From assembly GCA_937859515.1 (NCBI GenBank), contig CALMAK010000021.1, positions 124,001 to 188,000 of the forward strand: a stretch of DNA of 64,000 nucleotides. Direction: 5' to 3'. Below are positions 1 to 64,000 of this stretch, piece after piece. The stretch is from an uncultured Candidatus Saccharibacteria bacterium. GTDB lineage: Bacteria; Patescibacteriota; Saccharimonadia; Saccharimonadales; Saccharimonadaceae. The notes under the pieces were generated by a model, which was given only the letters and a program-made list of their open reading frames with translations, did not search any database and was not told the DNA's origin. The position numbers and the translations under genes were made by a program. Position 1 is the stretch's first letter. Every line of letters begins with the position of its first letter.

Positions 1-432
1 CCATTCAACTTATCGGCGCCAATCGTTCGCAAGCTGGCAGAAGCGACTAATCCTCCAAAAAGTATCTACCTTATCGCTCAAAAGCAATTCGCCCGCAAAT
101 TAGTGCCAGGCAACGATCATTTCACCAGCCAGCTGTCGGCCGAAATCGCCCCTTGGTTTACTGTTCGTATCCGCAAACCCCTCAGAAAAACCGACTTCAC
201 ACCGCCGCCTGCCGTTGATACAGTACTGCTAGAAATCAAACCGCGCGAAGAGCCGCTGCTTGATGGGTCTCAGGCAGCCAACTATCGAGCTTTTGTGAGA
301 AAATGCTTTGAGCACCAAACAACCTTTCAGGCAACTGACCGTGCCAGCGCCAACATCTCACCCGAAAAACGTCCCTCTCAACTGGACATTGATGAATGGA
401 TACGCTTATTTGCAATATCAACAGAGGTGTGA
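1..432 (+). CDS. Erm/KsgA-family rRNA adenine dimethyltransferase, 5'-truncated by window edge
   Basis: The frame is open from base 1, so the N-terminal SAM-binding half lies upstream; 143 residues are visible. The first residues (PFNLSAPI) match the region of the N-x-P-F/Y catalytic loop of rRNA adenine N6-dimethyltransferases. The following PWFTVRIRKPL and FTPPPAVDTVLLEI segments resemble the C-terminal part of actinobacterial Erm enzymes more than KsgA. A separate, complete KsgA/RsmA lies at 28925-29725, so this is a second paralogue. Erm enzymes modify A2058 of 23S rRNA and block macrolide binding; that activity is inferred, not shown. It ends in TGA 12 bases before the next gene. Without the N-terminus, Erm versus a second 16S enzyme cannot be settled. 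Confidence 0.75.
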   Translation, partial: PFNLSAPIVRKLAEATNPPKSIYLIAQKQFARKLVPGNDHFTSQLSAEIAPWFTVRIRKPLRKTDFTPPPAVDTVLLEIKPREEPLLDGSQAANYRAFVRKCFEHQTTFQATDRASANISPEKRPSQLDIDEWIRLFAISTEV

Positions 433-438
433 TATAAT
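410..438 (+). promoter_or_regulatory. Sigma70-type promoter giving a leaderless mRNA
   Basis: TTGCAA (410-415), a 17-base spacer and TATAAT (433-438) lie over the end of the Erm-like gene. The -10 box ends six bases before the ATG at 445, so transcription should start at or next to the start codon. Confidence 0.65.
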
Positions 439-444
439 AAAAGT

Positions 445-735
445 ATGAATCGTAATCTGCCAGCCGAGAACCAGAAGAATCTTATCGATAAGGGGTTTGA
501 CCTCGATAAGCGCGCTAATCACGTTCTCATCGCAGCAGGACTTGGTATCGCCGCCGTCGGTTCGATTATTGCCGCACCCGCAGTTGTCACCTTTGGTGCA
601 CTGACAACCGGAGGTAGCATCGCGGGACTCGCCATGACTGACCGCCTCAAAGATGGATACGAAACCATGAAAGCAAAGCGTGCTGCAAAGCTCGGCAAAA
701 AAGTTACTCAGGATAATTTTCAACTCGCCGCCTAA
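445..735 (+). CDS. Small hypothetical membrane protein (96 aa)
   Basis: Unrecognised. The protein has a polar N-terminus, a Gly/Ala-rich hydrophobic stretch at about residues 28-65 that could form one or two membrane passes or a helical hairpin, and a basic Lys/Arg-rich tail (about residues 68-85). There is no Shine-Dalgarno site; instead TATAAT ends six bases before the ATG, which supports this start and a leaderless message. It follows the Erm-like gene by 12 bases but has its own promoter. Confidence 0.6.
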   Translation: MNRNLPAENQKNLIDKGFDLDKRANHVLIAAGLGIAAVGSIIAAPAVVTFGALTTGGSIAGLAMTDRLKDGYETMKAKRAAKLGKKVTQDNFQLAA

Positions 736-809
736 CTAGGTTGCATCACTGCGAAGAATTAGGTACACTTACACCTACTATGATTCGTTAGAATCCTCTA
801 TCCGTTCAC

Positions 810-826
810 GTTCGGACGAGCCGAAC
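810..826 (+). other. Hairpin in the leader of the ABC transporter gene
   Basis: GTTCGG, loop ACGAG, CCGAAC form a perfect six-pair stem about 50 bases before the TTG start of the exporter. No U-tract follows, so it is not an intrinsic terminator. The rest of 736-877 shows nothing recognisable. Confidence 0.4.
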
Positions 827-877
827 CGCTGACGACCTCTTCTTATTAATACCAAACAAAATCCAAGGAGACTTATT

Positions 878-2638
878 TTGACCAAACAAAAGACATATCT
901 GCGCGAGACAGCCCGTGCCTACAACCGCGTGATTGTGCGTAGCTGGCGACAAACTTTGCCGATTACGCTCAGCGTTATCCTGGGTACTATTCTGATTTTC
1001 TACGTGCCACCGCTTGTCATTGCACAGATTATTGCCAGCGAGCAAACCATCAACCTCGCAAATGGCGGCGTCTATCTGCTGGTATTTGGTGGTGCGTGGC
1101 TGGCCGGCGAGATGCTCTGGCGACTATCCTTTTACATTATGGCAAAGTTTGAAGCTAGGGCACTTGAGACTCTGTATCGTCATACGCTACGAGAACTTGT
1201 TTATAAAGACCTATCGTTTTTTAACGATCGTTTTGCTGGCAGTATCACCAAGAACATCTTGGCCTATGCGCGTCGCTTTGAGGGATACTACGATACGCTG
1301 ACATTTGGTGTGTTTTCGCAGGTTGGACCAATTATTTTTGGTCTTATCGTCCTGACCTTCTTGTCTCCCGTACTGTCCGCAACCTTGCTTGTGATTACAC
1401 TGGCTGTATTCTTTTTGGTGCGCCCGCTGATTGCCCGTCGATCACGCCTTGTCAAACGACGCGAGGAAAAACATGCCGAGATGTCGGGCCACGTGTCCGA
1501 TGTCATCGGCAACATTGCTGCCGTCAGAGCTTTTGGCGCTGAAGAGCGCGAACTGCGCGTCCATGAACAGCATGCCGAAGAATACGCCCAGCGCGCCTAC
1601 GAAACATGGCAGTACCACAATACCCGCATTGACATGCTAATCTCGCCATTTTACGTCAGTGCCAATGTTCTGGCGCTTGCCATCGTGATGCATGCCGGCA
1701 TTGACGCCTCTACCAAGGCGGGTCTGTTCCTTGCTTTCAACTATTTCCTCAATATTTCACGCTTTATGTGGGAATTTAACAGCATTTACCGCCGCTTAGA
1801 AGACGCTCTGAGTGACGCATCATTATTTGTCGAGTATCAGCAGGTTCAGCCAAAGATTATTAACATACCCGATGCAGCACAGATTACCATCACTAAGGGT
1901 AACTTGGATATGAAAGATGTTGCTTTTGCCCACCAGGATAACAATGAAAGCCTCTTTGAAAACTTCTCCCTGTCAGTTCCATCTGGCCAGCGCGTCGGGT
2001 TGGTCGGCCATTCCGGCGCCGGGAAAAGCACCTTAGTGTCGTTACTGATGCGCTTTGCTGACGTCAATGCTGGATCAATCACCATTGATGGACAGGATAT
2101 CAAAGAGGTGACTCAAGAGAGCCTTCATCACTCAGTCGCCTATGTCCCACAAGAACCTCTACTGTTCCATCGTTCCCTGCGCGAAAACATTGCCTATGGC
2201 AAGCCCGGCGCAACCGATGAAGAAATTGTTCAGGCCGCGAAACAAGCCAACGCACTGGAGTTCATCGAGCAGTTGCCAAAAGGGCCTGACACCCTGGTGG
2301 GCGAGCGCGGTGTCAAACTATCTGGCGGACAGCGCCAACGTATTGCGATTGCCCGCGCCATCCTCAAAGACGCGCCGATTCTTATACTGGACGAGGCCAC
2401 CAGCGCGCTGGACAGCGAAAGCGAGAAACTCATCCAGGACGCGCTTGCGAAACTCATGAAAGGTCGCACCAGTATCGTCATCGCGCACCGCCTTTCGACT
2501 ATCGCCAAGCTCGACCGTATTGTTGTACTTGATAAAGGCACCATTATCGAAGACGGCACGCATGCAGAATTGCTGAAGAAAAACGGCACCTATGCTACTC
2601 TTTGGCACCACCAGTCGGGCGGGTTTATTGAAGAGTAG
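878..2638 (+). CDS. ABC-type exporter, fused permease and ATPase
   Basis: A 586-residue half-transporter of the MsbA/multidrug exporter type, expected to work as a homodimer in the cytoplasmic membrane. Residues 1-310 carry about six membrane helices. The ATPase domain follows with Walker A GHSGAGKST, signature LSGGQRQR, Walker B ILILDEATSALD and the H-loop IAHRLST. The start is TTG: AAGGAG (865-870) is placed correctly for it and no ATG is nearby. Substrate is unknown. All catalytic motifs are intact. Confidence 0.93.
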   Translation: MTKQKTYLRETARAYNRVIVRSWRQTLPITLSVILGTILIFYVPPLVIAQIIASEQTINLANGGVYLLVFGGAWLAGEMLWRLSFYIMAKFEARALETLYRHTLRELVYKDLSFFNDRFAGSITKNILAYARRFEGYYDTLTFGVFSQVGPIIFGLIVLTFLSPVLSATLLVITLAVFFLVRPLIARRSRLVKRREEKHAEMSGHVSDVIGNIAAVRAFGAEERELRVHEQHAEEYAQRAYETWQYHNTRIDMLISPFYVSANVLALAIVMHAGIDASTKAGLFLAFNYFLNISRFMWEFNSIYRRLEDALSDASLFVEYQQVQPKIINIPDAAQITITKGNLDMKDVAFAHQDNNESLFENFSLSVPSGQRVGLVGHSGAGKSTLVSLLMRFADVNAGSITIDGQDIKEVTQESLHHSVAYVPQEPLLFHRSLRENIAYGKPGATDEEIVQAAKQANALEFIEQLPKGPDTLVGERGVKLSGGQRQRIAIARAILKDAPILILDEATSALDSESEKLIQDALAKLMKGRTSIVIAHRLSTIAKLDRIVVLDKGTIIEDGTHAELLKKNGTYATLWHHQSGGFIEE

Positions 2639-2654
2639 GTAAAGTCGACTTTAC
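2639..2654. other. Perfect 16-bp palindrome GTAAAGTCGACTTTAC
   Basis: It begins directly after the exporter's stop codon and lies upstream of the Nudix gene promoter. It could be a transcription-factor site or a hairpin at the exporter 3' end. A related inverted repeat (GTAAAG, six bases, CTTTAC) lies at 37872-37889 upstream of pyk. Confidence 0.4.
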
Positions 2655-2667
2655 TAGTTGCCTACGC

Positions 2668-2697
2668 TTGCGTTTGTTACGCTATGACTCATACAAT
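2668..2697 (+). promoter_or_regulatory. Promoter of the HTH-Nudix gene
   Basis: TTGCGT (2668-2673), an 18-base spacer and TACAAT (2692-2697). AAAGGAG follows and lies correctly ahead of the ATG at 2709. Confidence 0.5.
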
Positions 2698-2708
2698 AAA
2701 GGAGATTT

Positions 2709-3416
2709 ATGAGTTACGAACCAACCATTCACGAGACCCAGACATTGATTTTACGGCACCTGCTGTTTGTGCCGGATGCGGGGTTTGCCGAGTTACAAAA
2801 ACGTACTGGTCTGACCAGCGACCATTTTAACTTTCATATCAAAAAGCTAGTGGAAGTCGGCTACGTACAAAAACAGGATGCCAGTTACAGCCTGACACCC
2901 CGCGGCAAAGAATATGCCAATCGCATGGATACCGACGAAAACGAGATAGAAAAGCAACCAAAAGTATCTGTCGTGCTACTTGTCGAGCGCCAAAATGGTG
3001 ACCGGCGCGAATTTCTCACGCAACAACGTCTCAAACAACCATGGTACGGATTTTATGGACGCGCTGGCGGCAAGGTACGCTGGGGTGAAAGTTTTGAAGA
3101 GGCAGCAGCGCGCGAACTGGCAGAGGAGACTGGTCTTCAAGGAACATTTACGTTTAGTCATGTCTTTCACAAGCGTGACTACAAACAGTCAGACAGTAGT
3201 CTGCTAGAAGACAAGATATTTGTCATTATGCACTGCAACGAAACTACCGGCACGATGATGGAAGAATTTGAAGGTGGCAAAAACTTTTGGATGACCCAAG
3301 AAGAACTGGTTGCCCAAGATCACTATTTTGAAAGTGCGCGTGATTTCGTTACCTATCACGACCAGGGTATCCCCTATCATGCACAAAACTACACCTACGA
3401 TACAACTGAGTATTAG
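2709..3416 (+). CDS. Winged-helix/Nudix hydrolase fusion protein
   Basis: 235 residues. Residues about 1-75 look like a winged-helix domain of the MarR/PadR kind (helical start, then SLTPRGKEYAN as the wing). Residues about 85-215 are a Nudix domain with a complete Nudix box: GGKVRWGESFEEAAARELAE continuing EETGL, fitting GX5EX7REUXEEXGU. Nudix enzymes cleave nucleoside diphosphate-linked compounds; the substrate is not evident. The fusion suggests a nucleotide-sensing regulator or an enzyme with a recognition domain. The start has a strong AAAGGAG. A bidirectional terminator follows. Confidence 0.88.
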   Translation: MSYEPTIHETQTLILRHLLFVPDAGFAELQKRTGLTSDHFNFHIKKLVEVGYVQKQDASYSLTPRGKEYANRMDTDENEIEKQPKVSVVLLVERQNGDRREFLTQQRLKQPWYGFYGRAGGKVRWGESFEEAAARELAEETGLQGTFTFSHVFHKRDYKQSDSSLLEDKIFVIMHCNETTGTMMEEFEGGKNFWMTQEELVAQDHYFESARDFVTYHDQGIPYHAQNYTYDTTEY

Positions 3417-3417
3417 C

Positions 3418-3447
3418 AAATACCCCCGCAGAGTTACGGGGGTATTT
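3418..3447. terminator. Bidirectional intrinsic terminator
   Basis: AAATACCCCCG / CGGGGGTATTT stem between the converging Nudix gene and rplY. Confidence 0.85.
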
Positions 3448-3467
3448 ATTGAGATGACAGCAGTATG

Positions 3468-4145
3468 CTACTCTGCTTTTTCGGCAGCAGGCACATCCTC
3501 GCCATTCTCAGCAGGCACATCCTCGGCGCTTGCTTCTTCAGCATCTCCACCAGCCGCATCATTTGCCGCCTGCAATGCTGCTGGCTCGTAAACATTTGCT
3601 ACGACAAGTTCATGGTCCAATTCAGCGTCGGCAAACTCAACACCACGCGGCAATGTAATGTCAGCCAATGTCAATTTGTCTTCGGTCGTCACGAGGCTAG
3701 CCAGCGATACCTCTAGCGCTTCTGGCAGTTCAGCAGGCCTTGCCTTTACCTCGATCTGCTCGATTGCCTGTAGCACAACCAATCCTGCCCTCTCAGCTTC
3801 AGATTCACCTTCACCAATAAGGCGAATTGGCACTTCTGCTGTTACCACCTCATTCGCCTTCACCGCGTGAAATGCCACGTGGCGAATACGGGCCTTGACA
3901 GGATCTCTATCGACATCCTTAATCATGGCAATCTTCTTTTTGCCGTCCACCGTCAGTTGTACCGGAGCATGCTTGCCAGCATCACGAACCGCTACCTCAA
4001 TCTCACGGTACGGTGATTGAACAATAATCGGGTCAATCCCCTGTCCATATACGACTCCTGGCACAATACCCTCCTTGCGAAGTCGCGCCACCTTTTTGCC
4101 TTGCAGCTCACGCGGCTGCAGTGTTAAGTTAATCTTATCTCCCAT
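3468..4145 (-). CDS. rplY: 50S ribosomal protein L25 (Ctc type)
   Basis: 225 residues: an N-terminal L25 domain that binds 5S rRNA, with the family signature RLRKEGIVPGVVYGQ near residue 22. A C-terminal beta domain and an Ala/Glu/Asp-rich acidic tail follow (last 40 residues), as in the long Ctc/TL5 form. A very strong AAGGAGGAG precedes the ATG, in contrast to the many leaderless genes here. Confidence 0.95.
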   Translation of the reverse strand: MGDKINLTLQPRELQGKKVARLRKEGIVPGVVYGQGIDPIIVQSPYREIEVAVRDAGKHAPVQLTVDGKKKIAMIKDVDRDPVKARIRHVAFHAVKANEVVTAEVPIRLIGEGESEAERAGLVVLQAIEQIEVKARPAELPEALEVSLASLVTTEDKLTLADITLPRGVEFADAELDHELVVANVYEPAALQAANDAAGGDAEEASAEDVPAENGEDVPAAEKAE

Positions 4146-4233
4146 GTCTCTCCTCCTTTTCGTTTGGATACCCTTACGGAAATAATATTGTATATCTAGT
4201 ATATCAAAAGGTTGTAGCTAACGCTAATCGTGC

Positions 4234-4246
4234 TATACTAATAGGG
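4234..4246 (+). promoter_or_regulatory. -10 box and seven-base leader of the DedA gene
   Basis: TATACT (4234-4239) ends seven bases before the ATG; TTGTAG at 4212-4217 is a plausible -35. This is a leaderless arrangement. Confidence 0.55.
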
Positions 4247-4972
4247 ATGATTGAAACTCTTTTTACTAGTGTATTGACCTTTGGGTCAATCCCCGGGCTG
4301 GACCTTGTTGACGTTATCATTGGATTTGGCATTTTTGCCGTTATTTTTGTTATTTTTGCCGAATCTGGCCTTCTGATTGGCTTCTTTTTACCGGGCGACA
4401 GCCTGTTGTTCACTGCTGGTGTCCTCTATCACTCGGGCATCCTACCTGGCAATGTGCCTATCCCGTTTTGGCTATTCCTGATTCTTCTTTTTGTTGCTGC
4501 CGTTCTTGGCGACACCGTCGGGTACTGGTTTGGCCGCAAGACTGGACCGCACATATTCAAGAAACCTGATGCCCGTCTCTTCAAGCAAGGTCATATCCGA
4601 AAGGCGCAAGAATTTTACGAGCGCCACGGTGGCAAAACAATTATCATCGCCCGCTTTGTGCCAATTGTTCGCACGTTTACGCCAATTGTTGCCGGCACAG
4701 CAAAAATGAACTACCAACGATTTCTTGCCTTTAATCTGGTTGGTGGTTTTGTCTGGACGTTTGGCGTCACTTCACTCGGCTACTCTATCGGCGCCGCCTT
4801 CAAGGCTGCTGGTCTTGATATTGACCACGTACTCCTGCCGATTATCCTGTTGATTATCTTTATCTCGGTCGCGCCGCCCGCTATTCACATCCTTAAAGAT
4901 AAGAAGAATCGTACAGCCCTTTGGGAAGGCACAAAACGCGAAGTCCAATCAATCTTCAGCAAGAAAAAATAA
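4247..4972 (+). CDS. DedA-family (SNARE-associated/VTT domain) membrane protein
   Basis: 241 residues, strongly hydrophobic, with the DedA/VTT hallmarks: ESGLLIGFFLPGDSLLF in the first third, GDTVGYWFGRKTG, and ARFVPIVRTFTPIVAG in the re-entrant region. DedA proteins are thought to scramble or recycle lipid carriers (including undecaprenyl phosphate) across the membrane. The transcript appears leaderless (TATACT, seven bases, ATG). It stands alone, divergent from rplY. Confidence 0.92.
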   Translation: MIETLFTSVLTFGSIPGLDLVDVIIGFGIFAVIFVIFAESGLLIGFFLPGDSLLFTAGVLYHSGILPGNVPIPFWLFLILLFVAAVLGDTVGYWFGRKTGPHIFKKPDARLFKQGHIRKAQEFYERHGGKTIIIARFVPIVRTFTPIVAGTAKMNYQRFLAFNLVGGFVWTFGVTSLGYSIGAAFKAAGLDIDHVLLPIILLIIFISVAPPAIHILKDKKNRTALWEGTKREVQSIFSKKK

Positions 4973-5091
4973 CTTGACCATTCAGCAACATCATGTCAGT
5001 ATTGTTACATGAGCTTTGTCATTGTCACTAAGAAGCAGATAGGAATCCCTAACGCCAGGCGGTGATTTTTAGCTCGTACCCAATCAACATC

Positions 5092-5114
5092 ACTCCCTCG
5101 GCAGGGAGTTTTTT
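5092..5114 (+). terminator. Hairpin plus U-run between the DedA gene and dapA
   Basis: ACTCCC, loop TCGGCA, GGGAGT followed by six T. It ends only 18 bases before the dapA ATG. It may simply end the DedA transcript or act as an attenuator in a dapA leader. The upstream 4973-5091 holds only weak hairpins, and I do not recognise a riboswitch there. Confidence 0.7.
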
Positions 5115-5132
5115 AATTACAAAGGAGAAAAT

Positions 5133-6071
5133 ATGTCGGAAAAATTAGAAGCGTATCATCAACATCGCGAGTCACCCTACGCTCAAAAATTCGGTCGCGT
5201 CATCACCGCAATGGTAACACCATTTCGCCCAGACGGTCGGGTACACTGGGAGAATGCCTCTTCCCTGGCCCGTCACCTACTAGAAAGCGGCTCTGACTCG
5301 CTGGCTATTGCCGGTACAACCAGCGAAAGCGCAACACTATCACACGAAGAACAGCACGAGCTATTTTGGCGGATACGTGGAGCGACAACCGACACGATAC
5401 TTGCAGGCACAGGATCAAACAGCACGGATGAGGCGGTGTCACTATCACGTTACGTTACGCAAAGAAATCTTGCCGATGGCCTATTGGTCGTATCGCCATA
5501 CTATAATCGTCCTTCGCAATACGGCATTGAGGAGTATTTTCATGCTATTGCAGATGAAACAAACTTACCAATTATCATGTATAACATTCCCGGCCGTACT
5601 GGTCGTGCAATCGAACACGATACAATTGTCCGGCTTGCCCAGAATCATACAAACATTATCGGCCTCAAGGATGCCGGAGGCAGCACCGCGGACATACATG
5701 ACCTGCTGAGACGTGGCGACTTGCCAGAAGATTTTGTCGTGTACAGTGGAGATGATGGACGAAATCTTGAACTTGCAGAGGTGGGTGCAGTCGGTGCAAT
5801 TTCCGTCGCCAGTCATTGGATAGGTAACCGTATGCAGTCTATGTACGACGCACTTGACCACGGCGACTACGAAGCAGCACGTGCAATGAATGAAATGCTT
5901 CAACCTCACTACCTTTACGAGTCATACGACGACGCACCAAATCCTATTCCAACAAAAACACTACTTCATGAGGCTCAGATTATCGAATCGGCCCATACAA
6001 GGCCACCGATGTCGGTTGCACCAGAAGTACGCCAGGCTCTTGGTGTTCGTGCGCGCCAGCTATTACAATAG
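5133..6071 (+). CDS. dapA: 4-hydroxy-tetrahydrodipicolinate synthase (DapA) family aldolase
   Basis: 312 residues of the Schiff-base class I aldolase family (DapA/NanA fold). The DapA signature residues are present: [10 protein letters not shown], catalytic tyrosine in [11 protein letters not shown], arginine in MYNIPGRTG and the Schiff-base lysine in IGLKDAGGS. DapA condenses pyruvate with aspartate semialdehyde at the start of lysine/DAP synthesis. No other DAP-pathway gene is nearby, so it may be an orphan used for another aldol reaction. AAAGGAG precedes the ATG. It converges on uvrA with a nine-base overlap. Confidence 0.9.
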
Positions 6072-8873
6072 TGCTCTAAGATATTGTCCCGTAAATGATT
6101 TCTTGGCTCGAGTAATCTCTTCTGGCGTACCTTCGGCAACGACGACACCACCGCCCAATCCACCCTCAGGACCCATATCAATAATATAGTCAGCTGTCTT
6201 AATGACGTCGAGATTATGCTCGATAATAATCATACTATTACCACCTTCAACCAGCTGTTGCAAAATGTGCAGTAGCTTCTTCACATCAGCGCTGTGAAGA
6301 CCCGTCGTCGGCTCGTCCAAGATATATAGCGTCTTACCCGTACTGCGTCGGCTCAATTCGGTCGCAAGCTTGATACGCTGCGCCTCACCACCACTAAACG
6401 TTGTTGCGGGCTGGCCGAGGCGAATGTAGCCCAAGCCCACCTCAACCAATGTGTCGAGTTTTCGCGCAATTGCTGGAACATTCTCAAAGAATTTAGCAGC
6501 TTGCTCGACGGTCATTTCCAGTACATCGGCAATAGTCACACCCTTGTATTTGATTTCTAGTGCCTCGCGGTTGTAGCGCTTGCCCTTACAGACGTCGCAG
6601 GTCACGTACACATCCGGCAAAAAGTGCATTTCTATCTTGATCATACCGTCACCCTGACAGTTCTCGCAACGACCGCCCTTGACATTAAAACTAAAGCGTC
6701 CTGCCTTATAGCCACGAATATTTGCTTCAGGGGTGCCAGCAAACAGCTCACGGATTGGCGTAAAAATACCCGTATAGGTAGCAGGGTTACTGCGTGGTGT
6801 ACGCCCAATAGCTGATTGGTCAATGATAATTGCTTTGTCGAGTTGGCTTATGCCTTCGATATTTTCATGTGCACCTGGTACCGTTTGCGCACGGTGCAAA
6901 CGTGCTGAAAGCTCTTTAGCCAAAATGTCGTTAACCAACGTCGACTTGCCACTTCCCGACACACCCGATACAACCGTAATAACACCAAGAGGAAATGCTA
7001 CATCAATATTTTTGAGGTTGTTCTCTTTGGCGCCACGGATAATGAGTTTACGATCCGCATCCACAGCACGACGCTTCTTGGGTACGTCAATTTTTTCTGC
7101 ACCACTGAGATAGCGTCCTGTAATACTATCGCTATTCGCCGCAACTTCGTCTGGCGTACCTGCTGCAATCACCTGTCCACCATGCACACCAGCACCTGGT
7201 CCAATATCGAGTAGGTAGTCTGCTTCACGAATCGTGTCTTCATCATGCTCGACCACCAATACTGTGTTGCCAAGGTCGCGCAAATTCTTCAATGTCGCAA
7301 TCAGACGGTCATTGTCGCGTTGGTGCAAGCCAATTGACGGTTCATCCAGTACGTACAATACACCCTGCAAGCCAGCACCAATTTGTGTTGCCAAACGAAT
7401 ACGTTGTGCCTCACCACCACTAAGAGTATTGGCTGCACGGCCAAGCTCAAGATAGCTAAGGCCGACGTTACTCATAAAACCAAGGCGTGCAGTAATTTCC
7501 TTAAAAATCTGACGTGCAATAAACTCTTCCTGCTCGGTCAGCTTCATCTCCGCGAATACATCCAGCGCCGCATCAATGCCCAGTCCACAAATATCCATAA
7601 TGCTCAGTCCATGCACCGTCACCGCCAGCACGACTGGCTTGAGACGAGCACCCTGACATGCATGACACTTACGCTCGCGCATGAATCGTTCGATGTCTTT
7701 GCGCATAAACTCGCTGTCAGTATCTTTGTGGCGACGCTCAAGATTCGGGATTACCCCCTCATGTGTTGACTCATAGCTGCGGCCCGCGCCTACTTCAACG
7801 GTATATTTTTGATTACCGGTGCCATATAGCACCTTTTCTAAATCTTCAGACGATAAATCTCGCACTGGTACATGCACACTAAAGCCATGCGCTTGGGCAA
7901 CTTGCGACAACTTTTTCATATACCATGCGTCACTGTTAACACGATTATACGGGCGAATCGCACCTTCAGCAATTGTAAGATTAGGGTTAAATACCAGATC
8001 AGGATCAACCTCAAGGCGACTACCCAAACCGGTACATACCGGACACGCACCCTGGGGAGAGTTAAAGCTAAAGAGTCGTGGCTCAAGCTCGGGAATATCT
8101 TCGCCCGGGTGATCAACACAAGCATAGCGCTGACTGTAGGTCGTCAGCTCGTCCGATTCTGCATCGAGCAGCTCCACCACACCATCAGCAATCTCCAGCG
8201 CTTGCTCGACCGATTGCGTAATACGACTCGCCATATCGGGGCCGAGCGCGATACGGTCAACCACGATTTCGATATCATGCTTGTAACTCTTTTGAAGCTC
8301 AGGAAATTCATCAAGCGCGTAGACAACGCCATCGACACGTGCCCTTGCAAAACCAGCCTTTTGGTACTGCTCGGGGATATGCGCAAACTCACCCTTCTTC
8401 TGCTTCACGATTGGTGCGAGAATCATCACACGCGTGCCAGCCGGTCGCTTCATGATTTCATCAATGATATCTTGTGGGGTGCGACGCGCCACTTCCTTGC
8501 CACAAATCGGGCAATGAGGAACGCCAATGCGTGCATACAGGAGGCGCAAGTAATCATATATTTCCGTTACCGTCGCAACGGTCGAACGTGGGTTGCGGCT
8601 GGTCGATTTTTGGTCAATCGAGATCGCCGGGCTGAGACCTTCGATACTATCAACGTCGGGCTTATCCATAATACCAAGGAATTGGCGTGCATAACTTGAG
8701 AGGCTTTCAACATATCGGCGCTGTCCTTCGGCATAAATCGTATCAAACGCCAGTGAGGATTTGCCACTACCCGATAAACCAGTAATAACCACTAGCTTAT
8801 CGCGTGGAATCTCCACATCGACATTTTTCAAATTATGCTCACGCGCACCACGAACTCGGATCACCTCTGACAT
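6063..8873 (-). CDS. uvrA: Excinuclease ABC subunit A
   Basis: 936 residues with this start. It is the damage-recognition ATPase of nucleotide excision repair. Two ABC modules (Walker [13 protein letters not shown] and [13 protein letters not shown], signatures [12 protein letters not shown] and [12 protein letters not shown]) and the zinc modules (CPIC, CHAC, CENC with CDVC) are intact. The frame extends to 8915, but the family start [17 protein letters not shown] sits at 8873. There TATAAT ends nine bases before the ATG, so the upstream 14 codons are probably untranslated and the mRNA leaderless. Confidence 0.97.
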
Positions 8874-8976
8874 ATCCGGTCCATTATACTCTGTCTTATT
8901 ACTTTTTTCCACCATTCAATGACACATTTTGCCTATGCTTGCAAATCTTCTCTTATGCCTCTATACTTCAACCACT

Positions 8977-9285
8977 ATGAAGAAGTCACTGACGCTCACC
9001 ATCATCATGCTTATTATTCTTAGCATCATGTTCTTTGATCAGATTCTCGTTTTTCTTCTTTCAGGATTGATTCCTGGCACAAATTTCTCGATTCCTCCGA
9101 CAACCATGTTGGCCGTGATGGTCGCCAGTGCGATTTTGATCCCTACTCTACGATATCGTCATGAAATATACAAAAGCTCTCTTGATCTGTATGATGCATT
9201 TTTTGGCATTAAAAAGAAAAAAGACAATGAACCAAGTGGCGATACACAGCCAGAACTGCCTCGTCGTCGTTATCAAGAGCTTTAA
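8977..9285 (+). CDS. Small hypothetical membrane protein (102 aa)
   Basis: Unrecognised. Two hydrophobic segments (about residues 3-28 and 37-52) precede a charged, Lys/Asp-rich tail ending PRRRYQEL. An upstream in-frame ATG at 8929 is less likely because TATACT (8962-8967) lies between it and this ATG, nine bases away, giving a leaderless message. The stop overlaps the exonuclease I stop by four bases. Confidence 0.55.
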   Translation: MKKSLTLTIIMLIILSIMFFDQILVFLLSGLIPGTNFSIPPTTMLAVMVASAILIPTLRYRHEIYKSSLDLYDAFFGIKKKKDNEPSGDTQPELPRRRYQEL

Positions 9286-10700
9286 TCATCGCTCATTGGT
9301 GCAATACTTTCGGCCCACAACTGTAATTCTTGCAAGATAAATTGCTGGCTATCTGTTGCAGTCGATGTGAGTTTTGCCAATGACGCCATAAATGGCGCTA
9401 GCTTTGTACCAATTCTAACGCTGCGCCATGATTCCCACTCGGCAACTTCACTTTCACTCAGCGTATTTGGATAATTACGCGCCTTATAATGCAGTAGTAG
9501 TGGCGACAAGCGTTCGTCATCAAATTGCGGATGAAAATCGACTAGTTCGCGCTCGGATGCATTACGAACTGTTTCAATTCGAATTTTATCCCTGTCGCCA
9601 ACAAAACCATCGTACAGCTGTGCCTCAGGGTCGGCTGATTTTTTAAATTCAGGCCTACCCTCAAGGACCGAGCGAATATTCTCAGCAAAATGTGGCGCAC
9701 CCAATAATATCTTTTTGTGTTTTTCAATCGTTGCAATGTCAAGGTGGATTTTACTCCAGCTGTCTTCTTGCTCCAGCACACCCAGCGGTGCCACCGCTGG
9801 CACGCGATTATACTGCAGCTCCTTGACGGGGACTTTCACGAAATCCTCAGCTTTACGCTCTTCCCAGCCGGCAAATACCTTTGCTGCCAGCTGTTTCTGG
9901 TCAAGATTAACAAGCGGCGTTGGGTCATAACGAAGATCATACACCACCACATTGCCATTACGTCCAACTGTCAATGGAAATGCAACGGTTGTCTTCTCGT
10001 GCTCGGCGTCATAGCGACCACTCGTATAAACAAAAGGTCGCTTATCATCCAAGTTTACCAAGTTCATCACCTCGCGCTTGTCGCGTAGCTTCAATAAATA
10101 GTCAAACAATTGCGGCTGCTTGCCATGAATAAGCTTTGCGACCTCAATAGTTGCCATCACATCACTAAGGGCATCATGTGCCTTATAATGATCAACTCCG
10201 TTCAGTTTTGTCAGCAGTTCTAGCCGATTTGTCGCTTTACCGTCCTCCGTCACCGGCCACTGGATGCCTTCAGGTCTAAGCGCACGCGTCATACGCACCA
10301 CATCAAGAATATCCCAGCGTGACCGACCATCACGCCATGTCCATTCGTATGGATCATAGAAATTACGCCATAAAATATGACGCATAAATTCATCATCAAA
10401 GCGAATATTATTAAACCCCACCGCAATAGTGCCAGGCGTAAAGATATCTTGCACTACCATTCGCGCGAACTCCGCCTCACTATAACCATCTGCTACTGTT
10501 TGCTGTGGCGTGATACCTGTCACGAACAGCGCCTCAGGGCTAGGTAGTATATCATCATTCAATCGAATCAACTCGTTCACCGGCTCACCAATGGGGTTAA
10601 AATCCATGTCAGTGCGCTGCCCTGCGAATTGCATAATCCGATCGTCGCGTGCGCTAAGACCTGACGTCTCAAGGTCATAAAAGAAGAAGGTCTGTGTCAT
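9282..10700 (-). CDS. sbcB: Exodeoxyribonuclease I
   Basis: 472 residues, close to the usual length of ExoI (about 475). It degrades single-stranded DNA 3'-5' in recombination and mismatch repair. The DnaQ-type core begins at once with FFYDLETSGL (Exo I motif, D and E ligands). HKAHDALSDVMAT-like sequence (YKAHDALSDVMATIE) supplies Exo III, and SH3-like and helical domains follow. TACACT ends six bases before the ATG, again leaderless. Confidence 0.94.
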   Translation of the reverse strand: MTQTFFFYDLETSGLSARDDRIMQFAGQRTDMDFNPIGEPVNELIRLNDDILPSPEALFVTGITPQQTVADGYSEAEFARMVVQDIFTPGTIAVGFNNIRFDDEFMRHILWRNFYDPYEWTWRDGRSRWDILDVVRMTRALRPEGIQWPVTEDGKATNRLELLTKLNGVDHYKAHDALSDVMATIEVAKLIHGKQPQLFDYLLKLRDKREVMNLVNLDDKRPFVYTSGRYDAEHEKTTVAFPLTVGRNGNVVVYDLRYDPTPLVNLDQKQLAAKVFAGWEERKAEDFVKVPVKELQYNRVPAVAPLGVLEQEDSWSKIHLDIATIEKHKKILLGAPHFAENIRSVLEGRPEFKKSADPEAQLYDGFVGDRDKIRIETVRNASERELVDFHPQFDDERLSPLLLHYKARNYPNTLSESEVAEWESWRSVRIGTKLAPFMASLAKLTSTATDSQQFILQELQLWAESIAPMSDD

Positions 10701-10758
10701 ATACCTAGTGTACCAAAATTACACAGGATGGGATATCGGAAAGCCTACAACGCCATGT

Positions 10759-12300
10759 CTATCCGCGTCGGTCTGGATGCGCAACAACGGAAACACCTGC
10801 TACTACGATACCCAGGACAACCCACAGAAGTATGAGGGTTAGTTTATTTCCGACACCCGAATCTGGAGCAAGCGGTGTTGGACTACCGCCACCCTGGTTA
10901 GTTATATCACTATTCTGTAGATAAACAAACGTGACAGCGTTATCCGCCGCAGCAAGCACTATCGTCTGCGCCGCTGGCACGCGATACCCCTGAATACTAG
11001 GCGGCGTAAAATGAGTCGACACTCCAGCCCTAAAATACGCGCTCATGTCAGTCGAAAACTCATACGGCCACACGTCTGGATCGGTAACATTGAGCGTATC
11101 AACAACATGGCCCAATCCATACCCTGTAATCGGCGTACCGTCGCTACCAATGCCAATCAGTGTCGCGTCTGGTCGCAGCGAAGTCCCGTCCTCATCATGA
11201 TACCGCACCGTCACAGAGGTAGAGTTCGTCACGTATGCACCCGTTACTCGGAATCCCTCTCGCGCCGTCCAGTCATCATCCAAAAACTCTTCGATGTCGA
11301 GACCATAGGGATGCGCGGCGATAAACGCTGGGTCGGTCGCATTGATACGCACAATCTGCGCATGCTCCTCGTAGTAGGCCAGACACGCTTTATCACCGCT
11401 GCAATACGTATACGGCGTCGCCGACCAGTCAATGCCGTTAAATGTAAATGGATTACCACCTTCTATCCCGGCTCCTCCGCTATCATAAAAGAACATAGGA
11501 TTACCCTCGACAGTAACACTCGATAGATTGTTGTACGAAAAGGCACCATTTCCTACTGCGACAACCGAGCTAGGGATGGTGAGCGAATCAAAGTTGTTAA
11601 GTGAAAAAGCATTAACTTCAATGGCGACAGTGCCGACATCTGGGAAAACAATGGAAGTAAGTTGATTATCCTGGAAGGAGTAGGCATCGATCGTCGTCAC
11701 CGTGCTAGGAATCGTTATGGACGTAAGTTGATTACCAGAGAAGGCACTCATTCCTGTATTTTCGACCCCAGCACCGAGATGAACCGATGTCAGCTGGTTG
11801 CTGGAGAAGGCCATATAGCCTATCGTCGTTACGGAATCAGGGATTACAACTGAGGTAAGGTTATTATGATAAAAAGCATCCCTACCGATAGACGTTACCG
11901 AATCAGGAATTGTCACGGAAGTGAGATTGCCCTGAGAAAAAGCATAGTCGCCAATCATCGTGATAGAATCTGGAATCGTCACCGATGTCGCCAGCGTATT
12001 CTGAAATGCGAAAGAGCCAAATCCAAGCACTGACGCACCGCCAATCGTATGTGGAATATCCACCTCTGTTGGACAGGCGGGATTCGCAGGATTATTTGAC
12101 TCGTAGTCATAGTATTTGTTGATTATGCCCGTCCCGCTGTTGAAACTGAAACAGCTAGCCGGAGGAACAGCAGCCGATACGGGACGGGAGAAATAGATAG
12201 CAGCAGCAAGACCGACTGCAAGTGACAGCAGCACTGCACCAACGGTAGCCATCTTCACATGCAGACCATGTCGCCGATGATGTAATGGAGTTGAATTCAT
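10759..12300 (-). CDS. BspA-type leucine-rich-repeat surface protein
   Basis: 513 residues. A basic N-terminus and hydrophobic segment (about residues 15-44, ending PVSAA) form a signal peptide. About eight BspA-like LRR_5 repeats follow (pattern LTSVTIPDSVTSIGxxAF, residues about 85-270). Around residues 350-465 is a MucBP-like module (VRYHDEDGTSL ... VTFVYL). A C-terminal membrane helix follows (about 484-505), then a short basic tail. BspA-type repeats mediate adhesion; binding to a host bacterium is an inference from the lifestyle. GAGAGATG provides a ribosome binding site. It lies 89 bases downstream of obg. Confidence 0.85.
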   Translation of the reverse strand: MNSTPLHHRRHGLHVKMATVGAVLLSLAVGLAAAIYFSRPVSAAVPPASCFSFNSGTGIINKYYDYESNNPANPACPTEVDIPHTIGGASVLGFGSFAFQNTLATSVTIPDSITMIGDYAFSQGNLTSVTIPDSVTSIGRDAFYHNNLTSVVIPDSVTTIGYMAFSSNQLTSVHLGAGVENTGMSAFSGNQLTSITIPSTVTTIDAYSFQDNQLTSIVFPDVGTVAIEVNAFSLNNFDSLTIPSSVVAVGNGAFSYNNLSSVTVEGNPMFFYDSGGAGIEGGNPFTFNGIDWSATPYTYCSGDKACLAYYEEHAQIVRINATDPAFIAAHPYGLDIEEFLDDDWTAREGFRVTGAYVTNSTSVTVRYHDEDGTSLRPDATLIGIGSDGTPITGYGLGHVVDTLNVTDPDVWPYEFSTDMSAYFRAGVSTHFTPPSIQGYRVPAAQTIVLAAADNAVTFVYLQNSDITNQGGGSPTPLAPDSGVGNKLTLILLWVVLGIVVAGVSVVAHPDRRG

Positions 12301-12389
12301 AGTGTCATCTCTCTTCTGTAGTGGAGATACTGTTTATATTTTCATGATGGGGAAATCTAGTCCTATTGTAGCATAGGCATAACCAAAAC

Positions 12390-13688
12390 CTACTGCTCAA
12401 CAAACGTAAAGTCTGTGGCTCCGATACGAATCATACTCTCACCAACCGCACCAAGTCGCACCAATTGGTGCGTAATACCCATCTTCTTCATAATGTCACG
12501 AAGACGATTAAGACCTTCAAAATTATCAACATTCGTACGACGAGCAAACTTTTCGATCTTATCGCCAGACACTTCATATACCGTTACGCCGTCTTCATCA
12601 AGGACTTCAACTGACCATGCGTTTTCTCGCTGCGCATCCGTCAGCCCAATTACTGGTAGCTCATCAATATCATCATCCTCGACTTTTTCGGCTTCGTCCA
12701 CACGCATCTGCGTGACCTTCTGTCGGAGCGCGCGCAACACCTCTTTCAAACCCTTATGAGCCGTGGCAGATATAGCAAACACCTGGGCGTCTGATGCCGC
12801 AACCGCATGAACTGCCTCGATTTGCATAGTAACAATCTCTTCGTCAAGGCCTTCCGTTTTGGTCAGCGCAATAATTTCTGGTCGGTCAACTAGTTCGGGA
12901 CTGTACAGCTCTAACTCACGACGAATTGTCGTGTAGGCGGCTGCGATATCATCAGTATATGCATCAATAAGATGCAGCAGTACAGATGTTCGCTCGACGT
13001 GACGCAAAAAGGCGTCGCCAAGCCCCTTGCCATCACTCGCACCTTCGATCAGCCCTGGAATATCAGCAATCAGCAACGATCCGTCATCAATATCAGCCAC
13101 GCCAAGGTTCGGTGTCAATGTCGTAAATGCATAATCGGCAATCTCTGGACGAGCGTTTGACACCACGCTAAGGAATGTCGACTTACCAGCGTTTGGAAAT
13201 CCAACCAATCCAACATCCGCAAGCAACTTCAGCTCTAGCTCGGCCTCATAGGAATCACCCATTTCGCCAATTTCAGCAATACGCGGGGTTTGACGCACGG
13301 ACGATTTAAAATGTGCATTACCAAATCCACCATCACCGCCCATCGCGACAACGACTTGCTGATCGTGACGAGTGAGATCGGCAATTACCGTACCGTCGCG
13401 GCGCACGACCGTGCCCACCGGCACCTTAACAATCAAATCCGCACCAGAACGGCCCTGTCGTTTTGCTTTACTGCCGTTAACGCCATTTTCAGCCTTTAGT
13501 TCAGGTTTGTAGCGAAAATCAATCAAGGTATTCAAGTTATCAGTTGCCTGAAAAATAACATCGCCACCCTTGCCACCGTTACCGCCATCCGGACCGCCTT
13601 TATCAACATAAATCTCATGACGAAAACTGACCGCGCCATCGCCGCCTTTTCCTGCCTGGATAAATACTTTAGCGGTATCGACAAACAT
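12390..13688 (-). CDS. obg: Obg/CgtA GTPase
   Basis: 432 residues, the ribosome-associated GTPase required for 50S assembly and stress control. The glycine-rich Obg fold fills residues 1-158 (KGGDGAVSFRHEIYVDKGGP, GGNGGKGGDV). The G domain has G1 GFPNAGKST, G3 DIPGLIEGA and G4 ALTKTE. A C-terminal OCT domain is present (residues about 345-432). TATAAT ends ten bases before the ATG. Confidence 0.97.
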   Translation of the reverse strand: MFVDTAKVFIQAGKGGDGAVSFRHEIYVDKGGPDGGNGGKGGDVIFQATDNLNTLIDFRYKPELKAENGVNGSKAKRQGRSGADLIVKVPVGTVVRRDGTVIADLTRHDQQVVVAMGGDGGFGNAHFKSSVRQTPRIAEIGEMGDSYEAELELKLLADVGLVGFPNAGKSTFLSVVSNARPEIADYAFTTLTPNLGVADIDDGSLLIADIPGLIEGASDGKGLGDAFLRHVERTSVLLHLIDAYTDDIAAAYTTIRRELELYSPELVDRPEIIALTKTEGLDEEIVTMQIEAVHAVAASDAQVFAISATAHKGLKEVLRALRQKVTQMRVDEAEKVEDDDIDELPVIGLTDAQRENAWSVEVLDEDGVTVYEVSGDKIEKFARRTNVDNFEGLNRLRDIMKKMGITHQLVRLGAVGESMIRIGATDFTFVEQ

Positions 13689-13706
13689 AATTAGCTTTAT
13701 TATAGC

Positions 13707-13739
13707 AAAATCACCTCTATTTTCATAGAGGTGATTTTA
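13707..13739 (-). terminator. Intrinsic terminator of the LysM-CHAP gene
   Basis: A 13-base stem, AAAATCACCTCTA and its complement with a TTTTCA loop, just beyond the hydrolase stop codon and ahead of obg. Confidence 0.85.
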
Positions 13740-13757
13740 TTGTAAAGTATATTTCTA

Positions 13758-14915
13758 TTAATGAATAAACGTCCATCGAGACTGAGCGTCAGCAATTGAT
13801 ACCGTTCCTGATCCAATACGGTTCCAGCCGGCGATACCATTCATGTCTCGATACGTCACTGTACCAGCCGCATAATCAACGCTGTCAATAATGCCAACAT
13901 GCCCATAACCACCGCCACCATACGAAGTCTGGAAGACAGCGCCTGGTGCAGGCGTACTGTTAACAACATACCCTTGAGCTCGTGCTGCCGCTGCCCACGT
14001 ATTAGCATTACCCCAGAAGCTACCAACTGGACGACCCATCTGTGCGCGGCGCTCATAGGCATACCACGTACAGTATCCGTACACATAGCGGTTACCGACA
14101 GATCCACTCATGAAGTTGCCGAGTGATGACGTGTTACTTGATGACCCGCCACCGCCCGTCCATACCGGTCGAGGTGCAACGTATCCCGGACGTTCGGTCT
14201 CAGGCAGCTGTCCGCCTGGAATAATGATCTTAGTATCTTTTGCAATACCCTGAAGCTCAAGATCATTAAAGGCAATAATGCGAGCCTCGCTAGCCTTGTA
14301 TTTTTCGGCGAGCTTTGCAACTGTATCGCCATCTTTGACGGTATACACCACTCCGTCCACTGGAGGAATCGTCAACTCTTTATCAACGTCCAGCGCATCA
14401 GACGTAAGGTTATTTGCCCACTTGATAGTATCCTTTGACACGCCATAACGCGCCGATACCGTATCAACCGTATCACCAGTTTTCGCCACGTACGTAACAA
14501 GCTCGCGTCGGTCACCAGTAGGCTGAACGATCTGCTGTTTGCTAACACTCGTAGTAGTGCTTGATGGCGTAATTTCATTTTTTGCCGCCAATGACACCGA
14601 GAGGTTAGCGACATTATTTGCAACAGGAAGATTTGCCGCTTCGGCGACATTAGCTGCGATTGATGTTGCGACCACCTCATTAACAGAAGTATCTGATGTA
14701 CCTTGTTGGCGCGAAACGTCACTGACACTCGCTGTCGCTGTAATTGACTCTGGCTTTTTATAGCTCATCGCAACGATGGCAATCGCAGCGACAAACATAC
14801 TGGCATAAATCGCAACCGTCGAAGGTTTGATCGCCGCCTTTTTTCGTCTGACAACGCGTTTTGCGGCCGTCGCTACATTGAGACTCGCACTACGTTGTTG
14901 AGTTTGAATACTAAT
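13758..14915 (-). CDS. Membrane-anchored LysM-CHAP peptidoglycan hydrolase, probable ATT start
   Basis: Predicted wall amidase/endopeptidase. Two LysM domains (about residues 145-190 and 192-236 in this model; YVAKTGDTVDTVSARYGVS and YTVKDGDTVAKLAEKYKAS) precede a C-terminal CHAP domain with the catalytic cysteine in YCTWYAYERRAQMG and the histidine in GGYGHVGIIDSV. The first ATG in frame (14798) lies in the middle of the only membrane helix and lacks a ribosome site. The frame runs upstream to a TAA at 14960-14958 with no ATG, GTG or TTG. ATT at 14915 has AGGAG (14927-14923) exactly seven bases ahead and restores a basic N-terminus plus a whole helix. The start remains inference. Confidence 0.85.
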   Translation of the reverse strand: MSIQTQQRSASLNVATAAKRVVRRKKAAIKPSTVAIYASMFVAAIAIVAMSYKKPESITATASVSDVSRQQGTSDTSVNEVVATSIAANVAEAANLPVANNVANLSVSLAAKNEITPSSTTTSVSKQQIVQPTGDRRELVTYVAKTGDTVDTVSARYGVSKDTIKWANNLTSDALDVDKELTIPPVDGVVYTVKDGDTVAKLAEKYKASEARIIAFNDLELQGIAKDTKIIIPGGQLPETERPGYVAPRPVWTGGGGSSSNTSSLGNFMSGSVGNRYVYGYCTWYAYERRAQMGRPVGSFWGNANTWAAAARAQGYVVNSTPAPGAVFQTSYGGGGYGHVGIIDSVDYAAGTVTYRDMNGIAGWNRIGSGTVSIADAQSRWTFIH

Positions 14916-14957
14916 TCTGGTTCTCCTGTCGCTCGTATTGCTACAAGGACGGCTACC

Positions 14958-14993
14958 TTACTCTGTCTTTCTTCTCGCAGGAACAGAATACAT
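14958..14993 (-). CDS. Possible 11-codon upstream ORF
   Basis: ATG ... TAA encoding MYSVPARRKTE in the leader of the hydrolase, in the same frame as the main gene and separated from its ATT by 14 codons. Its ribosome site is weak. It may be a leader peptide, chance, or the remnant of an original N-terminus cut off by a nonsense mutation. Confidence 0.3.
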   Translation of the reverse strand: MYSVPARRKTE

Positions 14994-15049
14994 GATCGAC
15001 CTATTTCATTAATAATATTATTTCAATAGCTAGTGTGCTGTATTCGTCT

Positions 15050-15114
15050 CGACATTTGTCGGTAGGCCCATTCACGTACTTTTATCTTAGGCCCACCGTA
15101 CGCCATTACTGGCG
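15050..15114 (-). ncRNA. Structured leader RNA upstream of the wall hydrolase
   Basis: In the minus-strand transcript three consecutive helices form: CGCC-AGTAAT-GGCG (15114-15101), GGTGGGCC with GGCCTACC (15097-15090 with 15068-15061, one G-U pair) around a 21-base loop, and CGAC-AAAT-GTCG (15061-15050). The stretch begins about 27 bases after the predicted transcription start. The position suggests a cis-regulatory RNA. It does not match the c-di-AMP riboswitch as I remember it. Confidence 0.45.
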
Positions 15115-15147
15115 CATGCAGACAAAGCAGCGAATGTGCTAATTCTT

Positions 15148-15176
15148 AGTATAACAATCATTGTCATACGTGTCAA
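15148..15176 (-). promoter_or_regulatory. Strong promoter of the LysM-CHAP gene
   Basis: TTGACA (15176-15171), exactly 17 bases, TATACT (15153-15148). It lies about 230 bases before the predicted start codon, giving one of the longest leaders in the window. Confidence 0.75.
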
Positions 15177-15188
15177 TTCATTTTATAA

Positions 15189-16277
15189 CTATATAATTTG
15201 ACACTTTTTTTCGCAGTGATTACGAATGTTTGCCTCGTGCTCGGCGAGAGTTCGTGCATAATATGTCCTATCATCATCACCACTCAGAAAATAGATATAG
15301 TCACCTTTTGCTGGACTGCCTACTGCTGTTAAGGCGCCGACCCCCGGGCTAGCAATTGGCCCTGGTGGTAACCCCGGATAGCGCCTCGTATTGTACGGCG
15401 AATCGTAGTTCACGTCACGAGGCCTTCCCTCTTTATCGGCAATATATTGGTATGTCACATCCGAACCTAACTCCATACCTGTCTTGAGACGTAGTAGAAA
15501 AATCTGTGCAATTTGCTCTTTGTCGTCGCCACCTGACTCTCGCTGGATAATTGACGCCAAGGTAATGCCCTCGTACAAGCTGAGACCTTGCGCCTTATAC
15601 TTTGCAACAAGATCTTCGCGCTGTATCACTTCGTAATAATCATCAAAGAAACGCTGTAGGACCTCCTTGACTGACGTTCCTTTGGTAAATCGATGTGTCT
15701 CACCAAAGATGTACCCTTCCAAATCAGCAGTACTAGGTTTACCCGCGAACAGTGGATGGTCATATGACATCGATAGTGCTTCATCAATCTCCGTCTCGCT
15801 GAATCCTATCTTCAGTAACACTTTGCGACTATCTGCCAGTGTTGCACCAGGTAAAAATGTCACCTCAAACTCTTCATTAGCAGGACCACTTACTAACAAC
15901 TGGACTACTTCTTGCGTCGACATATGACGAGCAAACTGATACGTTCCTGCCTGAAGCTTGTTGCGAACACCCGTCAGTCTTGTATAGATGTCAAAGGCTG
16001 TATGGCTGCGAATAATGTCTTTCTCTTCAAGGTGGCGCGCAATCTCACTCGGCATCATACCACTGACAATCTCGATCGAACGAGGAGCCTCGTCACTCGC
16101 ATCTACTGGGCGCAACGCCTGAGTATACATCACGAGGACACTCACTACCGCCACAATAATAAGCCCTGCAATACCCGCGAGGATACGCCATACCGGAAAC
16201 TTCTTCTTCATACTAGGTGTAATGCCTCCGATATGATCCTCGATGGGCTTTGGCTGGAGTGTCGGCCGATTATCCAT
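15189..16277 (-). CDS. mltG: Endolytic murein transglycosylase MltG (YceG-like)
   Basis: 362 residues. MltG is a membrane-anchored lytic transglycosylase that cuts nascent glycan strands and sets their length. An N-terminal cytoplasmic tail and one membrane helix (about residues 30-52) precede a LysM-like part and the YceG core. The catalytic glutamate is in LASIIQRESGG, and NSPYNT-like YDSPYNTRRYPGLPPGPIASPG is present. The ATG at 16277 overlaps the end of ruvX; the upstream in-frame codons (to 16289) are less likely. Fourth gene of the ftsA operon. Confidence 0.94.
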   Translation of the reverse strand: MDNRPTLQPKPIEDHIGGITPSMKKKFPVWRILAGIAGLIIVAVVSVLVMYTQALRPVDASDEAPRSIEIVSGMMPSEIARHLEEKDIIRSHTAFDIYTRLTGVRNKLQAGTYQFARHMSTQEVVQLLVSGPANEEFEVTFLPGATLADSRKVLLKIGFSETEIDEALSMSYDHPLFAGKPSTADLEGYIFGETHRFTKGTSVKEVLQRFFDDYYEVIQREDLVAKYKAQGLSLYEGITLASIIQRESGGDDKEQIAQIFLLRLKTGMELGSDVTYQYIADKEGRPRDVNYDSPYNTRRYPGLPPGPIASPGVGALTAVGSPAKGDYIYFLSGDDDRTYYARTLAEHEANIRNHCEKKCQII

Positions 16278-16680
16278 AATGCACCTCAATAAAGTCTTGC
16301 AGTATGATGGCTGCAGCCTGTGCGTCGATATCCTGTTTTGAGTAGGGGCGACCGTGCGCTTTCAATCGCTCTTCGGCCATAACACTCGTCAACGACTCAT
16401 CTTGAAATTCAATTGGCACATCAAATGCCTCCAACTGGCGAGTAAAATTCTCAACATATGTGGTTTGTGTTGTAGCAAGCCCGGATTGATTGCGCGGATA
16501 TCCTACCACCACCGTATCGATTCTTTCGGCGACAATTATCTCTCCAATTGCTTTTGCTGGATCGTCGCTCATATCAACCGTGTCAAACGGTACAGCAATT
16601 CGCACACCCGTATCTGCCAGTGCAACACCGGTGTACTTCTTGCCGACGTCAAGACCAAGCAGAGTTTTATTCGCTGGCAT
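16270..16680 (-). CDS. ruvX: RuvX/YqgF family resolvase-like protein
   Basis: 136 residues with the RNase H-like fold. YqgF family proteins act in pre-16S rRNA processing or Holliday-junction resolution. GLDVGKKYTGVALAD near the start and DESLTSVMAEERLK and DAQAAAIILQDFI near the end hold the acidic catalytic residues. The ATG at 16680 overlaps the upstream stop by 14 bases; another in-frame ATG at 16698 is possible. Translationally coupled to both neighbours. Confidence 0.92.
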   Translation of the reverse strand: MPANKTLLGLDVGKKYTGVALADTGVRIAVPFDTVDMSDDPAKAIGEIIVAERIDTVVVGYPRNQSGLATTQTTYVENFTRQLEAFDVPIEFQDESLTSVMAEERLKAHGRPYSKQDIDAQAAAIILQDFIEVHYG

Positions 16681-18295
16681 TCTCGACATTGAACTCAATC
16701 GTTACTTTGTCAACATTCTTCGGCACGGTACGTACCCAAAAATACGAGAACTTCACCTCAACATCGCTGATGCCATCAACCTTGGTCAGTTCATTCTGGA
16801 TATCCCCAAATCGCTTGCCCAAAACCGCTTCTTTGATATCATCCTCATTGATAACGGGACCAATGTGACCCGTAGTGACTAGTCGAACCGTCGCCGCATC
16901 ACCAGATCGTACGAAATCATTCAATTTCACCATATCAACACCTGTTTTGTATACTTTTTGTGTCGTCTGATCTTGCATTTGCTTCTTCAAGACGTCTCTC
17001 AGATAATTATCAATCTCAGACCTTTCAACACCATTCAAACGATAGGTCACTTTACTGGTCAGTTTTGCCTTCTTATCGGGTGCCTCGGCACCAACCGCAG
17101 GAGCAGAGGTAGCATCTTGCCTATCAGCTACAAAGCTGGCATCAATTACCTGCACAGAATCAGCAAACTTTCCTTTTAACTCCCGGCGTACATCATCAGT
17201 TGATTCGGCAACGAGTTTTTCTTTTGCCGCCTGCACGTCTGCCGCCAGCACAATCGGAACCACTTTGGTTGTGCCACCGCTGGTTGCGCCAACAAAGCTC
17301 GCACTAACACCTGCACCACTTACCGAACCAGTCGCAGCATTATAGCTTGTGCCAGCCTCCGCTGCCGTCACCGAACCCGTAGCAGTGCCCGGGCTTGCAC
17401 ATGGAGTTCCACCGCACCACGAAAGTGATGCACCGGCAACCGTTACCGAAGTATCCAGCACGTACACCTTACCACTTGTAGAAGAGAGTTCCGTACCGGC
17501 CGCAATCGTGCGAGAGGAAGGTGTCGAGTTAGAGAATTTTACCGTTCCAGTTGCCTTCTCCCCTACATCTCTCTCACCCGTTGCCTCAAAATCAACACTC
17601 GCCTCGCGCTCAATTGTCTGAGTATCTGCCTTGATCGTACCCACCTCAGCATCAGTTGTCGTACCGAGTGCTACGACACCACTGACTGGCACTGTTGTAG
17701 TACGCGCCGTAATGATAACGGTTGCAGCAGGTGCGAACACAAATGCCCATATCAGTACACCTATCAGGACAGCACCTGCTCCTAAGATAAGAAGCAGCTT
17801 TTTGCGAAAGACATTAAAATCAGGAACTTTTTTGGCTGAGGATTTTTTAATTGGTTTGGGTTTTGCACTCTCTTCGGCCTCACCGATGTCAATTCCCTCA
17901 ATAAGCTCTTCATCTTCTTTTGAGGCATCCTTTTTATCAACCGCCTTCGCAATATCGCCGACTGGCAGTTGTGATCCATCAATTACATCTTCGCCATTAT
18001 CAACATCAAGCGCTGGGATTTCAGCAATCTCCGGCTTGCTTTGTAGGTTTTTAGCAACCGGGATTGAGGCAGCCGCAGACAATGCAGATAGTGCCTGATT
18101 ATTAGTAATCAAAACAATTCGCTTGTCAGCCTGCGTCGCGGCACGCTGCAACAGGCGCAGATTAACTGCACTTTGCAATACCCCAATGCGTTTCGGTGGC
18201 ACAAGAGCGACAATCTTCTCGTTACTCGACTTTACCTTGCCAATAATGGCAGTAATGTCATCTTCTACGTCAATGTATACTACGTCTTTATTCAT
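16667..18295 (-). CDS. Membrane-anchored protein of the CPR 'baseplate J-like' family
   Basis: 542 residues. The N-terminal domain (about 1-90; DVVYIDVEDDITAIIGKVKS, then VALVPPKRIGVLQSAVNLRLL) has an alternating alpha/beta pattern. An acidic linker with a Lys-rich stretch follows, then one membrane helix (about 170-192) and a large Thr/Ser/Val-rich extracellular beta part. In CPR annotations such proteins are often labelled 'baseplate J/gp47 family'; no phage genes are near. It starts two bases after the ftsA stop, so a partner of the FtsA-like protein in division or envelope work is a reasonable inference. Function is unknown. Confidence 0.7.
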   Translation of the reverse strand: MNKDVVYIDVEDDITAIIGKVKSSNEKIVALVPPKRIGVLQSAVNLRLLQRAATQADKRIVLITNNQALSALSAAASIPVAKNLQSKPEIAEIPALDVDNGEDVIDGSQLPVGDIAKAVDKKDASKEDEELIEGIDIGEAEESAKPKPIKKSSAKKVPDFNVFRKKLLLILGAGAVLIGVLIWAFVFAPAATVIITARTTTVPVSGVVALGTTTDAEVGTIKADTQTIEREASVDFEATGERDVGEKATGTVKFSNSTPSSRTIAAGTELSSTSGKVYVLDTSVTVAGASLSWCGGTPCASPGTATGSVTAAEAGTSYNAATGSVSGAGVSASFVGATSGGTTKVVPIVLAADVQAAKEKLVAESTDDVRRELKGKFADSVQVIDASFVADRQDATSAPAVGAEAPDKKAKLTSKVTYRLNGVERSEIDNYLRDVLKKQMQDQTTQKVYKTGVDMVKLNDFVRSGDAATVRLVTTGHIGPVINEDDIKEAVLGKRFGDIQNELTKVDGISDVEVKFSYFWVRTVPKNVDKVTIEFNVENASE

Positions 18296-18297
18296 GT

Positions 18298-19557
18298 TTA
18301 TATTCTCAGGATTTTGTTAATTTTATCCTTGATACTAGTATCACTACTACCTATCATTGTATCATATCCAACTCTCAGCAACCCCATTGCAGTAATAAAC
18401 GTATGGTCGGTTACCTTGCCAGATTCGTCCACGATACCAACGACATCCTCTGGTTTGATACGATGCACACTAAGTTTGCGCGTGAATGGCAGTTCTTTAT
18501 GCCAGTCCTCTTCACCCAGTGCGTCAACCAGTCGGCTGAGACTGGCGCCACCACCGCACAGCAACAGGCGATGGGGCAGGTGATCAACGCTGTCAAACTC
18601 ACTAAGCGCCAGCTCGACACCACTAATCCAGACTTCTAGTGTTTTTTCTACTGATTCATCAAGCTGCTTTTTTACCTGAGGCTTGATACTGTCATTCTCA
18701 ATATTCAATTTCAGCTTTTCAGCGTCCTTATAACCAAGGTCCATATCAGAGGCAATGGTACGAGTAAAGCTGCGACCACCGATACCAAACATCTTCGTAC
18801 CCTCGACGCCACCGTCATTCACCACGGCGATATCAGTTGTACCACCACCAACATCAACAAGGATTGCCGTGAAATTACTGCTGGCATCGTCGCCCAATAC
18901 CGATCGACTCACGGCAAACGGTTCTGCAGCAACCGCCAACAGCTCTAAAGATAATTCGTCTGCCACACGCTCTAACGCGCCAATATGCACCATTGGTGCA
19001 AATGCAGTATAAATCTGCACCGCCACATCACGACCCTGAAAGCCAATCGGATTCGAGATTTTATAGCCGTCAATATGAATACTCACAAGTGCCGAGTTAA
19101 CCAACTTTACCTCAACGTCCTCATTGCCCGTTTCAAGCGCAATTTGTTTTTGCGCTTTTACCTGAGCACGCTCGTGCACTTTTTCGATAATAAACTCCAT
19201 CTCGGCGTTGTCCAATGGACGATCGGGCTGCGGACGACGATAGCGAATCGTATTGGTCACACCCTTGACCAGCTCGCCAGCAATACCAATCACGACACGT
19301 TTTGCCTGCAACCCAGCCTGCTCTTCTGCTTCAGCCAAAGCTTGTTCGCAATTACGTACTACACCGCTGATATCAGCAATTGCACCACTATGCATGTCCG
19401 ATAAATCTTGATGCGTGCGACCCGCCCCTATAATCTCCAGTGAATCACCCTTTACCTCGGCAATCAGCGCCTTAACAAATTCTGTTCCGATATCAAGGGC
19501 AACGATATAATTATCAACTTTAGTCTTGCGTGTGGAACGTAATTTTTCTAAAACCAT
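18298..19557 (-). CDS. ftsA: FtsA-family actin-like cell-division ATPase
   Basis: 419 residues of the actin/HSP70 superfamily. FtsA tethers FtsZ to the membrane. Phosphate 1 motif IVALDIGTEFVKALIAE (residues about 17-33), an SHS2-type insertion, phosphate 2 motif ILVDVGGGTTDIAVV (about 233-247) and an adenosine motif LLLCGGGASLSRLVDAL (about 333-349) are present. The C-terminus KDKINKILRI could be a short amphipathic membrane-targeting helix. PilM-like function is the alternative. TATAAT lies 11 bases before the ATG. First gene of a four-gene operon with no ftsZ. Confidence 0.85.
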   Translation of the reverse strand: MVLEKLRSTRKTKVDNYIVALDIGTEFVKALIAEVKGDSLEIIGAGRTHQDLSDMHSGAIADISGVVRNCEQALAEAEEQAGLQAKRVVIGIAGELVKGVTNTIRYRRPQPDRPLDNAEMEFIIEKVHERAQVKAQKQIALETGNEDVEVKLVNSALVSIHIDGYKISNPIGFQGRDVAVQIYTAFAPMVHIGALERVADELSLELLAVAAEPFAVSRSVLGDDASSNFTAILVDVGGGTTDIAVVNDGGVEGTKMFGIGGRSFTRTIASDMDLGYKDAEKLKLNIENDSIKPQVKKQLDESVEKTLEVWISGVELALSEFDSVDHLPHRLLLCGGGASLSRLVDALGEEDWHKELPFTRKLSVHRIKPEDVVGIVDESGKVTDHTFITAMGLLRVGYDTMIGSSDTSIKDKINKILRI

Positions 19558-19638
19558 ATGTACATTTTATTATATACCAACTACGCTTATGGTCATAAAT
19601 ATTGTGTTTTATGTATTTTTGTGATATAATATAAATAT

Positions 19639-20580
19639 ATGGGCATTGATATTCCACGATCAGATAACAGCGCCTTTGATGACACCGCCATGGAGCGAGT
19701 TCAAATTGTTGAGCACCTCCCTTTTAGCCACGCCTTCGAACGCACCATGTATGATAATCGCATCTCGCGTCACGCCGAACACACTATGGCACACCCCATT
19801 TACCTTTTTCCTGAGCTTGTCGAAACACCAACTCGATTCCCTCAAGAAGTTGCTCAATATTTCCCTTCTTCACGATGTGTTGTCGACAACCTCCGCACGA
19901 GCATCGATGACTCTCTGGATACACCAGGACATGTCGAAATAGACTTTACTGCCGATGGAAAACGACACACCCTCAGCGCCAACAGCGACCATTCATTAAC
20001 GTATACTGTTGAGACGTACGGAATTGATGACATCGTTCGCACACTTGACTCTGATATTGCCACAAAACTACTCGCCGCCCTCGTGTACGCACGACAGTAC
20101 GACCCACGCGACCCAAATGCATCAATTGGATTCGTAGAGAGCCAACTTGATCTGCCTCGCGACCCCGAGCATTCTCTTATCGAACAACTCATTATGACAC
20201 TTGGACATCATGACGGTGTCTCGAAGATCACGACAACATCGCTTTTTCACACCCCAAATGGTGATATGTTGATGGCGCGCCTTGGTGAGGGTGAATACCC
20301 TGCTTTCAGTAGTATCCAAAGTAAACTTGGACTCGCCGAGCTTATATCGATTAATGAATCGACCGAGACAGATCTTCATCAAAATGTCGTAAACACGCTT
20401 CAACATCAACGTCCCGTGACACTCGAAAAACGCTTTGCCGAACAGCATATTGCCGACGAGCTGATATTTATTGATCCCGAATCAGATTATGCACAGTGGT
20501 CAGCTATATGCGACAAATTCTTAACCGCAATTGAAGGTGATCTTCAAAAGTATGCTCATCTTGATGACGAATGGAACTAA
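19639..20580 (+). CDS. Hypothetical protein (313 aa)
   Basis: I do not recognise it. The protein is soluble in appearance, rich in Asp/His, with no signal peptide or membrane helix. The middle (about residues 95-190) alternates predicted strands and helices. TATAAT ends eight bases before the ATG, which supports this start and a leaderless mRNA. It overlaps the convergent alaS by four bases. The intact frame of more than 300 codons and good promoter argue it is real. Confidence 0.6.
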   Translation: MGIDIPRSDNSAFDDTAMERVQIVEHLPFSHAFERTMYDNRISRHAEHTMAHPIYLFPELVETPTRFPQEVAQYFPSSRCVVDNLRTSIDDSLDTPGHVEIDFTADGKRHTLSANSDHSLTYTVETYGIDDIVRTLDSDIATKLLAALVYARQYDPRDPNASIGFVESQLDLPRDPEHSLIEQLIMTLGHHDGVSKITTTSLFHTPNGDMLMARLGEGEYPAFSSIQSKLGLAELISINESTETDLHQNVVNTLQHQRPVTLEKRFAEQHIADELIFIDPESDYAQWSAICDKFLTAIEGDLQKYAHLDDEWN

Positions 20581-22466
20581 GACGACACCGTCAAGATACC
20601 TTTAACGCGGCGGATACCTGCGCTTGATGCCTCTTCTTTGGTGATTTTGAATATTTTACCACCGTCAGCTAGCTGCCCCGTATGGTCAGCATGCGGACCG
20701 CCGCAAATTTCAAACGAAACACGTCGATCGCCTTCACCCATCTGATACACCTTTACCACGTCACCATAGCGATCACCAAAGGCACCGATGGCTCCCATTT
20801 TGAAAGCCTCTTCAGTTGGATATTCCTTAAAGCTAACAGGCAAGTCCCATTCAATCCACTGGTTGACCAGGCGCTCAACTTCGTCCAATTGTTCACGCGG
20901 CACCTTGCCGTCATTATTAAAGTCAAATCGCAAACGTTCTTCGGTAATGTTGCTACCGTGCTGTGTCACATGCTCGCCCACAACCTTTTTTAGCGCAGCA
21001 TACATGAGATGATTAGCGGTATGAAGCTTGCGGTGCTCCATCGTACTACCACCCAATCCACCCTTAAACGTACCCTTGGCTGCAGTTTGACTACGGGCAC
21101 GCTGTTCGTCTAATTTTGCATCGTATTCTTCGCGCCAGTTCTCAGATAATGCGATACCTTGTTTGAATGCCTCTTCGGTTGATAATTCTACCGGAAAGCC
21201 GTAGGTGTCATACAGAGTAAAAAGCTCAGCACCCGTCAGTCCGTCAGCCGCAAACCTCTCCATTTGCTTGAGACCCTTTCGCAGTGTCTGGCGGAAGGTC
21301 TTTTCTTCCTTAACCAACGTCGTGATAATCATTTCGCGCTGCTCTTTCACTTCCGGAAAATCATTTACATAGAGATCGGCAATCACCGGCACGACTTCCT
21401 CAAGGAAATTCTGCTCGATGCCCAAATCAAAGCTATAGCGAATCGCTCGGCGAAGGAGGCGGCGCATCACATAACCTTGCTCCTTATTGCTTGGTATACA
21501 ACCATCCACTGCTAGGAATGTTGCCGCACGCAGGTGATCAGAAATCACACGCATACTTTCGGTGTGCGATTCGTATTTTTTACCGCTCAGGTCTTGTAAT
21601 TTTTCGATAATCGGCCACATCAGACTAATTTTGAAGACGTCTGGATCGTTTAGTTTGGCAGCAGCTATGCGCTCGAGACCCGAGCCATGATCAACATTCT
21701 TCTGCTCCAACTCCTCAAATTTCCCATCGGCAACCTTTTTGTACGCCATGAAAACATTATTGCCAATCTCCATAAAGCGGCCACAATCGCAATTAGGGTG
21801 GCAATACTCACCATATTCAGAATTATGCGGTGTGCCAAAATCATAGAACATCTCACTGTCCGGACCACATGGATCACCAATTGGCGTTGATTCCGGCGCA
21901 CCATTGCGACTCCACCAGTTTTTGCTGCCATCATAGAAGAAGATGCGCGCGCCGTCTTCCATGCCCTTAGCGTAGCCATCTTCTTCACTGCCAATGTCTT
22001 GCATGCCGCTACTCAAGCCCTCGCCCGCAAATAATCCCGCCCATACGTCAGCCGCCTCAGTGTCCTTGGCGATACCATAGCGCTCATCACCGATATAACA
22101 CGTCACGTAAAGTTTGCTGAGGTCAAGACCGACAATGTCCTTATGAAACTCAAACATCCAACGGATTTGCTCATCCTTAAAATAATCACCAAAGCTCCAG
22201 TTACCCAACATCTCAAAAAATGTCGTATGGCGATTGTCACCCACATCCTCAATATCTTGCGCTCGAAGACACGTTTGGCTGTCAACAAGACGCTTGCCTT
22301 CCGAATGCGGTTGGCCCAAGAGATAGGGGATGATTGGCTGCATGCCGCTGCCCGTAAACAGCGTCGTTGGATCGTCCTTTAGCACGAGCGGTGCACGCGC
22401 AATCGCAGCATGTTGTTTATCGGTAAAGAATTTGATGTAGGAGTTGCGGATTTCTTGAGCATTCAT
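20577..22466 (-). CDS. alaS: Alanyl-tRNA synthetase lacking the C-Ala domain
   Basis: 629 residues, against about 870 in most bacteria. The class II aminoacylation core and tRNA-recognition domain (residues 1 to about 440) are complete: TTLFTGSGMQPIIPYLLG, RHTTFFEMLGNWSFGDYFK, GSGLERIAA. The editing domain follows with zinc-type motifs HTANHLMYAAL and ICGGPHADHTG. The protein then ends at GILTVSS, so the coiled coil and C-Ala/DHHA1 domain are absent. The stop is normal and the next gene converges, so this is not a frameshift. TATAAT ends eight bases before the ATG. Confidence 0.95.
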   Translation of the reverse strand: MNAQEIRNSYIKFFTDKQHAAIARAPLVLKDDPTTLFTGSGMQPIIPYLLGQPHSEGKRLVDSQTCLRAQDIEDVGDNRHTTFFEMLGNWSFGDYFKDEQIRWMFEFHKDIVGLDLSKLYVTCYIGDERYGIAKDTEAADVWAGLFAGEGLSSGMQDIGSEEDGYAKGMEDGARIFFYDGSKNWWSRNGAPESTPIGDPCGPDSEMFYDFGTPHNSEYGEYCHPNCDCGRFMEIGNNVFMAYKKVADGKFEELEQKNVDHGSGLERIAAAKLNDPDVFKISLMWPIIEKLQDLSGKKYESHTESMRVISDHLRAATFLAVDGCIPSNKEQGYVMRRLLRRAIRYSFDLGIEQNFLEEVVPVIADLYVNDFPEVKEQREMIITTLVKEEKTFRQTLRKGLKQMERFAADGLTGAELFTLYDTYGFPVELSTEEAFKQGIALSENWREEYDAKLDEQRARSQTAAKGTFKGGLGGSTMEHRKLHTANHLMYAALKKVVGEHVTQHGSNITEERLRFDFNNDGKVPREQLDEVERLVNQWIEWDLPVSFKEYPTEEAFKMGAIGAFGDRYGDVVKVYQMGEGDRRVSFEICGGPHADHTGQLADGGKIFKITKEEASSAGIRRVKGILTVSS

Positions 22467-22501
22467 ATATATGTATTATAACAGATATGATGTATCGCTT
22501 G

Positions 22502-23527
22502 CTATGTAATAATACCACCGCCTAGACAGGTCGTATCATCATATATCACAACCGATTGACCGGCAGCAATCGCACGTTGAGCATCAGTAAGTGTGAGAAT
22601 TGAGCCCTCAAGTTTTGCAGGAACAAGTGGTGCACGGTGTCGAATGCGAACGTGATACTCCCCATCCGTAGGCGCCTCGTTAATCCAATGTAATGATTGC
22701 AATTCAATTTGCTGTTTCCATAGATTTTCATCATTTAACTGCGTCGTCACATACACCTCGTTTTTGTCCATGTTTTTACCTGCGACGTAATACGGCAGCC
22801 CCCCGCCAATATCGAGACCGTGTCGTTGCCCAATCGTATAAAAGATTGCCCCGTCATGATACCCTAGCGTCTCACCAGACTGCTTATCGATAATTTTTCC
22901 CGGTGTTGTTTCGACATACTGACTGAGAAAATCACGAATACCAACCTTCCCGACAAAACAAATACCCATACTCTCTTTTTTGCTTGCCGTATATAACCCT
23001 CGCTCTTTCGCAAGTTCACGCACTTCAGACTTTAGATAACCACCTAGCGGGAAAAGTGTTGCTTGTAGTGCGACTTCGGTGACACGATACAAAAAATACG
23101 TCTGGTCTTTGTTCTCATCTTTTGCACGTAACAATTTGCCATTTTCTGTTCGCGCATAATGTCCCGTAGCGATCATATCGGCACCATCTGCAAGTGCTGT
23201 GTCGAGGAATAATTTAAATTTCACCTCCTGATTGCACATTACATCTGGGTTTGGCGTACGCCCAGCTTTGTATTCATCAATCATATAATCAACCACTTGC
23301 TGTTTGTACTCTTTTTCAAAGTCAAACACCTTAAAATCAATCCCTAACTGTACCGCCACGCGCTTGGCATCAGCCAGATCATCCGCCCAGGGACATTTCA
23401 TGCCAGGTAAATCCTGGGTCCAGTTTTTCATATAGACACCCGTCACTTCGTAACCTTGCTCGACCAATAACGCCGCCGTAACCGATGAATCAACACCACC
23501 ACTCATTCCGACATAGACACGTGTCAT
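22502..23527 (-). CDS. mnmA: tRNA-specific 2-thiouridylase
   Basis: 341 residues. MnmA installs sulfur at U34 of tRNA-Lys, -Glu and -Gln. The PP-loop GMSGGVDSSVTAALL opens the protein; the catalytic cysteines are in PNPDVMCNQEVKF and ESMGICFVG. It overlaps the DUF218 gene by four bases (ATGA), and the cysteine desulfurase supplying sulfur is two genes upstream in the same operon. tRNA-Glu(UUC) in this window is a predicted substrate. Confidence 0.96.
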   Translation of the reverse strand: MTRVYVGMSGGVDSSVTAALLVEQGYEVTGVYMKNWTQDLPGMKCPWADDLADAKRVAVQLGIDFKVFDFEKEYKQQVVDYMIDEYKAGRTPNPDVMCNQEVKFKLFLDTALADGADMIATGHYARTENGKLLRAKDENKDQTYFLYRVTEVALQATLFPLGGYLKSEVRELAKERGLYTASKKESMGICFVGKVGIRDFLSQYVETTPGKIIDKQSGETLGYHDGAIFYTIGQRHGLDIGGGLPYYVAGKNMDKNEVYVTTQLNDENLWKQQIELQSLHWINEAPTDGEYHVRIRHRAPLVPAKLEGSILTLTDAQRAIAAGQSVVIYDDTTCLGGGIIT

Positions 23528-24138
23528 GAGTTCGATCCTCCAAGATAGAAGGCCATAACACCTACAAATTCACTACCCGCCAGCCACCAGCCACGCGGCG
23601 TCAGCCACCACCACCAGCCCCAATGACTATCATCGGTTGGTGCTGTGCGAACCGTTACACTGTCTTCGCGTGTCAATGCAGTGAATTCCAACATCGCGCG
23701 GCGCATATGGTACCCCGATGTCACCAAAATAATGTCTGAAATGCCACGATTCTTCAGAAGGTCGCGTGTCATCTCGGCATTCTGCTTGGTATTCTCTGAT
23801 TGCTCTTCGATTAGAATTGCACTCGCAGGAACTCCCTGTGAAATTGCATCGGCCCGCATCGCCATGGCATTGCTTGGTCCGTCCTTATCCTCGGCTGCAC
23901 CAGAAAAAATCAATGTTGGCGCCCAGCCCTTTTTATATAACTCAACCGCTGCTCTCGTGCGCGCTGCCGTATCACCACCACTTATGGCCACAATTGCCTC
24001 GGCCGGCCCACATCCTTCACGGGTCACAGGCTCACCTTGATTATACGGACAGAGTGCAAAGCTATTCGGCTGAAGATACAAACTCAGTCCTACAATAATC
24101 ACTGCTAGAATAACGATTGTCGATAGTATCCATTTCAT
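23524..24138 (-). CDS. DUF218/YdcF-like membrane-anchored protein
   Basis: 204 residues with one N-terminal membrane helix (about 4-24) and a DUF218 fold: AIVAISGGDTAARTRAAVELY, then LIFSGAA, SENTKQNAEMTRDLL and ILVTSGYHMRRAML. The family (SanA/YdcF/ElyC) is linked to envelope metabolism and possible nucleotide binding. It overlaps both neighbours by four bases, within a sulfur-transfer operon, an unusual neighbour whose relevance is unclear. Confidence 0.88.
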   Translation of the reverse strand: MKWILSTIVILAVIIVGLSLYLQPNSFALCPYNQGEPVTREGCGPAEAIVAISGGDTAARTRAAVELYKKGWAPTLIFSGAAEDKDGPSNAMAMRADAISQGVPASAILIEEQSENTKQNAEMTRDLLKNRGISDIILVTSGYHMRRAMLEFTALTREDSVTVRTAPTDDSHWGWWWWLTPRGWWLAGSEFVGVMAFYLGGSNS

Positions 24139-25307
24139 CGTGCACCCCTCATCCGCCTATATTCCGACGCAACTACATCGCCAATCATCGCGGCAGCCTG
24201 TTGGCACATTTCCTGATTTGAGTCCCTCCCTAGCGAAATGCGTATACTGCCATCAGCTTCTTCGGGTGCAAGGCCAATCGCCGTCAGTACATGTGAACGC
24301 GTGCCCTTGTTTGCTGCGCATGCGCTACCAGTCGCCACCAGCACGCCTTTAGATTCCAGCGCGAATAGAACACGCTCAGCATCAACACCAGGGAATGACA
24401 CATGCAAAAAATTTGGCAATTGAAACTTAGGGTTTCCCGAAATGGCTATTTCAGGGAATCGGTCTACAAGTGTCGCCTTCATTTCATCACGGATCACAGA
24501 TAGCCGTTCGGCTTCACTGCGGCGTCGCTTTTCGGCACGCACCAGTGCTGTCATAAATCCAATTGTACCTGCAACATTCTCGGTACCGCTACGCAACCCT
24601 CGCTCTTGTCCACCACCCACCACCACGGGCTGCAGCTTGACATGACTCGCTGCCCATAGCAAACCAACCTGCTTGGGACCATACACCTTACCCGCATTCA
24701 GCGTCATTAAATCGACACCCAAGCGTGACACATGAATATCAATCAACCCAAGTCCTTGGGATGCATCAGTATGCACATATAATGGTCGCGTTTCACCTGT
24801 CGCCTGTCGTCTTATGCGCTCAACCTTGGCAGCCTCAACGACATCCCGAATAGGCTGTAACGTGCCAATTTCGTTATTGGCCAGCGCGATACTAATTAAT
24901 TGGGTCTCGGGGCCTAGGGCATCAACCAGCTGCGTCATATCGATCCGTCCATGGCGTGAAACGCCAACATATGTTACATCGTACTGTGATGCCGCTGCCA
25001 GTACCGCATGATGCTCAACTGCTGACGTCACCACATGTCCGTCACCCGCAGCCGTGAATGCGAGATTGATCGACTCCGTCGCACCAGCCGTCATAATAAT
25101 CTCATTACCACGTGCACCAATCACCTGCGCAATTGCATCCTTCGCCTCTTCATAATCGCGGCGCACCTGCACTGCAGGACTATACGGACTAGAGGGGTTG
25201 TAAAAAGTATCCAACAAATACGGCGTCATCGCCTCAAGTGCTCGCGAATCAAGCGGAGTTGCCGCTGCATAATCAAGATATATTTGTGGGGTATTCACTG
25301 ATACCAT
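24135..25307 (-). CDS. iscS: Cysteine desulfurase (NifS/IscS family)
   Basis: 390 residues, PLP-dependent, taking sulfur from cysteine. YLDYAAATPLD opens the fold; the PLP-binding lysine is in LNAGKVYGPKQVGLL and the persulfide cysteine in ATGSACAANKGTRSHVL. Coupled by a four-base overlap to the DUF218 gene and so to mnmA; the likely job is tRNA thiolation. It begins 15 bases after the preceding stop. Confidence 0.94.
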   Translation of the reverse strand: MVSVNTPQIYLDYAAATPLDSRALEAMTPYLLDTFYNPSSPYSPAVQVRRDYEEAKDAIAQVIGARGNEIIMTAGATESINLAFTAAGDGHVVTSAVEHHAVLAAASQYDVTYVGVSRHGRIDMTQLVDALGPETQLISIALANNEIGTLQPIRDVVEAAKVERIRRQATGETRPLYVHTDASQGLGLIDIHVSRLGVDLMTLNAGKVYGPKQVGLLWAASHVKLQPVVVGGGQERGLRSGTENVAGTIGFMTALVRAEKRRRSEAERLSVIRDEMKATLVDRFPEIAISGNPKFQLPNFLHVSFPGVDAERVLFALESKGVLVATGSACAANKGTRSHVLTAIGLAPEEADGSIRISLGRDSNQEMCQQAAAMIGDVVASEYRRMRGAR

Positions 25308-25321
25308 TGTATCATTATTAC

Positions 25322-25753
25322 CTATAATAGAGGACGTCCGCTGGCTGGGTCACGGCGATAGACTTCGCGCATAACACGCTCGAAATAGATACCAACGGCA
25401 GCACGCAGGTTAACCAATTCCTTACCCTCGACTTTTTCATACCGAGGTCCAGGCAAGACTTTATAGACGGCATCGTCACGAATCTCGTATTTTACAGTGA
25501 TTTGCTGCGGCTTCCCATTAATATCACGCCACTCTTCATGCCAAATCCACACCCTAGGATCGGTATTAAAAAACTCACGACGATGTCCCTTTGCAATAGG
25601 ACCAAATAATTCACGTCCAACTTCACTTTCTAGCTGAATTAACTCACGCTCAGACAATCCCTTCAGTGGGTTTGTATCGGTCTGTAATGACGTGAGGTCG
25701 GCCAGCCGTAACAGCTGCTTTAAGGCTTGGCTGATTTTAAGGCTGCGGACCAT
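25322..25753 (-). CDS. Hypothetical protein (143 aa)
   Basis: Unrecognised. The N-terminal half is helical and polar with an ELIQLESEVGRELFGP segment. The C-terminal half has aromatic-rich strands (WIWHEEWRDINGKPQQITVKYEIR), followed by an amphipathic helix. No signal or membrane helix. It follows a small gene by two bases and precedes the desulfurase by 14, so it is in that operon. Confidence 0.65.
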   Translation of the reverse strand: MVRSLKISQALKQLLRLADLTSLQTDTNPLKGLSERELIQLESEVGRELFGPIAKGHRREFFNTDPRVWIWHEEWRDINGKPQQITVKYEIRDDAVYKVLPGPRYEKVEGKELVNLRAAVGIYFERVMREVYRRDPASGRPLL

Positions 25754-25755
25754 GT

Positions 25756-25959
25756 CTACGCTGCCTTATCTAGTTCTGATTGGCGAACATCACGAAGACG
25801 CTCACCTATATCAATAATTTCTTCTCGTGGTGAAGTTTCAATCTCTACACCCGCCTCCTTAAGGCCGCCATTAAGAATGGCCTCAAGCTCAGCCTTTGTA
25901 AAACCATCATATTCGTGATGGCTAGGAATATTGAATTGGTGGGGTTTTGGGCCCGTCAT
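25756..25959 (-). CDS. Small hypothetical protein (67 aa)
   Basis: Unrecognised acidic, helical protein. An in-frame GTG at 25965 is preceded immediately by GGGAG and so cannot be the start; ATG at 25959 has that site five bases ahead. It is two bases upstream of the 143-residue gene and probably leads the desulfurase operon. Confidence 0.55.
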   Translation of the reverse strand: MTGPKPHQFNIPSHHEYDGFTKAELEAILNGGLKEAGVEIETSPREEIIDIGERLRDVRQSELDKAA

Positions 25960-26011
25960 AATCACTCCCGCTTAATGGTTGTTAGTGGGTGGTTTTAGGT
26001 GAGATGTGTGT

Positions 26012-26770
26012 TTAAGACCTTGCGAATAAATCGCGTGCATTCGCTGTCGTCGTGTCCGCAACCTCGGTTAGCGATACATTTCGCTCGTAGGCATGGAATT
26101 CAGCGACTTGCTTCACAAATGCTGGCTCATTCACTTTACCACGAAAGGGCTTTGGTGTCAAGAAGGGCGCATCTGTTTCGAGTAGCATTTTTTGCAGCGG
26201 AATATGGCGGAACATCTCTTGTTGCGCAGCATCTTTCGTAAAGGTGCTAATACCGTTAATTCCAATATACAGACCCCTCCTCAGGGCAGATTCAAGCGTA
26301 GCAGCAGTGTCCGTAAAGCTATGCAGAACTCCCCTCACCCCTGTAAAATTATCGAAGATAGACCAAAAATCCTCGTATGCTTCACGCACATGAAAGCTGA
26401 CCGGTAAGCCGTAGTCCATCGCCCACTGTAACTGTTGTTCTAGTGCCTTAACCTGGGTATCACGAGGAGAATTATCATAAAAATAATCGAGGCCGATTTC
26501 ACCAATTCCGACGACTTTTTGAGGCTTTTCTGCCAGTAACTTCCCAATATCTTGCCATCCGTCCTTTGAGTCATGAGGATGAACGCCCACAATCGCCCAC
26601 GCATTATCACGATCAGCCACAAATCGCACTGCCTCACGCGAATCAGCCTCGCTAGTGCCCACACACAACATCGCAACATCAGCATCAATCGCCCTTTGGT
26701 ATGCGTCCTCTCGTCCATCTGGAAAGAACTGTGTGTCATGAATGTGACAGTGAGTATCAATAAAATTCAT
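26012..26770 (-). CDS. tatD: TatD-family metal-dependent deoxyribonuclease
   Basis: 252 residues, a TIM-barrel hydrolase acting on 3' DNA/RNA ends. The family opening MNFIDTHCHIHD (metal ligands HxH) fixes the start at 26770, five bases after the metG stop, although the frame is open much further. GVHPHD, GEIGLDYFYD, SFHVREA, VLHSFTD and LLETDAPFLTP carry the remaining ligands. Confidence 0.94.
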   Translation of the reverse strand: MNFIDTHCHIHDTQFFPDGREDAYQRAIDADVAMLCVGTSEADSREAVRFVADRDNAWAIVGVHPHDSKDGWQDIGKLLAEKPQKVVGIGEIGLDYFYDNSPRDTQVKALEQQLQWAMDYGLPVSFHVREAYEDFWSIFDNFTGVRGVLHSFTDTAATLESALRRGLYIGINGISTFTKDAAQQEMFRHIPLQKMLLETDAPFLTPKPFRGKVNEPAFVKQVAEFHAYERNVSLTEVADTTTANARDLFARS

Positions 26771-26774
26771 AATG

Positions 26775-28268
26775 TTAGGCTGTTTGTTGTTTTGATGCGC
26801 GTGGGTCTGGTGTATGCAAGTAAATCTTCGGAAACAACACACCTGCCTGCGACACCACCACACCTGTCTCAAAGGTAGCATGAATTTTAGCCGCCGTATC
26901 AGGTAAGAATGGTACCAGTAAGTCACCGACTTGCAACAGTACACCAACGCAGTGCCCTAGAATATCGCTCAGATGGCCCTCTGCTTCAGGGTCAGTATCG
27001 AGACGTTTCGCCACTTCCCATGGCTTGACGTTTTCAATGTACTGGTTTAAGGCGCGAACACTAATCCAAACTTCATCAACCGCCTTGTTAAACTCGAGAT
27101 TATTCATCGCGTCATGATATTTCTTAGTATCATGCTCAGTTTGGCGCGCATCGCCAATCACCCCAGCCTGATAGCGCATGATCATACTAGCAACACGCTG
27201 TACGACATTACCAAGATCATTACCGAGCTCATTATTGTAGGCATTCTCAAATTTCTCCCATGTAAAGTCACCATCATCCAATGTTGGGATATGACGAGAG
27301 AAATAATATCGGAATGCGTCGAGACCATACTGGTCAATAATCTCGTTTGGATCAACCACATTACCAACCGTCTTACTCATCTTTTGACCACCGCTGTCGA
27401 TAAAACCATGAACTAACAGCTTCTTTGGTAGCGGCAGTCCAAGGCCTAACAGCATTGCTGGCCAAATACCTGCGTGAAAACGCAGAATATCCTTACCGAT
27501 CACCTGCACTTCGGCTGGCCAAAAGGCCTGCCATTCGGGACGATCAGGATATCCAAGAACGGTGATATAATTCGCCAAAGCATCAATCCATACATACATA
27601 ACTTGTGTTGGGTCGCCTGGTACTGGCACGCCCCAACTAAGATGTTTGGCTGGACGCGAGATACTGACATCTTGCAGACCATCTTTGATGAGTTCCAAAA
27701 ATTCCTTCTTACGAAACTCTGGCACAATACGCATTTTGCCCTTTTCAATTGCCTCACGAATCTGATCAGTAAAAGCACTGGTCCTTAGGTAGTAGTTCTC
27801 TTCGCTCAGACGTTGATAGGGTTGGTTGTGATCAGGGCAGATGCCATTGTTCTCAGTTGCTTCTTTATCAGTCACAAACGCTTCACACCCTACGCAGTAC
27901 CACCCTTCATAACTGCCTTTGTAGATATACGGCTGCAGCTGTTGCCAGATATATTGCGTGGCACCAATATGATGTGCGTCGGTTGTTCGAATAAAGTCAG
28001 TATAGCTTGCGCCAACCTTCTTCATCAGCTTTTCAAAATTAGGGTACATTGAATCCGTATAGGCTTGTGGCGTCAGTCCAGCTGCCTCAGCCTTGGCAGC
28101 AATTTTGTTACCATGCTCGTCAGTACCAACCTGAAACCGCACCTCACGACCATTTTGCTTTTGGTACCTCGTCCAAATGTCAGCAATCAAATAATCAAGT
28201 GCATTGCCAATGTGCGGCGTGCCATTAACATAGGGGATCGCGGTAGTGATGTATAAATTTTTTCCCAT
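26775..28268 (-). CDS. metG: Methionyl-tRNA synthetase
   Basis: 497 residues: class I core with the HIGH-type motif (GTPHIGNALDY), KMSKT, and a zinc knuckle CVGCEAF / GICPDH. There is no C-terminal tRNA-binding EMAP domain, as in short forms. TATAAT ends eight bases before the ATG (leaderless). Operon with tatD. Confidence 0.96.
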   Translation of the reverse strand: MGKNLYITTAIPYVNGTPHIGNALDYLIADIWTRYQKQNGREVRFQVGTDEHGNKIAAKAEAAGLTPQAYTDSMYPNFEKLMKKVGASYTDFIRTTDAHHIGATQYIWQQLQPYIYKGSYEGWYCVGCEAFVTDKEATENNGICPDHNQPYQRLSEENYYLRTSAFTDQIREAIEKGKMRIVPEFRKKEFLELIKDGLQDVSISRPAKHLSWGVPVPGDPTQVMYVWIDALANYITVLGYPDRPEWQAFWPAEVQVIGKDILRFHAGIWPAMLLGLGLPLPKKLLVHGFIDSGGQKMSKTVGNVVDPNEIIDQYGLDAFRYYFSRHIPTLDDGDFTWEKFENAYNNELGNDLGNVVQRVASMIMRYQAGVIGDARQTEHDTKKYHDAMNNLEFNKAVDEVWISVRALNQYIENVKPWEVAKRLDTDPEAEGHLSDILGHCVGVLLQVGDLLVPFLPDTAAKIHATFETGVVVSQAGVLFPKIYLHTPDPRASKQQTA

Positions 28269-28287
28269 TGAGTCTTATTATATCAGA

Positions 28288-28962
28288 TTAGATAATCATT
28301 GCTGCGACTGCATAACGTCCGTCCGTCACCTGCTGCCCCTTGAGGAACTGACTGTGCGAAAAATAGTTTCGATTAGTTGAGGTATCGACGAGACTGATCT
28401 CAATATTTTCTGCTATCACACCTGAGTCTTTCAGCTGTTCAGCCAGGACATCAGTGAAGCTGCGACCATCAAATGCACGTAGTGGATAATCCTTACCATT
28501 TGGCGACGGCCCTAGCCATACGAGCAGGTCTTTTGGGTTAGTGCCATGCGTTTGCGTCATATACTCAACTGATTTACGACCACCAAACTGTTCGGTACTG
28601 TGACGCCCGAGATGAGATATCATTACCGCCTGATGCACCGAATCATACAATACGGTTGCCACGCAGTCCGCAATAGGCAGCAGAATCGGTTGTCCCGACT
28701 GCTGTGTCAACACGCCATCGACACCGGGCATTAGCCCTGAAGTTGCCACTTCATAGTGACAAAAATCGTCCGTCTGATAATCAGCATAAAACACCGCGGC
28801 ACGCGCAGGAGACATACCAACGCTATGCAAAAATACCTCTCGGTTACGGATGGCGTCGGGCGTCATCAGGTCAACACCGTCCTTCATCGAGCCATCACTG
28901 ACCGAAGAAACTACCACTTGAAGATTACTGGGAAATATCGTGGGTTGGTCGGCGATAATCAT
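28288..28962 (-). CDS. pgeF: Divergent PgeF/YfiH (laccase-domain) protein
   Basis: 224 residues of the DUF152/'polyphenol oxidase' family, whose members act on purine nucleosides or correct misincorporated serine in peptidoglycan precursors. The cysteine motif ADCVATVLYD and a following histidine (MISHLGRHST, normally HAGWRG) are kept. The first metal-binding histidine (usually QxHG) has no clear counterpart. The start lies inside the rsmA coding sequence (38-base overlap). Confidence 0.75.
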   Translation of the reverse strand: MIIADQPTIFPSNLQVVVSSVSDGSMKDGVDLMTPDAIRNREVFLHSVGMSPARAAVFYADYQTDDFCHYEVATSGLMPGVDGVLTQQSGQPILLPIADCVATVLYDSVHQAVMISHLGRHSTEQFGGRKSVEYMTQTHGTNPKDLLVWLGPSPNGKDYPLRAFDGRSFTDVLAEQLKDSGVIAENIEISLVDTSTNRNYFSHSQFLKGQQVTDGRYAVAAMII

Positions 28963-29725
28963 CCATATGCCCCATTAATTGACACCAGTCATCAATCGAA
29001 AGATCTTCAGCGCGTGCGTCAGACGAAATATTGGCCGATGCCAGCAGTTCTTCGACTGTTTGCTTTTCTAATGCCAATCCACCCGACAAACTGCTGCGTA
29101 GTTTTTTGCGCTTAGCACTAAAGCCAGCTTTGACCAGACGGAAAAACTGCTTCTCATCCTCTGGAGCGATCAATGGGAGGCTGTGCGTCTTCAGAACGAC
29201 AACCTGGCTATCCACTTTTGGCGGCGGTGTAAAATATTCTTTTGGCACCTCAACACCCAAGCGAGCCTCAGCATAGACTTGAGCAGCAATCGCCAGAATG
29301 CTCATATCACCTGGACCCGCCACGATGCGTTCAGCAACTTCCTTTTGCACTAACAATACCGCAACCGAGGGACGATTCGTCGAGGTCATCAGTGCACGAA
29401 CGATCTTACTGGTAATGTAATAGGGAACGTTCGCCACTACTTTGTAACTGCTCGGTAATTTTGTTAAGTCAAACGACAAGATATCCTCATTAACCACCTC
29501 TAGCGAAGTCCCTGGAAATTGCCCAGGCAGCTTGCGTGCTAGATCGCTGTCAAATTCCACCGCAATCACCTTGTCCGCATGGCGTAGCAGCTCGCTGGTT
29601 AATGTACCAAGACCAGGGCCAATCTCCAGTACAGTGTCTTCGCTCGTCAACTCAGCATCATCAGCAATCGCCGCCAAGATATCCCGATCACGTAGCCAGT
29701 GCTGTCCCAGTTCTTTCTTCGGCAT
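28925..29725 (-). CDS. rsmA: 16S rRNA dimethyladenosine transferase (KsgA/RsmA)
   Basis: 266 residues. It dimethylates A1518/A1519 of 16S rRNA late in 30S assembly. MPKKELGQHWLRD fixes the start at 29725, one base after the preceding stop, although the frame is longer. Motifs: SAM loop EIGPGLGTLTSELL, VEFDSDLA, NEDILSF, catalytic NVPYYITSKIV, and FTPPPKVDSQVVVL. The usual KsgA is thus present in addition to the Erm-like gene at the start of the window. Confidence 0.95.
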   Translation of the reverse strand: MPKKELGQHWLRDRDILAAIADDAELTSEDTVLEIGPGLGTLTSELLRHADKVIAVEFDSDLARKLPGQFPGTSLEVVNEDILSFDLTKLPSSYKVVANVPYYITSKIVRALMTSTNRPSVAVLLVQKEVAERIVAGPGDMSILAIAAQVYAEARLGVEVPKEYFTPPPKVDSQVVVLKTHSLPLIAPEDEKQFFRLVKAGFSAKRKKLRSSLSGGLALEKQTVEELLASANISSDARAEDLSIDDWCQLMGHMDDYRRPTHDISQ

Positions 29726-29726
29726 T

Positions 29727-30944
29727 TTAATACCAGTGGTTTCTTTCCCAGAAAATACGTGCGTTCTCCCAGCTACCGTAACGTCCATACACGTAACTGT
29801 TCATCCAGCGCAGTTGGGCTTCAGGAGATGCTCCACTCGTACCGTCTGCGTTTACCGGACCCATCTTACTACACGGTAGCGCCTGCGGAATACCACACGC
29901 ACCGCTGCTACGATTCACCGCACGTGGGTTGCAACCGCTTTCTCTCCCTATGAGGAAATGTGCATCAGGATGGGTGATGCCGGCTGCCGCCATCCATTCA
30001 CCACACGTGCCCGTAATTGGCGGCACTTTTGTACCAATAATTTCAATTTGCTTGACTGGCTGCTTTTTAACAACACTAGCAATTTCGGTACGCGAAGACT
30101 CTTGGCCATCCTTAATAATTATCTCGTAGGTTGCCGTACGTAGGCCTTTGATTCCTGGAGTTCGTACCTCGCGATGACCAGATGGAAGATTTGCATCTCG
30201 AATCTCTTCGACATCAAACGCAACCTCCTCCTCGACTGTTTGCGTTTGCTTGCCTTCGCGCCAGACACGCAACTCGAGACCGGGGGTAACCGGAGTTGAC
30301 AGTGGCAGTGACGCGCGATCATTGACACCAAGCGTAATTTGCTTTTCTTTTAGCATCTCGCCAACCGTATGAGCCTGCGTGCGCGCTTCAATCAATTCAC
30401 CATACAGCGTGAACGAAAATACCGTCGCCCGTGTAATAACAAATTGCTCGGATGCACCGTCAGTCAATAAGTCACTAGACTGGCGAGTGGCTGCAATATC
30501 TTCAGGATATAACGTAATCTTGGCATCCTTAGCAATCTGCTCAGGTGATTGCGACGCGGTCATGATTTTCTTTCGCGAAGCTCCGTCAATCACTACCAAA
30601 GGTCGTGCTCGATAGACATTAACCGAATATTCAGTTGCAACCAATCGTTCGTCCAGCGCTGGCTCAACCCGGTCCCTATCATCGATATCAATCCCCGCTT
30701 CCATCAAAGCGCCGCCCACCGTTGCAGCGGTCGTAATAAACGACTGTTCAACTCCACGATCATACAGAGTAATCAAACGTTCGCCCTCAGCACGCTGGAT
30801 AGTATCGGCATGAACTTGGGACGTCACAATACTACCCACCAAAGATGCGACCACTACCGCAACCAGCAGTATTGTTCGCTTTGATGACCATGTTGTCACT
30901 CCACTGACAAATGCCATAACCCTATTCTTTTTCACTCGTTCCAT
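29727..30944 (-). CDS. Secreted G5/DUF348 protein with transglycosylase-like C-terminus (Rpf/YabE-like)
   Basis: 405 residues from the ATG four bases after the pcrA stop. An N-terminal membrane helix (about 22-42) is followed by DUF348 repeats (LITLYDRGVEQSFITTAATV type), a G5 domain (about 255-325; EEEVAFDVEEI ... QIEIIGTK) and a lysozyme-like C-terminal domain with the probable catalytic glutamate in FLIGRESGCNP, ending FWERNHWY. Such proteins remodel peptidoglycan. Set between pcrA and rsmA with one- to four-base gaps. Confidence 0.88.
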   Translation of the reverse strand: MERVKKNRVMAFVSGVTTWSSKRTILLVAVVVASLVGSIVTSQVHADTIQRAEGERLITLYDRGVEQSFITTAATVGGALMEAGIDIDDRDRVEPALDERLVATEYSVNVYRARPLVVIDGASRKKIMTASQSPEQIAKDAKITLYPEDIAATRQSSDLLTDGASEQFVITRATVFSFTLYGELIEARTQAHTVGEMLKEKQITLGVNDRASLPLSTPVTPGLELRVWREGKQTQTVEEEVAFDVEEIRDANLPSGHREVRTPGIKGLRTATYEIIIKDGQESSRTEIASVVKKQPVKQIEIIGTKVPPITGTCGEWMAAAGITHPDAHFLIGRESGCNPRAVNRSSGACGIPQALPCSKMGPVNADGTSGASPEAQLRWMNSYVYGRYGSWENARIFWERNHWY

Positions 30945-30948
30945 TGTA

Positions 30949-33075
30949 TCAAACTTTTTCCAGTCGTGCATACTCAGCATTGAGGCGTTTCGTCTTGCCG
31001 TCATCAAATTCAATTGTCAGTGCCAAGCCGTCAACATCGATCACCGTTCCTTGCCCAAAGGCCTGCGATTTCACCCTATCGCCATTAGAAAATGGTTCGT
31101 CCGGAAAGAAGTCATCAAATTCATCGGCCGCAAAGTGATTCGTTGCACCACGGTCTGACCCACCACCCGACATCTGCAATACCTGATCGCCCATATCAGC
31201 AATAAACCGTGATATTGGCTGATATGATCGCTGGCCAAATGTCAGCCGACTGTACGCGTAAGTAAGATGCAATTCTTCACGTGCGCGAGTCATACCAACA
31301 TAGCAAAGACGGCGCTCTTCTTCCAGCTCAGCTGGACCGGCTTCGTATACTCGGGCATGTGGCAAAATACCTTCTTCCATACCTACCATATAGACAACCG
31401 GAAACTCCAGACCTTTGGCGGCATGTAATGTCATTAATGTCACCTCATTATCATCAGCCGATGAGTCTGCCGATGACAATAATGCTGCCTCCTCTAAAAA
31501 ATCATCAATCGACGCAAAAGCACTAGCATCAGATATCAGCGCACCCAGATTTTCCTGGCGATCTTCAGCCTGGGGCGTATCGTCCAAAATAAACGTGTCA
31601 TATCCAGTACGCTTGATAAGCTTTTCAATAACCTCAGCCGGGGCGTCATTCACTATTGACGCCTGAATACCGCGAAGAACCTCTCCTAGACTAGCCAGTG
31701 CCGTTTTGGCGCGCGGCGTTAATACCGAGGTTTGCTCGACATTAGCAAGAGCAGCAATGATATCAAATTCAGTACTGCCCTGCCATATCAGAAACTTCTC
31801 AAGGCTCGTCGCACCAATGCCGCGCGTTGGCACGTTAACGATACGGCTAAAGCTCATACGGTCGCGCGGTTGGACCGCTAATTTCAAATACGCCAATATA
31901 TCCTTAATCTCTTTACGGTCATAGAACCGTACGCCACCAACAATTCGATACTTAACACCAAATCGCATAAAGGCACGCTCGAGTGGTGCGCTCTGCGCAT
32001 TAGTGCGGTACAAGACGGCAACATCGTCATACTTGCGTGCGCCGATCGCTATCTGCGAGGCAATTGCCTCAGCTACAAATGCCGCCTCAGCCATCTCGTC
32101 ATCAGCTGCGTGCACACGCACAGGCGTACCTTCACCTTCGGCTGTCCATAATTTCTTGTCACTGCGCTGGGTATTTTTCAGAATTACGCTGTGTGCAGCA
32201 TCGAGAATACTAGCAGTGCTACGATAGTTTTGCTCTAGCTTAATGACAGTAGCGCCGGGAAAGTCGCGTTCAAAGTTAAGAATATTCGTAAAATCCGCCC
32301 CACGCCAACTATAAATTGATTGCCAGTCGTCACCAACCACTGCAATATTCTGCCGATCATTAACGAGGTACTTAATCAGTGCATACTGTGCAGCGTTGGT
32401 GTCCTGATACTCATCAATCAAGATATGCGAGAACTTTCCGCGCCATTTATTGCGCACGTCGGGATATTCGCGAAACAGCCGCACTGTCTCGATCAACAAA
32501 TCATCAAAATCCAATGCGCCTGCCGTCCGGCGCATCTCTTCGTATTTTTTGTATATCTTTGCGATTGTTTTTTGATAGGGGAATTGCGCCGTTGATTCGA
32601 ATTCATCCGGATCAACCAGTTCGTTCTTGGCATTGGATATCGCCGAGCTGACAGCGCGTGGTTTGATTTCCTTATCGCCAACCGACAATTGTTTCATGGC
32701 TTGCTTGATCAATCCTTGGCGGTCATCTTCATCATAAATAATAAAATTACGAGGTACACCAACCGCCTCACCATCTATCCTAAGAAGGCGAACGCAAATG
32801 CCATGAAATGTCCCCATCCATGGCATAAAACTTCGCGAATTTTCCTGCCCCAGAATACCACTGAGACGCTCACGCATCTCGCGCGCTGCCTTGTTGGTAA
32901 ATGTCACGGCCAGGATCTGCTCGGGCCAGGCACCCTCATGCGCAATTAAATATGCGATGCGATGCGTCAACGCCTTAGTCTTACCGCTCCCCGCACCAGC
33001 TAGAATCAACAATGGGCCAGTGGTAGTTGTGACAGATTTTTTTTGAGCATCATTAAGCCCCTCAAGAATATCCAT
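30949..33075 (-). CDS. pcrA: UvrD/PcrA-type DNA helicase
   Basis: 708 residues, SF1A 3'-5' helicase for repair and replication. Walker A LAGAGSGKTKALTHRI, motif II LIDEYQDTN, motif III GDDWQSIYSWRGA, motif IV QNYRST, motif V TLHAAKGLEFPVVY and motif VI RRLCYVGMTRAREELHL are intact. The frame starts at 33081, but TATACT ends two bases before that ATG and eight before the ATG at 33075, which is therefore the start of a leaderless message. Confidence 0.96.
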   Translation of the reverse strand: MDILEGLNDAQKKSVTTTTGPLLILAGAGSGKTKALTHRIAYLIAHEGAWPEQILAVTFTNKAAREMRERLSGILGQENSRSFMPWMGTFHGICVRLLRIDGEAVGVPRNFIIYDEDDRQGLIKQAMKQLSVGDKEIKPRAVSSAISNAKNELVDPDEFESTAQFPYQKTIAKIYKKYEEMRRTAGALDFDDLLIETVRLFREYPDVRNKWRGKFSHILIDEYQDTNAAQYALIKYLVNDRQNIAVVGDDWQSIYSWRGADFTNILNFERDFPGATVIKLEQNYRSTASILDAAHSVILKNTQRSDKKLWTAEGEGTPVRVHAADDEMAEAAFVAEAIASQIAIGARKYDDVAVLYRTNAQSAPLERAFMRFGVKYRIVGGVRFYDRKEIKDILAYLKLAVQPRDRMSFSRIVNVPTRGIGATSLEKFLIWQGSTEFDIIAALANVEQTSVLTPRAKTALASLGEVLRGIQASIVNDAPAEVIEKLIKRTGYDTFILDDTPQAEDRQENLGALISDASAFASIDDFLEEAALLSSADSSADDNEVTLMTLHAAKGLEFPVVYMVGMEEGILPHARVYEAGPAELEEERRLCYVGMTRAREELHLTYAYSRLTFGQRSYQPISRFIADMGDQVLQMSGGGSDRGATNHFAADEFDDFFPDEPFSNGDRVKSQAFGQGTVIDVDGLALTIEFDDGKTKRLNAEYARLEKV

Positions 33076-33099
33076 TATCATCTAGTATACTACGAAACC

Positions 33100-34281
33100 C
33101 TATTGGAGGCCGAATGGATCAAGAAAATACATCGCCGCACCCACACCAATGCCTGCCACGATAAACAAGATAATCAATACTACGCCTAACCAGCCCGACT
33201 TCTGCTTTGGTGCATGCTTAAGCGGTTGATGATATTGTGTCGTATCAAATACAGGGGTCGGCTCGCTATCGGTCGATTGTACCTTTTCAGTATACTGTGG
33301 CTGAATTGACCCCCCCGCAAGCGACGAAGCAGTAGTTGACTCAACCGGGGAGGCTTCAACCGCAACAATATCACCCTTCAGTTCTTCAGGCACAACATCA
33401 GCGTCAAGCAACGTTTGTGCGTCACGCTCAACCAGCACGTCACCACGTACGCCCTCATCGACCTCCTCCTCGATTGCAGCTTCGATATTAGGACTGGTGT
33501 CATTCTCAACCAGTACGTCGCTGACCTCTTCTGCAGGCTCCTCTGGTGCCTCTTCGACAGATAAAAGCGACACATCGGTATCTTCAGTATTCACCGAAAA
33601 GGCACCAAGTGGTCGTTTTTCAATCGTTGACCCATTAAGGAATGGCGTATCGACCGATACCGCCTCTTCATCCTTGGCAATCAAGCCATCAATACCATTA
33701 AGCTCATTTGCCATTTTATCAAGGGCTAGGTCGTGATCACTCTGTTCATCTTCAGCCTCTTGCTCTGAAGACTCTACCAAAGCAGGTTCTCCCGTATCTT
33801 CCATGGAAAAATTATGAAAATCAAGCGGATCTGGAAATGTATGTTGATCCGCATCTGAGGCATCATTCGCATCACGTGGCACATTGTCCTCAACGTCTGG
33901 TGGTGCAATGGGTGTTGATCCCTCTGCTGTATTACTATCAGCCTTATTTTCATCATCATGACTCGTCAGAGGCGCCACGGTCGTCGCCTTGTGCGAGACA
34001 GTCACTGGTTTTGGACGGCTTTTCATGTCAGATGAGGAGTGCATGACATCCATAAAACGACCTGTTGGTCGACGCTCCACCAATGGTTTCTTCTCGGTTG
34101 GCTCATCGGATGACATCTCTTTGCCTGGCGTCGTGACTATATCCGAGGTATCAACTGATTCGGCTACTTCGCTCGATACTTCAGTACCTTTAGTCTCCTC
34201 GTCAGAGCCCGTCTCATTCGCACCCAGCAAAGAGCTTACTGCTCGGTCGAGTTCATCAAAATCTAAATCTTTCATCGTCAT
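33100..34281 (-). CDS. Acidic, mostly disordered protein with C-terminal membrane anchor
   Basis: 393 residues. After a short helical start (DLDFDELDRAVSSLLG) the body is low-complexity, rich in Asp, Glu, Ser, Thr and Val, with no recognisable fold. The end has a Lys-rich stretch, one membrane helix (about 365-387) and DPFGLQ. A tail-anchored topology with the acidic part in the cytoplasm is likely. It follows tpiA by 11 bases. Function is unknown. Confidence 0.65.
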   Translation of the reverse strand: MTMKDLDFDELDRAVSSLLGANETGSDEETKGTEVSSEVAESVDTSDIVTTPGKEMSSDEPTEKKPLVERRPTGRFMDVMHSSSDMKSRPKPVTVSHKATTVAPLTSHDDENKADSNTAEGSTPIAPPDVEDNVPRDANDASDADQHTFPDPLDFHNFSMEDTGEPALVESSEQEAEDEQSDHDLALDKMANELNGIDGLIAKDEEAVSVDTPFLNGSTIEKRPLGAFSVNTEDTDVSLLSVEEAPEEPAEEVSDVLVENDTSPNIEAAIEEEVDEGVRGDVLVERDAQTLLDADVVPEELKGDIVAVEASPVESTTASSLAGGSIQPQYTEKVQSTDSEPTPVFDTTQYHQPLKHAPKQKSGWLGVVLIILFIVAGIGVGAAMYFLDPFGLQ

Positions 34282-34292
34282 CCACCCCTCGC

Positions 34293-35072
34293 CTACTTGG
34301 CGACATCCTTTCCTCGATGCGCCTTCTTAACAATCTCTGAAAACGCAAAGGCATCAATACTTGCGCCACCCACCAATAGTCCATCAATATCAATTAATGC
34401 AAGATAATCAGCCGCGCTATCAGCCGTCACACTACCACCATAAAGAACTTGCACTTCTTCGGCGGCTTTCTTGCCATACAAATGCGCTAACTGTGATCGG
34501 ATTGTTTTTGCTGCACGCGTTACATCGACCGGCTTTGCATTCACACCGGTACCAATTGCCCATACTGGTTCATAGGCAATGACCACTTGATCAAGTTCTT
34601 CACTGGTAATATTTGCAAGTCCACCAATCAGTTGGTCATGCAGTACCATGTCAGTTTCACCGTTTGTTCGTTCTTGAATCGTTTCACCAATGCATAAGAT
34701 TGGGCGAATATGATTACGTACCGCTGCCTGAACCTTGGCGCGTGTATCTTTGTCGGTCTCGTGAAATACATGACGACGTTCAGAATGACCCACCAAACCA
34801 TACTGCACAATACCACGTAGTTGTGAGGCAGAAACTTCACCTGTATACGCACCCTGGTCACGCCAATAAAAATTCTGTGCCGCCAACTTGAACTGGCGAT
34901 AATTCACCTGCACACTTAGTGTCTGCAAGGCCAGCATCGTTGGTGCGATTACCACCTCAACATCGCGTCGATTACGGACTTTCTTTGAGAGATTGTGTAG
35001 ATACAAACTCGCATCATGAACAGTCATATTCATCTTCCAGTTGCCAATGATAAGTCGCTTGTCTCGTGCCAT
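34293..35072 (-). CDS. tpiA: Triosephosphate isomerase
   Basis: 259 residues. GNWKMN holds the catalytic lysine, GHSERR the histidine, IAYEPVWAIGTG the glutamate and flexible loop, and YGGSVT and DGLLVGGASI close the phosphate site. The fold is complete. TATAAC ends nine bases before the ATG. Interconverts dihydroxyacetone phosphate and glyceraldehyde-3-phosphate in the pyk-pgk-tpiA group. Confidence 0.96.
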   Translation of the reverse strand: MARDKRLIIGNWKMNMTVHDASLYLHNLSKKVRNRRDVEVVIAPTMLALQTLSVQVNYRQFKLAAQNFYWRDQGAYTGEVSASQLRGIVQYGLVGHSERRHVFHETDKDTRAKVQAAVRNHIRPILCIGETIQERTNGETDMVLHDQLIGGLANITSEELDQVVIAYEPVWAIGTGVNAKPVDVTRAAKTIRSQLAHLYGKKAAEEVQVLYGGSVTADSAADYLALIDIDGLLVGGASIDAFAFSEIVKKAHRGKDVAK

Positions 35073-35111
35073 GTAGTTTTCGTTATAATCCTTATGCTTA
35101 GTGTACCCTAT

Positions 35112-36341
35112 TTACCGTGAGGCGTCTAGCAAAGCTTCAACTCCTGGCAGCCTTTTTCCTGCCATCAGCTCAAGTCCTGCGCCGCCTCCTGTTGAGACAT
35201 GGGTAAAGCTTTTTCCACCATGCCCGTCCCATTTCAATACAAAATCTGCCGTGTCCCCACCACCCACAATTGACACTACGTTAGGGTGCGTCGCCAACGC
35301 CAGCGCAATGCGTGCCGATCCATGAGCAAAGTTATCGAGCTCACTATACCCCACTGGACCATTCCAAATTACCGTTCCAGCATTCTCTACAATCTTGACA
35401 TATCGTTCGATAGTCGCATCACCAATATCAAGAGCAATGTCATCGTCGGCAATGGCATCTACAGTGACAACCCGTCGTGGCTCATCTTTATTAATGCTGC
35501 GTGCAACCGCAACATCGCCTGGTACTAACAGAAAATCATCAACCGATTGGTCGCCAACCTTGCGACGCGCTGCCGCGTAAATTGCATCTAAAACCCCATG
35601 CTGATGTGGTTCATACTTACTGGCGCCAACCGATTTGCCGTGGTACTCCAAAAATGTATTTGCCATTGCACCGCCAATCAACAGCGTATCCGCCTTTTCG
35701 ACAAATCGCTCGATAATTGTTATCTTGTCGCTGACTTTGGCGCCCCCGAGTATAGCAACAAGTGGTCGAGCCGGCCCCTCGACCGATTGCGTCAACATTG
35801 TATATTCTCTTTCCAATAATAACCCTGCGACTGCTGGCAAAAAATGAGTAATTGCTTCTGTCGAAGCATGAGCACGATGTACTACGCCAAATCCATCTTG
35901 TACTAAGTAGTGCGCACCACTCGCCTTCGCAATCGCCTTCGCAAAGTCCTCATCATTTGCCTCCTCTTCAGGGTGAAACCTTAGGTTCTCAAACAACACC
36001 ACAACGTTAGGCGTGGCCTTCTTTGCAATCTGATACGCACCATCGCCAATACAATCATCTGCCAAGCGCACCTCTCGACTCAGCAGTTCTGCTAGCCGAT
36101 CAGCCACTGGCTTAAGGCTGTATTTCTCCTGACGAGCACCGTCTGGACGTCCAAGATGGCTCATAATCACCACCTTACATCCGTGATCAAGCAGATATTT
36201 CAAAGTAGGGATACTCGCACGAATCCTTAGATCATCACGAATTTTTCCCTTGTCCGTCAAGGGCACATTGTAATCTGCACGAACAAGGACAGTCTTGCCG
36301 TCAAGCGGTACATCCCGGAGTGTCTTCTTGAAAAATGTCAT
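35112..36341 (-). CDS. pgk: Phosphoglycerate kinase
   Basis: 409 residues with VLVRADYNVPL, MSHLGRPDG, the hinge region VAILGGAKVSDKI and GGGDTADFV near the C-terminus. Substrate-level ATP formation from 1,3-bisphosphoglycerate. GGGTGGG ahead of the ATG is a ribosome site. Confidence 0.96.
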   Translation of the reverse strand: MTFFKKTLRDVPLDGKTVLVRADYNVPLTDKGKIRDDLRIRASIPTLKYLLDHGCKVVIMSHLGRPDGARQEKYSLKPVADRLAELLSREVRLADDCIGDGAYQIAKKATPNVVVLFENLRFHPEEEANDEDFAKAIAKASGAHYLVQDGFGVVHRAHASTEAITHFLPAVAGLLLEREYTMLTQSVEGPARPLVAILGGAKVSDKITIIERFVEKADTLLIGGAMANTFLEYHGKSVGASKYEPHQHGVLDAIYAAARRKVGDQSVDDFLLVPGDVAVARSINKDEPRRVVTVDAIADDDIALDIGDATIERYVKIVENAGTVIWNGPVGYSELDNFAHGSARIALALATHPNVVSIVGGGDTADFVLKWDGHGGKSFTHVSTGGGAGLELMAGKRLPGVEALLDASR

Positions 36342-36390
36342 CCCACCCTTTTCATATTACGTTACGTTTAGCATAACAGGTATTTCACCG

Positions 36391-37815
36391 CTACTCAATA
36401 ACGCGGACACGTATTGTATCAGTTGCGCCTTCAAGGCCTGGCTGTCGACCGCTTACGATAATCACAGTTGCTGGCTTGCTACCGAAGAATCCTTCTGCTG
36501 CGAGTTCCTTAGCGAGCTCAAGACCCGCCTTATCACCGTCAGGACGAACATAGCTACGATTTGCATAATTCAGCGACAATTGCTGAGCAGCACGAGGGTT
36601 GCTGGTGACACTAATAATTGGAAGGTTTGGACGATAGCCCGCAATGTTTGTTGCCGTTGCACCGGACTTTGTTTCCGCGATAATTGCGTCGACACCCAGC
36701 TGCTCCGCAAGATGTACCGCCGCACCACTGATTGCATCGCGCTGCGCATTAGCAGGAACAGTGTGATCTTTTACCTCAACAACTGGCGCATTGTCTTGCG
36801 TATACAAAATCGTTTTTTTCATTGCCGCCACTGCTTCCAATGGGTACGATCCATTGGCTGTCTCGTCTGACAACATCACCGCGTCGGCACCTTGAATCAC
36901 CGCATTCGCTACGTCACCAACCTCGGCGCGCGTAGGCTCTGGTGCATCAACCATGCTTGCCATCATTTGCGTCGCGACAATCACCAACTTGTTGTACTCA
37001 CGACACAATGAGATCAAGCGTCGCTGCACAATAGGTACAATCTCGGCACCCGCCTCGACTGCAAGGTCACCACGCGCCACCATGATACCGTCAGCTGCGT
37101 CAACAATTGCTTCCATAACGTCATCTTTTACGGCAGCTTTTGTCTCGATTTTGGCGATAATCTGCGCCGTTGACCCGCCAGCCGTCAGAATCTGGCGCAA
37201 ATTATGAATATCGTCAGGACTCTGCACAAAGCTCAACGCTACAAAGTCAATATCCTTATCAAGGCCATATTCAATATCCTTGAGATCTTTTGGAGTCAAA
37301 ATATCGCCACCAAAATCGGTATCTGGCAGATTAATGCCCTTTTTACTCATCAAAATACCATCATTTTCAACCTGCAAGGCAATTGCTGTCTCAGATGGGA
37401 TATCTGTCACGGTTGTACGTACCTTACCGTCAAAGATATAAATTGGCTCGCCCACCTTTACCTTAGTAGCAAGATTATACTGTACTGGCAATCGACTACT
37501 GCCATCATGTTCCTCTACGGCAAAATCAAGGATGATCTCGTCACCCTTTTTCACCTCAAATCGGTTATCGGCGAGGGCGCCGAGACGGATTTTTGGTCCC
37601 TGAAGATCTTGCAAGATCGCAACCGGCTTGCCCACCTTTTTGCTAGCCTCGCGAATCCACGGCAACTGTTCGTCACGCTCTTCATATGTACCATGGCTGA
37701 AATTCAGTCGCAGCCCGTTCACCCCCTTAAGCAGAAGTTCCTCAATCATCTCGGGAGTGTTGGTCGCAGGTCCCAAGGTCGCTAATATTTTTGTTCGTTT
37801 GAAAATTATACTCAT
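36391..37815 (-). CDS. pyk: Pyruvate kinase
   Basis: 474 residues. RTKILATLGPATN opens the barrel; LNFSHGT, IIAKIETKAAV, MVARGDLAVE and VIVATQMMASM form the active site. The last 110 residues are the allosteric C domain. The frame reaches 37839, but TACAAT ends seven bases before the ATG at 37815, so this is the start. Confidence 0.96.
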   Translation of the reverse strand: MSIIFKRTKILATLGPATNTPEMIEELLLKGVNGLRLNFSHGTYEERDEQLPWIREASKKVGKPVAILQDLQGPKIRLGALADNRFEVKKGDEIILDFAVEEHDGSSRLPVQYNLATKVKVGEPIYIFDGKVRTTVTDIPSETAIALQVENDGILMSKKGINLPDTDFGGDILTPKDLKDIEYGLDKDIDFVALSFVQSPDDIHNLRQILTAGGSTAQIIAKIETKAAVKDDVMEAIVDAADGIMVARGDLAVEAGAEIVPIVQRRLISLCREYNKLVIVATQMMASMVDAPEPTRAEVGDVANAVIQGADAVMLSDETANGSYPLEAVAAMKKTILYTQDNAPVVEVKDHTVPANAQRDAISGAAVHLAEQLGVDAIIAETKSGATATNIAGYRPNLPIISVTSNPRAAQQLSLNYANRSYVRPDGDKAGLELAKELAAEGFFGSKPATVIIVSGRQPGLEGATDTIRVRVIE

Positions 37816-37871
37816 ATTCGTTATTGTACCACTGACCATCTTAAGCTCGCCATTTTACACTTGTTAGTACT

Positions 37872-37889
37872 GTAAAGACGTCACTTTAC
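37872..37889. other. Inverted repeat GTAAAG-N6-CTTTAC upstream of pyk
   Basis: Same half-sites as the palindrome at 2639-2654. A shared regulator site is possible but unproven. Confidence 0.3.
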
Positions 37890-37916
37890 TATGCCGTATT
37901 GCTTCGTCTACATCCA

Positions 37917-37946
37917 GAAAAAACACCATCAAATGATGGTGTTCTT
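37917..37946 (-). terminator. Terminator of tRNA-Glu
   Basis: ACACCATC, loop ATTT, GATGGTGT followed by a T run on the minus strand. Confidence 0.85.
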
Positions 37947-37950
37947 TCTC

Positions 37951-38025
37951 TGGTGACCTCACGGAGAATCGAACTCCGATTGCCAGGATGAAAACCTGGT
38001 GTCCTAACCGTTAGACGATGAGGCC
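37951..38025 (-). tRNA. tRNA-Glu (anticodon UUC)
   Basis: A full cloverleaf with acceptor GGCCTCA/TGAGGTC, anticodon stem CCAGG/CCTGG and loop TTTTCAT. The 3' ACCA is encoded. The -10-like TAGAAT lies just upstream on the minus strand. Confidence 0.97.
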
Positions 38026-38042
38026 ATGAGACACATTCTAGC

Positions 38043-38068
38043 AAAAAAACAACCTCTTGAAAAGAGGT
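38043..38068 (-). terminator. Intrinsic terminator between the island gene and tRNA-Glu
   Basis: ACCTCTT, loop TTC, AAGAGGT, then TGTTTTTTT on the minus strand. Confidence 0.75.
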
Positions 38069-38084
38069 GAAAGGTTTTGTCTGT

Positions 38085-38165
38085 CCCGATAAGGGGAACC
38101 GGTGGTAGTGTGAGGAGCACCAGGGTGCTCTGCCTCATCTACGCTTCCGGCTCCCCTTATCGGGG
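38085..38165 (-). repeat. 81-base nested perfect hairpin at the island edge
   Basis: A 13-pair perfect stem (CCCGATAAGGGGA at 38085-38097 with its complement at 38152-38164). Inside it are CCGG/CCGG, TGAGG/CCTCA and AGCAC/GTGCT closing a CAGG loop. It sits six bases after the stop of the 159-residue gene on the minus strand. With no U-run of its own, it may be a 3'-end stabiliser or a processed RNA; the real terminator follows. Confidence 0.7.
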
Positions 38166-38170
38166 TTCGA

Positions 38171-38650
38171 TCAGTCGGCCACCAGCTGGTGGCGGCGGTT
38201 GTACTTCTTGCGCTGGTTCACGCCGCGACGTCCGTTGTCGCGGTGCTTCGTCTTCGATGCGGGGTGCTTCTTCTTCGCCTCGTTGCGGAGATGGTCGGAG
38301 ATGCCCTTCTGCTTCTGAGCGAAGACGACATCCATTTCGGCGTGGTCGCCTTCGATCGTGACGAAGCCATCCTCGACCAAGAGGTCGAAGGCCTGGCCGA
38401 ACAGCGCGCCGTGCACGTCCTCGCGCTCGAGGCCCTGAACGGGGTGAGCGCGCCGGATCACCAGGTCGCGAACCGCCCCGTGCACGTTGGCACCACGGTA
38501 CCGCGGCCGGATGGTCCGGTCACGGTCGTCGTTGAAGATGCCAGCGATGCGACGGAACGCCGCGCGGATCTGCTTGCCGGTGAAGGAGTGCTCCTTCACC
38601 TTCGACGAGGCGGATCGGCGGGGCGACTTGGTGTACTGAGTATTCGGCAT
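38171..38650 (-). CDS. Basic hypothetical protein of the GC-rich island (159 aa)
   Basis: I do not recognise it. Both ends are strongly basic (KSPRRSASSKVKEH; KKKHPASKTKHRDNGRRGVN), the pattern of a nucleic-acid-binding protein. The centre (about 25-120) is a folded helix-strand region with FDLLVEDGFVTIEGDHAEM. Codon use is GC-rich, unlike the neighbours. The frame extends to 38854, but the promoter at 38795-38823 and AAAGGG seven bases before 38650 select this ATG. Divergent from the two-gene membrane operon. Confidence 0.65.
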   Translation of the reverse strand: MPNTQYTKSPRRSASSKVKEHSFTGKQIRAAFRRIAGIFNDDRDRTIRPRYRGANVHGAVRDLVIRRAHPVQGLEREDVHGALFGQAFDLLVEDGFVTIEGDHAEMDVVFAQKQKGISDHLRNEAKKKHPASKTKHRDNGRRGVNQRKKYNRRHQLVAD

Positions 38651-38794
38651 AGGTATGCCCTTTCTTCTGATCGGTGGAAGGTGCGAATGCAACCCCTGTC
38701 GGGGAGGTAGTATCTGACTACACATTACGCCCATGAACCAAGGATAGGTCCACGGATTGTGCCTCGGAAATTCTCCAGATAACACAATATTGAC
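38651..38794 (-). promoter_or_regulatory. Long leader of the 159-aa island gene
   Basis: About 140 bases between the predicted transcription start and the ATG. It holds two small perfect hairpins on the minus strand: GTAGT-CAGAT-ACTAC and CCCC-GACA-GGGG. No gene is seen. Confidence 0.4.
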
Positions 38795-38823
38795 ACTATA
38801 CACCTGATATTGCATTTTGTCAA
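38795..38823 (-). promoter_or_regulatory. Promoter of the 159-aa island gene
   Basis: TTGACA (38823-38818), exactly 17 bases, TATAGT (38800-38795) on the minus strand. Confidence 0.65.
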
Positions 38824-38903
38824 ATATATGATGCAGTAGTGCATTCATAATCACACCTCACGCTATATCTGGTGGTCGTCATATAAATAGCTTGTGCTTT
38901 TTC

Positions 38904-38919
38904 GTATATAATTATATAC
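38904..38919. promoter_or_regulatory. Perfect 16-bp AT palindrome between divergent island promoters
   Basis: GTATATAATTATATAC lies just upstream of the rightward promoter and between it and the leftward one; a plausible operator. Confidence 0.35.
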
Positions 38920-38923
38920 AATA

Positions 38924-38952
38924 TTGACATTTTAAGCATTTTGTGATAAATT
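38924..38952 (+). promoter_or_regulatory. Rightward island promoter
   Basis: TTGACA (38924-38929), 17-base spacer, TAAATT (38947-38952). Predicted start near 38960 coincides with the first base of the structured RNA. Confidence 0.6.
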
Positions 38953-38959
38953 GTAAGTA

Positions 38960-39152
38960 ATCGCCCGTGGGTGGTGTGAGGACTATCGCACAGGCGAGGA
39001 TCATTGATAAGTCAGATTATTACAGTACATGTAATTCTGGCTGCAAGGTGGCACGAATAGCACGAGTACGACACGGTCGTACCTTTTGTCGTGTTATGCG
39101 TGCTGCTTTGCAGCGCCACTTAAGATTGGTGTTCGAGCCACTGGCTCACACC
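38960..39152 (+). ncRNA. Candidate structured non-coding RNA of the GC-rich island
   Basis: Directly after the promoter the sequence folds in series. TCGCC.GTG pairs with CAC.GGCGA (38961-38997). A long three-step helix follows: GCTGCAA/TTGCAGC (39040-39046 with 39108-39114), AGCACG/CGTGCT (39059-39064 with 39099-39104) and ACGACA/TGTCGT (39068-39073 with 39087-39092). Then GGTGT.GAGCC-ACT-GGCTC.ACACC (39128-39152). All these helices are perfect. A weak GTG-initiated frame (38967-39182) runs through it but has no ribosome site. It could be an independent RNA or the leader of the operon at 39350. Confidence 0.5.
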
Positions 39153-39268
39153 GTAAAAGTGAAGAAGTGCATGTTTGTTTAGTTATTTTGGTTACACATT
39201 CACCCTAGTTGTCATTCTCCTCGGAAGAGGCAGCATCCTGCCGATGTTTTTGAACGTCAGCAGCATGT

Positions 39269-39318
39269 TGCCCCTTCCATGAGGGCAACAACTCATTCGC
39301 CACCAACAGCGCGAATGG
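39269..39318 (+). other. Two hairpins ahead of the island operon
   Basis: GTTGCCC ... GGGCAAC and CATTCGC ... GCGAATG lie about 30-80 bases before the ATG at 39350. No U-run follows. They may shape the leader. The rest of 39153-39349 shows no gene. Confidence 0.4.
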
Positions 39319-39349
39319 GCAAAGCCCTCAGACAAGGAGAATCATCACC

Positions 39350-40168
39350 ATGGGAAAGAACACCACCAAGAAGCAGCCCACCCCGACCACGCCGCAGGCC
39401 GTGCTGGAGGAGGCTGTCGAGGTCTCTGCAGAGATCAAGGCAGCCGCCGACTTCACCGACCTCGGCGCGGCGGTCGACTACGCCATGACCATCACGGACA
39501 CGGCCACGCGGGAGGCGTACTTCGCCAACCTCAAGCCGCTCCGCGATATCACGGCGTTCGACTTCTTCAGTCGCGTCAAGAAGCCGCTGACCGAGCTGCA
39601 GGCCGCTACGGCGACCGGCAACAAGGCGGCAGCCAACAAGGCGGCAGCCAAGGTCACGGATGGCCTCGAGGCCTTCGCCGAGATCAGCCCCGAGTTCCGG
39701 ACGTACGTCAAGGGACTCGACGACCGGATCACGGCACTCGAGAGCAAAGACACGGCCCAGGACAAGCGCCTGGACAGGCTCGAGGCACGTCAGGACAAGA
39801 TCGAGGCACGTCAGGACAAGATCGAGGTATGCCTCGCCGCGATCACCCGTGGCGAGCAGGTCAAGCCCTTCGTTCCCCACAAGGAGCAGAAGGCGACGCC
39901 CACCCCGACCAAGCCGATCCCCGTTCCGCCCAAGCCCGAGGCTCCCGTCACCGATGCGGAGTCCCTGGCACGGGCCGCGGGGGCCAGCTACGAGGCGCCC
40001 GACCAGAAGGTCGGGCCCTTGCGGGGGATCCTCAACGTGTTCAAGTTGGGGTCCGGCAAGGACTCCGACCTGCCCGCGCAGGGCAAGTACTGGAGCGAGG
40101 CCTCCCCCAAGGAGAAGTCGTCCACCGACACCAACAACGCCGCTAGCGGCACTCACGGAAAGGAGTGA
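39350..40168 (+). CDS. Coiled-coil hypothetical protein of the GC-rich island (272 aa)
   Basis: Unrecognised. There is no signal or membrane helix. Residues about 15-115 are helical and Ala-rich, followed by a coiled coil (about 122-160) in which LEARQDKIE is repeated through a 21-base DNA duplication. A Pro-rich linker (about 183-200) and a Gly/Ser-rich tail end the protein. A strong AAGGAG precedes the ATG. The stop is five bases before the ATG of the membrane protein, so the two are translationally coupled and probably act together as cytoplasmic and membrane parts. Confidence 0.7.
   Translation: MGKNTTKKQPTPTTPQAVLEEAVEVSAEIKAAADFTDLGAAVDYAMTITDTATREAYFANLKPLRDITAFDFFSRVKKPLTELQAATATGNKAAANKAAAKVTDGLEAFAEISPEFRTYVKGLDDRITALESKDTAQDKRLDRLEARQDKIEARQDKIEVCLAAITRGEQVKPFVPHKEQKATPTPTKPIPVPPKPEAPVTDAESLARAAGASYEAPDQKVGPLRGILNVFKLGSGKDSDLPAQGKYWSEASPKEKSSTDTNNAASGTHGKE
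39783..39824 (+). repeat. 21-base tandem duplication inside the coiled coil
   Basis: The unit GAGGCACGTCAGGACAAGAT(C) occurs twice in direct tandem, in frame, adding one seven-residue heptad. Confidence 0.8.
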
Positions 40169-40173
40169 CACAG

Positions 40174-42033
40174 ATGGATATCATCCACTATGTCATGATC
40201 GCGCTCAGCGCACTGTGGGGCGTCGCTACGGTGACGTCCTTCGTGCTGTGGAGCAAGCTGGGGCGCGTTCGCCCCAATGGCAAGCGCTTCAGCCGGTCTC
40301 CGGGCGTCTTCGCCTGGTTCAGCCTGATCGGTTTCGCCGTCAGTCTCAGCCTCCTGTTCATTCAGGATCACTGGCTGGGACTGTGGTGGTCGCTCGGTAT
40401 CCTCGCCATCGGCGGCCTGCTGGTCTACGTGATCAGCCGGTCCAAGTGGCTGGATCTGATCGTCACTCTGGCGGTCGCTGGTCTGCTGCTGGTGCCTCTG
40501 GCGCCGGCCGCAGCACAGGCATTCGCCGGCTGGAATCCCACCCCGACCCCCACCGCTTCGGCGGAGGAATCGGATAAGGATCCGGTCACGCAGGTCACCA
40601 CCGACGAGACCGACATCCCGGCCGTCTACCCACAGCGGTACCTCGACATCCTTCGGGACAACGGGTACACGACTGAGGTCATCGACGGCCAGGAGATTCC
40701 GGTCTTCCAGGCCAAGTCGACCAAGCGGTACGACGATCAGCGAAAGGATTGGGTAGACGCCGTCTGCCTCCCGGTCGCCAATCGTGAAGCTGTTCTAGCC
40801 ATGATCCTGGGGTCTCCCGACTGTGCGGCGCAAGTCGCCTCGGGTCTCTACCGTCTGCCCATCATCGGGCTCGACGGTACGACCCAGCAGGTGGGTGACC
40901 ACAGCCCGTGGCTGGCTCAGTTCAAGGACCCCGAGGGTCTGAACGACTGGGCTCAGGCGGCTATGGCATCGGAGGGTGCAGATCGCATCGAGTACGCGCG
41001 CAAGCTCGTGCTCATCGCGATTCTGGTGGAGCAGTTCGCTGACGGGGGAGTTGAGGACGGTCGCGAGACCGATTACAACTTCCACGTCGTGGACCGCCTG
41101 GCGGTCGACGAGCAGAACCCGTGGGACAGTGTCCCCGAGTTCGCCCTGTCGCCCAAGCAGTACAAGGGCGACTTTGTCGTCTTCCGCGTGACCTACAAGG
41201 GTTACGAGGGCTGCTGGTCGGAATTCGGCATCAACATCGGCGACGGTCGTTTCGCGGGGTTCACCTGCGAAACGCCCACGCCGGAGCCAACCCCCGAACC
41301 GACGCCCACGACATCGACGCCTCCTCCCACTTCGGACCCCGAGCCCAAGTGTGAGGTGCCCGGCAAGGGTCACCTGCCGCCCGGACATCCGGACTGCAAG
41401 ACGACCCCCAACCCGGACCCGAAGTGCGAGGTCCCCGGAAAGGGCCATCTCCCACCTGGGCACCCGGACTGCAAGCCAGATCCGGAGCCCAAGTGTGAGG
41501 TGCCCGGCAAGGGTCACCTGCCGCCGAATCACCCCGACTGCAAGCCGGAGGAGCCAAAGCTCGTCGAGGTCTGTGACCCCAACGACAACGGCAAGGTGAT
41601 CACGGTCCCCGAGGGCGAGGCTGGCAACTACCCGAAGCCCGGCGACCCGGCATGCTCCCCGAAGGATGGGGACGATGACCGGATCAGGGACGAGGATGTG
41701 AATCCCGCTGAAGACCCGGACCCGGACCAGGGCGAAACCGAAGAGCCCGTCGAGGACGACCCTGCACCTGCGCCTTCCGACCCCGGTGGGTCAGAAGGCG
41801 ACGAGGTGACGAATCTCCCTGCCGATGATGTCGATCCCGGCACTGGCGAGGAGCCTCGCGACGAAGACACCATCCCCGATGTTCCGGACGATGTTCCGGG
41901 CAACGAGGACGAGTCTCCGATCGAGGGTGACGTCGATCCGGACGCAGCGGCTGCTGCCGCAGCGGCGCTCGCGTTCGCTCCCCTGGTCTTCTGGGGAATC
42001 GGCACGCGGCGCAAGCTGCGTGAGAACGCGTAA
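40174..42033 (+). CDS. Polytopic membrane/surface protein with Cys-Pro repeats and acidic tail (619 aa)
   Basis: I do not recognise the family. Four hydrophobic helices lie in the first 120 residues, followed by a folded extracellular-type domain (about 130-370) with few cysteines and a Thr-Pro-Glu linker. Then come three copies of a module with cysteines 16 apart, CEVPGKGHLPPxHPDCK (about 390-460), and VCDPNDNGKVITVPEGE. A long Asp/Glu/Pro tail, a poly-Ala membrane helix (about 590-608) and RRKLREN end it. An upstream in-frame GTG (40165) touches AAAGGAG, so ATG 40174 with an 8-base gap is the start. Codon use is GC-rich. Confidence 0.7.
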   Translation: MDIIHYVMIALSALWGVATVTSFVLWSKLGRVRPNGKRFSRSPGVFAWFSLIGFAVSLSLLFIQDHWLGLWWSLGILAIGGLLVYVISRSKWLDLIVTLAVAGLLLVPLAPAAAQAFAGWNPTPTPTASAEESDKDPVTQVTTDETDIPAVYPQRYLDILRDNGYTTEVIDGQEIPVFQAKSTKRYDDQRKDWVDAVCLPVANREAVLAMILGSPDCAAQVASGLYRLPIIGLDGTTQQVGDHSPWLAQFKDPEGLNDWAQAAMASEGADRIEYARKLVLIAILVEQFADGGVEDGRETDYNFHVVDRLAVDEQNPWDSVPEFALSPKQYKGDFVVFRVTYKGYEGCWSEFGINIGDGRFAGFTCETPTPEPTPEPTPTTSTPPPTSDPEPKCEVPGKGHLPPGHPDCKTTPNPDPKCEVPGKGHLPPGHPDCKPDPEPKCEVPGKGHLPPNHPDCKPEEPKLVEVCDPNDNGKVITVPEGEAGNYPKPGDPACSPKDGDDDRIRDEDVNPAEDPDPDQGETEEPVEDDPAPAPSDPGGSEGDEVTNLPADDVDPGTGEEPRDEDTIPDVPDDVPGNEDESPIEGDVDPDAAAAAAAALAFAPLVFWGIGTRRKLRENA

Positions 42034-42055
42034 CCTCGCCTGAAGGTCATGGCCT

Positions 42056-42112
42056 CCGGGCGGTACCGCTACGACAGCCAGTCGTATGTACCGCCCGGGG
42101 TCATACCCCGGC
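42056..42112. terminator. Large hairpins ending the GC-rich operon
   Basis: CCGGGCGGTAC pairs perfectly with GTACCGCCCGG (42056-42066, 42088-42098), with ACGAC/GTCGT inside. A second stem CCGGGG/CCCCGG follows. No U-run is present, so termination ability is uncertain. This mirrors the hairpin at the other island edge. Confidence 0.5.
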
Positions 42113-42140
42113 ACCAACTAAACAAACTGCGCTTACAATC

Positions 42141-42205
42141 AGGGAGCCGTCACTCCTGCTTGTAGCCCTTACGGGCTCGCAGTCGAGGATAGCTCCCTGC
42201 TATCC
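42141..42205 (+). ncRNA. Structured leader with two mutually exclusive helices
   Basis: AGGGAGC/GCTCCCT (42141-42147 with 42192-42198) encloses CTGC/GCAG and AGCCC-TTAC-GGGCT. The alternative helix GGATAGC/GCTATCC (42187-42193 with 42199-42205) shares bases with it, so the two cannot coexist. The element lies about 155 bases before the LPTTG surface protein gene. The remaining 42206-42345 is AT-rich with no gene. Confidence 0.4.
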
Positions 42206-42360
42206 CATGTCTTGTAATAATCTGATTTACTTCTGGTCCAGTTTTCTTTAACAATTAGGATTATGTCGTCCTTCATGGACGAACCACTTGTTCATTTCCC
42301 TAGTGTTACAACTAAAATTACCCTATAAATTCTGTATGTGGAGTACAGAGAGGAGATACT

Positions 42361-44796
42361 ATGAAAAAACTATTTGCCGCGTTGGTAAACGCGCCAAAGC
42401 GGACTGCAGCCATTTTAATGCTGGCTGTTGCCGTTGTTGTCCCTGCCTTTTTATGGGCATGGGGACCAAGCGACCGACCAACGTACACCTATGAAAACCC
42501 TGCGCCACACGTGACGTTCAACTCAATGACTGGAACGCCAAACTATGGCAATGAGTTAAACTTTGTTCGCATCAAAGAAGCGAGCGCCCCAAACAATACC
42601 TATTCAGATAATGTTGATCTGCAACCAGGTAAAGAATATACCGTTATGGTATATTTCCATAACAATGCAGCTTCGCACCTTAACGGTGCAGAGTATGACT
42701 ATAAGGGCATTGCCCTTAACACTAAGATGCGTGTACAGATGCCTGCCACCGTACGTGCTGGCGAGCAAGCCCGCATCACGGGATTTGTTAGTGCCGACAA
42801 TGCACAGCCCGGACAAGTCTGGGATGAGGCATACGGCAAAGCAAGCAACAACATCGCCTTGCGTTACGTAGCAGACTCTGCGACGATCTACAGCAATGGT
42901 GCTGTCGATGGGCAAAAGCTGCCTGACACCTTGTACACTACAGGTGCATACCTTGGATATGACAAGCTCGACGGCAAGCTCCCTGGCTGTAACCAATACG
43001 CTGGCTTCGTCACCTTCAAGATTAAGGTTGACCAACCAAACTTCGAAATAACCAAACAGGTTGCCAAGAAGGGTACAACAAATTGGCAAGATGCTATCAG
43101 TGCTAATCCTGGTGAAGAGGTAGAATACCGCATTCACTACAAGAACACGGGTACGACCATCCAGAATAACGTTGTCATCAAAGACGTTCTTCCAGCAGGA
43201 GTTACCTATGTTAACGGAAGCACTCAGGTATCAAATGCTGCGTCAAACTTCCAGTGGCAGCCAACAACCAATAACGAAGTTACCCGCGGTGGCCTCAATA
43301 TTGGTAACTACGCAGCTGGTGGCGGGGCATATGTAAAATTCCTCGCTAAACTGCCAGCAAGCAGCGCACTTGAGTGCGGCAAAACGCACAAGCTCGTTAA
43401 CAGTGCAACTGCCGAGACAAACAACGGCAACAAGAGCGATACAGCAGACGTGACAATTACAACCAAAGATTGTCCACCAAAGCCAGCGTATACCTGTGAC
43501 AGTCTATCTGTGAAGAAGCTTGAGCGAACTAAGTTTGAGTTTTCAACTAAGTATACCGTCACAAACGCTACGTTCAAACATGTTACCTATGTCGTAAAGA
43601 ACGCAGCCGGTACTGAAGTATACCGTGGCCAGAACAACACATTCAGCACACAAACTGTTGGCAAGTACACCGTCGAGTCATTTGTGACCGTTACGGTGAA
43701 TGGCACTGACAAAACTGTCACAAGTGCAGCGTGTAAGGGTGCGTTTGAAGTTACCGAAAAGCCAGTTGAGCCAAAACCCGGTGTTGATATCACCAAGAAG
43801 GTTGATGGCGTCGATCGCAAGACTGTCGCACTTAATCAAGAGTTTGCCTACCAGTTGACGATCAAAAACACTGGTAATGTTGATCTTACCAATGTAAAGG
43901 TAACTGATACAGCACCAGCTGGCGTTGTCTTCCTCAGCGCTGACAAAGGTCAAATCATCAAGGCCGATCGTGGTTTTGAAGGTACACCTGATACATGGTC
44001 ATACACCATCCCAACCCTTAAGGTTGGCCAGAGTATTACTGCTACCATCAAGGCAAAGGCTATTAAGACAAGCCTTACCGGTATCGTAAATACTGCATGT
44101 GTTGATGCACCACAAATCGCTGGCACACCAGATGACTGTGATGATGCGACAATCATTGTGCCGCCAACACCTGCACCTGGTATTTCAATCGACAAGAAGG
44201 TTGACGGTGTTGAGCACAAGAAGGTAGCCGTAAACCAAGCATTTACCTATCAGATCGTTGTTCGTAACACTGGTAACGTAGACCTAAAGAACGTAACGGT
44301 AACTGACAATGCACCAGCACATGTTCAGTTCATCTCTGCGGACAAGGGTACGATTAAAGACAATAAGTGGAGTTACGTCATCCCAGAGCTAAAGGTTGGC
44401 ACAAGCGCAAGCTTTGCTATCAAGGCGAAGGTGCTAACAGAGGTAGAAGGTATCATCAAGAACACTGCGTGTGTTGATGCTACAGAAATCACTGGCACAC
44501 CAGATGACTGTGATGATGCAACCGTTGAAGTTCCAACCACCAAGCCACCTGTCGACACCGACATGAAGGTATGTGATGTTGAAACAAAGACCATCATCAC
44601 CATCAAAAAGTCTGAGTTTGACGAGAACAAGCACACCGAAGATCTTTCAAAATGTGCCCAAACTCCAACTCCAGAAGTTCCAACCGAGCTACCAACCACT
44701 GGTCTCTCTGAAGGAATCATGGCGTTTGTAGGACTTGGCTCACTTGTAGCTAGCCTTGGTTACTACATCGCAAGCCGCCGTGCACTAGGTGCATAA
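42361..44796 (+). CDS. LPTTG-anchored surface protein with DUF11 repeats
   Basis: 811 residues. A basic start and hydrophobic helix (about 15-36) act as signal. A Saccharibacteria-type beta domain (about 50-210) is followed by three DUF11-like Ig modules. The last two repeats are near copies: DITKKVDGVDRKTVALNQEF and SIDKKVDGVEHKKVAVNQAF, each ending in a TACVDA/NTACVDA and TPDDCDDAT motif. The C-terminus has VCDVETKTIITIKKSEFD, then LPTTG, a membrane helix and SRRALGA: a sortase sorting signal. No sortase gene is in the window. GAGAGGAGA precedes the ATG. Likely exported stalk or adhesin. Confidence 0.85.
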   Translation: MKKLFAALVNAPKRTAAILMLAVAVVVPAFLWAWGPSDRPTYTYENPAPHVTFNSMTGTPNYGNELNFVRIKEASAPNNTYSDNVDLQPGKEYTVMVYFHNNAASHLNGAEYDYKGIALNTKMRVQMPATVRAGEQARITGFVSADNAQPGQVWDEAYGKASNNIALRYVADSATIYSNGAVDGQKLPDTLYTTGAYLGYDKLDGKLPGCNQYAGFVTFKIKVDQPNFEITKQVAKKGTTNWQDAISANPGEEVEYRIHYKNTGTTIQNNVVIKDVLPAGVTYVNGSTQVSNAASNFQWQPTTNNEVTRGGLNIGNYAAGGGAYVKFLAKLPASSALECGKTHKLVNSATAETNNGNKSDTADVTITTKDCPPKPAYTCDSLSVKKLERTKFEFSTKYTVTNATFKHVTYVVKNAAGTEVYRGQNNTFSTQTVGKYTVESFVTVTVNGTDKTVTSAACKGAFEVTEKPVEPKPGVDITKKVDGVDRKTVALNQEFAYQLTIKNTGNVDLTNVKVTDTAPAGVVFLSADKGQIIKADRGFEGTPDTWSYTIPTLKVGQSITATIKAKAIKTSLTGIVNTACVDAPQIAGTPDDCDDATIIVPPTPAPGISIDKKVDGVEHKKVAVNQAFTYQIVVRNTGNVDLKNVTVTDNAPAHVQFISADKGTIKDNKWSYVIPELKVGTSASFAIKAKVLTEVEGIIKNTACVDATEITGTPDDCDDATVEVPTTKPPVDTDMKVCDVETKTIITIKKSEFDENKHTEDLSKCAQTPTPEVPTELPTTGLSEGIMAFVGLGSLVASLGYYIASRRALGA

Positions 44797-44798
44797 TC

Positions 44799-44939
44799 CG
44801 AGTCTGACCGCTCTTAACTGAAGGGAGGGTTCGCCCCCCCGGCTTATCCTCGAAATAAATTCAAAGATAAGCCTCCACCCCTAAAGATCGACTGTCGTCT
44901 CACTGGGCCTCACACCCAGACTAGAGACCAGCAGACTCG
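44799..44939 (+). ncRNA. Closed multi-branch structured RNA after the LPTTG gene
   Basis: CGAGTCTG (44799-44806) pairs perfectly with CAGACTCG (44932-44939), enclosing three hairpins. They are GGG.GGG-TTCG-CCC.CCC (44823-44840, UUCG tetraloop), GGCTTATC/GATAAGCC (44841-44848 with 44866-44873), and GTCTC/GAGAC stacked on CTGGG/CCCAG (44897-44928). It begins two bases after the stop and is followed by a terminator. It could be a 3' UTR element or a processed small RNA. It is not tmRNA, 4.5S or RNase P RNA. Confidence 0.5.
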
Positions 44940-44947
44940 ACACATCA

Positions 44948-44980
44948 ATGCCCCCTGTTTTAAGATAGGGGGCATTTTTG
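44948..44980 (+). terminator. Intrinsic terminator
   Basis: ATGCCCCCT / AGGGGGCAT stem followed by a T run; ends the surface-protein transcript. Confidence 0.88.
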
Positions 44981-44996
44981 TTATACTAGTAATACT

Positions 44997-45218
44997 ATGG
45001 CAAAGCAGAAGAAAAAACGTACCAAGAAATATAGTGGTGTCGACGCTGCTTCGACACGACCCTCAATTACACGTGTTGAAGCCGTCAATCGCAGTAAACT
45101 AGGTCAATGGTGGTATGACCATAAGCGTATCGCCAAACCTCTTCTTATCACTGCTGCAGTCGTTTTATTGATTGTCTGGCTGGTTGTCGAGTTAGTTCGT
45201 ATCATTACGGGCGCGTAA
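44997..45218 (+). CDS. Small single-pass membrane protein (73 aa)
   Basis: Unrecognised. A very basic N-terminus (AKQKKKRTKKYSG), an amphipathic middle with WWYDHKR, and one C-terminal membrane helix (about 48-70). Tail-anchored topology is likely. TATACT ends nine bases before the ATG (leaderless). Its end overlaps the histidine kinase stop by 27 bases. Confidence 0.6.
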   Translation: MAKQKKKRTKKYSGVDAASTRPSITRVEAVNRSKLGQWWYDHKRIAKPLLITAAVVLLIVWLVVELVRIITGA

Positions 45219-47351
45219 CCGACCCAGTGGCAAGCGAAATCCAAACGTACTGCCCTCACCCTCGACAGACGAAAATATCACCGATCCACCGTGCTCCATG
45301 ATGACCCGTTTTGCCAAATACAATCCCACGCCAGTACCATCAGGACGCTGCTTGCGTGCATTTGAGGCACGATAGAACTTCGTAAACAACCGTGCCTGCT
45401 CTTTCTTTGGCACACCAATACCCGTGTCCTTAACTTGCAGCACAACCTCATCGCCTTCAATCGCCAGCAATACTGTAATTTTTGTCCCTGGACGTGAATA
45501 ATACAGTGCATTGTCAGCAAAGTTCATAATCACCTGACGAATCTTGCCCTCATCTAGCATCAGTGTTGGAAAATTAGCTGGTTTTTTGTAGGCGAATGCC
45601 AGCTCACGCCCATCAGCACTAATCTTCAAACTATCCAACTCTTGACCAACAATCTTTGCCAAATTAACAGGGCGCTTATCAATAATGAATGTTCCTGTTT
45701 GCAGACGTGACACGTTCAGAAAGTCGTTGATCAAATGAACCATGCGCTCACTGCTGACAAATGCTTCAGTCAGAAACTTTCGCTGCATCGGTGTAATATC
45801 GCCCGCATCACCCTCAAGTATCATGTCGACATAGCCCTTGATACTAGTCAGCGGCGTCCGTAATTGATGCGATGCCATGCTGATAAATTCGTCCTTTGCC
45901 TCATCCAGTTTGCGCAGCTGGGCGTTACTACGGCGAAGCTCTTTGGTTGCCTCGCTGATACGCTGTTGCAATGTATCATTAAGATCTCTAATCTCCTGAA
46001 TCGACAAGGCGTTCTGAACTGCAATGACAATTTCATCCGCCACTGTCTCCAGTACTACTAGGTCGCGACTTGTATACCCACCCGACTTATGATGCCCCAA
46101 GAAAAGATAGCCCATCACCTCATTATCACGCACCAAGGGTAATGCCAGAGCAATGCCATGACTGACCAAAATCCGCGTAATCTGCGGATCCGATGATATA
46201 TCGGCACTAATCAACTCCATAGCAGTTGCCTCGACATAGTACGTCAGATTCGCAATGTCAGCATCGGGGATTCGTCCTCGCCCAGAAGAACCCACAGTGA
46301 TGTGCTTGCCGTCTGGTTTTTTGATGTAAAAGAAGGCTCGTTCTGCACGCAACGTATCGCCAACATAAGTTGCAGCACGCAATAGCAGTACCCGAAGGCT
46401 AAGGTTTGACGCCAATATTTTACTCAGTTGGCTATAAAACACCGTGCGGTCGTACCGTGTGCGATAAAATAACCGTGCGGTCAATCGATCAAAAAACTTC
46501 TTCACTGGTTGAAAAATAAATGCCAACAATAATGCCAATCCGATCGTGACTGGCTCGGCCTGTACACTCATAATTGTCTTGGAAATAACCAAGGCCAGCA
46601 AATAGTAAATCACCGCCAAGGTCGCTAAGGTCAAAACATAGGCGACCGTTCGTACAATATACATGCGAATATCCAGCAGCCCCCCACGAAGTACACTAAC
46701 GGCAAACCCGATTGCAAAAATCACACTTGTCAGTGCACCAAGCTCAATAAATGCTTGCGTCCGGAACGCCAGTGGTATGACAACATTTGCAAAGATACCG
46801 AACAGCGAAGCAATAGCAACCGTCCAGATAATCATACCGAGCGCACGACGCTCAGTGCCCTTCTTCGAGCTTGACGTATAATCACCGTATAACTTCATTG
46901 CCAGTGCCACGAATGCCAACACTAATCCAATCAAAAATACAGCATATCCACCGCCGCGCAAAATATCAATACCTACGTCATCATAGGCTACAGCGGTAAT
47001 AATCGTACCACTCGATATGGCACCGAATTGCAAGCCACTTCCTACCACCAATAGCAGCAGTGGCATCCGAGGTTCTTTTGACCTAAGCTCACGCAAAGAG
47101 TGAATAAATATATATACACAAATAATAGCAAAAGGTGGCCACAAAAAGACCAAGTTATTAAACACCAATTGGTGTCCCAACGAGCCATAATCCGCCAGAT
47201 GAATTATCGCCTGCCAAATGACAAGACTGAGGATAGTACCAATGAGACTCAGCCGTGATGTCAGATGCACCGTACGCGAAAGCCCAACAACAAGCATTAC
47301 CACGAGGGCTACTATCATCACAATCGCCAGCAACACCACACTCAAAAACAT
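45192..47351 (-). CDS. Membrane sensor histidine kinase with GAF domain
   Basis: 719 residues. About eight or nine membrane helices fill residues 1-290, followed by a GAF-like domain (about 315-465). A coiled coil leads into the HisKA domain with the phospho-accepting histidine in FISMASHQLRTPLTSIKGY. The HATPase_c domain has N box MNFADNALYYS, VKDTGIGVPKKEQ and GTGVGLYLAKRVI. TATACT ends nine bases before the ATG. The stand-alone receiver at 48607 is the likely partner but is not in the same transcript. Confidence 0.92.
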   Translation of the reverse strand: MFLSVVLLAIVMIVALVVMLVVGLSRTVHLTSRLSLIGTILSLVIWQAIIHLADYGSLGHQLVFNNLVFLWPPFAIICVYIFIHSLRELRSKEPRMPLLLLVVGSGLQFGAISSGTIITAVAYDDVGIDILRGGGYAVFLIGLVLAFVALAMKLYGDYTSSSKKGTERRALGMIIWTVAIASLFGIFANVVIPLAFRTQAFIELGALTSVIFAIGFAVSVLRGGLLDIRMYIVRTVAYVLTLATLAVIYYLLALVISKTIMSVQAEPVTIGLALLLAFIFQPVKKFFDRLTARLFYRTRYDRTVFYSQLSKILASNLSLRVLLLRAATYVGDTLRAERAFFYIKKPDGKHITVGSSGRGRIPDADIANLTYYVEATAMELISADISSDPQITRILVSHGIALALPLVRDNEVMGYLFLGHHKSGGYTSRDLVVLETVADEIVIAVQNALSIQEIRDLNDTLQQRISEATKELRRSNAQLRKLDEAKDEFISMASHQLRTPLTSIKGYVDMILEGDAGDITPMQRKFLTEAFVSSERMVHLINDFLNVSRLQTGTFIIDKRPVNLAKIVGQELDSLKISADGRELAFAYKKPANFPTLMLDEGKIRQVIMNFADNALYYSRPGTKITVLLAIEGDEVVLQVKDTGIGVPKKEQARLFTKFYRASNARKQRPDGTGVGLYLAKRVIMEHGGSVIFSSVEGEGSTFGFRLPLGRLRARNDTN

Positions 47352-47386
47352 CTTGCTTCAAGTATACGACGATAGAAGCATAACTG

Positions 47387-48556
47387 CTATGCTTTTTTTA
47401 GATCTGTCTCTTGAAGGGCGGCACGAATTCGCGTCTCTTTGCGGTGTTTCATGACTTCACTTACCCCAGCAATACCTACAAACCCCGCAATAACCGCATT
47501 GACATAGGCCGGGTATTCTCGACCGTTCGCATAGAAATATGCATATGGTGCAACGAAGGTGCTCGCCGCCACTGTTGCACCAATACCTTTTGCGGCAGCG
47601 CGTCCGACCTTGCGACTCAGGGGCGTATTACTTGAAAATGTCTCGATAACACCCCACGTATACGGAATTGCCGTGCCCACGTCGATCGCCCACAAGGCAG
47701 GAACACTCCCCTCAAACTCATCCAGTGCCGTCACCGGCAAGGCGCGCGCCGCCGAATAGCCCAAAATCACCGAATACGCCGCAGTACGCGGATCGGTCAG
47801 TACCTTTTTCGCACGACTTCCTTCAGTATAAGAAATACCGCTGTCTTTCACGAGCTGGCGTACCGTTTTTGATGCATTAGTGAGATCGACATTATGAAAT
47901 GCCGCCCCGATGAACTGCTTGTTCTGCTCGTCATCGCCGGTCAGCACCGCTTCGACAACCTTGCTGGGGTTAATCGCTGCAGGCTTGGTTGGCGGACCCA
48001 TATATTGCTGCCTCTCACCGACCTCAATAACTTGCTCATGACCAAGACGATGCTTCATATCACGCAGCAACAACGGATCCGCGTTCAGCAGCCACAGCTT
48101 ATGCCCCTCCTCAATCGAGTGGCGAATCATCTTTGCATACAGTACACTGACTGGATCCAACTCGTCCGTATCACTGTCTTGAACCGCCACATCCTTAATA
48201 CGCGCCGCCAGCCCTGATACCTCAACAACATCATTCGTCCCTAAATCACTCACACGGTGCACCCCTGCTGCCGCCGCCAATTGATCTGGATCAACAGCAA
48301 ATAGCTTTGCCGTTGGCAGTGACAGCAATTTATCTTTTTTTGTTGCCGAAATAAGGCGCGCGCCAACCTCACGGTGCAACCCTTCGTGAAAGAAATACGC
48401 CGACCGGCCAGCATATCCATCAACAAACAAACCGTCCTCATTCAGCTGTCCCTCATCAATAAATCCTTTTTCAAGGTACACCCGTGTATGAATCTCTTGT
48501 GCATGCAATGTATCAGCATTCGGCATCTTGTTCGGCTGGTTCGGTCTCTCTGTCAT
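47387..48556 (-). CDS. Hypothetical protein, possible GNAT-like N-terminus and C-terminal hydrophobic region (389 aa)
   Basis: No confident family. The first 200 residues (RVYLEKGFI, ARLISATKKDKLLSLPTAKLF, VVEVSGLAARI, MIRHSIEEGHKLWLLNAD) recall the acyl-ACP-dependent GNAT folds of the LuxI/FeeM kind, but this is weak inference. The last 110 residues hold two hydrophobic stretches, probably membrane helices, and a basic end. TAGAAT ends six bases before the ATG. It lies between the sensor kinase and the divergent receiver gene. Confidence 0.6.
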   Translation of the reverse strand: MTERPNQPNKMPNADTLHAQEIHTRVYLEKGFIDEGQLNEDGLFVDGYAGRSAYFFHEGLHREVGARLISATKKDKLLSLPTAKLFAVDPDQLAAAAGVHRVSDLGTNDVVEVSGLAARIKDVAVQDSDTDELDPVSVLYAKMIRHSIEEGHKLWLLNADPLLLRDMKHRLGHEQVIEVGERQQYMGPPTKPAAINPSKVVEAVLTGDDEQNKQFIGAAFHNVDLTNASKTVRQLVKDSGISYTEGSRAKKVLTDPRTAAYSVILGYSAARALPVTALDEFEGSVPALWAIDVGTAIPYTWGVIETFSSNTPLSRKVGRAAAKGIGATVAASTFVAPYAYFYANGREYPAYVNAVIAGFVGIAGVSEVMKHRKETRIRAALQETDLKKA

Positions 48557-48606
48557 ATCCCTATTCTACCCTATCTGCCCTCATACCCGTGCTATACTGG
48601 GCCTAT

Positions 48607-48984
48607 ATGACAAAGATTGCAATTATCGAAGATGACGCCGTCATCAACCAAATGTACCGTATGAAGTTTGAGGCCGCAGGTTTTAAAGTTGAGGTTGCAG
48701 ACAATGGCACCCGCGGTATTGCGATGGTAGCAGCATTCAAACCAGACATCATCCTTCTAGATATCGGCATGCCTGAAATGACGGGTGACGAGGCCCTGGC
48801 TAAAATTCGCAAAAATGCCGCCAGCAAAAACACGCCCGTGATCATCCTTACCAACCTCGGCGAAGAAGAAGCACCAAAAACTCTTCGTAGTCTCGGCATC
48901 CACAGTTACATCGTGAAGGCCGACCTTACTCCGCGCCAGGTTGTCGCACGTGTCAAAGAAGCGCTCGGATTGTCAGAAGATTAA
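48607..48984 (+). CDS. Stand-alone response-regulator receiver domain
   Basis: 125 residues, CheY-like with no output domain. Acidic pair in IAIIEDDAVINQ, phospho-acceptor aspartate in IILLDIGMPEMTG, threonine in VIILTNLG and lysine in YIVKADLTP. The frame is open from 48484, but TATACT ends eight bases before the ATG at 48607, which fits the family start. It overlaps the folD stop by four bases. Confidence 0.93.
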   Translation: MTKIAIIEDDAVINQMYRMKFEAAGFKVEVADNGTRGIAMVAAFKPDIILLDIGMPEMTGDEALAKIRKNAASKNTPVIILTNLGEEEAPKTLRSLGIHSYIVKADLTPRQVVARVKEALGLSED

Positions 48985-49793
48985 CCTTGATCAGCAGCCC
49001 TTCGTGCCGCTGTAATAACATTGTCTAGCAATGCCGCAATCGTCAGCGGCCCCACACCACCCTTGTTTGGCGTAATGGTAATATCATCACGCTGGCGCAC
49101 ACTTGGATCGATATCACCGATTATGACGCCCTCTTCACTGGCCGTCCCTGCATCAACAATCACCGCTTTTTCTTTAATCATATCTGATGTAATCAATCGT
49201 GGCACACCTGTTGCCGTTACAATAACATCATGATGGCGTAATCGCTGCGCCATGTCAGTATGCGAGCTATTATATACCGTCACGTCGTAATTACTGGCAC
49301 GCCACATACGCACCAAAGGAGCACCAACCAGTCGCCCTTCGCCGACAATCGCGATGCTTTTTCCCACTAAATCAACACCGTATGCCGCCAGTAGCCAACT
49401 AATCGCAATTGGCGTGGCTGGGTCAAATGCAGGCGCCGGACCCAATCCATCGACATCTTTGGCGGGTGATACGCGCGCCAGCACCTCTTCAGTCGCTGAT
49501 GGGTCCTTCAATGGCAATTGCACGATGATGCCATGCACGTCATCGCGTGCGTTTAATGCATCAATCGTTCCCAAAGCATCAGCAGAGGCAACTTTGTGCA
49601 GCTCAAACTCGACTAAAATATCCTCAGCATATCGCCCTTTCAAACGTACATAGGTATCAATCACTGGATTATCAACCGTCTGCACCACCGCCAAACGCGG
49701 CACAACCTTCCATTGCTGGCGAAGGTTGCGAACTTGTTTAGCCTGGCGCTCTTTTACAAACAGCGCAATATCTGACCCGTTAAGCAATTTCAT
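48981..49793 (-). CDS. folD: Methylenetetrahydrofolate dehydrogenase/cyclohydrolase
   Basis: 270 residues. FolD makes NADPH and 10-formyl-THF. TYVRLKGRYAED holds the lysine-tyrosine region (the family usually has YVxxKxK), GIIVQLPLKDP and VDGLGP the folate site, and GEGRLVGAPLVRMW the dinucleotide loop, with PNKGGVGPLTIAALLDN at the end. With glyA this gives a serine-to-formyl one-carbon route. TACACT ends nine bases before the ATG. Confidence 0.94.
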   Translation of the reverse strand: MKLLNGSDIALFVKERQAKQVRNLRQQWKVVPRLAVVQTVDNPVIDTYVRLKGRYAEDILVEFELHKVASADALGTIDALNARDDVHGIIVQLPLKDPSATEEVLARVSPAKDVDGLGPAPAFDPATPIAISWLLAAYGVDLVGKSIAIVGEGRLVGAPLVRMWRASNYDVTVYNSSHTDMAQRLRHHDVIVTATGVPRLITSDMIKEKAVIVDAGTASEEGVIIGDIDPSVRQRDDITITPNKGGVGPLTIAALLDNVITAARRAADQG

Positions 49794-49824
49794 ACTCTAA
49801 CCAGTGTAGCAAATCATCCCCCTC

Positions 49825-49854
49825 TTGACAAATAATCATATGATGTGATACAAT
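49825..49854 (+). promoter_or_regulatory. Upstream promoter of tRNA-Lys
   Basis: TTGACA, 18 bases, TACAAT. Confidence 0.6.
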
Positions 49855-49873
49855 GAAAGGGTAAGATTTTCTC

Positions 49874-49903
49874 TTTACAACGCTTAGGAGAATTTGTTAT
49901 ACT
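49874..49903 (+). promoter_or_regulatory. Proximal promoter of tRNA-Lys
   Basis: TTTACA, 18 bases, TATACT; its -10 lies 17 bases before the tRNA. Confidence 0.65.
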
Positions 49904-49920
49904 CTGTAAGTATCGGTTGC

Positions 49921-49997
49921 GGGCCATTAGCTCAGCTGGTTAGAGCACCTGCCTCTTAAGCAGGGTGTCCTGAGTTCAAGTCTCAGATGGCCCTCCA
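49921..49997 (+). tRNA. tRNA-Lys (anticodon CUU)
   Basis: Acceptor GGGCCAT/ATGGCCC, anticodon stem CCTGC/GCAGG with loop CTCTTAA, and an encoded CCA. The discriminator base is T, while bacterial tRNA-Lys usually has A. Confidence 0.95.
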
Positions 49998-50000
49998 AGA

Positions 50001-50032
50001 AAAAAGACTTACCTTCAGAGTAAGTCTTTTTT
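50001..50032 (+). terminator. Terminator of tRNA-Lys
   Basis: GACTTAC, loop CTTCAGA, GTAAGTC, then six T. Confidence 0.9.
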
Positions 50033-50148
50033 CGTAGTACGGCCATTTTACACCTTGCGCCAGCATAAGCACAATGCTATTGTAAATGTAGAAAAGTCCC
50101 TTGAGATACCGCCACTATCAAGGCAAAATATAAAAGAAGGATGGGTCC

Positions 50149-51474
50149 ATGAAAACACGCACGTACAACAACACCTTGCTAAGCCGCATCATATTGGTCA
50201 TGATCGCGTTTGCATTACTACTAAGCACAGTAATTATTTCACTATCAGCACGACAAGCTCATGCAGCACCGACAATTGAGGTGACAACATTTGCTGGTAC
50301 TGCATCAACCGTAGGTTACGTCGATGGACCAGCAAGCTCAGCGCAGTTCAACTATCCACATGACATCGCATTTGACGCAGCAGGTACAATGTACGTTGTT
50401 GACACCTCTAACAACCGCATTCGTGCTATTAGCCCAAGTGGTGTTGTATCGACCTTTGCAGGCTCCGGCGTTGCAGGTGGTGCAGATGGTGTTGGCACAG
50501 CGGCAGAATTCAGCAGTCCACATAGTATTGCCATCAACCCAACTACTGGAATTATGTATGTTACCGAAGCGAGTCTTGAACCTAGTAATCATACGCCGCG
50601 TGTACGCGCCATAACACCTACAGGTGTCGTGACGACATTGGCCGGCTCCGGCGTACCTGGACTCGCAGACGGAACAGGTACGGCGGCACAGTTCTTCTTC
50701 CCAACTGGAATCGCCGTCAATGCAAACACAGGCATGATTTACGTTGCCGACTCATATGCGCATAGTATTCGTGCAATTACTCCGGCGGGTGTTGTGACGA
50801 CTATTGCAGGCTTTGACGATATTCTCGATGTTGCGGCCGCGCCAAATGGTGGCTATGCAGACGGAACGGGCACGGCGGCACGGTTCAGCTATCCACAGGG
50901 TATCGATGTTGGCGGTGATGGTATGATTTATGTTGCAGAATTTGGCGGTCATCGTATCCGCACAGTCACTCCAACAGGCGTTGTGACGACTATTGCAGGC
51001 AACGGCGTTGCTGGCTATGCAGACGGAACAGGTACGGCGGCACAGTTTAACAGCCCAACTGGTGTTGTTGTCGACCCAAGCGGTACAATCTATATTGCCG
51101 ACTCGTTCAATAATCGCATTCGTGCAATTACTCCGGCAGGTGTTGTGACGACTATTGCGGGTACTGGAACGGCAGGATCTGTCAACGGCGCAGGCGAAGT
51201 CGCTCAATTTAATGCTCCTACTGGCATTGTGCTCAACTCAGCGGGCGATCTGTTCATTACAGACACCTATAACCAGCTTATCCGACAAATTACAATTAAC
51301 ACCCCGACCCCAACCGGGGATAGTGATAGTGGCGGAGCTGCAATACCTGGCGCACCCAATGCCGGCAGCGGCGCACAGCTCAACACACTCGCAGTTCTTG
51401 CCATTACGGGCGTGTTGCTTGCACTTATCACACTTGTTATGTCTCGCAAAAGAAGCATGTATAGAGGCAAGTAA
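50149..51474 (+). CDS. Secreted NHL-repeat beta-propeller protein with C-terminal membrane anchor
   Basis: 441 residues. The signal peptide (about 1-41) ends HAAPTIEV. Six NHL-type blades (pattern GVVTTIAGxGxxGYADGTGTAAQF ... GxIYVADSxNxRIRAITPxG) span about 45-380. A Thr-Pro/Gly-Ser linker, a membrane helix (about 408-430) and a basic tail RKRSMYRGK follow. The blades are also repeated at DNA level. GAAGGATGGG precedes the ATG. Surface binding or scaffold role is inferred. Confidence 0.88.
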   Translation: MKTRTYNNTLLSRIILVMIAFALLLSTVIISLSARQAHAAPTIEVTTFAGTASTVGYVDGPASSAQFNYPHDIAFDAAGTMYVVDTSNNRIRAISPSGVVSTFAGSGVAGGADGVGTAAEFSSPHSIAINPTTGIMYVTEASLEPSNHTPRVRAITPTGVVTTLAGSGVPGLADGTGTAAQFFFPTGIAVNANTGMIYVADSYAHSIRAITPAGVVTTIAGFDDILDVAAAPNGGYADGTGTAARFSYPQGIDVGGDGMIYVAEFGGHRIRTVTPTGVVTTIAGNGVAGYADGTGTAAQFNSPTGVVVDPSGTIYIADSFNNRIRAITPAGVVTTIAGTGTAGSVNGAGEVAQFNAPTGIVLNSAGDLFITDTYNQLIRQITINTPTPTGDSDSGGAAIPGAPNAGSGAQLNTLAVLAITGVLLALITLVMSRKRSMYRGK

Positions 51475-51502
51475 GCCAATTTCAAAAGCGGCGCAGAGCA
51501 AT

Positions 51503-51533
51503 AAAAACAGAGGTCAAACGACCTCTGTTTTTA
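51503..51533. terminator. Bidirectional terminator
   Basis: AAAACAGAGGT, loop CAAACG, ACCTCTGTTTT between the NHL gene and the convergent tRNA-Arg. Confidence 0.88.
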
Positions 51534-51534
51534 T

Positions 51535-51611
51535 TGGTACACCCGGTACGATTCGAACGTACGACCCTTTGTTCCGAAGACAAATGCTCTGATCCACTGA
51601 GCTACGGGTGC
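51535..51611 (-). tRNA. tRNA-Arg (anticodon UCG)
   Basis: Acceptor GCACCCG/CGGGTGT, anticodon stem TTTGT/ACAAA with loop CTTCGGA, and encoded ACCA. The first acceptor pair is G-U. Confidence 0.95.
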
Positions 51612-51666
51612 GAAGTACAAGTACTATTATATCGCATTCTGTCATCTAAGGGTATACTAGACCTAT

Positions 51667-52692
51667 ATGGACATTCACACCAACATTCCTCTCAAAAACT
51701 ACACAACCATGAAACTGGGCGGTAATGCGCGGTTTTTGGCCGATATCCTAAAACCCGAGGATATTCCAAACTTACTGGCCACCGCGGCTCAGCAGTCTCT
51801 GCCAGTTGCTATCTTAGGTGGTGGCAGCAACACAATTGTTCACGACGAGGGATACAATGGTTTAGTACTGCGTATTCGCATACCTGGCATTACTACCATT
51901 GCCGAAGATCTCAATACCGTCACCATCAAGGTTGGGGCCGGCGAACCATGGGACAATGTCGTTAAATACACCGTTGATCTACGTCTCACTGGCATAGAAG
52001 CCATGTCTGCTATTCCTGGCACTGCCGGCGCAGCGCCCGTTCAGAACGTTGGCGCCTATGGTCAAGAGGTTGCCGACACCCTCGTCAGTCTCGAAGTCTA
52101 CGACACTGAGACGAATACTTTTGTTACACTCACTAACGATCAATGTCGGTTCTCGTATCGCAATAGCATCTTCCGCGACGAGGCGCGCGGACGTTACATC
52201 ATCACGTCTATCACCTTGCAACTGTCCAAAAACCTTCCTTCGCCGCCATTTTATGACGCCCTCCAGCGATATCTCGACGAAAACAACATCGCAACCTATA
52301 CACATCAGACCATCCGCGACGCAGTCATTGCTATTCGCAAGGAGAAACTGCCAGACCCAGTAGAGCGCCCTAATGCAGGATCATTCTTCAAAAACGCCAT
52401 TATCGAGTCGTGGCAGCTGCCCGACATTCAGGCGATCGACCCCGATGTCCCAACCTACGACATGGGTGACGGCCGCTATAAAATCCCGACGGGCTGGCTG
52501 ATCGAAAAGACAGGTCTTAAGGGGCAATTACTGCATGGCATGCGCATCCACGACAAAAACGCGCTCGTCCTTATCAATGAATCAGCCACCAGCTACGAGG
52601 ACCTTGCCAAGGCACGTGACGAAATCACCACCATGGTTCGCGCCATGTTTAGGGTTGAAATCAGTCAAGAACCTCTCGAGCTCCCCTCGTAG
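51667..52692 (+). CDS. murB: UDP-N-acetylenolpyruvoylglucosamine reductase
   Basis: 341 residues, type I MurB (E. coli-like length). It reduces the enolpyruvyl group to form UDP-MurNAc. FAD site AILGGGSNTIVHDEGY and AIPGTAGAAPVQNVGAYGQE; catalytic serine in NAGSFFKNAII. TATACT ends eight bases before the ATG (leaderless). Works directly after MurA (56975). Confidence 0.96.
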   Translation: MDIHTNIPLKNYTTMKLGGNARFLADILKPEDIPNLLATAAQQSLPVAILGGGSNTIVHDEGYNGLVLRIRIPGITTIAEDLNTVTIKVGAGEPWDNVVKYTVDLRLTGIEAMSAIPGTAGAAPVQNVGAYGQEVADTLVSLEVYDTETNTFVTLTNDQCRFSYRNSIFRDEARGRYIITSITLQLSKNLPSPPFYDALQRYLDENNIATYTHQTIRDAVIAIRKEKLPDPVERPNAGSFFKNAIIESWQLPDIQAIDPDVPTYDMGDGRYKIPTGWLIEKTGLKGQLLHGMRIHDKNALVLINESATSYEDLAKARDEITTMVRAMFRVEISQEPLELPS

Positions 52693-52734
52693 TTTTCTTG
52701 CATATTACCACCAAAAACCTTATGCTATAAACAT

Positions 52735-53265
52735 ATGAAAATGCGTGGGTTTAGCATTGTCGAAGTACTGGTAGTCATTATCGTCATGGCGATCCTATTA
52801 ACCCTTGCCGTGGTTAACGTCAGGTCAACACAGGTTAATGCACGAGACAGCGAACGCACCGTGGACGTCGAGAACATCGCCCTCACCTTCGAACGATTCC
52901 ATGCAGCAAATCACAGCGGCGGCTTTTCACAGACCTATCCGGGCACAATGGATTTCTCCAGCGCCTATGTAACCAAGTTCATCAATAACAATATTCACGA
53001 AAGTTCTTTGCGTGCTCCCGGCGTTGAGTCAGACGAACCCATCAGCCTTATTAGTGCAACTAACAACAGTACCACGGCTGCAAACGTTACCCCAACACCA
53101 ACCCTAAAAACCTACGTCTACCAGCCCCTCACTGCCAATGGCGACCTGTGCCTCATTCTTGACAGTCCTTGTCGCCGATTTAACATCTACTACCGTCTCG
53201 AACGTGCAACCAGCGACTGTCCTGCGCCGACCAATATGTGTACCTATAAGAGCAAATACCGATGA
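52735..53265 (+). CDS. Type IV pseudopilin (minor pilin 1)
   Basis: 176 residues with a short leader and the prepilin peptidase motif RG/FSIVEVLVVIIVMAILL (Glu at +5). One N-terminal hydrophobic helix is followed by a globular domain with cysteines near the C-terminus. TATGCT/TATAAA lies just before the ATG. First of three overlapping pseudopilin genes; overlaps the next by four bases. Confidence 0.85.
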   Translation: MKMRGFSIVEVLVVIIVMAILLTLAVVNVRSTQVNARDSERTVDVENIALTFERFHAANHSGGFSQTYPGTMDFSSAYVTKFINNNIHESSLRAPGVESDEPISLISATNNSTTAANVTPTPTLKTYVYQPLTANGDLCLILDSPCRRFNIYYRLERATSDCPAPTNMCTYKSKYR

Positions 53266-53654
53266 AAATGTATCATACACATCAATCAGGATTCACTACA
53301 GTTGAACTATTAATCGCATTATTCATTGCTGCCATCTTTCTTGGAGCAGGACACCAGTTGTATAATGCCATCGTCCAAGACAGCGGTGAAGCTCGCCAGC
53401 GTGCGCAGGCCAACAATATCGCCTACAACATGCTCCGCCGCTACGCCGACAGCGCACCTAGCGTCTGCACACCAGGAACAGCGGTTAATAATACCCTTGT
53501 CCCCAACCCTCCCGACAATCTAAAAAATGTCCGACACACCATTACTTATGATTGTCCTCAATCTTCACTGCTCGGATTAACACGAGTTGTGGTACGCGTT
53601 ACCTACGGATCAGATGCGCAGGAGGTCGTCCATGCGATGTATACCGCCCAGTAA
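53262..53654 (+). CDS. Type IV pseudopilin (minor pilin 2)
   Basis: 130 residues. Cleavage motif SG/FTTVELLIALFIAAIFL, then a small domain. It starts in a four-base ATGA overlap and runs 23 bases into the next gene, so the three are translationally coupled. Confidence 0.83.
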   Translation: MKMYHTHQSGFTTVELLIALFIAAIFLGAGHQLYNAIVQDSGEARQRAQANNIAYNMLRRYADSAPSVCTPGTAVNNTLVPNPPDNLKNVRHTITYDCPQSSLLGLTRVVVRVTYGSDAQEVVHAMYTAQ

Positions 53655-54471
53655 AATAACCAATGGATTCACTCTCGTCGAGATGCTGGTGGTGGCACCT
53701 ATTGTTCTGTTAACCATTGGCACATTCATCGGTGTATTAATCTATTTAACCGGCGAAACCATGATCGCCCGCACTAGTAACGTCTTAGCATACTCGGTGC
53801 AAGACTCACTGGATACTATCGAAAACGATGTCGCTCTTAGTGGGGCGTTCCTCGCCACCAACAACGTTACCATTGCCAGCCCTCAGGGGTACGGTAACAC
53901 TGCACAAGCCTTCCAGAACGCTTCAGCCTCAACAGGTAGCATGTTGATCATCAATGCGCCTGTCACTGTTGACGGCCACACCTCCACCCGCAAGCTATTG
54001 TCACTGGCCAACCTCCCCCACCCGTGCAATACCACCCAGACAAGCCAAAACCAAGTTATGACCTACAACATTGTCTATTTCGTCCGTGATAACACTTTAT
54101 GGCGTCGCACTTTAATGCCCAGCAATTACCTGACACGTGGCTGTGGCACCCCATGGCAACAACCCAGCTGCGCACCAGGACAAACTGGTACAATGTGTCG
54201 CACTGAAGATGTGAAGGTACTTGAAGGGGTTAGTACTGCTAACTTCAAGATTGAGTATCTCACCTCTGCCGCGGCAACCACGCCACTGACAAATGCGTCC
54301 AACGCCAGTCTTAGTTCAAGCAGCCGGCAACTGGCGCTCAGCACTACCGATACCGCCATTATCACTATTGAGGCAATACGCTATGTTGCCGGTAAAGAAG
54401 TGTCGTACAGCGGCAGCATCCGCGTTACCCGTGTTGGATCTTTGTCTGAACAGGTTACGCCAGTACCATAA
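53632..54471 (+). CDS. Type IV pseudopilin (minor pilin 3, PilW-like)
   Basis: 279 residues from the ATG at 53632, chosen because AGGAGG lies seven bases ahead; the frame is open from 53587. Cleavage motif NG/FTLVEMLVVAPIVLLTIG, with a proline in the helix as is common in PilW-type minor pilins. A long Thr/Ser-rich beta domain follows with several cysteines. Confidence 0.82.
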   Translation: MRCIPPSKITNGFTLVEMLVVAPIVLLTIGTFIGVLIYLTGETMIARTSNVLAYSVQDSLDTIENDVALSGAFLATNNVTIASPQGYGNTAQAFQNASASTGSMLIINAPVTVDGHTSTRKLLSLANLPHPCNTTQTSQNQVMTYNIVYFVRDNTLWRRTLMPSNYLTRGCGTPWQQPSCAPGQTGTMCRTEDVKVLEGVSTANFKIEYLTSAAATTPLTNASNASLSSSSRQLALSTTDTAIITIEAIRYVAGKEVSYSGSIRVTRVGSLSEQVTPVP

Positions 54472-54477
54472 AAAAGT

Positions 54478-54689
54478 CCTTGCAAAGCATAACCACCATA
54501 GGATATACTTCAATCATAAAGTAATTTTTAATTAGGGGGCATTCATAAAAATGAATCTTCGTACAAACAATCAAAAAGGTTTCACGATCGTTGAGCTTCT
54601 CATCGTTATCGTGGTCATCGCTATCCTTGCTGCAATCAGCATCGTAGCATACACAGGTATTCAAAATAACGCACGTACATCTGCGGCAC
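54478..54689 (+). repeat. 212-base direct repeat, copy 1 (pilin promoter and N-terminus)
   Basis: By eye identical to 55109-55320. It covers the promoter, leader, ribosome site and first 46 codons of both major pilin genes. The copies diverge immediately after GCGGCAC. Confidence 0.92.
54480..54509 (+). promoter_or_regulatory. Promoter of major pilin gene 1
   Basis: TTGCAA, 18-base spacer, TATACT. The same promoter is repeated at 55111-55140 for copy 2. Confidence 0.65.
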
Positions 54690-55036
54690 AATCTGCAGCA
54701 GCATCGGTTCGCGACGTGGCTGAGGCGTTCAACAGCGTTCACGGTCGTTATCCAACAACTAAAGCCGAGTTCACTGCTGGCGCCCCAACAGGTGCGACTG
54801 AGACTGCTGTGGCCAAGCTTCCTGGTGACATCACATTTGTAACAGCAGCACCAACATCTGCACCAACGACTCCAAAGACGGTTCGCGTTGTATCTCGCGG
54901 TCCAGCATCTCCATCGACTGCCGTTAACGGTTTCATAATCTACTACTGGGACTACAAAGAGAATGCAGTCGCAAGTGTGACTACCGGTGTTACAACTGGT
55001 ACTGATGGCGGCACCGATCGAGCAAATCTCAATTAG
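54551..55036 (+). CDS. Major type IV pilin, copy 1
   Basis: 161 residues: leader ending KG, mature FTIVELLIVIVVIAILAAIS with Glu5, and one helix, then a variable Ala/Thr-rich head. AGGGGG lies 11 bases before the ATG. The N-terminus is identical to the next gene while the head differs. Forms the pilus shaft; the assembly ATPase and platform are outside the window. Confidence 0.92.
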   Translation: MNLRTNNQKGFTIVELLIVIVVIAILAAISIVAYTGIQNNARTSAAQSAAASVRDVAEAFNSVHGRYPTTKAEFTAGAPTGATETAVAKLPGDITFVTAAPTSAPTTPKTVRVVSRGPASPSTAVNGFIIYYWDYKENAVASVTTGVTTGTDGGTDRANLN

Positions 55037-55055
55037 TGCAGTATCGTAAAGAGAG

Positions 55056-55087
55056 ATGAAAGCCCGGACTCACCGGGTTTTCATTTT
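55056..55087 (+). terminator. Terminator after pilin copy 1
   Basis: ATGAAAGCCCGG / CCGGGTTTTCAT stem followed by TTTT; allows separate transcription of copy 2. Confidence 0.75.
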
Positions 55088-55108
55088 GCCACGTCATCAA
55101 CTTCGAAC

Positions 55109-55320
55109 CCTTGCAAAGCATAACCACCATAGGATATACTTCAATCATAAAGTAATTTTTAATTAGGGGGCATTCATAAAAATGAATCTTCGTACAAACA
55201 ATCAAAAAGGTTTCACGATCGTTGAGCTTCTCATCGTTATCGTGGTCATCGCTATCCTTGCTGCAATCAGCATCGTAGCATACACAGGTATTCAAAATAA
55301 CGCACGTACATCTGCGGCAC
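55109..55320 (+). repeat. 212-base direct repeat, copy 2
   Basis: Offset of 631 bases from copy 1, no difference seen by eye. Confidence 0.92.
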
Positions 55321-55643
55321 TGTCTGCAGCATCGTCAGTGCGGGATGTAGCTGAAGCATACAATGGTGCGCATGGCAGCTACCCTACGACTAAAGCACTA
55401 TTCTTAGCAGGCAAGCCAACTGGCAGCACCGAAACTGCGATCGCAAAGCTTCCTAGCGACATTACTTTCGTAGGCACGGCGCCAACATCTGCACCGACTA
55501 CCCCTAAGACGGTAATGGTTGTGCCACGTGGTACACCTATTGCAGGCTACGTTATTACCTATTGGGACTACAAGGCAGGTGCAGTAGCAGTTGTTAATAC
55601 TGGTGATATTTCAGGCACCGCCGGAACAGCACTCACTAACTAG
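55182..55643 (+). CDS. Major type IV pilin, copy 2
   Basis: 153 residues. Same leader and first 46 residues as copy 1, then about 60% similar: shared TSAPTTPKTV and YWDYK motifs, different head loops and tail. It has its own promoter copy and terminator, so either pilin could be expressed separately. Confidence 0.92.
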   Translation: MNLRTNNQKGFTIVELLIVIVVIAILAAISIVAYTGIQNNARTSAALSAASSVRDVAEAYNGAHGSYPTTKALFLAGKPTGSTETAIAKLPSDITFVGTAPTSAPTTPKTVMVVPRGTPIAGYVITYWDYKAGAVAVVNTGDISGTAGTALTN

Positions 55644-55661
55644 TATAGATCTTTATTCGTA

Positions 55662-55693
55662 AAAGAACTCGGGGATTTCCCGAGTTCTTTTTT
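55662..55693. terminator. Bidirectional terminator
   Basis: AAAGAACTCGGG, loop GATTT, CCCGAGTTCTTT between pilin copy 2 and convergent glyA. Confidence 0.9.
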
Positions 55694-55706
55694 GCAGTGA
55701 TGTGCC

Positions 55707-56906
55707 TTATGACTCTTTCAGTGCGGCAAGGATGCGTGCAGCAATATCCTTCATGTCTGTCTCTTTGGCGCCACGAGTCGTGACGGCGGGCGTGCCCATG
55801 CGCAGACCACTGGGGCGATATGGCGGTAAGGTGTCATTTGGAATACTGTTGGCATTAGCGGTCATTCCCGCCCTCTCCAGCCTTTCCTGGGCTTCTTTAC
55901 CGTCAATGCCGAAACTACCGTAGACATCTGCCAGGATGAGGTGGTTACTGGTACCGCCTGATACCAATTTTAGCCCTCCCTTTTGTAACTCATCTGCCAA
56001 GACTGCAGCGTTCTTTACTACCTGCTGGGTATATTTTTTAAACTCTGGTTGCAATGCCTCATAAAATGCCACTGCTTTAGCAGCAATGGCGTGCATATGC
56101 GGGCCACCTTGAGTTCCTGGAAAGACAGCACGATCGATCAGGGTTGGAATATTCTCAATCGTCTTCTCGGGTGCCTTCAGAGGATTTCCCACCTTACCCT
56201 TACTGAGGATTAATCCACCACGTGGACCACGCAAGGTCTTATGCGTCGTACTGGTAATAACATGAAACCCATAATCAAATGGGTTCTTGGCGACACCACC
56301 AGCAATCAATCCGGCAATATGCGCCATATCGGCCATAAGGAGCGCGCCAACCTCATTACCAATCTCGGCAAACTTAGCATAATCCAGCTCACGCGGGTAG
56401 GCACTGAATCCAGCAATGATAATCTTTGGCTTGTGTTTTAATGCCATTTTGCGCAGTTCATCATAATCAATCTCGCCTGTAGTGACATCCTTAATACCAT
56501 AGCGTACAAAGTTGTAGATATTGGCACTGCGCGTCACTGGTGCGCCGTGCGTCAGATGACCACCATGCGCCAAATCCATCGCTAACACCGTATCACCGGG
56601 TTCAAGCCACGCATAATACACAGCCTCATTAGCCTGCGCACCACTGTGAGGCTGGACATTGGCATGATCAGCGTTAAACAATACCTTAGCACGGTCAATT
56701 GCCAATTGCTCAACCTGGTCAGTGTTGGTTTGTCCGCCATAATAACGACGCCCCGGATAGCCTTCAGAGTATTTGTTAGTAAAGACACTCCCTAGTGCTG
56801 TCAAAACTTCATCTGAAACATAGTTTTCACTTGGAATAAGTTCGGTGACTTCTTGCTGACGTTTTTTCTCCGCCTCAATAAGCTCGGCAATTTGCGTATC
56901 TTGCAT
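55707..56906 (-). CDS. glyA: Serine hydroxymethyltransferase
   Basis: 399 residues, PLP enzyme converting serine and THF to glycine and methylene-THF. [18 protein letters not shown], and the PLP lysine in [13 protein letters not shown]. The frame opens at 56939, but AGGGGAG ahead of 56906 and the family start MQDTQIAEL select this ATG. Feeds FolD. Confidence 0.96.
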
Positions 56907-56974
56907 GATTTTTTCTCCCCTTTTCCTCCATTGTACCATTTTTTGTCTATACCATATGTGATATAATCTAAAAC

Positions 56975-58510
56975 ATGAGCATTGAATCCTACAAGCAAAA
57001 GATTGGCACCCTCATTCAAGACACACGTCAGGCAAAAGGCCTAACCCAAACCCAACTAGCAGAAATGCTAGGCACCAGTCAAAGCGCCATCAACCGTATC
57101 GAAAAGGGTGGTCAAAACATCAGCCTTGAGATGGTTGCCCGCATCAGCGAAGTATTGTCGACTAACATTCTTACCTTGGGCAATTCTAATAAGATTAATT
57201 TTCGCGTTAACGGAGGTAAAAAGCTTTCTGGCAGCATCGAGGTCAAAACTAGCAAAAACGCTGCCGTTGGCCTGCTGTGCGCCTCGCTCCTGAACAAAGG
57301 CAAGACCACCCTACGTCACGTCGCACGTATCGAGGAAGTCAACCGCATTCTCGAAGTGTTCGATAGTATTGGCGTCAAAACCCGCTGGTTGAACAATAAT
57401 AACGATCTCGAAATCGTTCCCCCAAAGCGCCTTGACCTCGAAAACATGGATACTGAAGCCGCCAAGCGTACCCGCACGGTGATAATGTTATTAGGTCCAC
57501 TGCTGCATCAATATGATGATTTTAAATTGCCCTTTGCTGGCGGTTGCAACCTCGGCACACGCACCGTCGAACCCCACCTCGTCGGCCTGAGTGCTTTTGG
57601 TATGGACGTCGAGGCCCGCGCAGGTACCGACTATTATCACGCCACTGTCCATGAAAAAACAGTCGATCGCGCAATTCTACTGACTGAACGGGGTGATACG
57701 GTCACCGAAAATGTCATCATGGCGGCCGCATTGCATGACGGCACAACAGTAATTCGTAACGCCAGCCCGAATTATATGGTGCAAGACGTGTGTTTCTTCC
57801 TTGAAAAATTAGGTGTCAACATCAAAGGTATCGGCACTACCACACTGACTATCACCGGCGTGCGCAGCATCAACCGTGATGTTGAATACCACCCCAGCGA
57901 AGATCCTATTGAGGCGATGAGCCTGATTGCAGCGGCAGTTGTAACACATTCCGAATTGACTATTACCCGCGTGCCGATTGAATTTACTGAAATTGAACTA
58001 GCAATCCTACGCGGTATGGGCCTTGTTTACACCTTGTCTGACGAATACGCCGCCAATAATGGAGCTACCCGCCTCGTTGATATCACCATTCATCCGTCAA
58101 CACTGACAGCACCGAAAGACAAATTGCACAGCATGCCGTTCCCTGGTGTCAACATGGACAATCTACCATTCCTCGGGCTGATTGCCACGGTCGCTAAGGG
58201 TCGCACACTAGTCCATGACTGGTCATACGAAAACCGTGCGATCTACTTTACCGAGCTAACAAAACTTGGCGCCAATGTCGAACTAGTTGATCCACACCGT
58301 GTCTATATCAGTGGTCCCACCAAGTGGAAAGGCGCAGATGTTGTGGCACCGCCAGCACTACGCCCATCAGTTGTCATACTCCTCGCCATGCTGGCAGCCC
58401 CCGATAAATCAATCCTTCGCGATGTGTATTCTATCAACCGTGGATACGAAGACCTTGCCAATCGCCTCAATAGCATAGGTGCGAACATCGAGACGATTCG
58501 AGATATTTAA
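56975..58510 (+). CDS. murA: XRE-HTH domain fused to MurA (UDP-GlcNAc 1-carboxyvinyltransferase)
   Basis: 511 residues. Residues about 5-65 are a Cro/CI-type helix-turn-helix ([20 protein letters not shown], then [14 protein letters not shown]). From about 75 to the end is a full EPSP/MurA fold: substrate lysine and asparagine in [12 protein letters not shown], catalytic cysteine in [16 protein letters not shown] and the late RGYEDL motif. It makes enolpyruvyl-UDP-GlcNAc, the first step to peptidoglycan. TATAAT ends seven bases before the ATG, so the HTH is translated. Standard MurA is about 420 residues with no HTH. Autoregulation is a guess. Confidence 0.9.
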
Positions 58511-58900
58511 TTAGGCATACGGGTCATAACCACGACTCGACGGCTCCTTGAAGGAAGTCGATGGTTTCTCCGGAGGTGTATCGCCCGCGTTAAATGCCTG
58601 ACGCGAACTTGCCGCAGAACCACCATCACCATCAGATGGAGCAGTTGAACGTTTCAGACGTGACACCCGCGGACCAGCTTTTTTCGCCTTAAGGACACCG
58701 AAGCGTCCGCCAATAGCCGACCGCTGATAATCAGCAATCGTACGTGGTTGCTGTGCCAATTCGATACGCTGCTGAAATGACTGTGTACCCGCCGAGCCAA
58801 TCTGATCACCACGGCCAATACGCGCATGCCCACTACTGTGAAGGATTTCAGCTTTTATCTCTGATTCATCTTTGCCAGAATACTTGTTTATATCTATCAT
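58511..58900 (-). CDS. Hypothetical protein, disordered C-terminus (129 aa)
   Basis: Unrecognised. The N-terminal half is helical and polar; the C-terminal half is Ser/Pro/Gly-rich and likely disordered, ending RGYDPYA. It abuts the murA stop tail to tail. A -10-like box lies further upstream, so this message may have a leader. Confidence 0.5.
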   Translation of the reverse strand: MIDINKYSGKDESEIKAEILHSSGHARIGRGDQIGSAGTQSFQQRIELAQQPRTIADYQRSAIGGRFGVLKAKKAGPRVSRLKRSTAPSDGDGGSAASSRQAFNAGDTPPEKPSTSFKEPSSRGYDPYA

Positions 58901-58966
58901 GGTTGTTTGTTTTTTAGTGTTATACTTTTATAATACCATAAAGGTTACGCTATTGTCAAGACATAA

Positions 58967-59001
58967 AAAGAAATATCCCCAAATCTTGGGGATATTTCTT
59001 T
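58967..59001 (-). terminator. Terminator of tRNA-Gly
   Basis: A 14-base stem, AAAGAAATATCCCC and complement, with a T run on the minus strand. Confidence 0.88.
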
Positions 59002-59075
59002 GGTGCGGGTGGAGAGAATCGAACTCTCGTCACTTGCTTGGAAGGCAGGTATATTAGCCACTATACGACACCCGC
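59001..59075 (-). tRNA. tRNA-Gly (anticodon UCC)
   Basis: Acceptor GCGGGTG/CACCCGC, loop CTTCCAA, encoded CCA. The anticodon stem CCTGC/GCAAG has a C-A mismatch at the second pair. The discriminator is A, while bacterial tRNA-Gly usually has U. Confidence 0.92.
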
Positions 59076-59149
59076 GCACTCCATAAAGTATACCAGAACC
59101 TGGCGGTATTGAAAATACTACCCCCTATCTGTTACAATAATCTCTGTTC

Positions 59150-59251
59150 TATGGCGACTGTAGCTCATTTGCTGTCCGAGTCGAATGACGAGTAGATATT
59201 ATCTAGCGTCGACGCTCTGACCAAATGTATAATAAGAGCTACAGGCGACAG
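59150..59251 (+). pseudogene. Degenerate tRNA-His duplication forming a long hairpin
   Basis: 59150-59171 is identical to the first 22 bases around the real tRNA-His start (59252-59273). The opposite strand of 59210-59251 repeats the same 5' half with an eight- to nine-base insertion (GTAGCTC ... ATTTGGTCAGAGCGTCG). The two arms pair: CTGTAGCTC/GAGCTACAG (59158-59166, 59236-59244) and ATTTG/CAAAT, with GACG/CGTC and TAGAT-ATT-ATCTA inside. TACAAT at 59133-59138 could drive it. Confidence 0.65.
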
Positions 59252-59254
59252 TAT

Positions 59255-59332
59255 GGCGACTGTAGCTCATTTGGTTAGAGCGTCGGGTTGTGGTTCCGAA
59301 GGCAGTGGGTTCAATCCCCATCAGTCGCCCCA
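59255..59332 (+). tRNA. tRNA-His (anticodon GUG)
   Basis: Acceptor GCGACTG/CAGTCGC with the histidine-specific G-1 opposite C73, anticodon stem TCGGG/TCCGA with loop TTGTGGT, and encoded CCA. TATAAT at 59228-59233 is the likely -10 box. Confidence 0.96.
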
Positions 59333-59340
59333 AGATAAGG

Positions 59341-59368
59341 AAGAGTGATATCAATCACTCTTTTTTAT
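59341..59368 (+). terminator. Terminator of tRNA-His
   Basis: AAGAGTGAT, loop ATCA, ATCACTCTT, then a T run. Confidence 0.88.
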
Positions 59369-59396
59369 ATGTAAGTTGCTATAATAAAAGATACGT

Positions 59397-59472
59397 GCCC
59401 CGGTAGCTCAGTGGATAGAGCAAGAGACTTCTAAGCTTTTGGCCGTTGGTTCGATTCCAACCCGGGGTACCA
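59397..59472 (+). tRNA. tRNA-Arg (anticodon UCU)
   Basis: Acceptor GCCCCGG/CCGGGGT, loop CTTCTAA, encoded ACCA. The anticodon stem AGAGA/GCTTT is weak: one G-U and an A-G mismatch next to the loop. TATAAT lies about 15 bases upstream. Confidence 0.9.
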
Positions 59473-59483
59473 AAATTATTTAT

Positions 59484-60620
59484 ATGATTACACCGCTTAG
59501 CTATACCAGTAAATTCTTGTACCGGCACGCCGCCAAGCCTGTCTTGTTTCGCCTGCAACCCGACAATGTCCATAACGGCATGCTGTCTTTCAGTAAGGTT
59601 ATGCAAAGACCTCACATGATGCGTGCCATCATATCAGGTACCCTCGCCTACAAAAATCCTGATGCACTAGAACAAACATTGCACGGCATTACCTTTCATA
59701 ATCCTATTGGCATTTCAGCAGGTTTTGATAAAAACATCGAGATGCTTCCAATGTTACGCGCAATTGGCTGCGGGCTAATGGAAGGTGGTACTATCACCAA
59801 CCTCCCCAGCGATGGCAATCCGCGCCCATGGTTTCATCGCCTTCCCAATACACAGGCACTGGTCGTTCATGCTGGCCTCCCCAACCATGGCATAGACGCG
59901 ATCCTCCCGCGCCTCGTGGCAATGCCTGTGCGTGTTCGCGGTGACTTTCCCTTGAATATATCGACAGCACCATCAAATGTCATGAGCGTCGACACAACCA
60001 GCAAAATGATTACCGATTGTGTTACGGGACTGAAGAAAATCAAGAAATCTAAGGTTGCCAGCATGATAACCATTAACTTGTCATGTCCAAATACAACAGG
60101 CGGTGAGCCGTTTACTCAGCCAAAAGAGCTCGATATATTTTTGGCGGCCATCGACAAAGTCAAGCTGCCCGTCCCTGTATTTCTGAAGATGCCAAACCAA
60201 TTATCATGGCGCCAATTCGATGCATTATTGCGCGTTGCCGTCAGGCACGATATTGCAGGAGTGACCATTGCTAATCTTGTTAAAAAACGATCACTTGTTG
60301 ACATTAAGGACCCCCTGAGCGATGCAACACCAGGCGGTATCAGTGGACGCCCAACCTTCACGCCTAGCAACGAACTGATTAAGAAGACTTACCAGAAATA
60401 CGGTAACCATCTGACCATCATTGGTGTGGGTGGCGTGTTCTCGGCTGAAGATGCGTATGAAAAAATTAAATGTGGCGCCAGCCTCGTTGAACTTATTACA
60501 GGTATGATCTTTGAAGGGCCAGGCATTGTCGGACAGATTAACCGCGAACTAGTATCACTACTGAAGAAGGATGGCTACGCTACCATCAGCCAAGCCATTG
60601 GCGTATACCACCGCAAATGA
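59484..60620 (+). CDS. pyrD: Dihydroorotate dehydrogenase
   Basis: 378 residues. Converts dihydroorotate to orotate with FMN. The layout is that of membrane/quinone class 2 enzymes: N-terminal helix region, then NPIGISAGFDKNIEML and LPSDGNPRPWFHRLPN. Class 2 enzymes have a catalytic serine where INLSCPNTTGGE here has cysteine, as in class 1. The start MITPLSY lies 11 bases after the tRNA-Arg CCA; the frame upstream is tRNA. No separate promoter is evident. It converges on the Clp gene. Confidence 0.9.
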   Translation: MITPLSYTSKFLYRHAAKPVLFRLQPDNVHNGMLSFSKVMQRPHMMRAIISGTLAYKNPDALEQTLHGITFHNPIGISAGFDKNIEMLPMLRAIGCGLMEGGTITNLPSDGNPRPWFHRLPNTQALVVHAGLPNHGIDAILPRLVAMPVRVRGDFPLNISTAPSNVMSVDTTSKMITDCVTGLKKIKKSKVASMITINLSCPNTTGGEPFTQPKELDIFLAAIDKVKLPVPVFLKMPNQLSWRQFDALLRVAVRHDIAGVTIANLVKKRSLVDIKDPLSDATPGGISGRPTFTPSNELIKKTYQKYGNHLTIIGVGGVFSAEDAYEKIKCGASLVELITGMIFEGPGIVGQINRELVSLLKKDGYATISQAIGVYHRK

Positions 60621-60632
60621 TCAGAATGCATC

Positions 60633-63065
60633 TTAGACTTCATCCGAAGATTCCATAATTTGGCGTGCCGCATCTTCACCAGCAAAGACACTTTGTACAT
60701 CCTCCAGCGAAAGATGCACGGTCTGCCCTGGCATTGCCGAGCCCGCCAGCATTAATTTTGCCACCGTGTTTTCGACCGCCCGCTGCACCACACGGCGCAT
60801 CGGCCTGGCACCTAACCGAGGGTCATAGCCACGATCAACCAAAAACAATTTTGCATCTTCTTCAACTGAAACTTCGATTTTTTGTGCCGCCAGCGTCTTG
60901 TTAATGCCCGCCAAAATCAAATCAATCACCTGTAGCAATTCTTTTTTATTGAGTGGACGGAAGACGACAATTTCATCAAATCGGTTCAAAAACTCTGGCT
61001 TAAACGCTCCATCACTAATGAGCTCATTCGTGATCTGTTCTTCAAACTGTTCCAACTTGTACCCGCGCTCTATATACTCGCGAATACGATCGGCGCCAGC
61101 GTTACTGGTCGCAATCACAATCGTGTCACGAAAACTAATTTCACGGTTCTTCATATCACGCAAAATACCCTCATCAAGCAACTGCAGCAAGGTTGTCAGC
61201 ACCTGTGGATGCGCTTTTTCAATCTCGTCCAGCAGTACCACACTAAATGGCTGCTTCATCGCCTGCGCAGTCAGACTGTGTGGATCATCGGCGCCATCGG
61301 CAATCAGTCGTGCGACATCATCGGCGCGCACATATTCATTCAAATCAAGACGAATCATCTTCCCCTCGCCACCGAAATACACATCAGCAAGTGCCTTTGA
61401 CAGCTCCGTCTTACCCACACCGGTCGGACCAAGGAAAAGGAAGGTGCCAATCGGTCGATCCTGATTACGTACGCCAGCACGTGCGCGACGCAAGGCATCG
61501 CTAACAACACCGACGGCGCGTGTCTGATTGACCATTCGTTCATGGATTAACGCTTCCAGATTTAATAGCTTCTCCCGCTCGTCATCAGCCGTTGCTACGC
61601 CAACTTTGACGCCAATCGTCTCTTCGATGGCATGTTGGACTGATTCTGCAGTGACTAACTTGCCATCAGCATATCCTGCCGATGCCTCCAATAATTTAAA
61701 CGCGCGTCCTGGCATTTCGATATCATGCATATATCGCTCGCTAAGACTGTACGCTTCCGTCAGCGCATGATAGGTAAATATAACGTGCCGCTGATGCTCG
61801 GTAATCAATAATTTGTCCTGCAGCACTCGCAAGGTTTCCTCGCGGTTCGTCGCTGGAACATTGACACGGTTCAATGCATTATATAGCGTTGGATTGCGCC
61901 GAGCAATTTGCAGTAATCGCTGTTCGTCCATCGTCAACACCATGCGTAATCGTCCTGCCTCCAAAATCGGCTGCAGCACGTTCGCAAGGTCCACCGACCC
62001 AATTCCTTCTTCAAAGAACAATTGCGCATCATCAAGGCACAAGATAATATTTTTGGCATTATATGCCTCACTGATAATACCCATAATCAAGTTTTCCAGC
62101 TCACCACGACCAGGTGCCGCTGCAATCAGTGCTGCCGAGTCCAGCACAAAAACCTGTCGGAACTTAAGATGCGACGGCAAGTCTGACGCCGCGTCCAATA
62201 ATCGTTCGGCGAGTGCCGCAACCAGTGTTGACTTGCCAACACCATTTGCGCCCACCAACACAACGTTTTGACGACCACCTGTCCCAAACATCTCAATCAT
62301 CTTATCAAGCGCTTGATTATGCGCCTCTAGGTCAACCTGCAATAATCCACCCGCAGCAATTTCGGCACTGATGTTATGGCCGTATCTTTCAAGTAGCGGA
62401 ATATAGCCGAATGACCAATCACGGGCGATACCACCCGTGCGTCGCGGCGCCTGATGTTGATGCACCAGTTGCCTAAGGTGGTCGTGCCAGCGAACGCCAG
62501 CCTCAAGGTCAGCATCCTCAAGTTTCATGTGCGCCAGCAGTGTCTGATATCCAGGAATGATACGCACTAATGCTACCGCCACGACCGCGCCCGTAATCGC
62601 ATGACTGCCGGTGCGCTCACGAATAGTGTGCGCTTCTGCCCATATCTCAGCCGAAGCATCAGGATCGTCATGTAATAAATTAGTAAAGAAGTTCATCGTA
62701 ATACCAAAACGCACTGCCATAAATTGCCCGCCTGATGTCATCAGCGCTGCCTGCGCTATAGCAAGTGGCGTTGGCTTATTTGGCAAGAGCCCTAGAACAT
62801 CTGATGCCAATTGATCGGACAGGTCGTCAGTCTTTCCCAGTGGTATATCACGCAGTTCGCCACGGCGCCATTCGACAATCATCATCGGCACCGCCGCGAG
62901 CCCAATACACAACCACCCGTAGGTACTGCCTAGAATAAAGAAAGCAGCACCAGCGAACGCCAGTCCGACAGCAGATAACACCAGCATAGTACGCCACAAC
63001 GTTGTTAGCGATGCATTAATGCGCGCCTTTTCTGCACGCGCGGAGTGATAATTAAAGTCCGGCAT
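60633..63065 (-). CDS. Membrane-anchored ClpC-like AAA+ ATPase
   Basis: 810 residues. Two N-terminal membrane helices (about 24-66) replace the usual Clp N domain. Two AAA+ modules follow: D1 with VLVGANGVGKSTLVAAL and ILCLDDAQLFFEEG, and D2 with LFLGPTGVGKTELSKAL, VVLLDEIEKAHPQV, EFLNRFDEIVVF and GARPMRRVVQRAVEN. An unfoldase role at the membrane is likely. I see no ClpP gene and cannot confirm a ClpP-binding loop. The ATG at 63065 overlaps the upstream gene by 14 bases. Confidence 0.9.
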   Translation of the reverse strand: MPDFNYHSARAEKARINASLTTLWRTMLVLSAVGLAFAGAAFFILGSTYGWLCIGLAAVPMMIVEWRRGELRDIPLGKTDDLSDQLASDVLGLLPNKPTPLAIAQAALMTSGGQFMAVRFGITMNFFTNLLHDDPDASAEIWAEAHTIRERTGSHAITGAVVAVALVRIIPGYQTLLAHMKLEDADLEAGVRWHDHLRQLVHQHQAPRRTGGIARDWSFGYIPLLERYGHNISAEIAAGGLLQVDLEAHNQALDKMIEMFGTGGRQNVVLVGANGVGKSTLVAALAERLLDAASDLPSHLKFRQVFVLDSAALIAAAPGRGELENLIMGIISEAYNAKNIILCLDDAQLFFEEGIGSVDLANVLQPILEAGRLRMVLTMDEQRLLQIARRNPTLYNALNRVNVPATNREETLRVLQDKLLITEHQRHVIFTYHALTEAYSLSERYMHDIEMPGRAFKLLEASAGYADGKLVTAESVQHAIEETIGVKVGVATADDEREKLLNLEALIHERMVNQTRAVGVVSDALRRARAGVRNQDRPIGTFLFLGPTGVGKTELSKALADVYFGGEGKMIRLDLNEYVRADDVARLIADGADDPHSLTAQAMKQPFSVVLLDEIEKAHPQVLTTLLQLLDEGILRDMKNREISFRDTIVIATSNAGADRIREYIERGYKLEQFEEQITNELISDGAFKPEFLNRFDEIVVFRPLNKKELLQVIDLILAGINKTLAAQKIEVSVEEDAKLFLVDRGYDPRLGARPMRRVVQRAVENTVAKLMLAGSAMPGQTVHLSLEDVQSVFAGEDAARQIMESSDEV

Positions 63066-63438
63066 GAGGTACCCATCCAATCGCAAACATCACCGCACCA
63101 ATAATCGGCAACAGTGGCACAAACAACCATAATATACCTTCAATAAGACCCAGGACAGCAAGTATCGTCGTCCATACCGTCCCAACAATCAGCATGATCA
63201 GCCGAACCGTGGCACCAATGCAACGAGACAATAAACGGTCGAAAAATGCGCGAATCTGTGCATCGAGCCCGCCACGAATCTTGCCAGCAGAGATCTGGCG
63301 AAAAGGTGCAAATAATGTCTTCAACAGCAAGTCCAACGAAAAAAAGTCATATGCCTTCATTAAGCGTTCACCAATCATCTGTGCGCGCTCGCGCCAACCA
63401 GCACCATACCACCACCCAAGAAGTCCCACTATAAACAT
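63052..63438 (-). CDS. Small membrane protein coupled to the Clp ATPase (128 aa)
   Basis: Unrecognised. An N-terminal hydrophobic segment, a basic amphipathic middle (LLLKTLFAPFRQISAGKIRGG) and two C-terminal membrane helices (about 72-122). TACAAT ends six bases before the ATG at 63438, although the frame is open to 63480. Overlap with the Clp gene suggests a membrane adaptor or partner. Confidence 0.65.
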   Translation of the reverse strand: MFIVGLLGWWYGAGWRERAQMIGERLMKAYDFFSLDLLLKTLFAPFRQISAGKIRGGLDAQIRAFFDRLLSRCIGATVRLIMLIVGTVWTTILAVLGLIEGILWLFVPLLPIIGAVMFAIGWVPHAGL

Positions 63439-63444
63439 ATCTAT

Positions 63445-63454
63445 ATTGTATACT
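63445..63454. promoter_or_regulatory. Overlapping divergent -10 boxes
   Basis: ATTGTATACT contains TATACT for murT (+) and TACAAT for the small membrane protein (-), sharing two bases. Each ends six or seven bases from its ATG, so the two leaderless genes must compete for polymerase. Confidence 0.6.
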
Positions 63455-63461
63455 AAGACGT

Positions 63462-64000
63462 ATGGTTCGACCACTCTCAATTATCCTTGGAAAAACACTT
63501 CGCCACATTGCACGCTTGCGTGGCGGCAGCGGATCGGCACTGCCTGGGCTTTTTGTCGAACGCATTGACCCGAATTTTACTAAACAAACACTCGGCCAAC
63601 TGCCTCACGGCGTCGTACTGGTTAGTGGCACCAACGGTAAGACCACCACTACCAAGATGATCGTTGAGCTCCTCGAAGGTCAAGGACTTCGCGTCTTTAC
63701 CAACCGCACCGGCAGCAACTTTAGCCGTGGCGTTGCTGCAGCACTTCTAAGTGAAATTAGTATTGGCGGCAAACTAGCAGCAGATATTGCCGTACTTGAG
63801 CTGGACGAAGCACACGCGGTACATTTTGTTCGTGCAATCGCCCCACGCCATACCTTATTGTTGAATGTAATGCGCGACCAATTGGATCGTTTTGGCGAGA
63901 TTGACACCACCACAAAACTGCTGACGACCATCGCTGAACATACCACTGATAGCCTGACGCTAAATCGCGAGGACCCACGTATTGCCGGAATTGCCAATCT
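63462..64000 (+). CDS. murT: Lipid II isoglutaminyl synthase, MurT subunit (3'-truncated by window edge)
   Basis: The first 179 residues of a Mur-ligase-like protein. GSALPGLFVERIDPNF is typical of MurT, followed by the P-loop VLVSGTNGKTTTTKM, NRTGSNFSRGVAAALL and ELDEAHAVHF, and VMRDQLDRFGEID. With GatD (expected just downstream) it amidates the D-glutamate of lipid II. TATACT ends seven bases before the ATG. Confidence 0.93.
   Translation, partial: MVRPLSIILGKTLRHIARLRGGSGSALPGLFVERIDPNFTKQTLGQLPHGVVLVSGTNGKTTTTKMIVELLEGQGLRVFTNRTGSNFSRGVAAALLSEISIGGKLAADIAVLELDEAHAVHFVRAIAPRHTLLLNVMRDQLDRFGEIDTTTKLLTTIAEHTTDSLTLNREDPRIAGIAN

Follow-up and report, generated by a model that had tools for sequence, protein, structure and literature searches.

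Direct pairing between the two ends of a single mRNA has been described in bacteria. In the hbs mRNA of Bacillus subtilis, the 5′ and 3′ UTRs pair over about 14 nt, which protects the transcript against RNase Y; PMC7821165 (citing Braun 2017) presents it as a single-gene case, not conserved among close relatives. In Staphylococcus aureus, the 3′ UTR of the icaR mRNA pairs with its own 5′ region, leading to RBS masking and to cleavage by RNase III (PMC7821165). The locus described here lies in a window of 64,000 nt, the whole stretch of Saccharibacteria DNA that was analysed. It resembles hbs in that the UTRs of one mRNA would, judging from the sequence, pair directly. Unlike hbs, the pairing segments belong to a conserved module with its own promoter and leader, which encloses unrelated genes in dozens of genomes and spans up to 3.7 kb. 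It also differs from the RBS masking of icaR, as the upstream pairing segment in the window is located more than 300 nt before the first start codon.

Two DNA-level systems show a partial likeness as well. Integron cassettes (attC) likewise line up unrelated small genes in arrays with a common, conserved frame, but here each unit usually owns a promoter and a leader, and complementary arms flank the gene instead of one attC. Transposons likewise have terminal inverted repeats of ~20–30 bp around genes; however, no transposase was found among the enclosed genes examined, there are no target duplications, the two arms differ, and a conserved promoter lies outside them. Among RNAs, the Rfam families lysM-TM7 and MDR-NUDIX are conserved motifs of the TM7 lineage, and both occur elsewhere in the window, but the leader matches neither of them nor any other Rfam family.

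The explanation that we favour on balance is that this GC-rich stretch contains a representative of a wider group of bracketed transcription units found in Saccharibacteria. Each has a fixed front (a sigma-70-type promoter, a leader hairpin of ~40 nt and arm 1) and a fixed back (arm 2), between which lie variable genes. The relevant unit extends from 38.90 to 42.23 kb and consists of promoter, leader hairpin, arm 1, two GC-rich genes and arm 2. The features of the locus are as follows.

37951–38025, minus strand: tRNA-Glu (UUC), identified by ARAGORN, the fixed landmark of the locus
38052–38068, minus strand: intrinsic-terminator-like hairpin with a T run, closing the P1 unit, ACCTCTTTTCAAGAGGTTGTTTTTTT
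38085–38164, minus strand: 80-nt hairpin in the P1 3′ UTR, z −7.3
38171–38650, minus strand: P1, open reading frame for a 159-aa basic protein
38795–38823, minus strand: promoter-like TTGACA-17-TATAGT for P1, 11 of 12 consensus matches
38924–38952, plus strand: promoter TTGACA-17-TAAATT of the bracketed unit, conserved across genera
38961–39001, plus strand: leader RNA hairpin of ~40 nt, with a covarying stem and a conserved apical GGUGUGAGGAC
39006–39031, plus strand: arm 1 of the long-range bracket (pairing segment 39006–39024), core GATAAGTCAGATTATTACA
39032–39150, plus strand: additional strong 5′ UTR stem-loops, from folding
39173–39184 with 42116–42127, plus strand: inner 12-nt perfect complement pair, from a repeat search
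39350–40168, plus strand: P2, open reading frame for a 272-aa coiled-coil protein, only in this genus
40174–42033, plus strand: P3, open reading frame for a 619-aa protein (622-aa frame)
42050–42104, plus strand: 3′ UTR hairpin, from folding
42140–42199, plus strand: 3′ UTR hairpin, from folding
42206–42231, plus strand: arm 2 of the long-range bracket (pairing segment 42213–42231), core TGTAATAATCTGATTTACT

The first-pass annotation had drawn a single island here, the borders of which fuse two units, the minus-strand P1 unit and the plus-strand P2–P3 unit. Much of what it described within these borders is nevertheless present: the adjoining tRNA-Glu, the divergent promoters (both sigma-70-like, at 38823–38795 on the minus and 38924–38952 on the plus strand), the right-edge hairpins (z −5.3 and −4.7) and a structured RNA in the middle, where the 5′ region folds with −99.8 kcal/mol (z −6.7 versus shuffles). 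The left-edge hairpin, annotated as a perfect nested structure of 81 bases, is indeed strong but not perfect: its stem of 18 nt is 94% complementary, and the structure also contains an upper hairpin and an internal loop, AAGYGUAGA / ACUACCA, the latter being conserved in five genomes. A search of Rfam 15 over 38660–39350 gave no match at the gathering score, and the permissive matches were chance eukaryotic ones with E>0.02.

The right-hand GC-rich block is surrounded by an inverted repeat of 24 nt, 88% complementary (39008–39031 and 42206–42229), so that the arms in the window are complementary across 3.2 kb. This repeat had been overlooked previously. A model made of promoter, leader and arm 1, with arm 2 left out, has relatives in dozens of Saccharimonadales genomes, and a complementary arm is located downstream in 76 of its 83 matches; at least four of the other seven run into a nearby contig end. 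In an alignment of the arms from 72 units (41 genomes, 16 genera), 93.1% of the cells in distinct rows are paired versus 30–39% in slid controls, the former value being inflated by the location of arm 2 through its complementarity. Double changes occur in 14 of the 19 base pairs between the arms, and the Y column contains C:G 37 times, T:A 32 times, T:G twice and C:A never (Fisher 3.5e-18). Within one genome, cognate arms pair at 17.56 of 19 positions and non-cognate arms at 16.32, a difference reached in 0 of 5000 permutations. With such extensive compensatory change, the complementarity of the arms is upheld by selection.

Arm 1 and arm 2 are not interchangeable copies of each other, and the difference between them is systematic. 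Column 5 is a G in 40 of 71 arm 1 sequences but in only 8 of 71 reverse complements of arm 2 (p 6e-9), so that G-U is formed in 33 cases and A-C in none. As a sign of RNA-strand-specific tolerance, however, G-U versus A-C mismatches over all columns give a mixed picture, with 57:22 in the raw count and 17:16 when collapsed by genus; by position, the ratio is 54:1 in the eight central columns and 3:21 in the outer ones. The inner 12-nt complements have the same sequences at both ends in G001, a genome of the same genus, and were not found in other genera. The leader hairpin covaries as well, with 92.6% paired versus 37–70% in slid controls, and therefore the front end functions at the RNA level. 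The promoter is located upstream of arm 1 and the enclosed genes are in sense orientation.

It is hypothesized that, after transcription, arm 2 would pair with arm 1 over 0.35–3.7 kb, and that the resulting helix of ~19–30 bp would join the two ends of the mRNA beside the leader hairpin. Pairing in RNA rather than in DNA seems probable to us, and its effect might, more tentatively, be protection from end-dependent mRNA decay, control of translation, or both. With 3 kb of translated mRNA between the arms, such pairing is physically demanding. Conservation of the arm sequence greatly exceeds what pairing requires, so a protein probably reads the arm, and this could be a DNA-binding protein.

The three open reading frames annotated at first pass are present, and P1–P3 fall in no known family: Pfam, PHROGs, NCBIfam and PADLOC gave nothing beyond weak coiled-coil matches for P2, and no anti-phage defence profile of PADLOC was matched. 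P1 may possibly adopt a winged-helix fold with a basic tail, a low-confidence assignment from a model with pLDDT 62.6, for which Foldseek gave no firm structural match (the top matches being CRP/FNR domains, prob 0.87, E 0.13). P3 consists of N-terminal TM segments, an extracellular domain, Cys-Pro-rich repeats, an acidic region and a C-terminal TM segment. The model of its ectodomain (pLDDT 72, pTM 0.67) has no Foldseek match at E≤0.001 in PDB or BFVD, the P3 profile found nothing significant among PDB sequences, and homology of its N-terminal TM part to a separate small membrane protein of G089 is not significant. P3 evolves fast, is membrane-anchored and is probably exposed at the surface, with at least 26 diverged family members in main-locus units. 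Of the surface or host-interaction role proposed earlier, the membrane-anchored, probably exposed protein stands, and a role toward the host cell may be suggested.

The sharp contrast in composition reported previously is borne out by measurement. The GC content is ~63% in the island (60–66% over 39.0–42.0 kb) versus 49% in the rest of the window (45–52%). GC3 reaches 0.79 in the 622-aa P3 frame and 0.75 in the minus-strand P1 frame, compared with 0.39–0.48 in the neighbours pyk, tpi, pgk and a DUF11 protein, and 0.472 ± 0.069 in the genome background (498 ORFs from 542 kb of genome stretches). The composition of 38.7–39.3 kb is ordinary, and thus there are two GC-rich blocks, 38100–38750 and 39250–42200, a structure overlooked at first pass. 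The high GC3 of bracketed genes is maintained across genera, while ribosomal genes differ. Translational selection as the source of GC richness was rejected, the S10-region ribosomal genes and EF-Tu having a GC3 of 0.42–0.52.

In G001, P1–P3, the RNA and both hairpin edges are found in the same order beside tRNA-Glu, with identities of 72% for P2, 75% for P3 and 34% for P1, the homologue of which is at the matching place; the synteny in relatives that the first-pass annotation called for is thus present. G089, G008 and G037 have the same architecture with genes diverged or replaced, and contain ORFs similar to P1. The locus beside tRNA-Glu is present in many other genera, including TM7i, and 30 of 39 main-locus units are located less than 2 kb from tRNA-Glu(UUC) and divergent to it. 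A chimeric assembly is ruled out in practice, as G001 and other independent assemblies agree and the TM7i chromosome, recorded as complete (CP075337.1, 780,698 bp), carries the unit. Some genomes contain arrays of bracketed units, each around a different small gene, and these payloads are mostly unrelated to one another.

The main rival explanation, unlikely though deserving of weight, is that the arms delimit a DNA cassette, as terminal inverted repeats or as a recombination site of the hairpin type, which a recombinase acting in trans would move; payload genes would be swapped while promoter and leader remain fixed, much as in the platform of an integron. A conserved frame around unrelated payloads, arrays in several genomes, the strong conservation of the arm sequence, and adjacent array units with near-identical front ends and different genes all agree with it. 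It does not account for the co-conservation of promoter and leader, which lie outside the arms, or for arms that differ systematically and match unit by unit inside one genome. Moreover, the main-locus unit remains beside tRNA-Glu across genera, direct repeats at unit ends equal chance, and no transposase was matched among the window proteins or sampled payloads. An invertible switch, in which phase variation would flip genes against an outside promoter, is disfavoured and very improbable: inverted repeats near such a promoter with surface-protein genes between them are what it predicts, but every P3-family gene (26 by HMM, 34 by linkage) is sense to the leader, none was found inverted, and the island proteins have no recombinase match.

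Acquisition of a horizontally transferred GC-rich island beside the tRNA, as first proposed, would explain the compositional contrast and the tRNA neighbour. As a recent event it is largely refuted, and overall we consider it improbable. The self-contained unit with its structured RNA stands, but recent transfer and a foreign-insertion border do not, the locus being syntenic and diverged in many genera, where a tRNA-integrated island would be expected only sporadically. The high GC and GC3 persist in relatives with P3 just ~35% identical, which recent import cannot explain, while a transfer predating the family radiation, though conceivable, would leave the lasting GC richness unaccounted for. 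As annotated, there is no tRNA-derived direct repeat or other attachment repeat in 37800–42500 and no integrase among the island proteins; the arm has 0 matches in IMG/VR, which gives no sign of carriage by phages. A large structured noncoding RNA as the product, with the ORFs secondary, has a slight chance: the strong 5′ folding, the closing helix and the covarying leader would suit it, but P3 is conserved as a protein across genera, payloads differ wholly between units, and no Rfam family appears even at permissive thresholds. The least probable reading is that the bracketed GC-rich mRNAs are made for translation in the actinobacterial host, which is GC-rich, and not (only) in the tiny symbiont; pairing of their ends would then protect an exported mRNA, and a codon usage like that of the host, which persists across genera and is absent from the symbiont ribosomal genes, would suit host ribosomes.

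The bracketed units are a kind of gene unit hitherto undescribed; the open-access literature, to which the search was confined (subscription papers and preprints being outside its scope), contains no description of them. If the bracket acts at the RNA level, this would be, to our knowledge, the first lineage of bacteria in which a bracket joining the mRNA ends is standard and heritable and serves as a reused module around many unrelated genes, in contrast to a one-off regulatory contact; if it acts at the DNA level, it would be a new cassette system. TM7i, which is cultured with a Leucobacter host, has a complete genome, so the question is testable now. Very little is known of gene regulation in Patescibacteria, and the units would provide a broadly usable entry point to the way genes are expressed in this group. 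Orphan genes, both the surface proteins at the tRNA-Glu locus and the small proteins of the arrays, would become one co-managed class, probably at the host interface.

The genes that a first-pass annotation had placed in a single GC-rich island lie in two GC-rich blocks. Between these, a 0.5-kb interval of normal base composition carries the promoters and leader RNA. The unusual base composition itself, the three open reading frames, the divergent promoters, the hairpins at both edges and the adjoining tRNA-Glu are all found as that annotation described them, and the 5' region in which it saw a structured RNA folds strongly. The left hairpin, taken to be perfect and nested, contains an internal loop. 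Absent from the annotation was a 24-nt inverted repeat enclosing the right-hand block; inside it lies a further pair of 12 nt, which is perfect.

Features of the locus (window coordinates)
38085-38164, minus strand: 3' UTR hairpin of the unit of P1 (159-aa protein)
38.90-42.23 kb: bracketed unit with promoter, leader, arm 1, P2 (272-aa coiled-coil protein), P3 (619-aa membrane protein) and arm 2
39008-39031 and 42206-42229: the 24-nt inverted repeat
42361-44796: DUF11-repeat protein, 811 aa, with an LPTTG-plus-TM anchor at its C terminus; immediately after the unit, with synteny kept in relatives
45192-47351: histidine kinase

Two known Rfam motifs, lysM-TM7 (RF03005) and MDR-NUDIX (RF02918), lie in the window at 14923-15067 and 777-835, respectively.

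A sequence-only search model made of promoter, leader and arm 1, with the partner of arm 1 left outside, matches at E<=0.01 in 213 of 393 genomes of the order, many of these matches being weak and confined to the promoter; about 30 genomes reach E<1e-15. The partner, sought in the fetched loci with scoring neutral between G-U and A-C, was found for 76 of 83 matches. Four of the seven partnerless loci (L078, L084, L100, L107) reach a contig end nearby, because of which their arm 2 may be missing, lying beyond it.

The aligned units (72, from 41 genomes and 16 genera) are Watson-Crick paired in 1196 of 1307 cells of a 19-column arm core. Pairing on distinct rows is 93.1%, a percentage inflated by the location of arm 2 via complementarity, and only 30-39% when the partner is slid; both sides have changed in 14 of the 19 pairs. 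Whole stretches change together, as TTTGA/TCAAA (L110), TTCAA/TTGAA (L104) and TTATA/TATAA (L081, L091, L094), and two units of genus g16 (L105, L108) keep the pairing with mostly different arms. In genomes with at least three units, arms pair at 17.56 of 19 positions with their own partner versus 16.32 with neighbours' arms (0/5000 permutations). That the bracketed unit exists and that its arm pairing is under selection can be held with high confidence.

The window's genome (Saccharimonadales; 907 kb, 34 contigs, completeness 98%, contamination 0.4%) is not alone in carrying the locus. In G001, the closest relative available and of the same genus, P1, P2 and P3 (34, 72 and 75% identical) lie at one place. 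One flank carries pyruvate kinase and tRNA-Glu, the other the DUF11 surface protein and histidine kinase. Members of other genera (G089, G037) have P3 relatives, about 35% identical, at the syntenic place, there accompanied by different genes, and a bracketed unit is present in CP075337.1, a 780,698-bp contig recorded as a complete TM7i chromosome. These occurrences argue against recent import or a chimera, and the transferred cassette of the first-pass annotation is unsupported as a recent event. The histidine kinases at this place in the window and at L023:12531-14726, a fetched locus, have very similar C-terminal halves and N-terminal sensor halves that look unrelated, as though the sensor domain had been exchanged.

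Main-locus units, those of the tRNA-Glu(UUC) locus, encode a single, rapidly evolving protein family whose members are anchored in the membrane and have an extracellular domain and tails rich in Pro/Thr; it counts 26 members by iterated HMM and 34 by linkage. The ectodomain model (pLDDT 72, pTM 0.67) matches no known fold. P2 is confined to this genus. P1, on the opposite strand, has its own promoter and a 3' UTR hairpin and terminator; with low confidence, modelling suggests that it may be a winged-helix protein. In five other main-locus units the distance from tRNA-Glu to the leader is just 101-124 bp, and P1 is therefore optional. Its 3' UTR hairpin keeps the internal loop AAGYGUAGA / ACUACCA invariant in five genomes (the window's, G001, G089, G008, G037) while the stem otherwise changes, making it a candidate separate RNA motif adjoining tRNA-Glu. 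Array units each encode, in most cases, one small protein with no known domain; most of these proteins are unrelated to one another.

P3 has a GC3 of 0.79, whereas in the same genome ribosomal genes and EF-Tu have 0.42-0.52. Bracketed main-locus genes mostly range from 0.54 to 0.84 in relatives with a locus GC of at least 0.45, and show little or no excess in AT-rich genomes. GC3 of 0.7-0.9 is also reached by other orphan ORFs of the window's genome. One, L157:106-582 (minus strand, GC3 0.89), has an upstream promoter and lies within a perfect inverted repeat of 16 nt, AACAAGCTACAGAGA / TCTCTGTAGCTTGTT, whose first arm likewise starts TTAACAA; L157:1-660 (G000:C21:24001-24660) is probably a second bracket type in this genome. 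Several of the scattered ORFs (in L156, L162, L175, L176 and L182) carry strong promoters and terminal hairpins.

Scattered GC-rich ORFs of the window's genome, GC3 0.7-0.83
L162:18217-18534
L156:5550-5936
L176:1959-2336
L175:12894-13220
L182:200-886
L182:9256-9855, the only one with a clear flanking inverted repeat
L182:15261-15992
L182:16138-16770

Neither recent transfer nor translational selection explains this composition; something keeps these genes GC-rich. Elsewhere in the genome, L185:6942-9654 (G000:C21:234942-237654) holds a 176-nt perfect inverted repeat, 2.4 kb apart, with 75- and 24-nt pairs nearby, and looks like a mobile element or a duplicated intergenic block.

Several observations count for action of the arms as RNA: the hairpin formed by the leader just upstream covaries, promoter and leader are conserved along with the arms though outside them, P3-family genes are always sense, base preferences differ between the arms, G-U occurs 33 times at core column 5, where A-C is absent, and no target duplications were found. 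G-U to A-C mismatches over the whole core number 57:22 raw and 17:16 once collapsed by genus, and the outer columns favour A-C. Because the evidence is thus mixed, action at the RNA level is considered only somewhat probable, and mRNA protection or translation control as the effect of the unit is a tentative reading. By analogy, the closest mechanism on record is the pairing of 5' and 3' UTRs within individual mRNAs, which over 14 nt protects hbs mRNA against RNase Y and in icaR mRNA blocks the RBS (PMC7821165). Bracketed units would act in the manner of hbs. Unlike hbs, they form a standard module including promoter and leader, whose sequence is conserved from genus to genus and which recurs around unrelated genes; known here from sequence, they are likened to these mRNAs and not classed with them.

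Several copies each are present in G397, G356, G412, G423 and G304, some in tandem at a spacing of 0.7-2 kb. An arm-sequence scan of IMG/VR gave no matches, and that of 84,980 species genomes gave matches only in Saccharibacteria, Patescibacteria or unnamed bacterial bins. As far as could be found, no lineage-specific bracketed gene unit had been recognised before the window locus.
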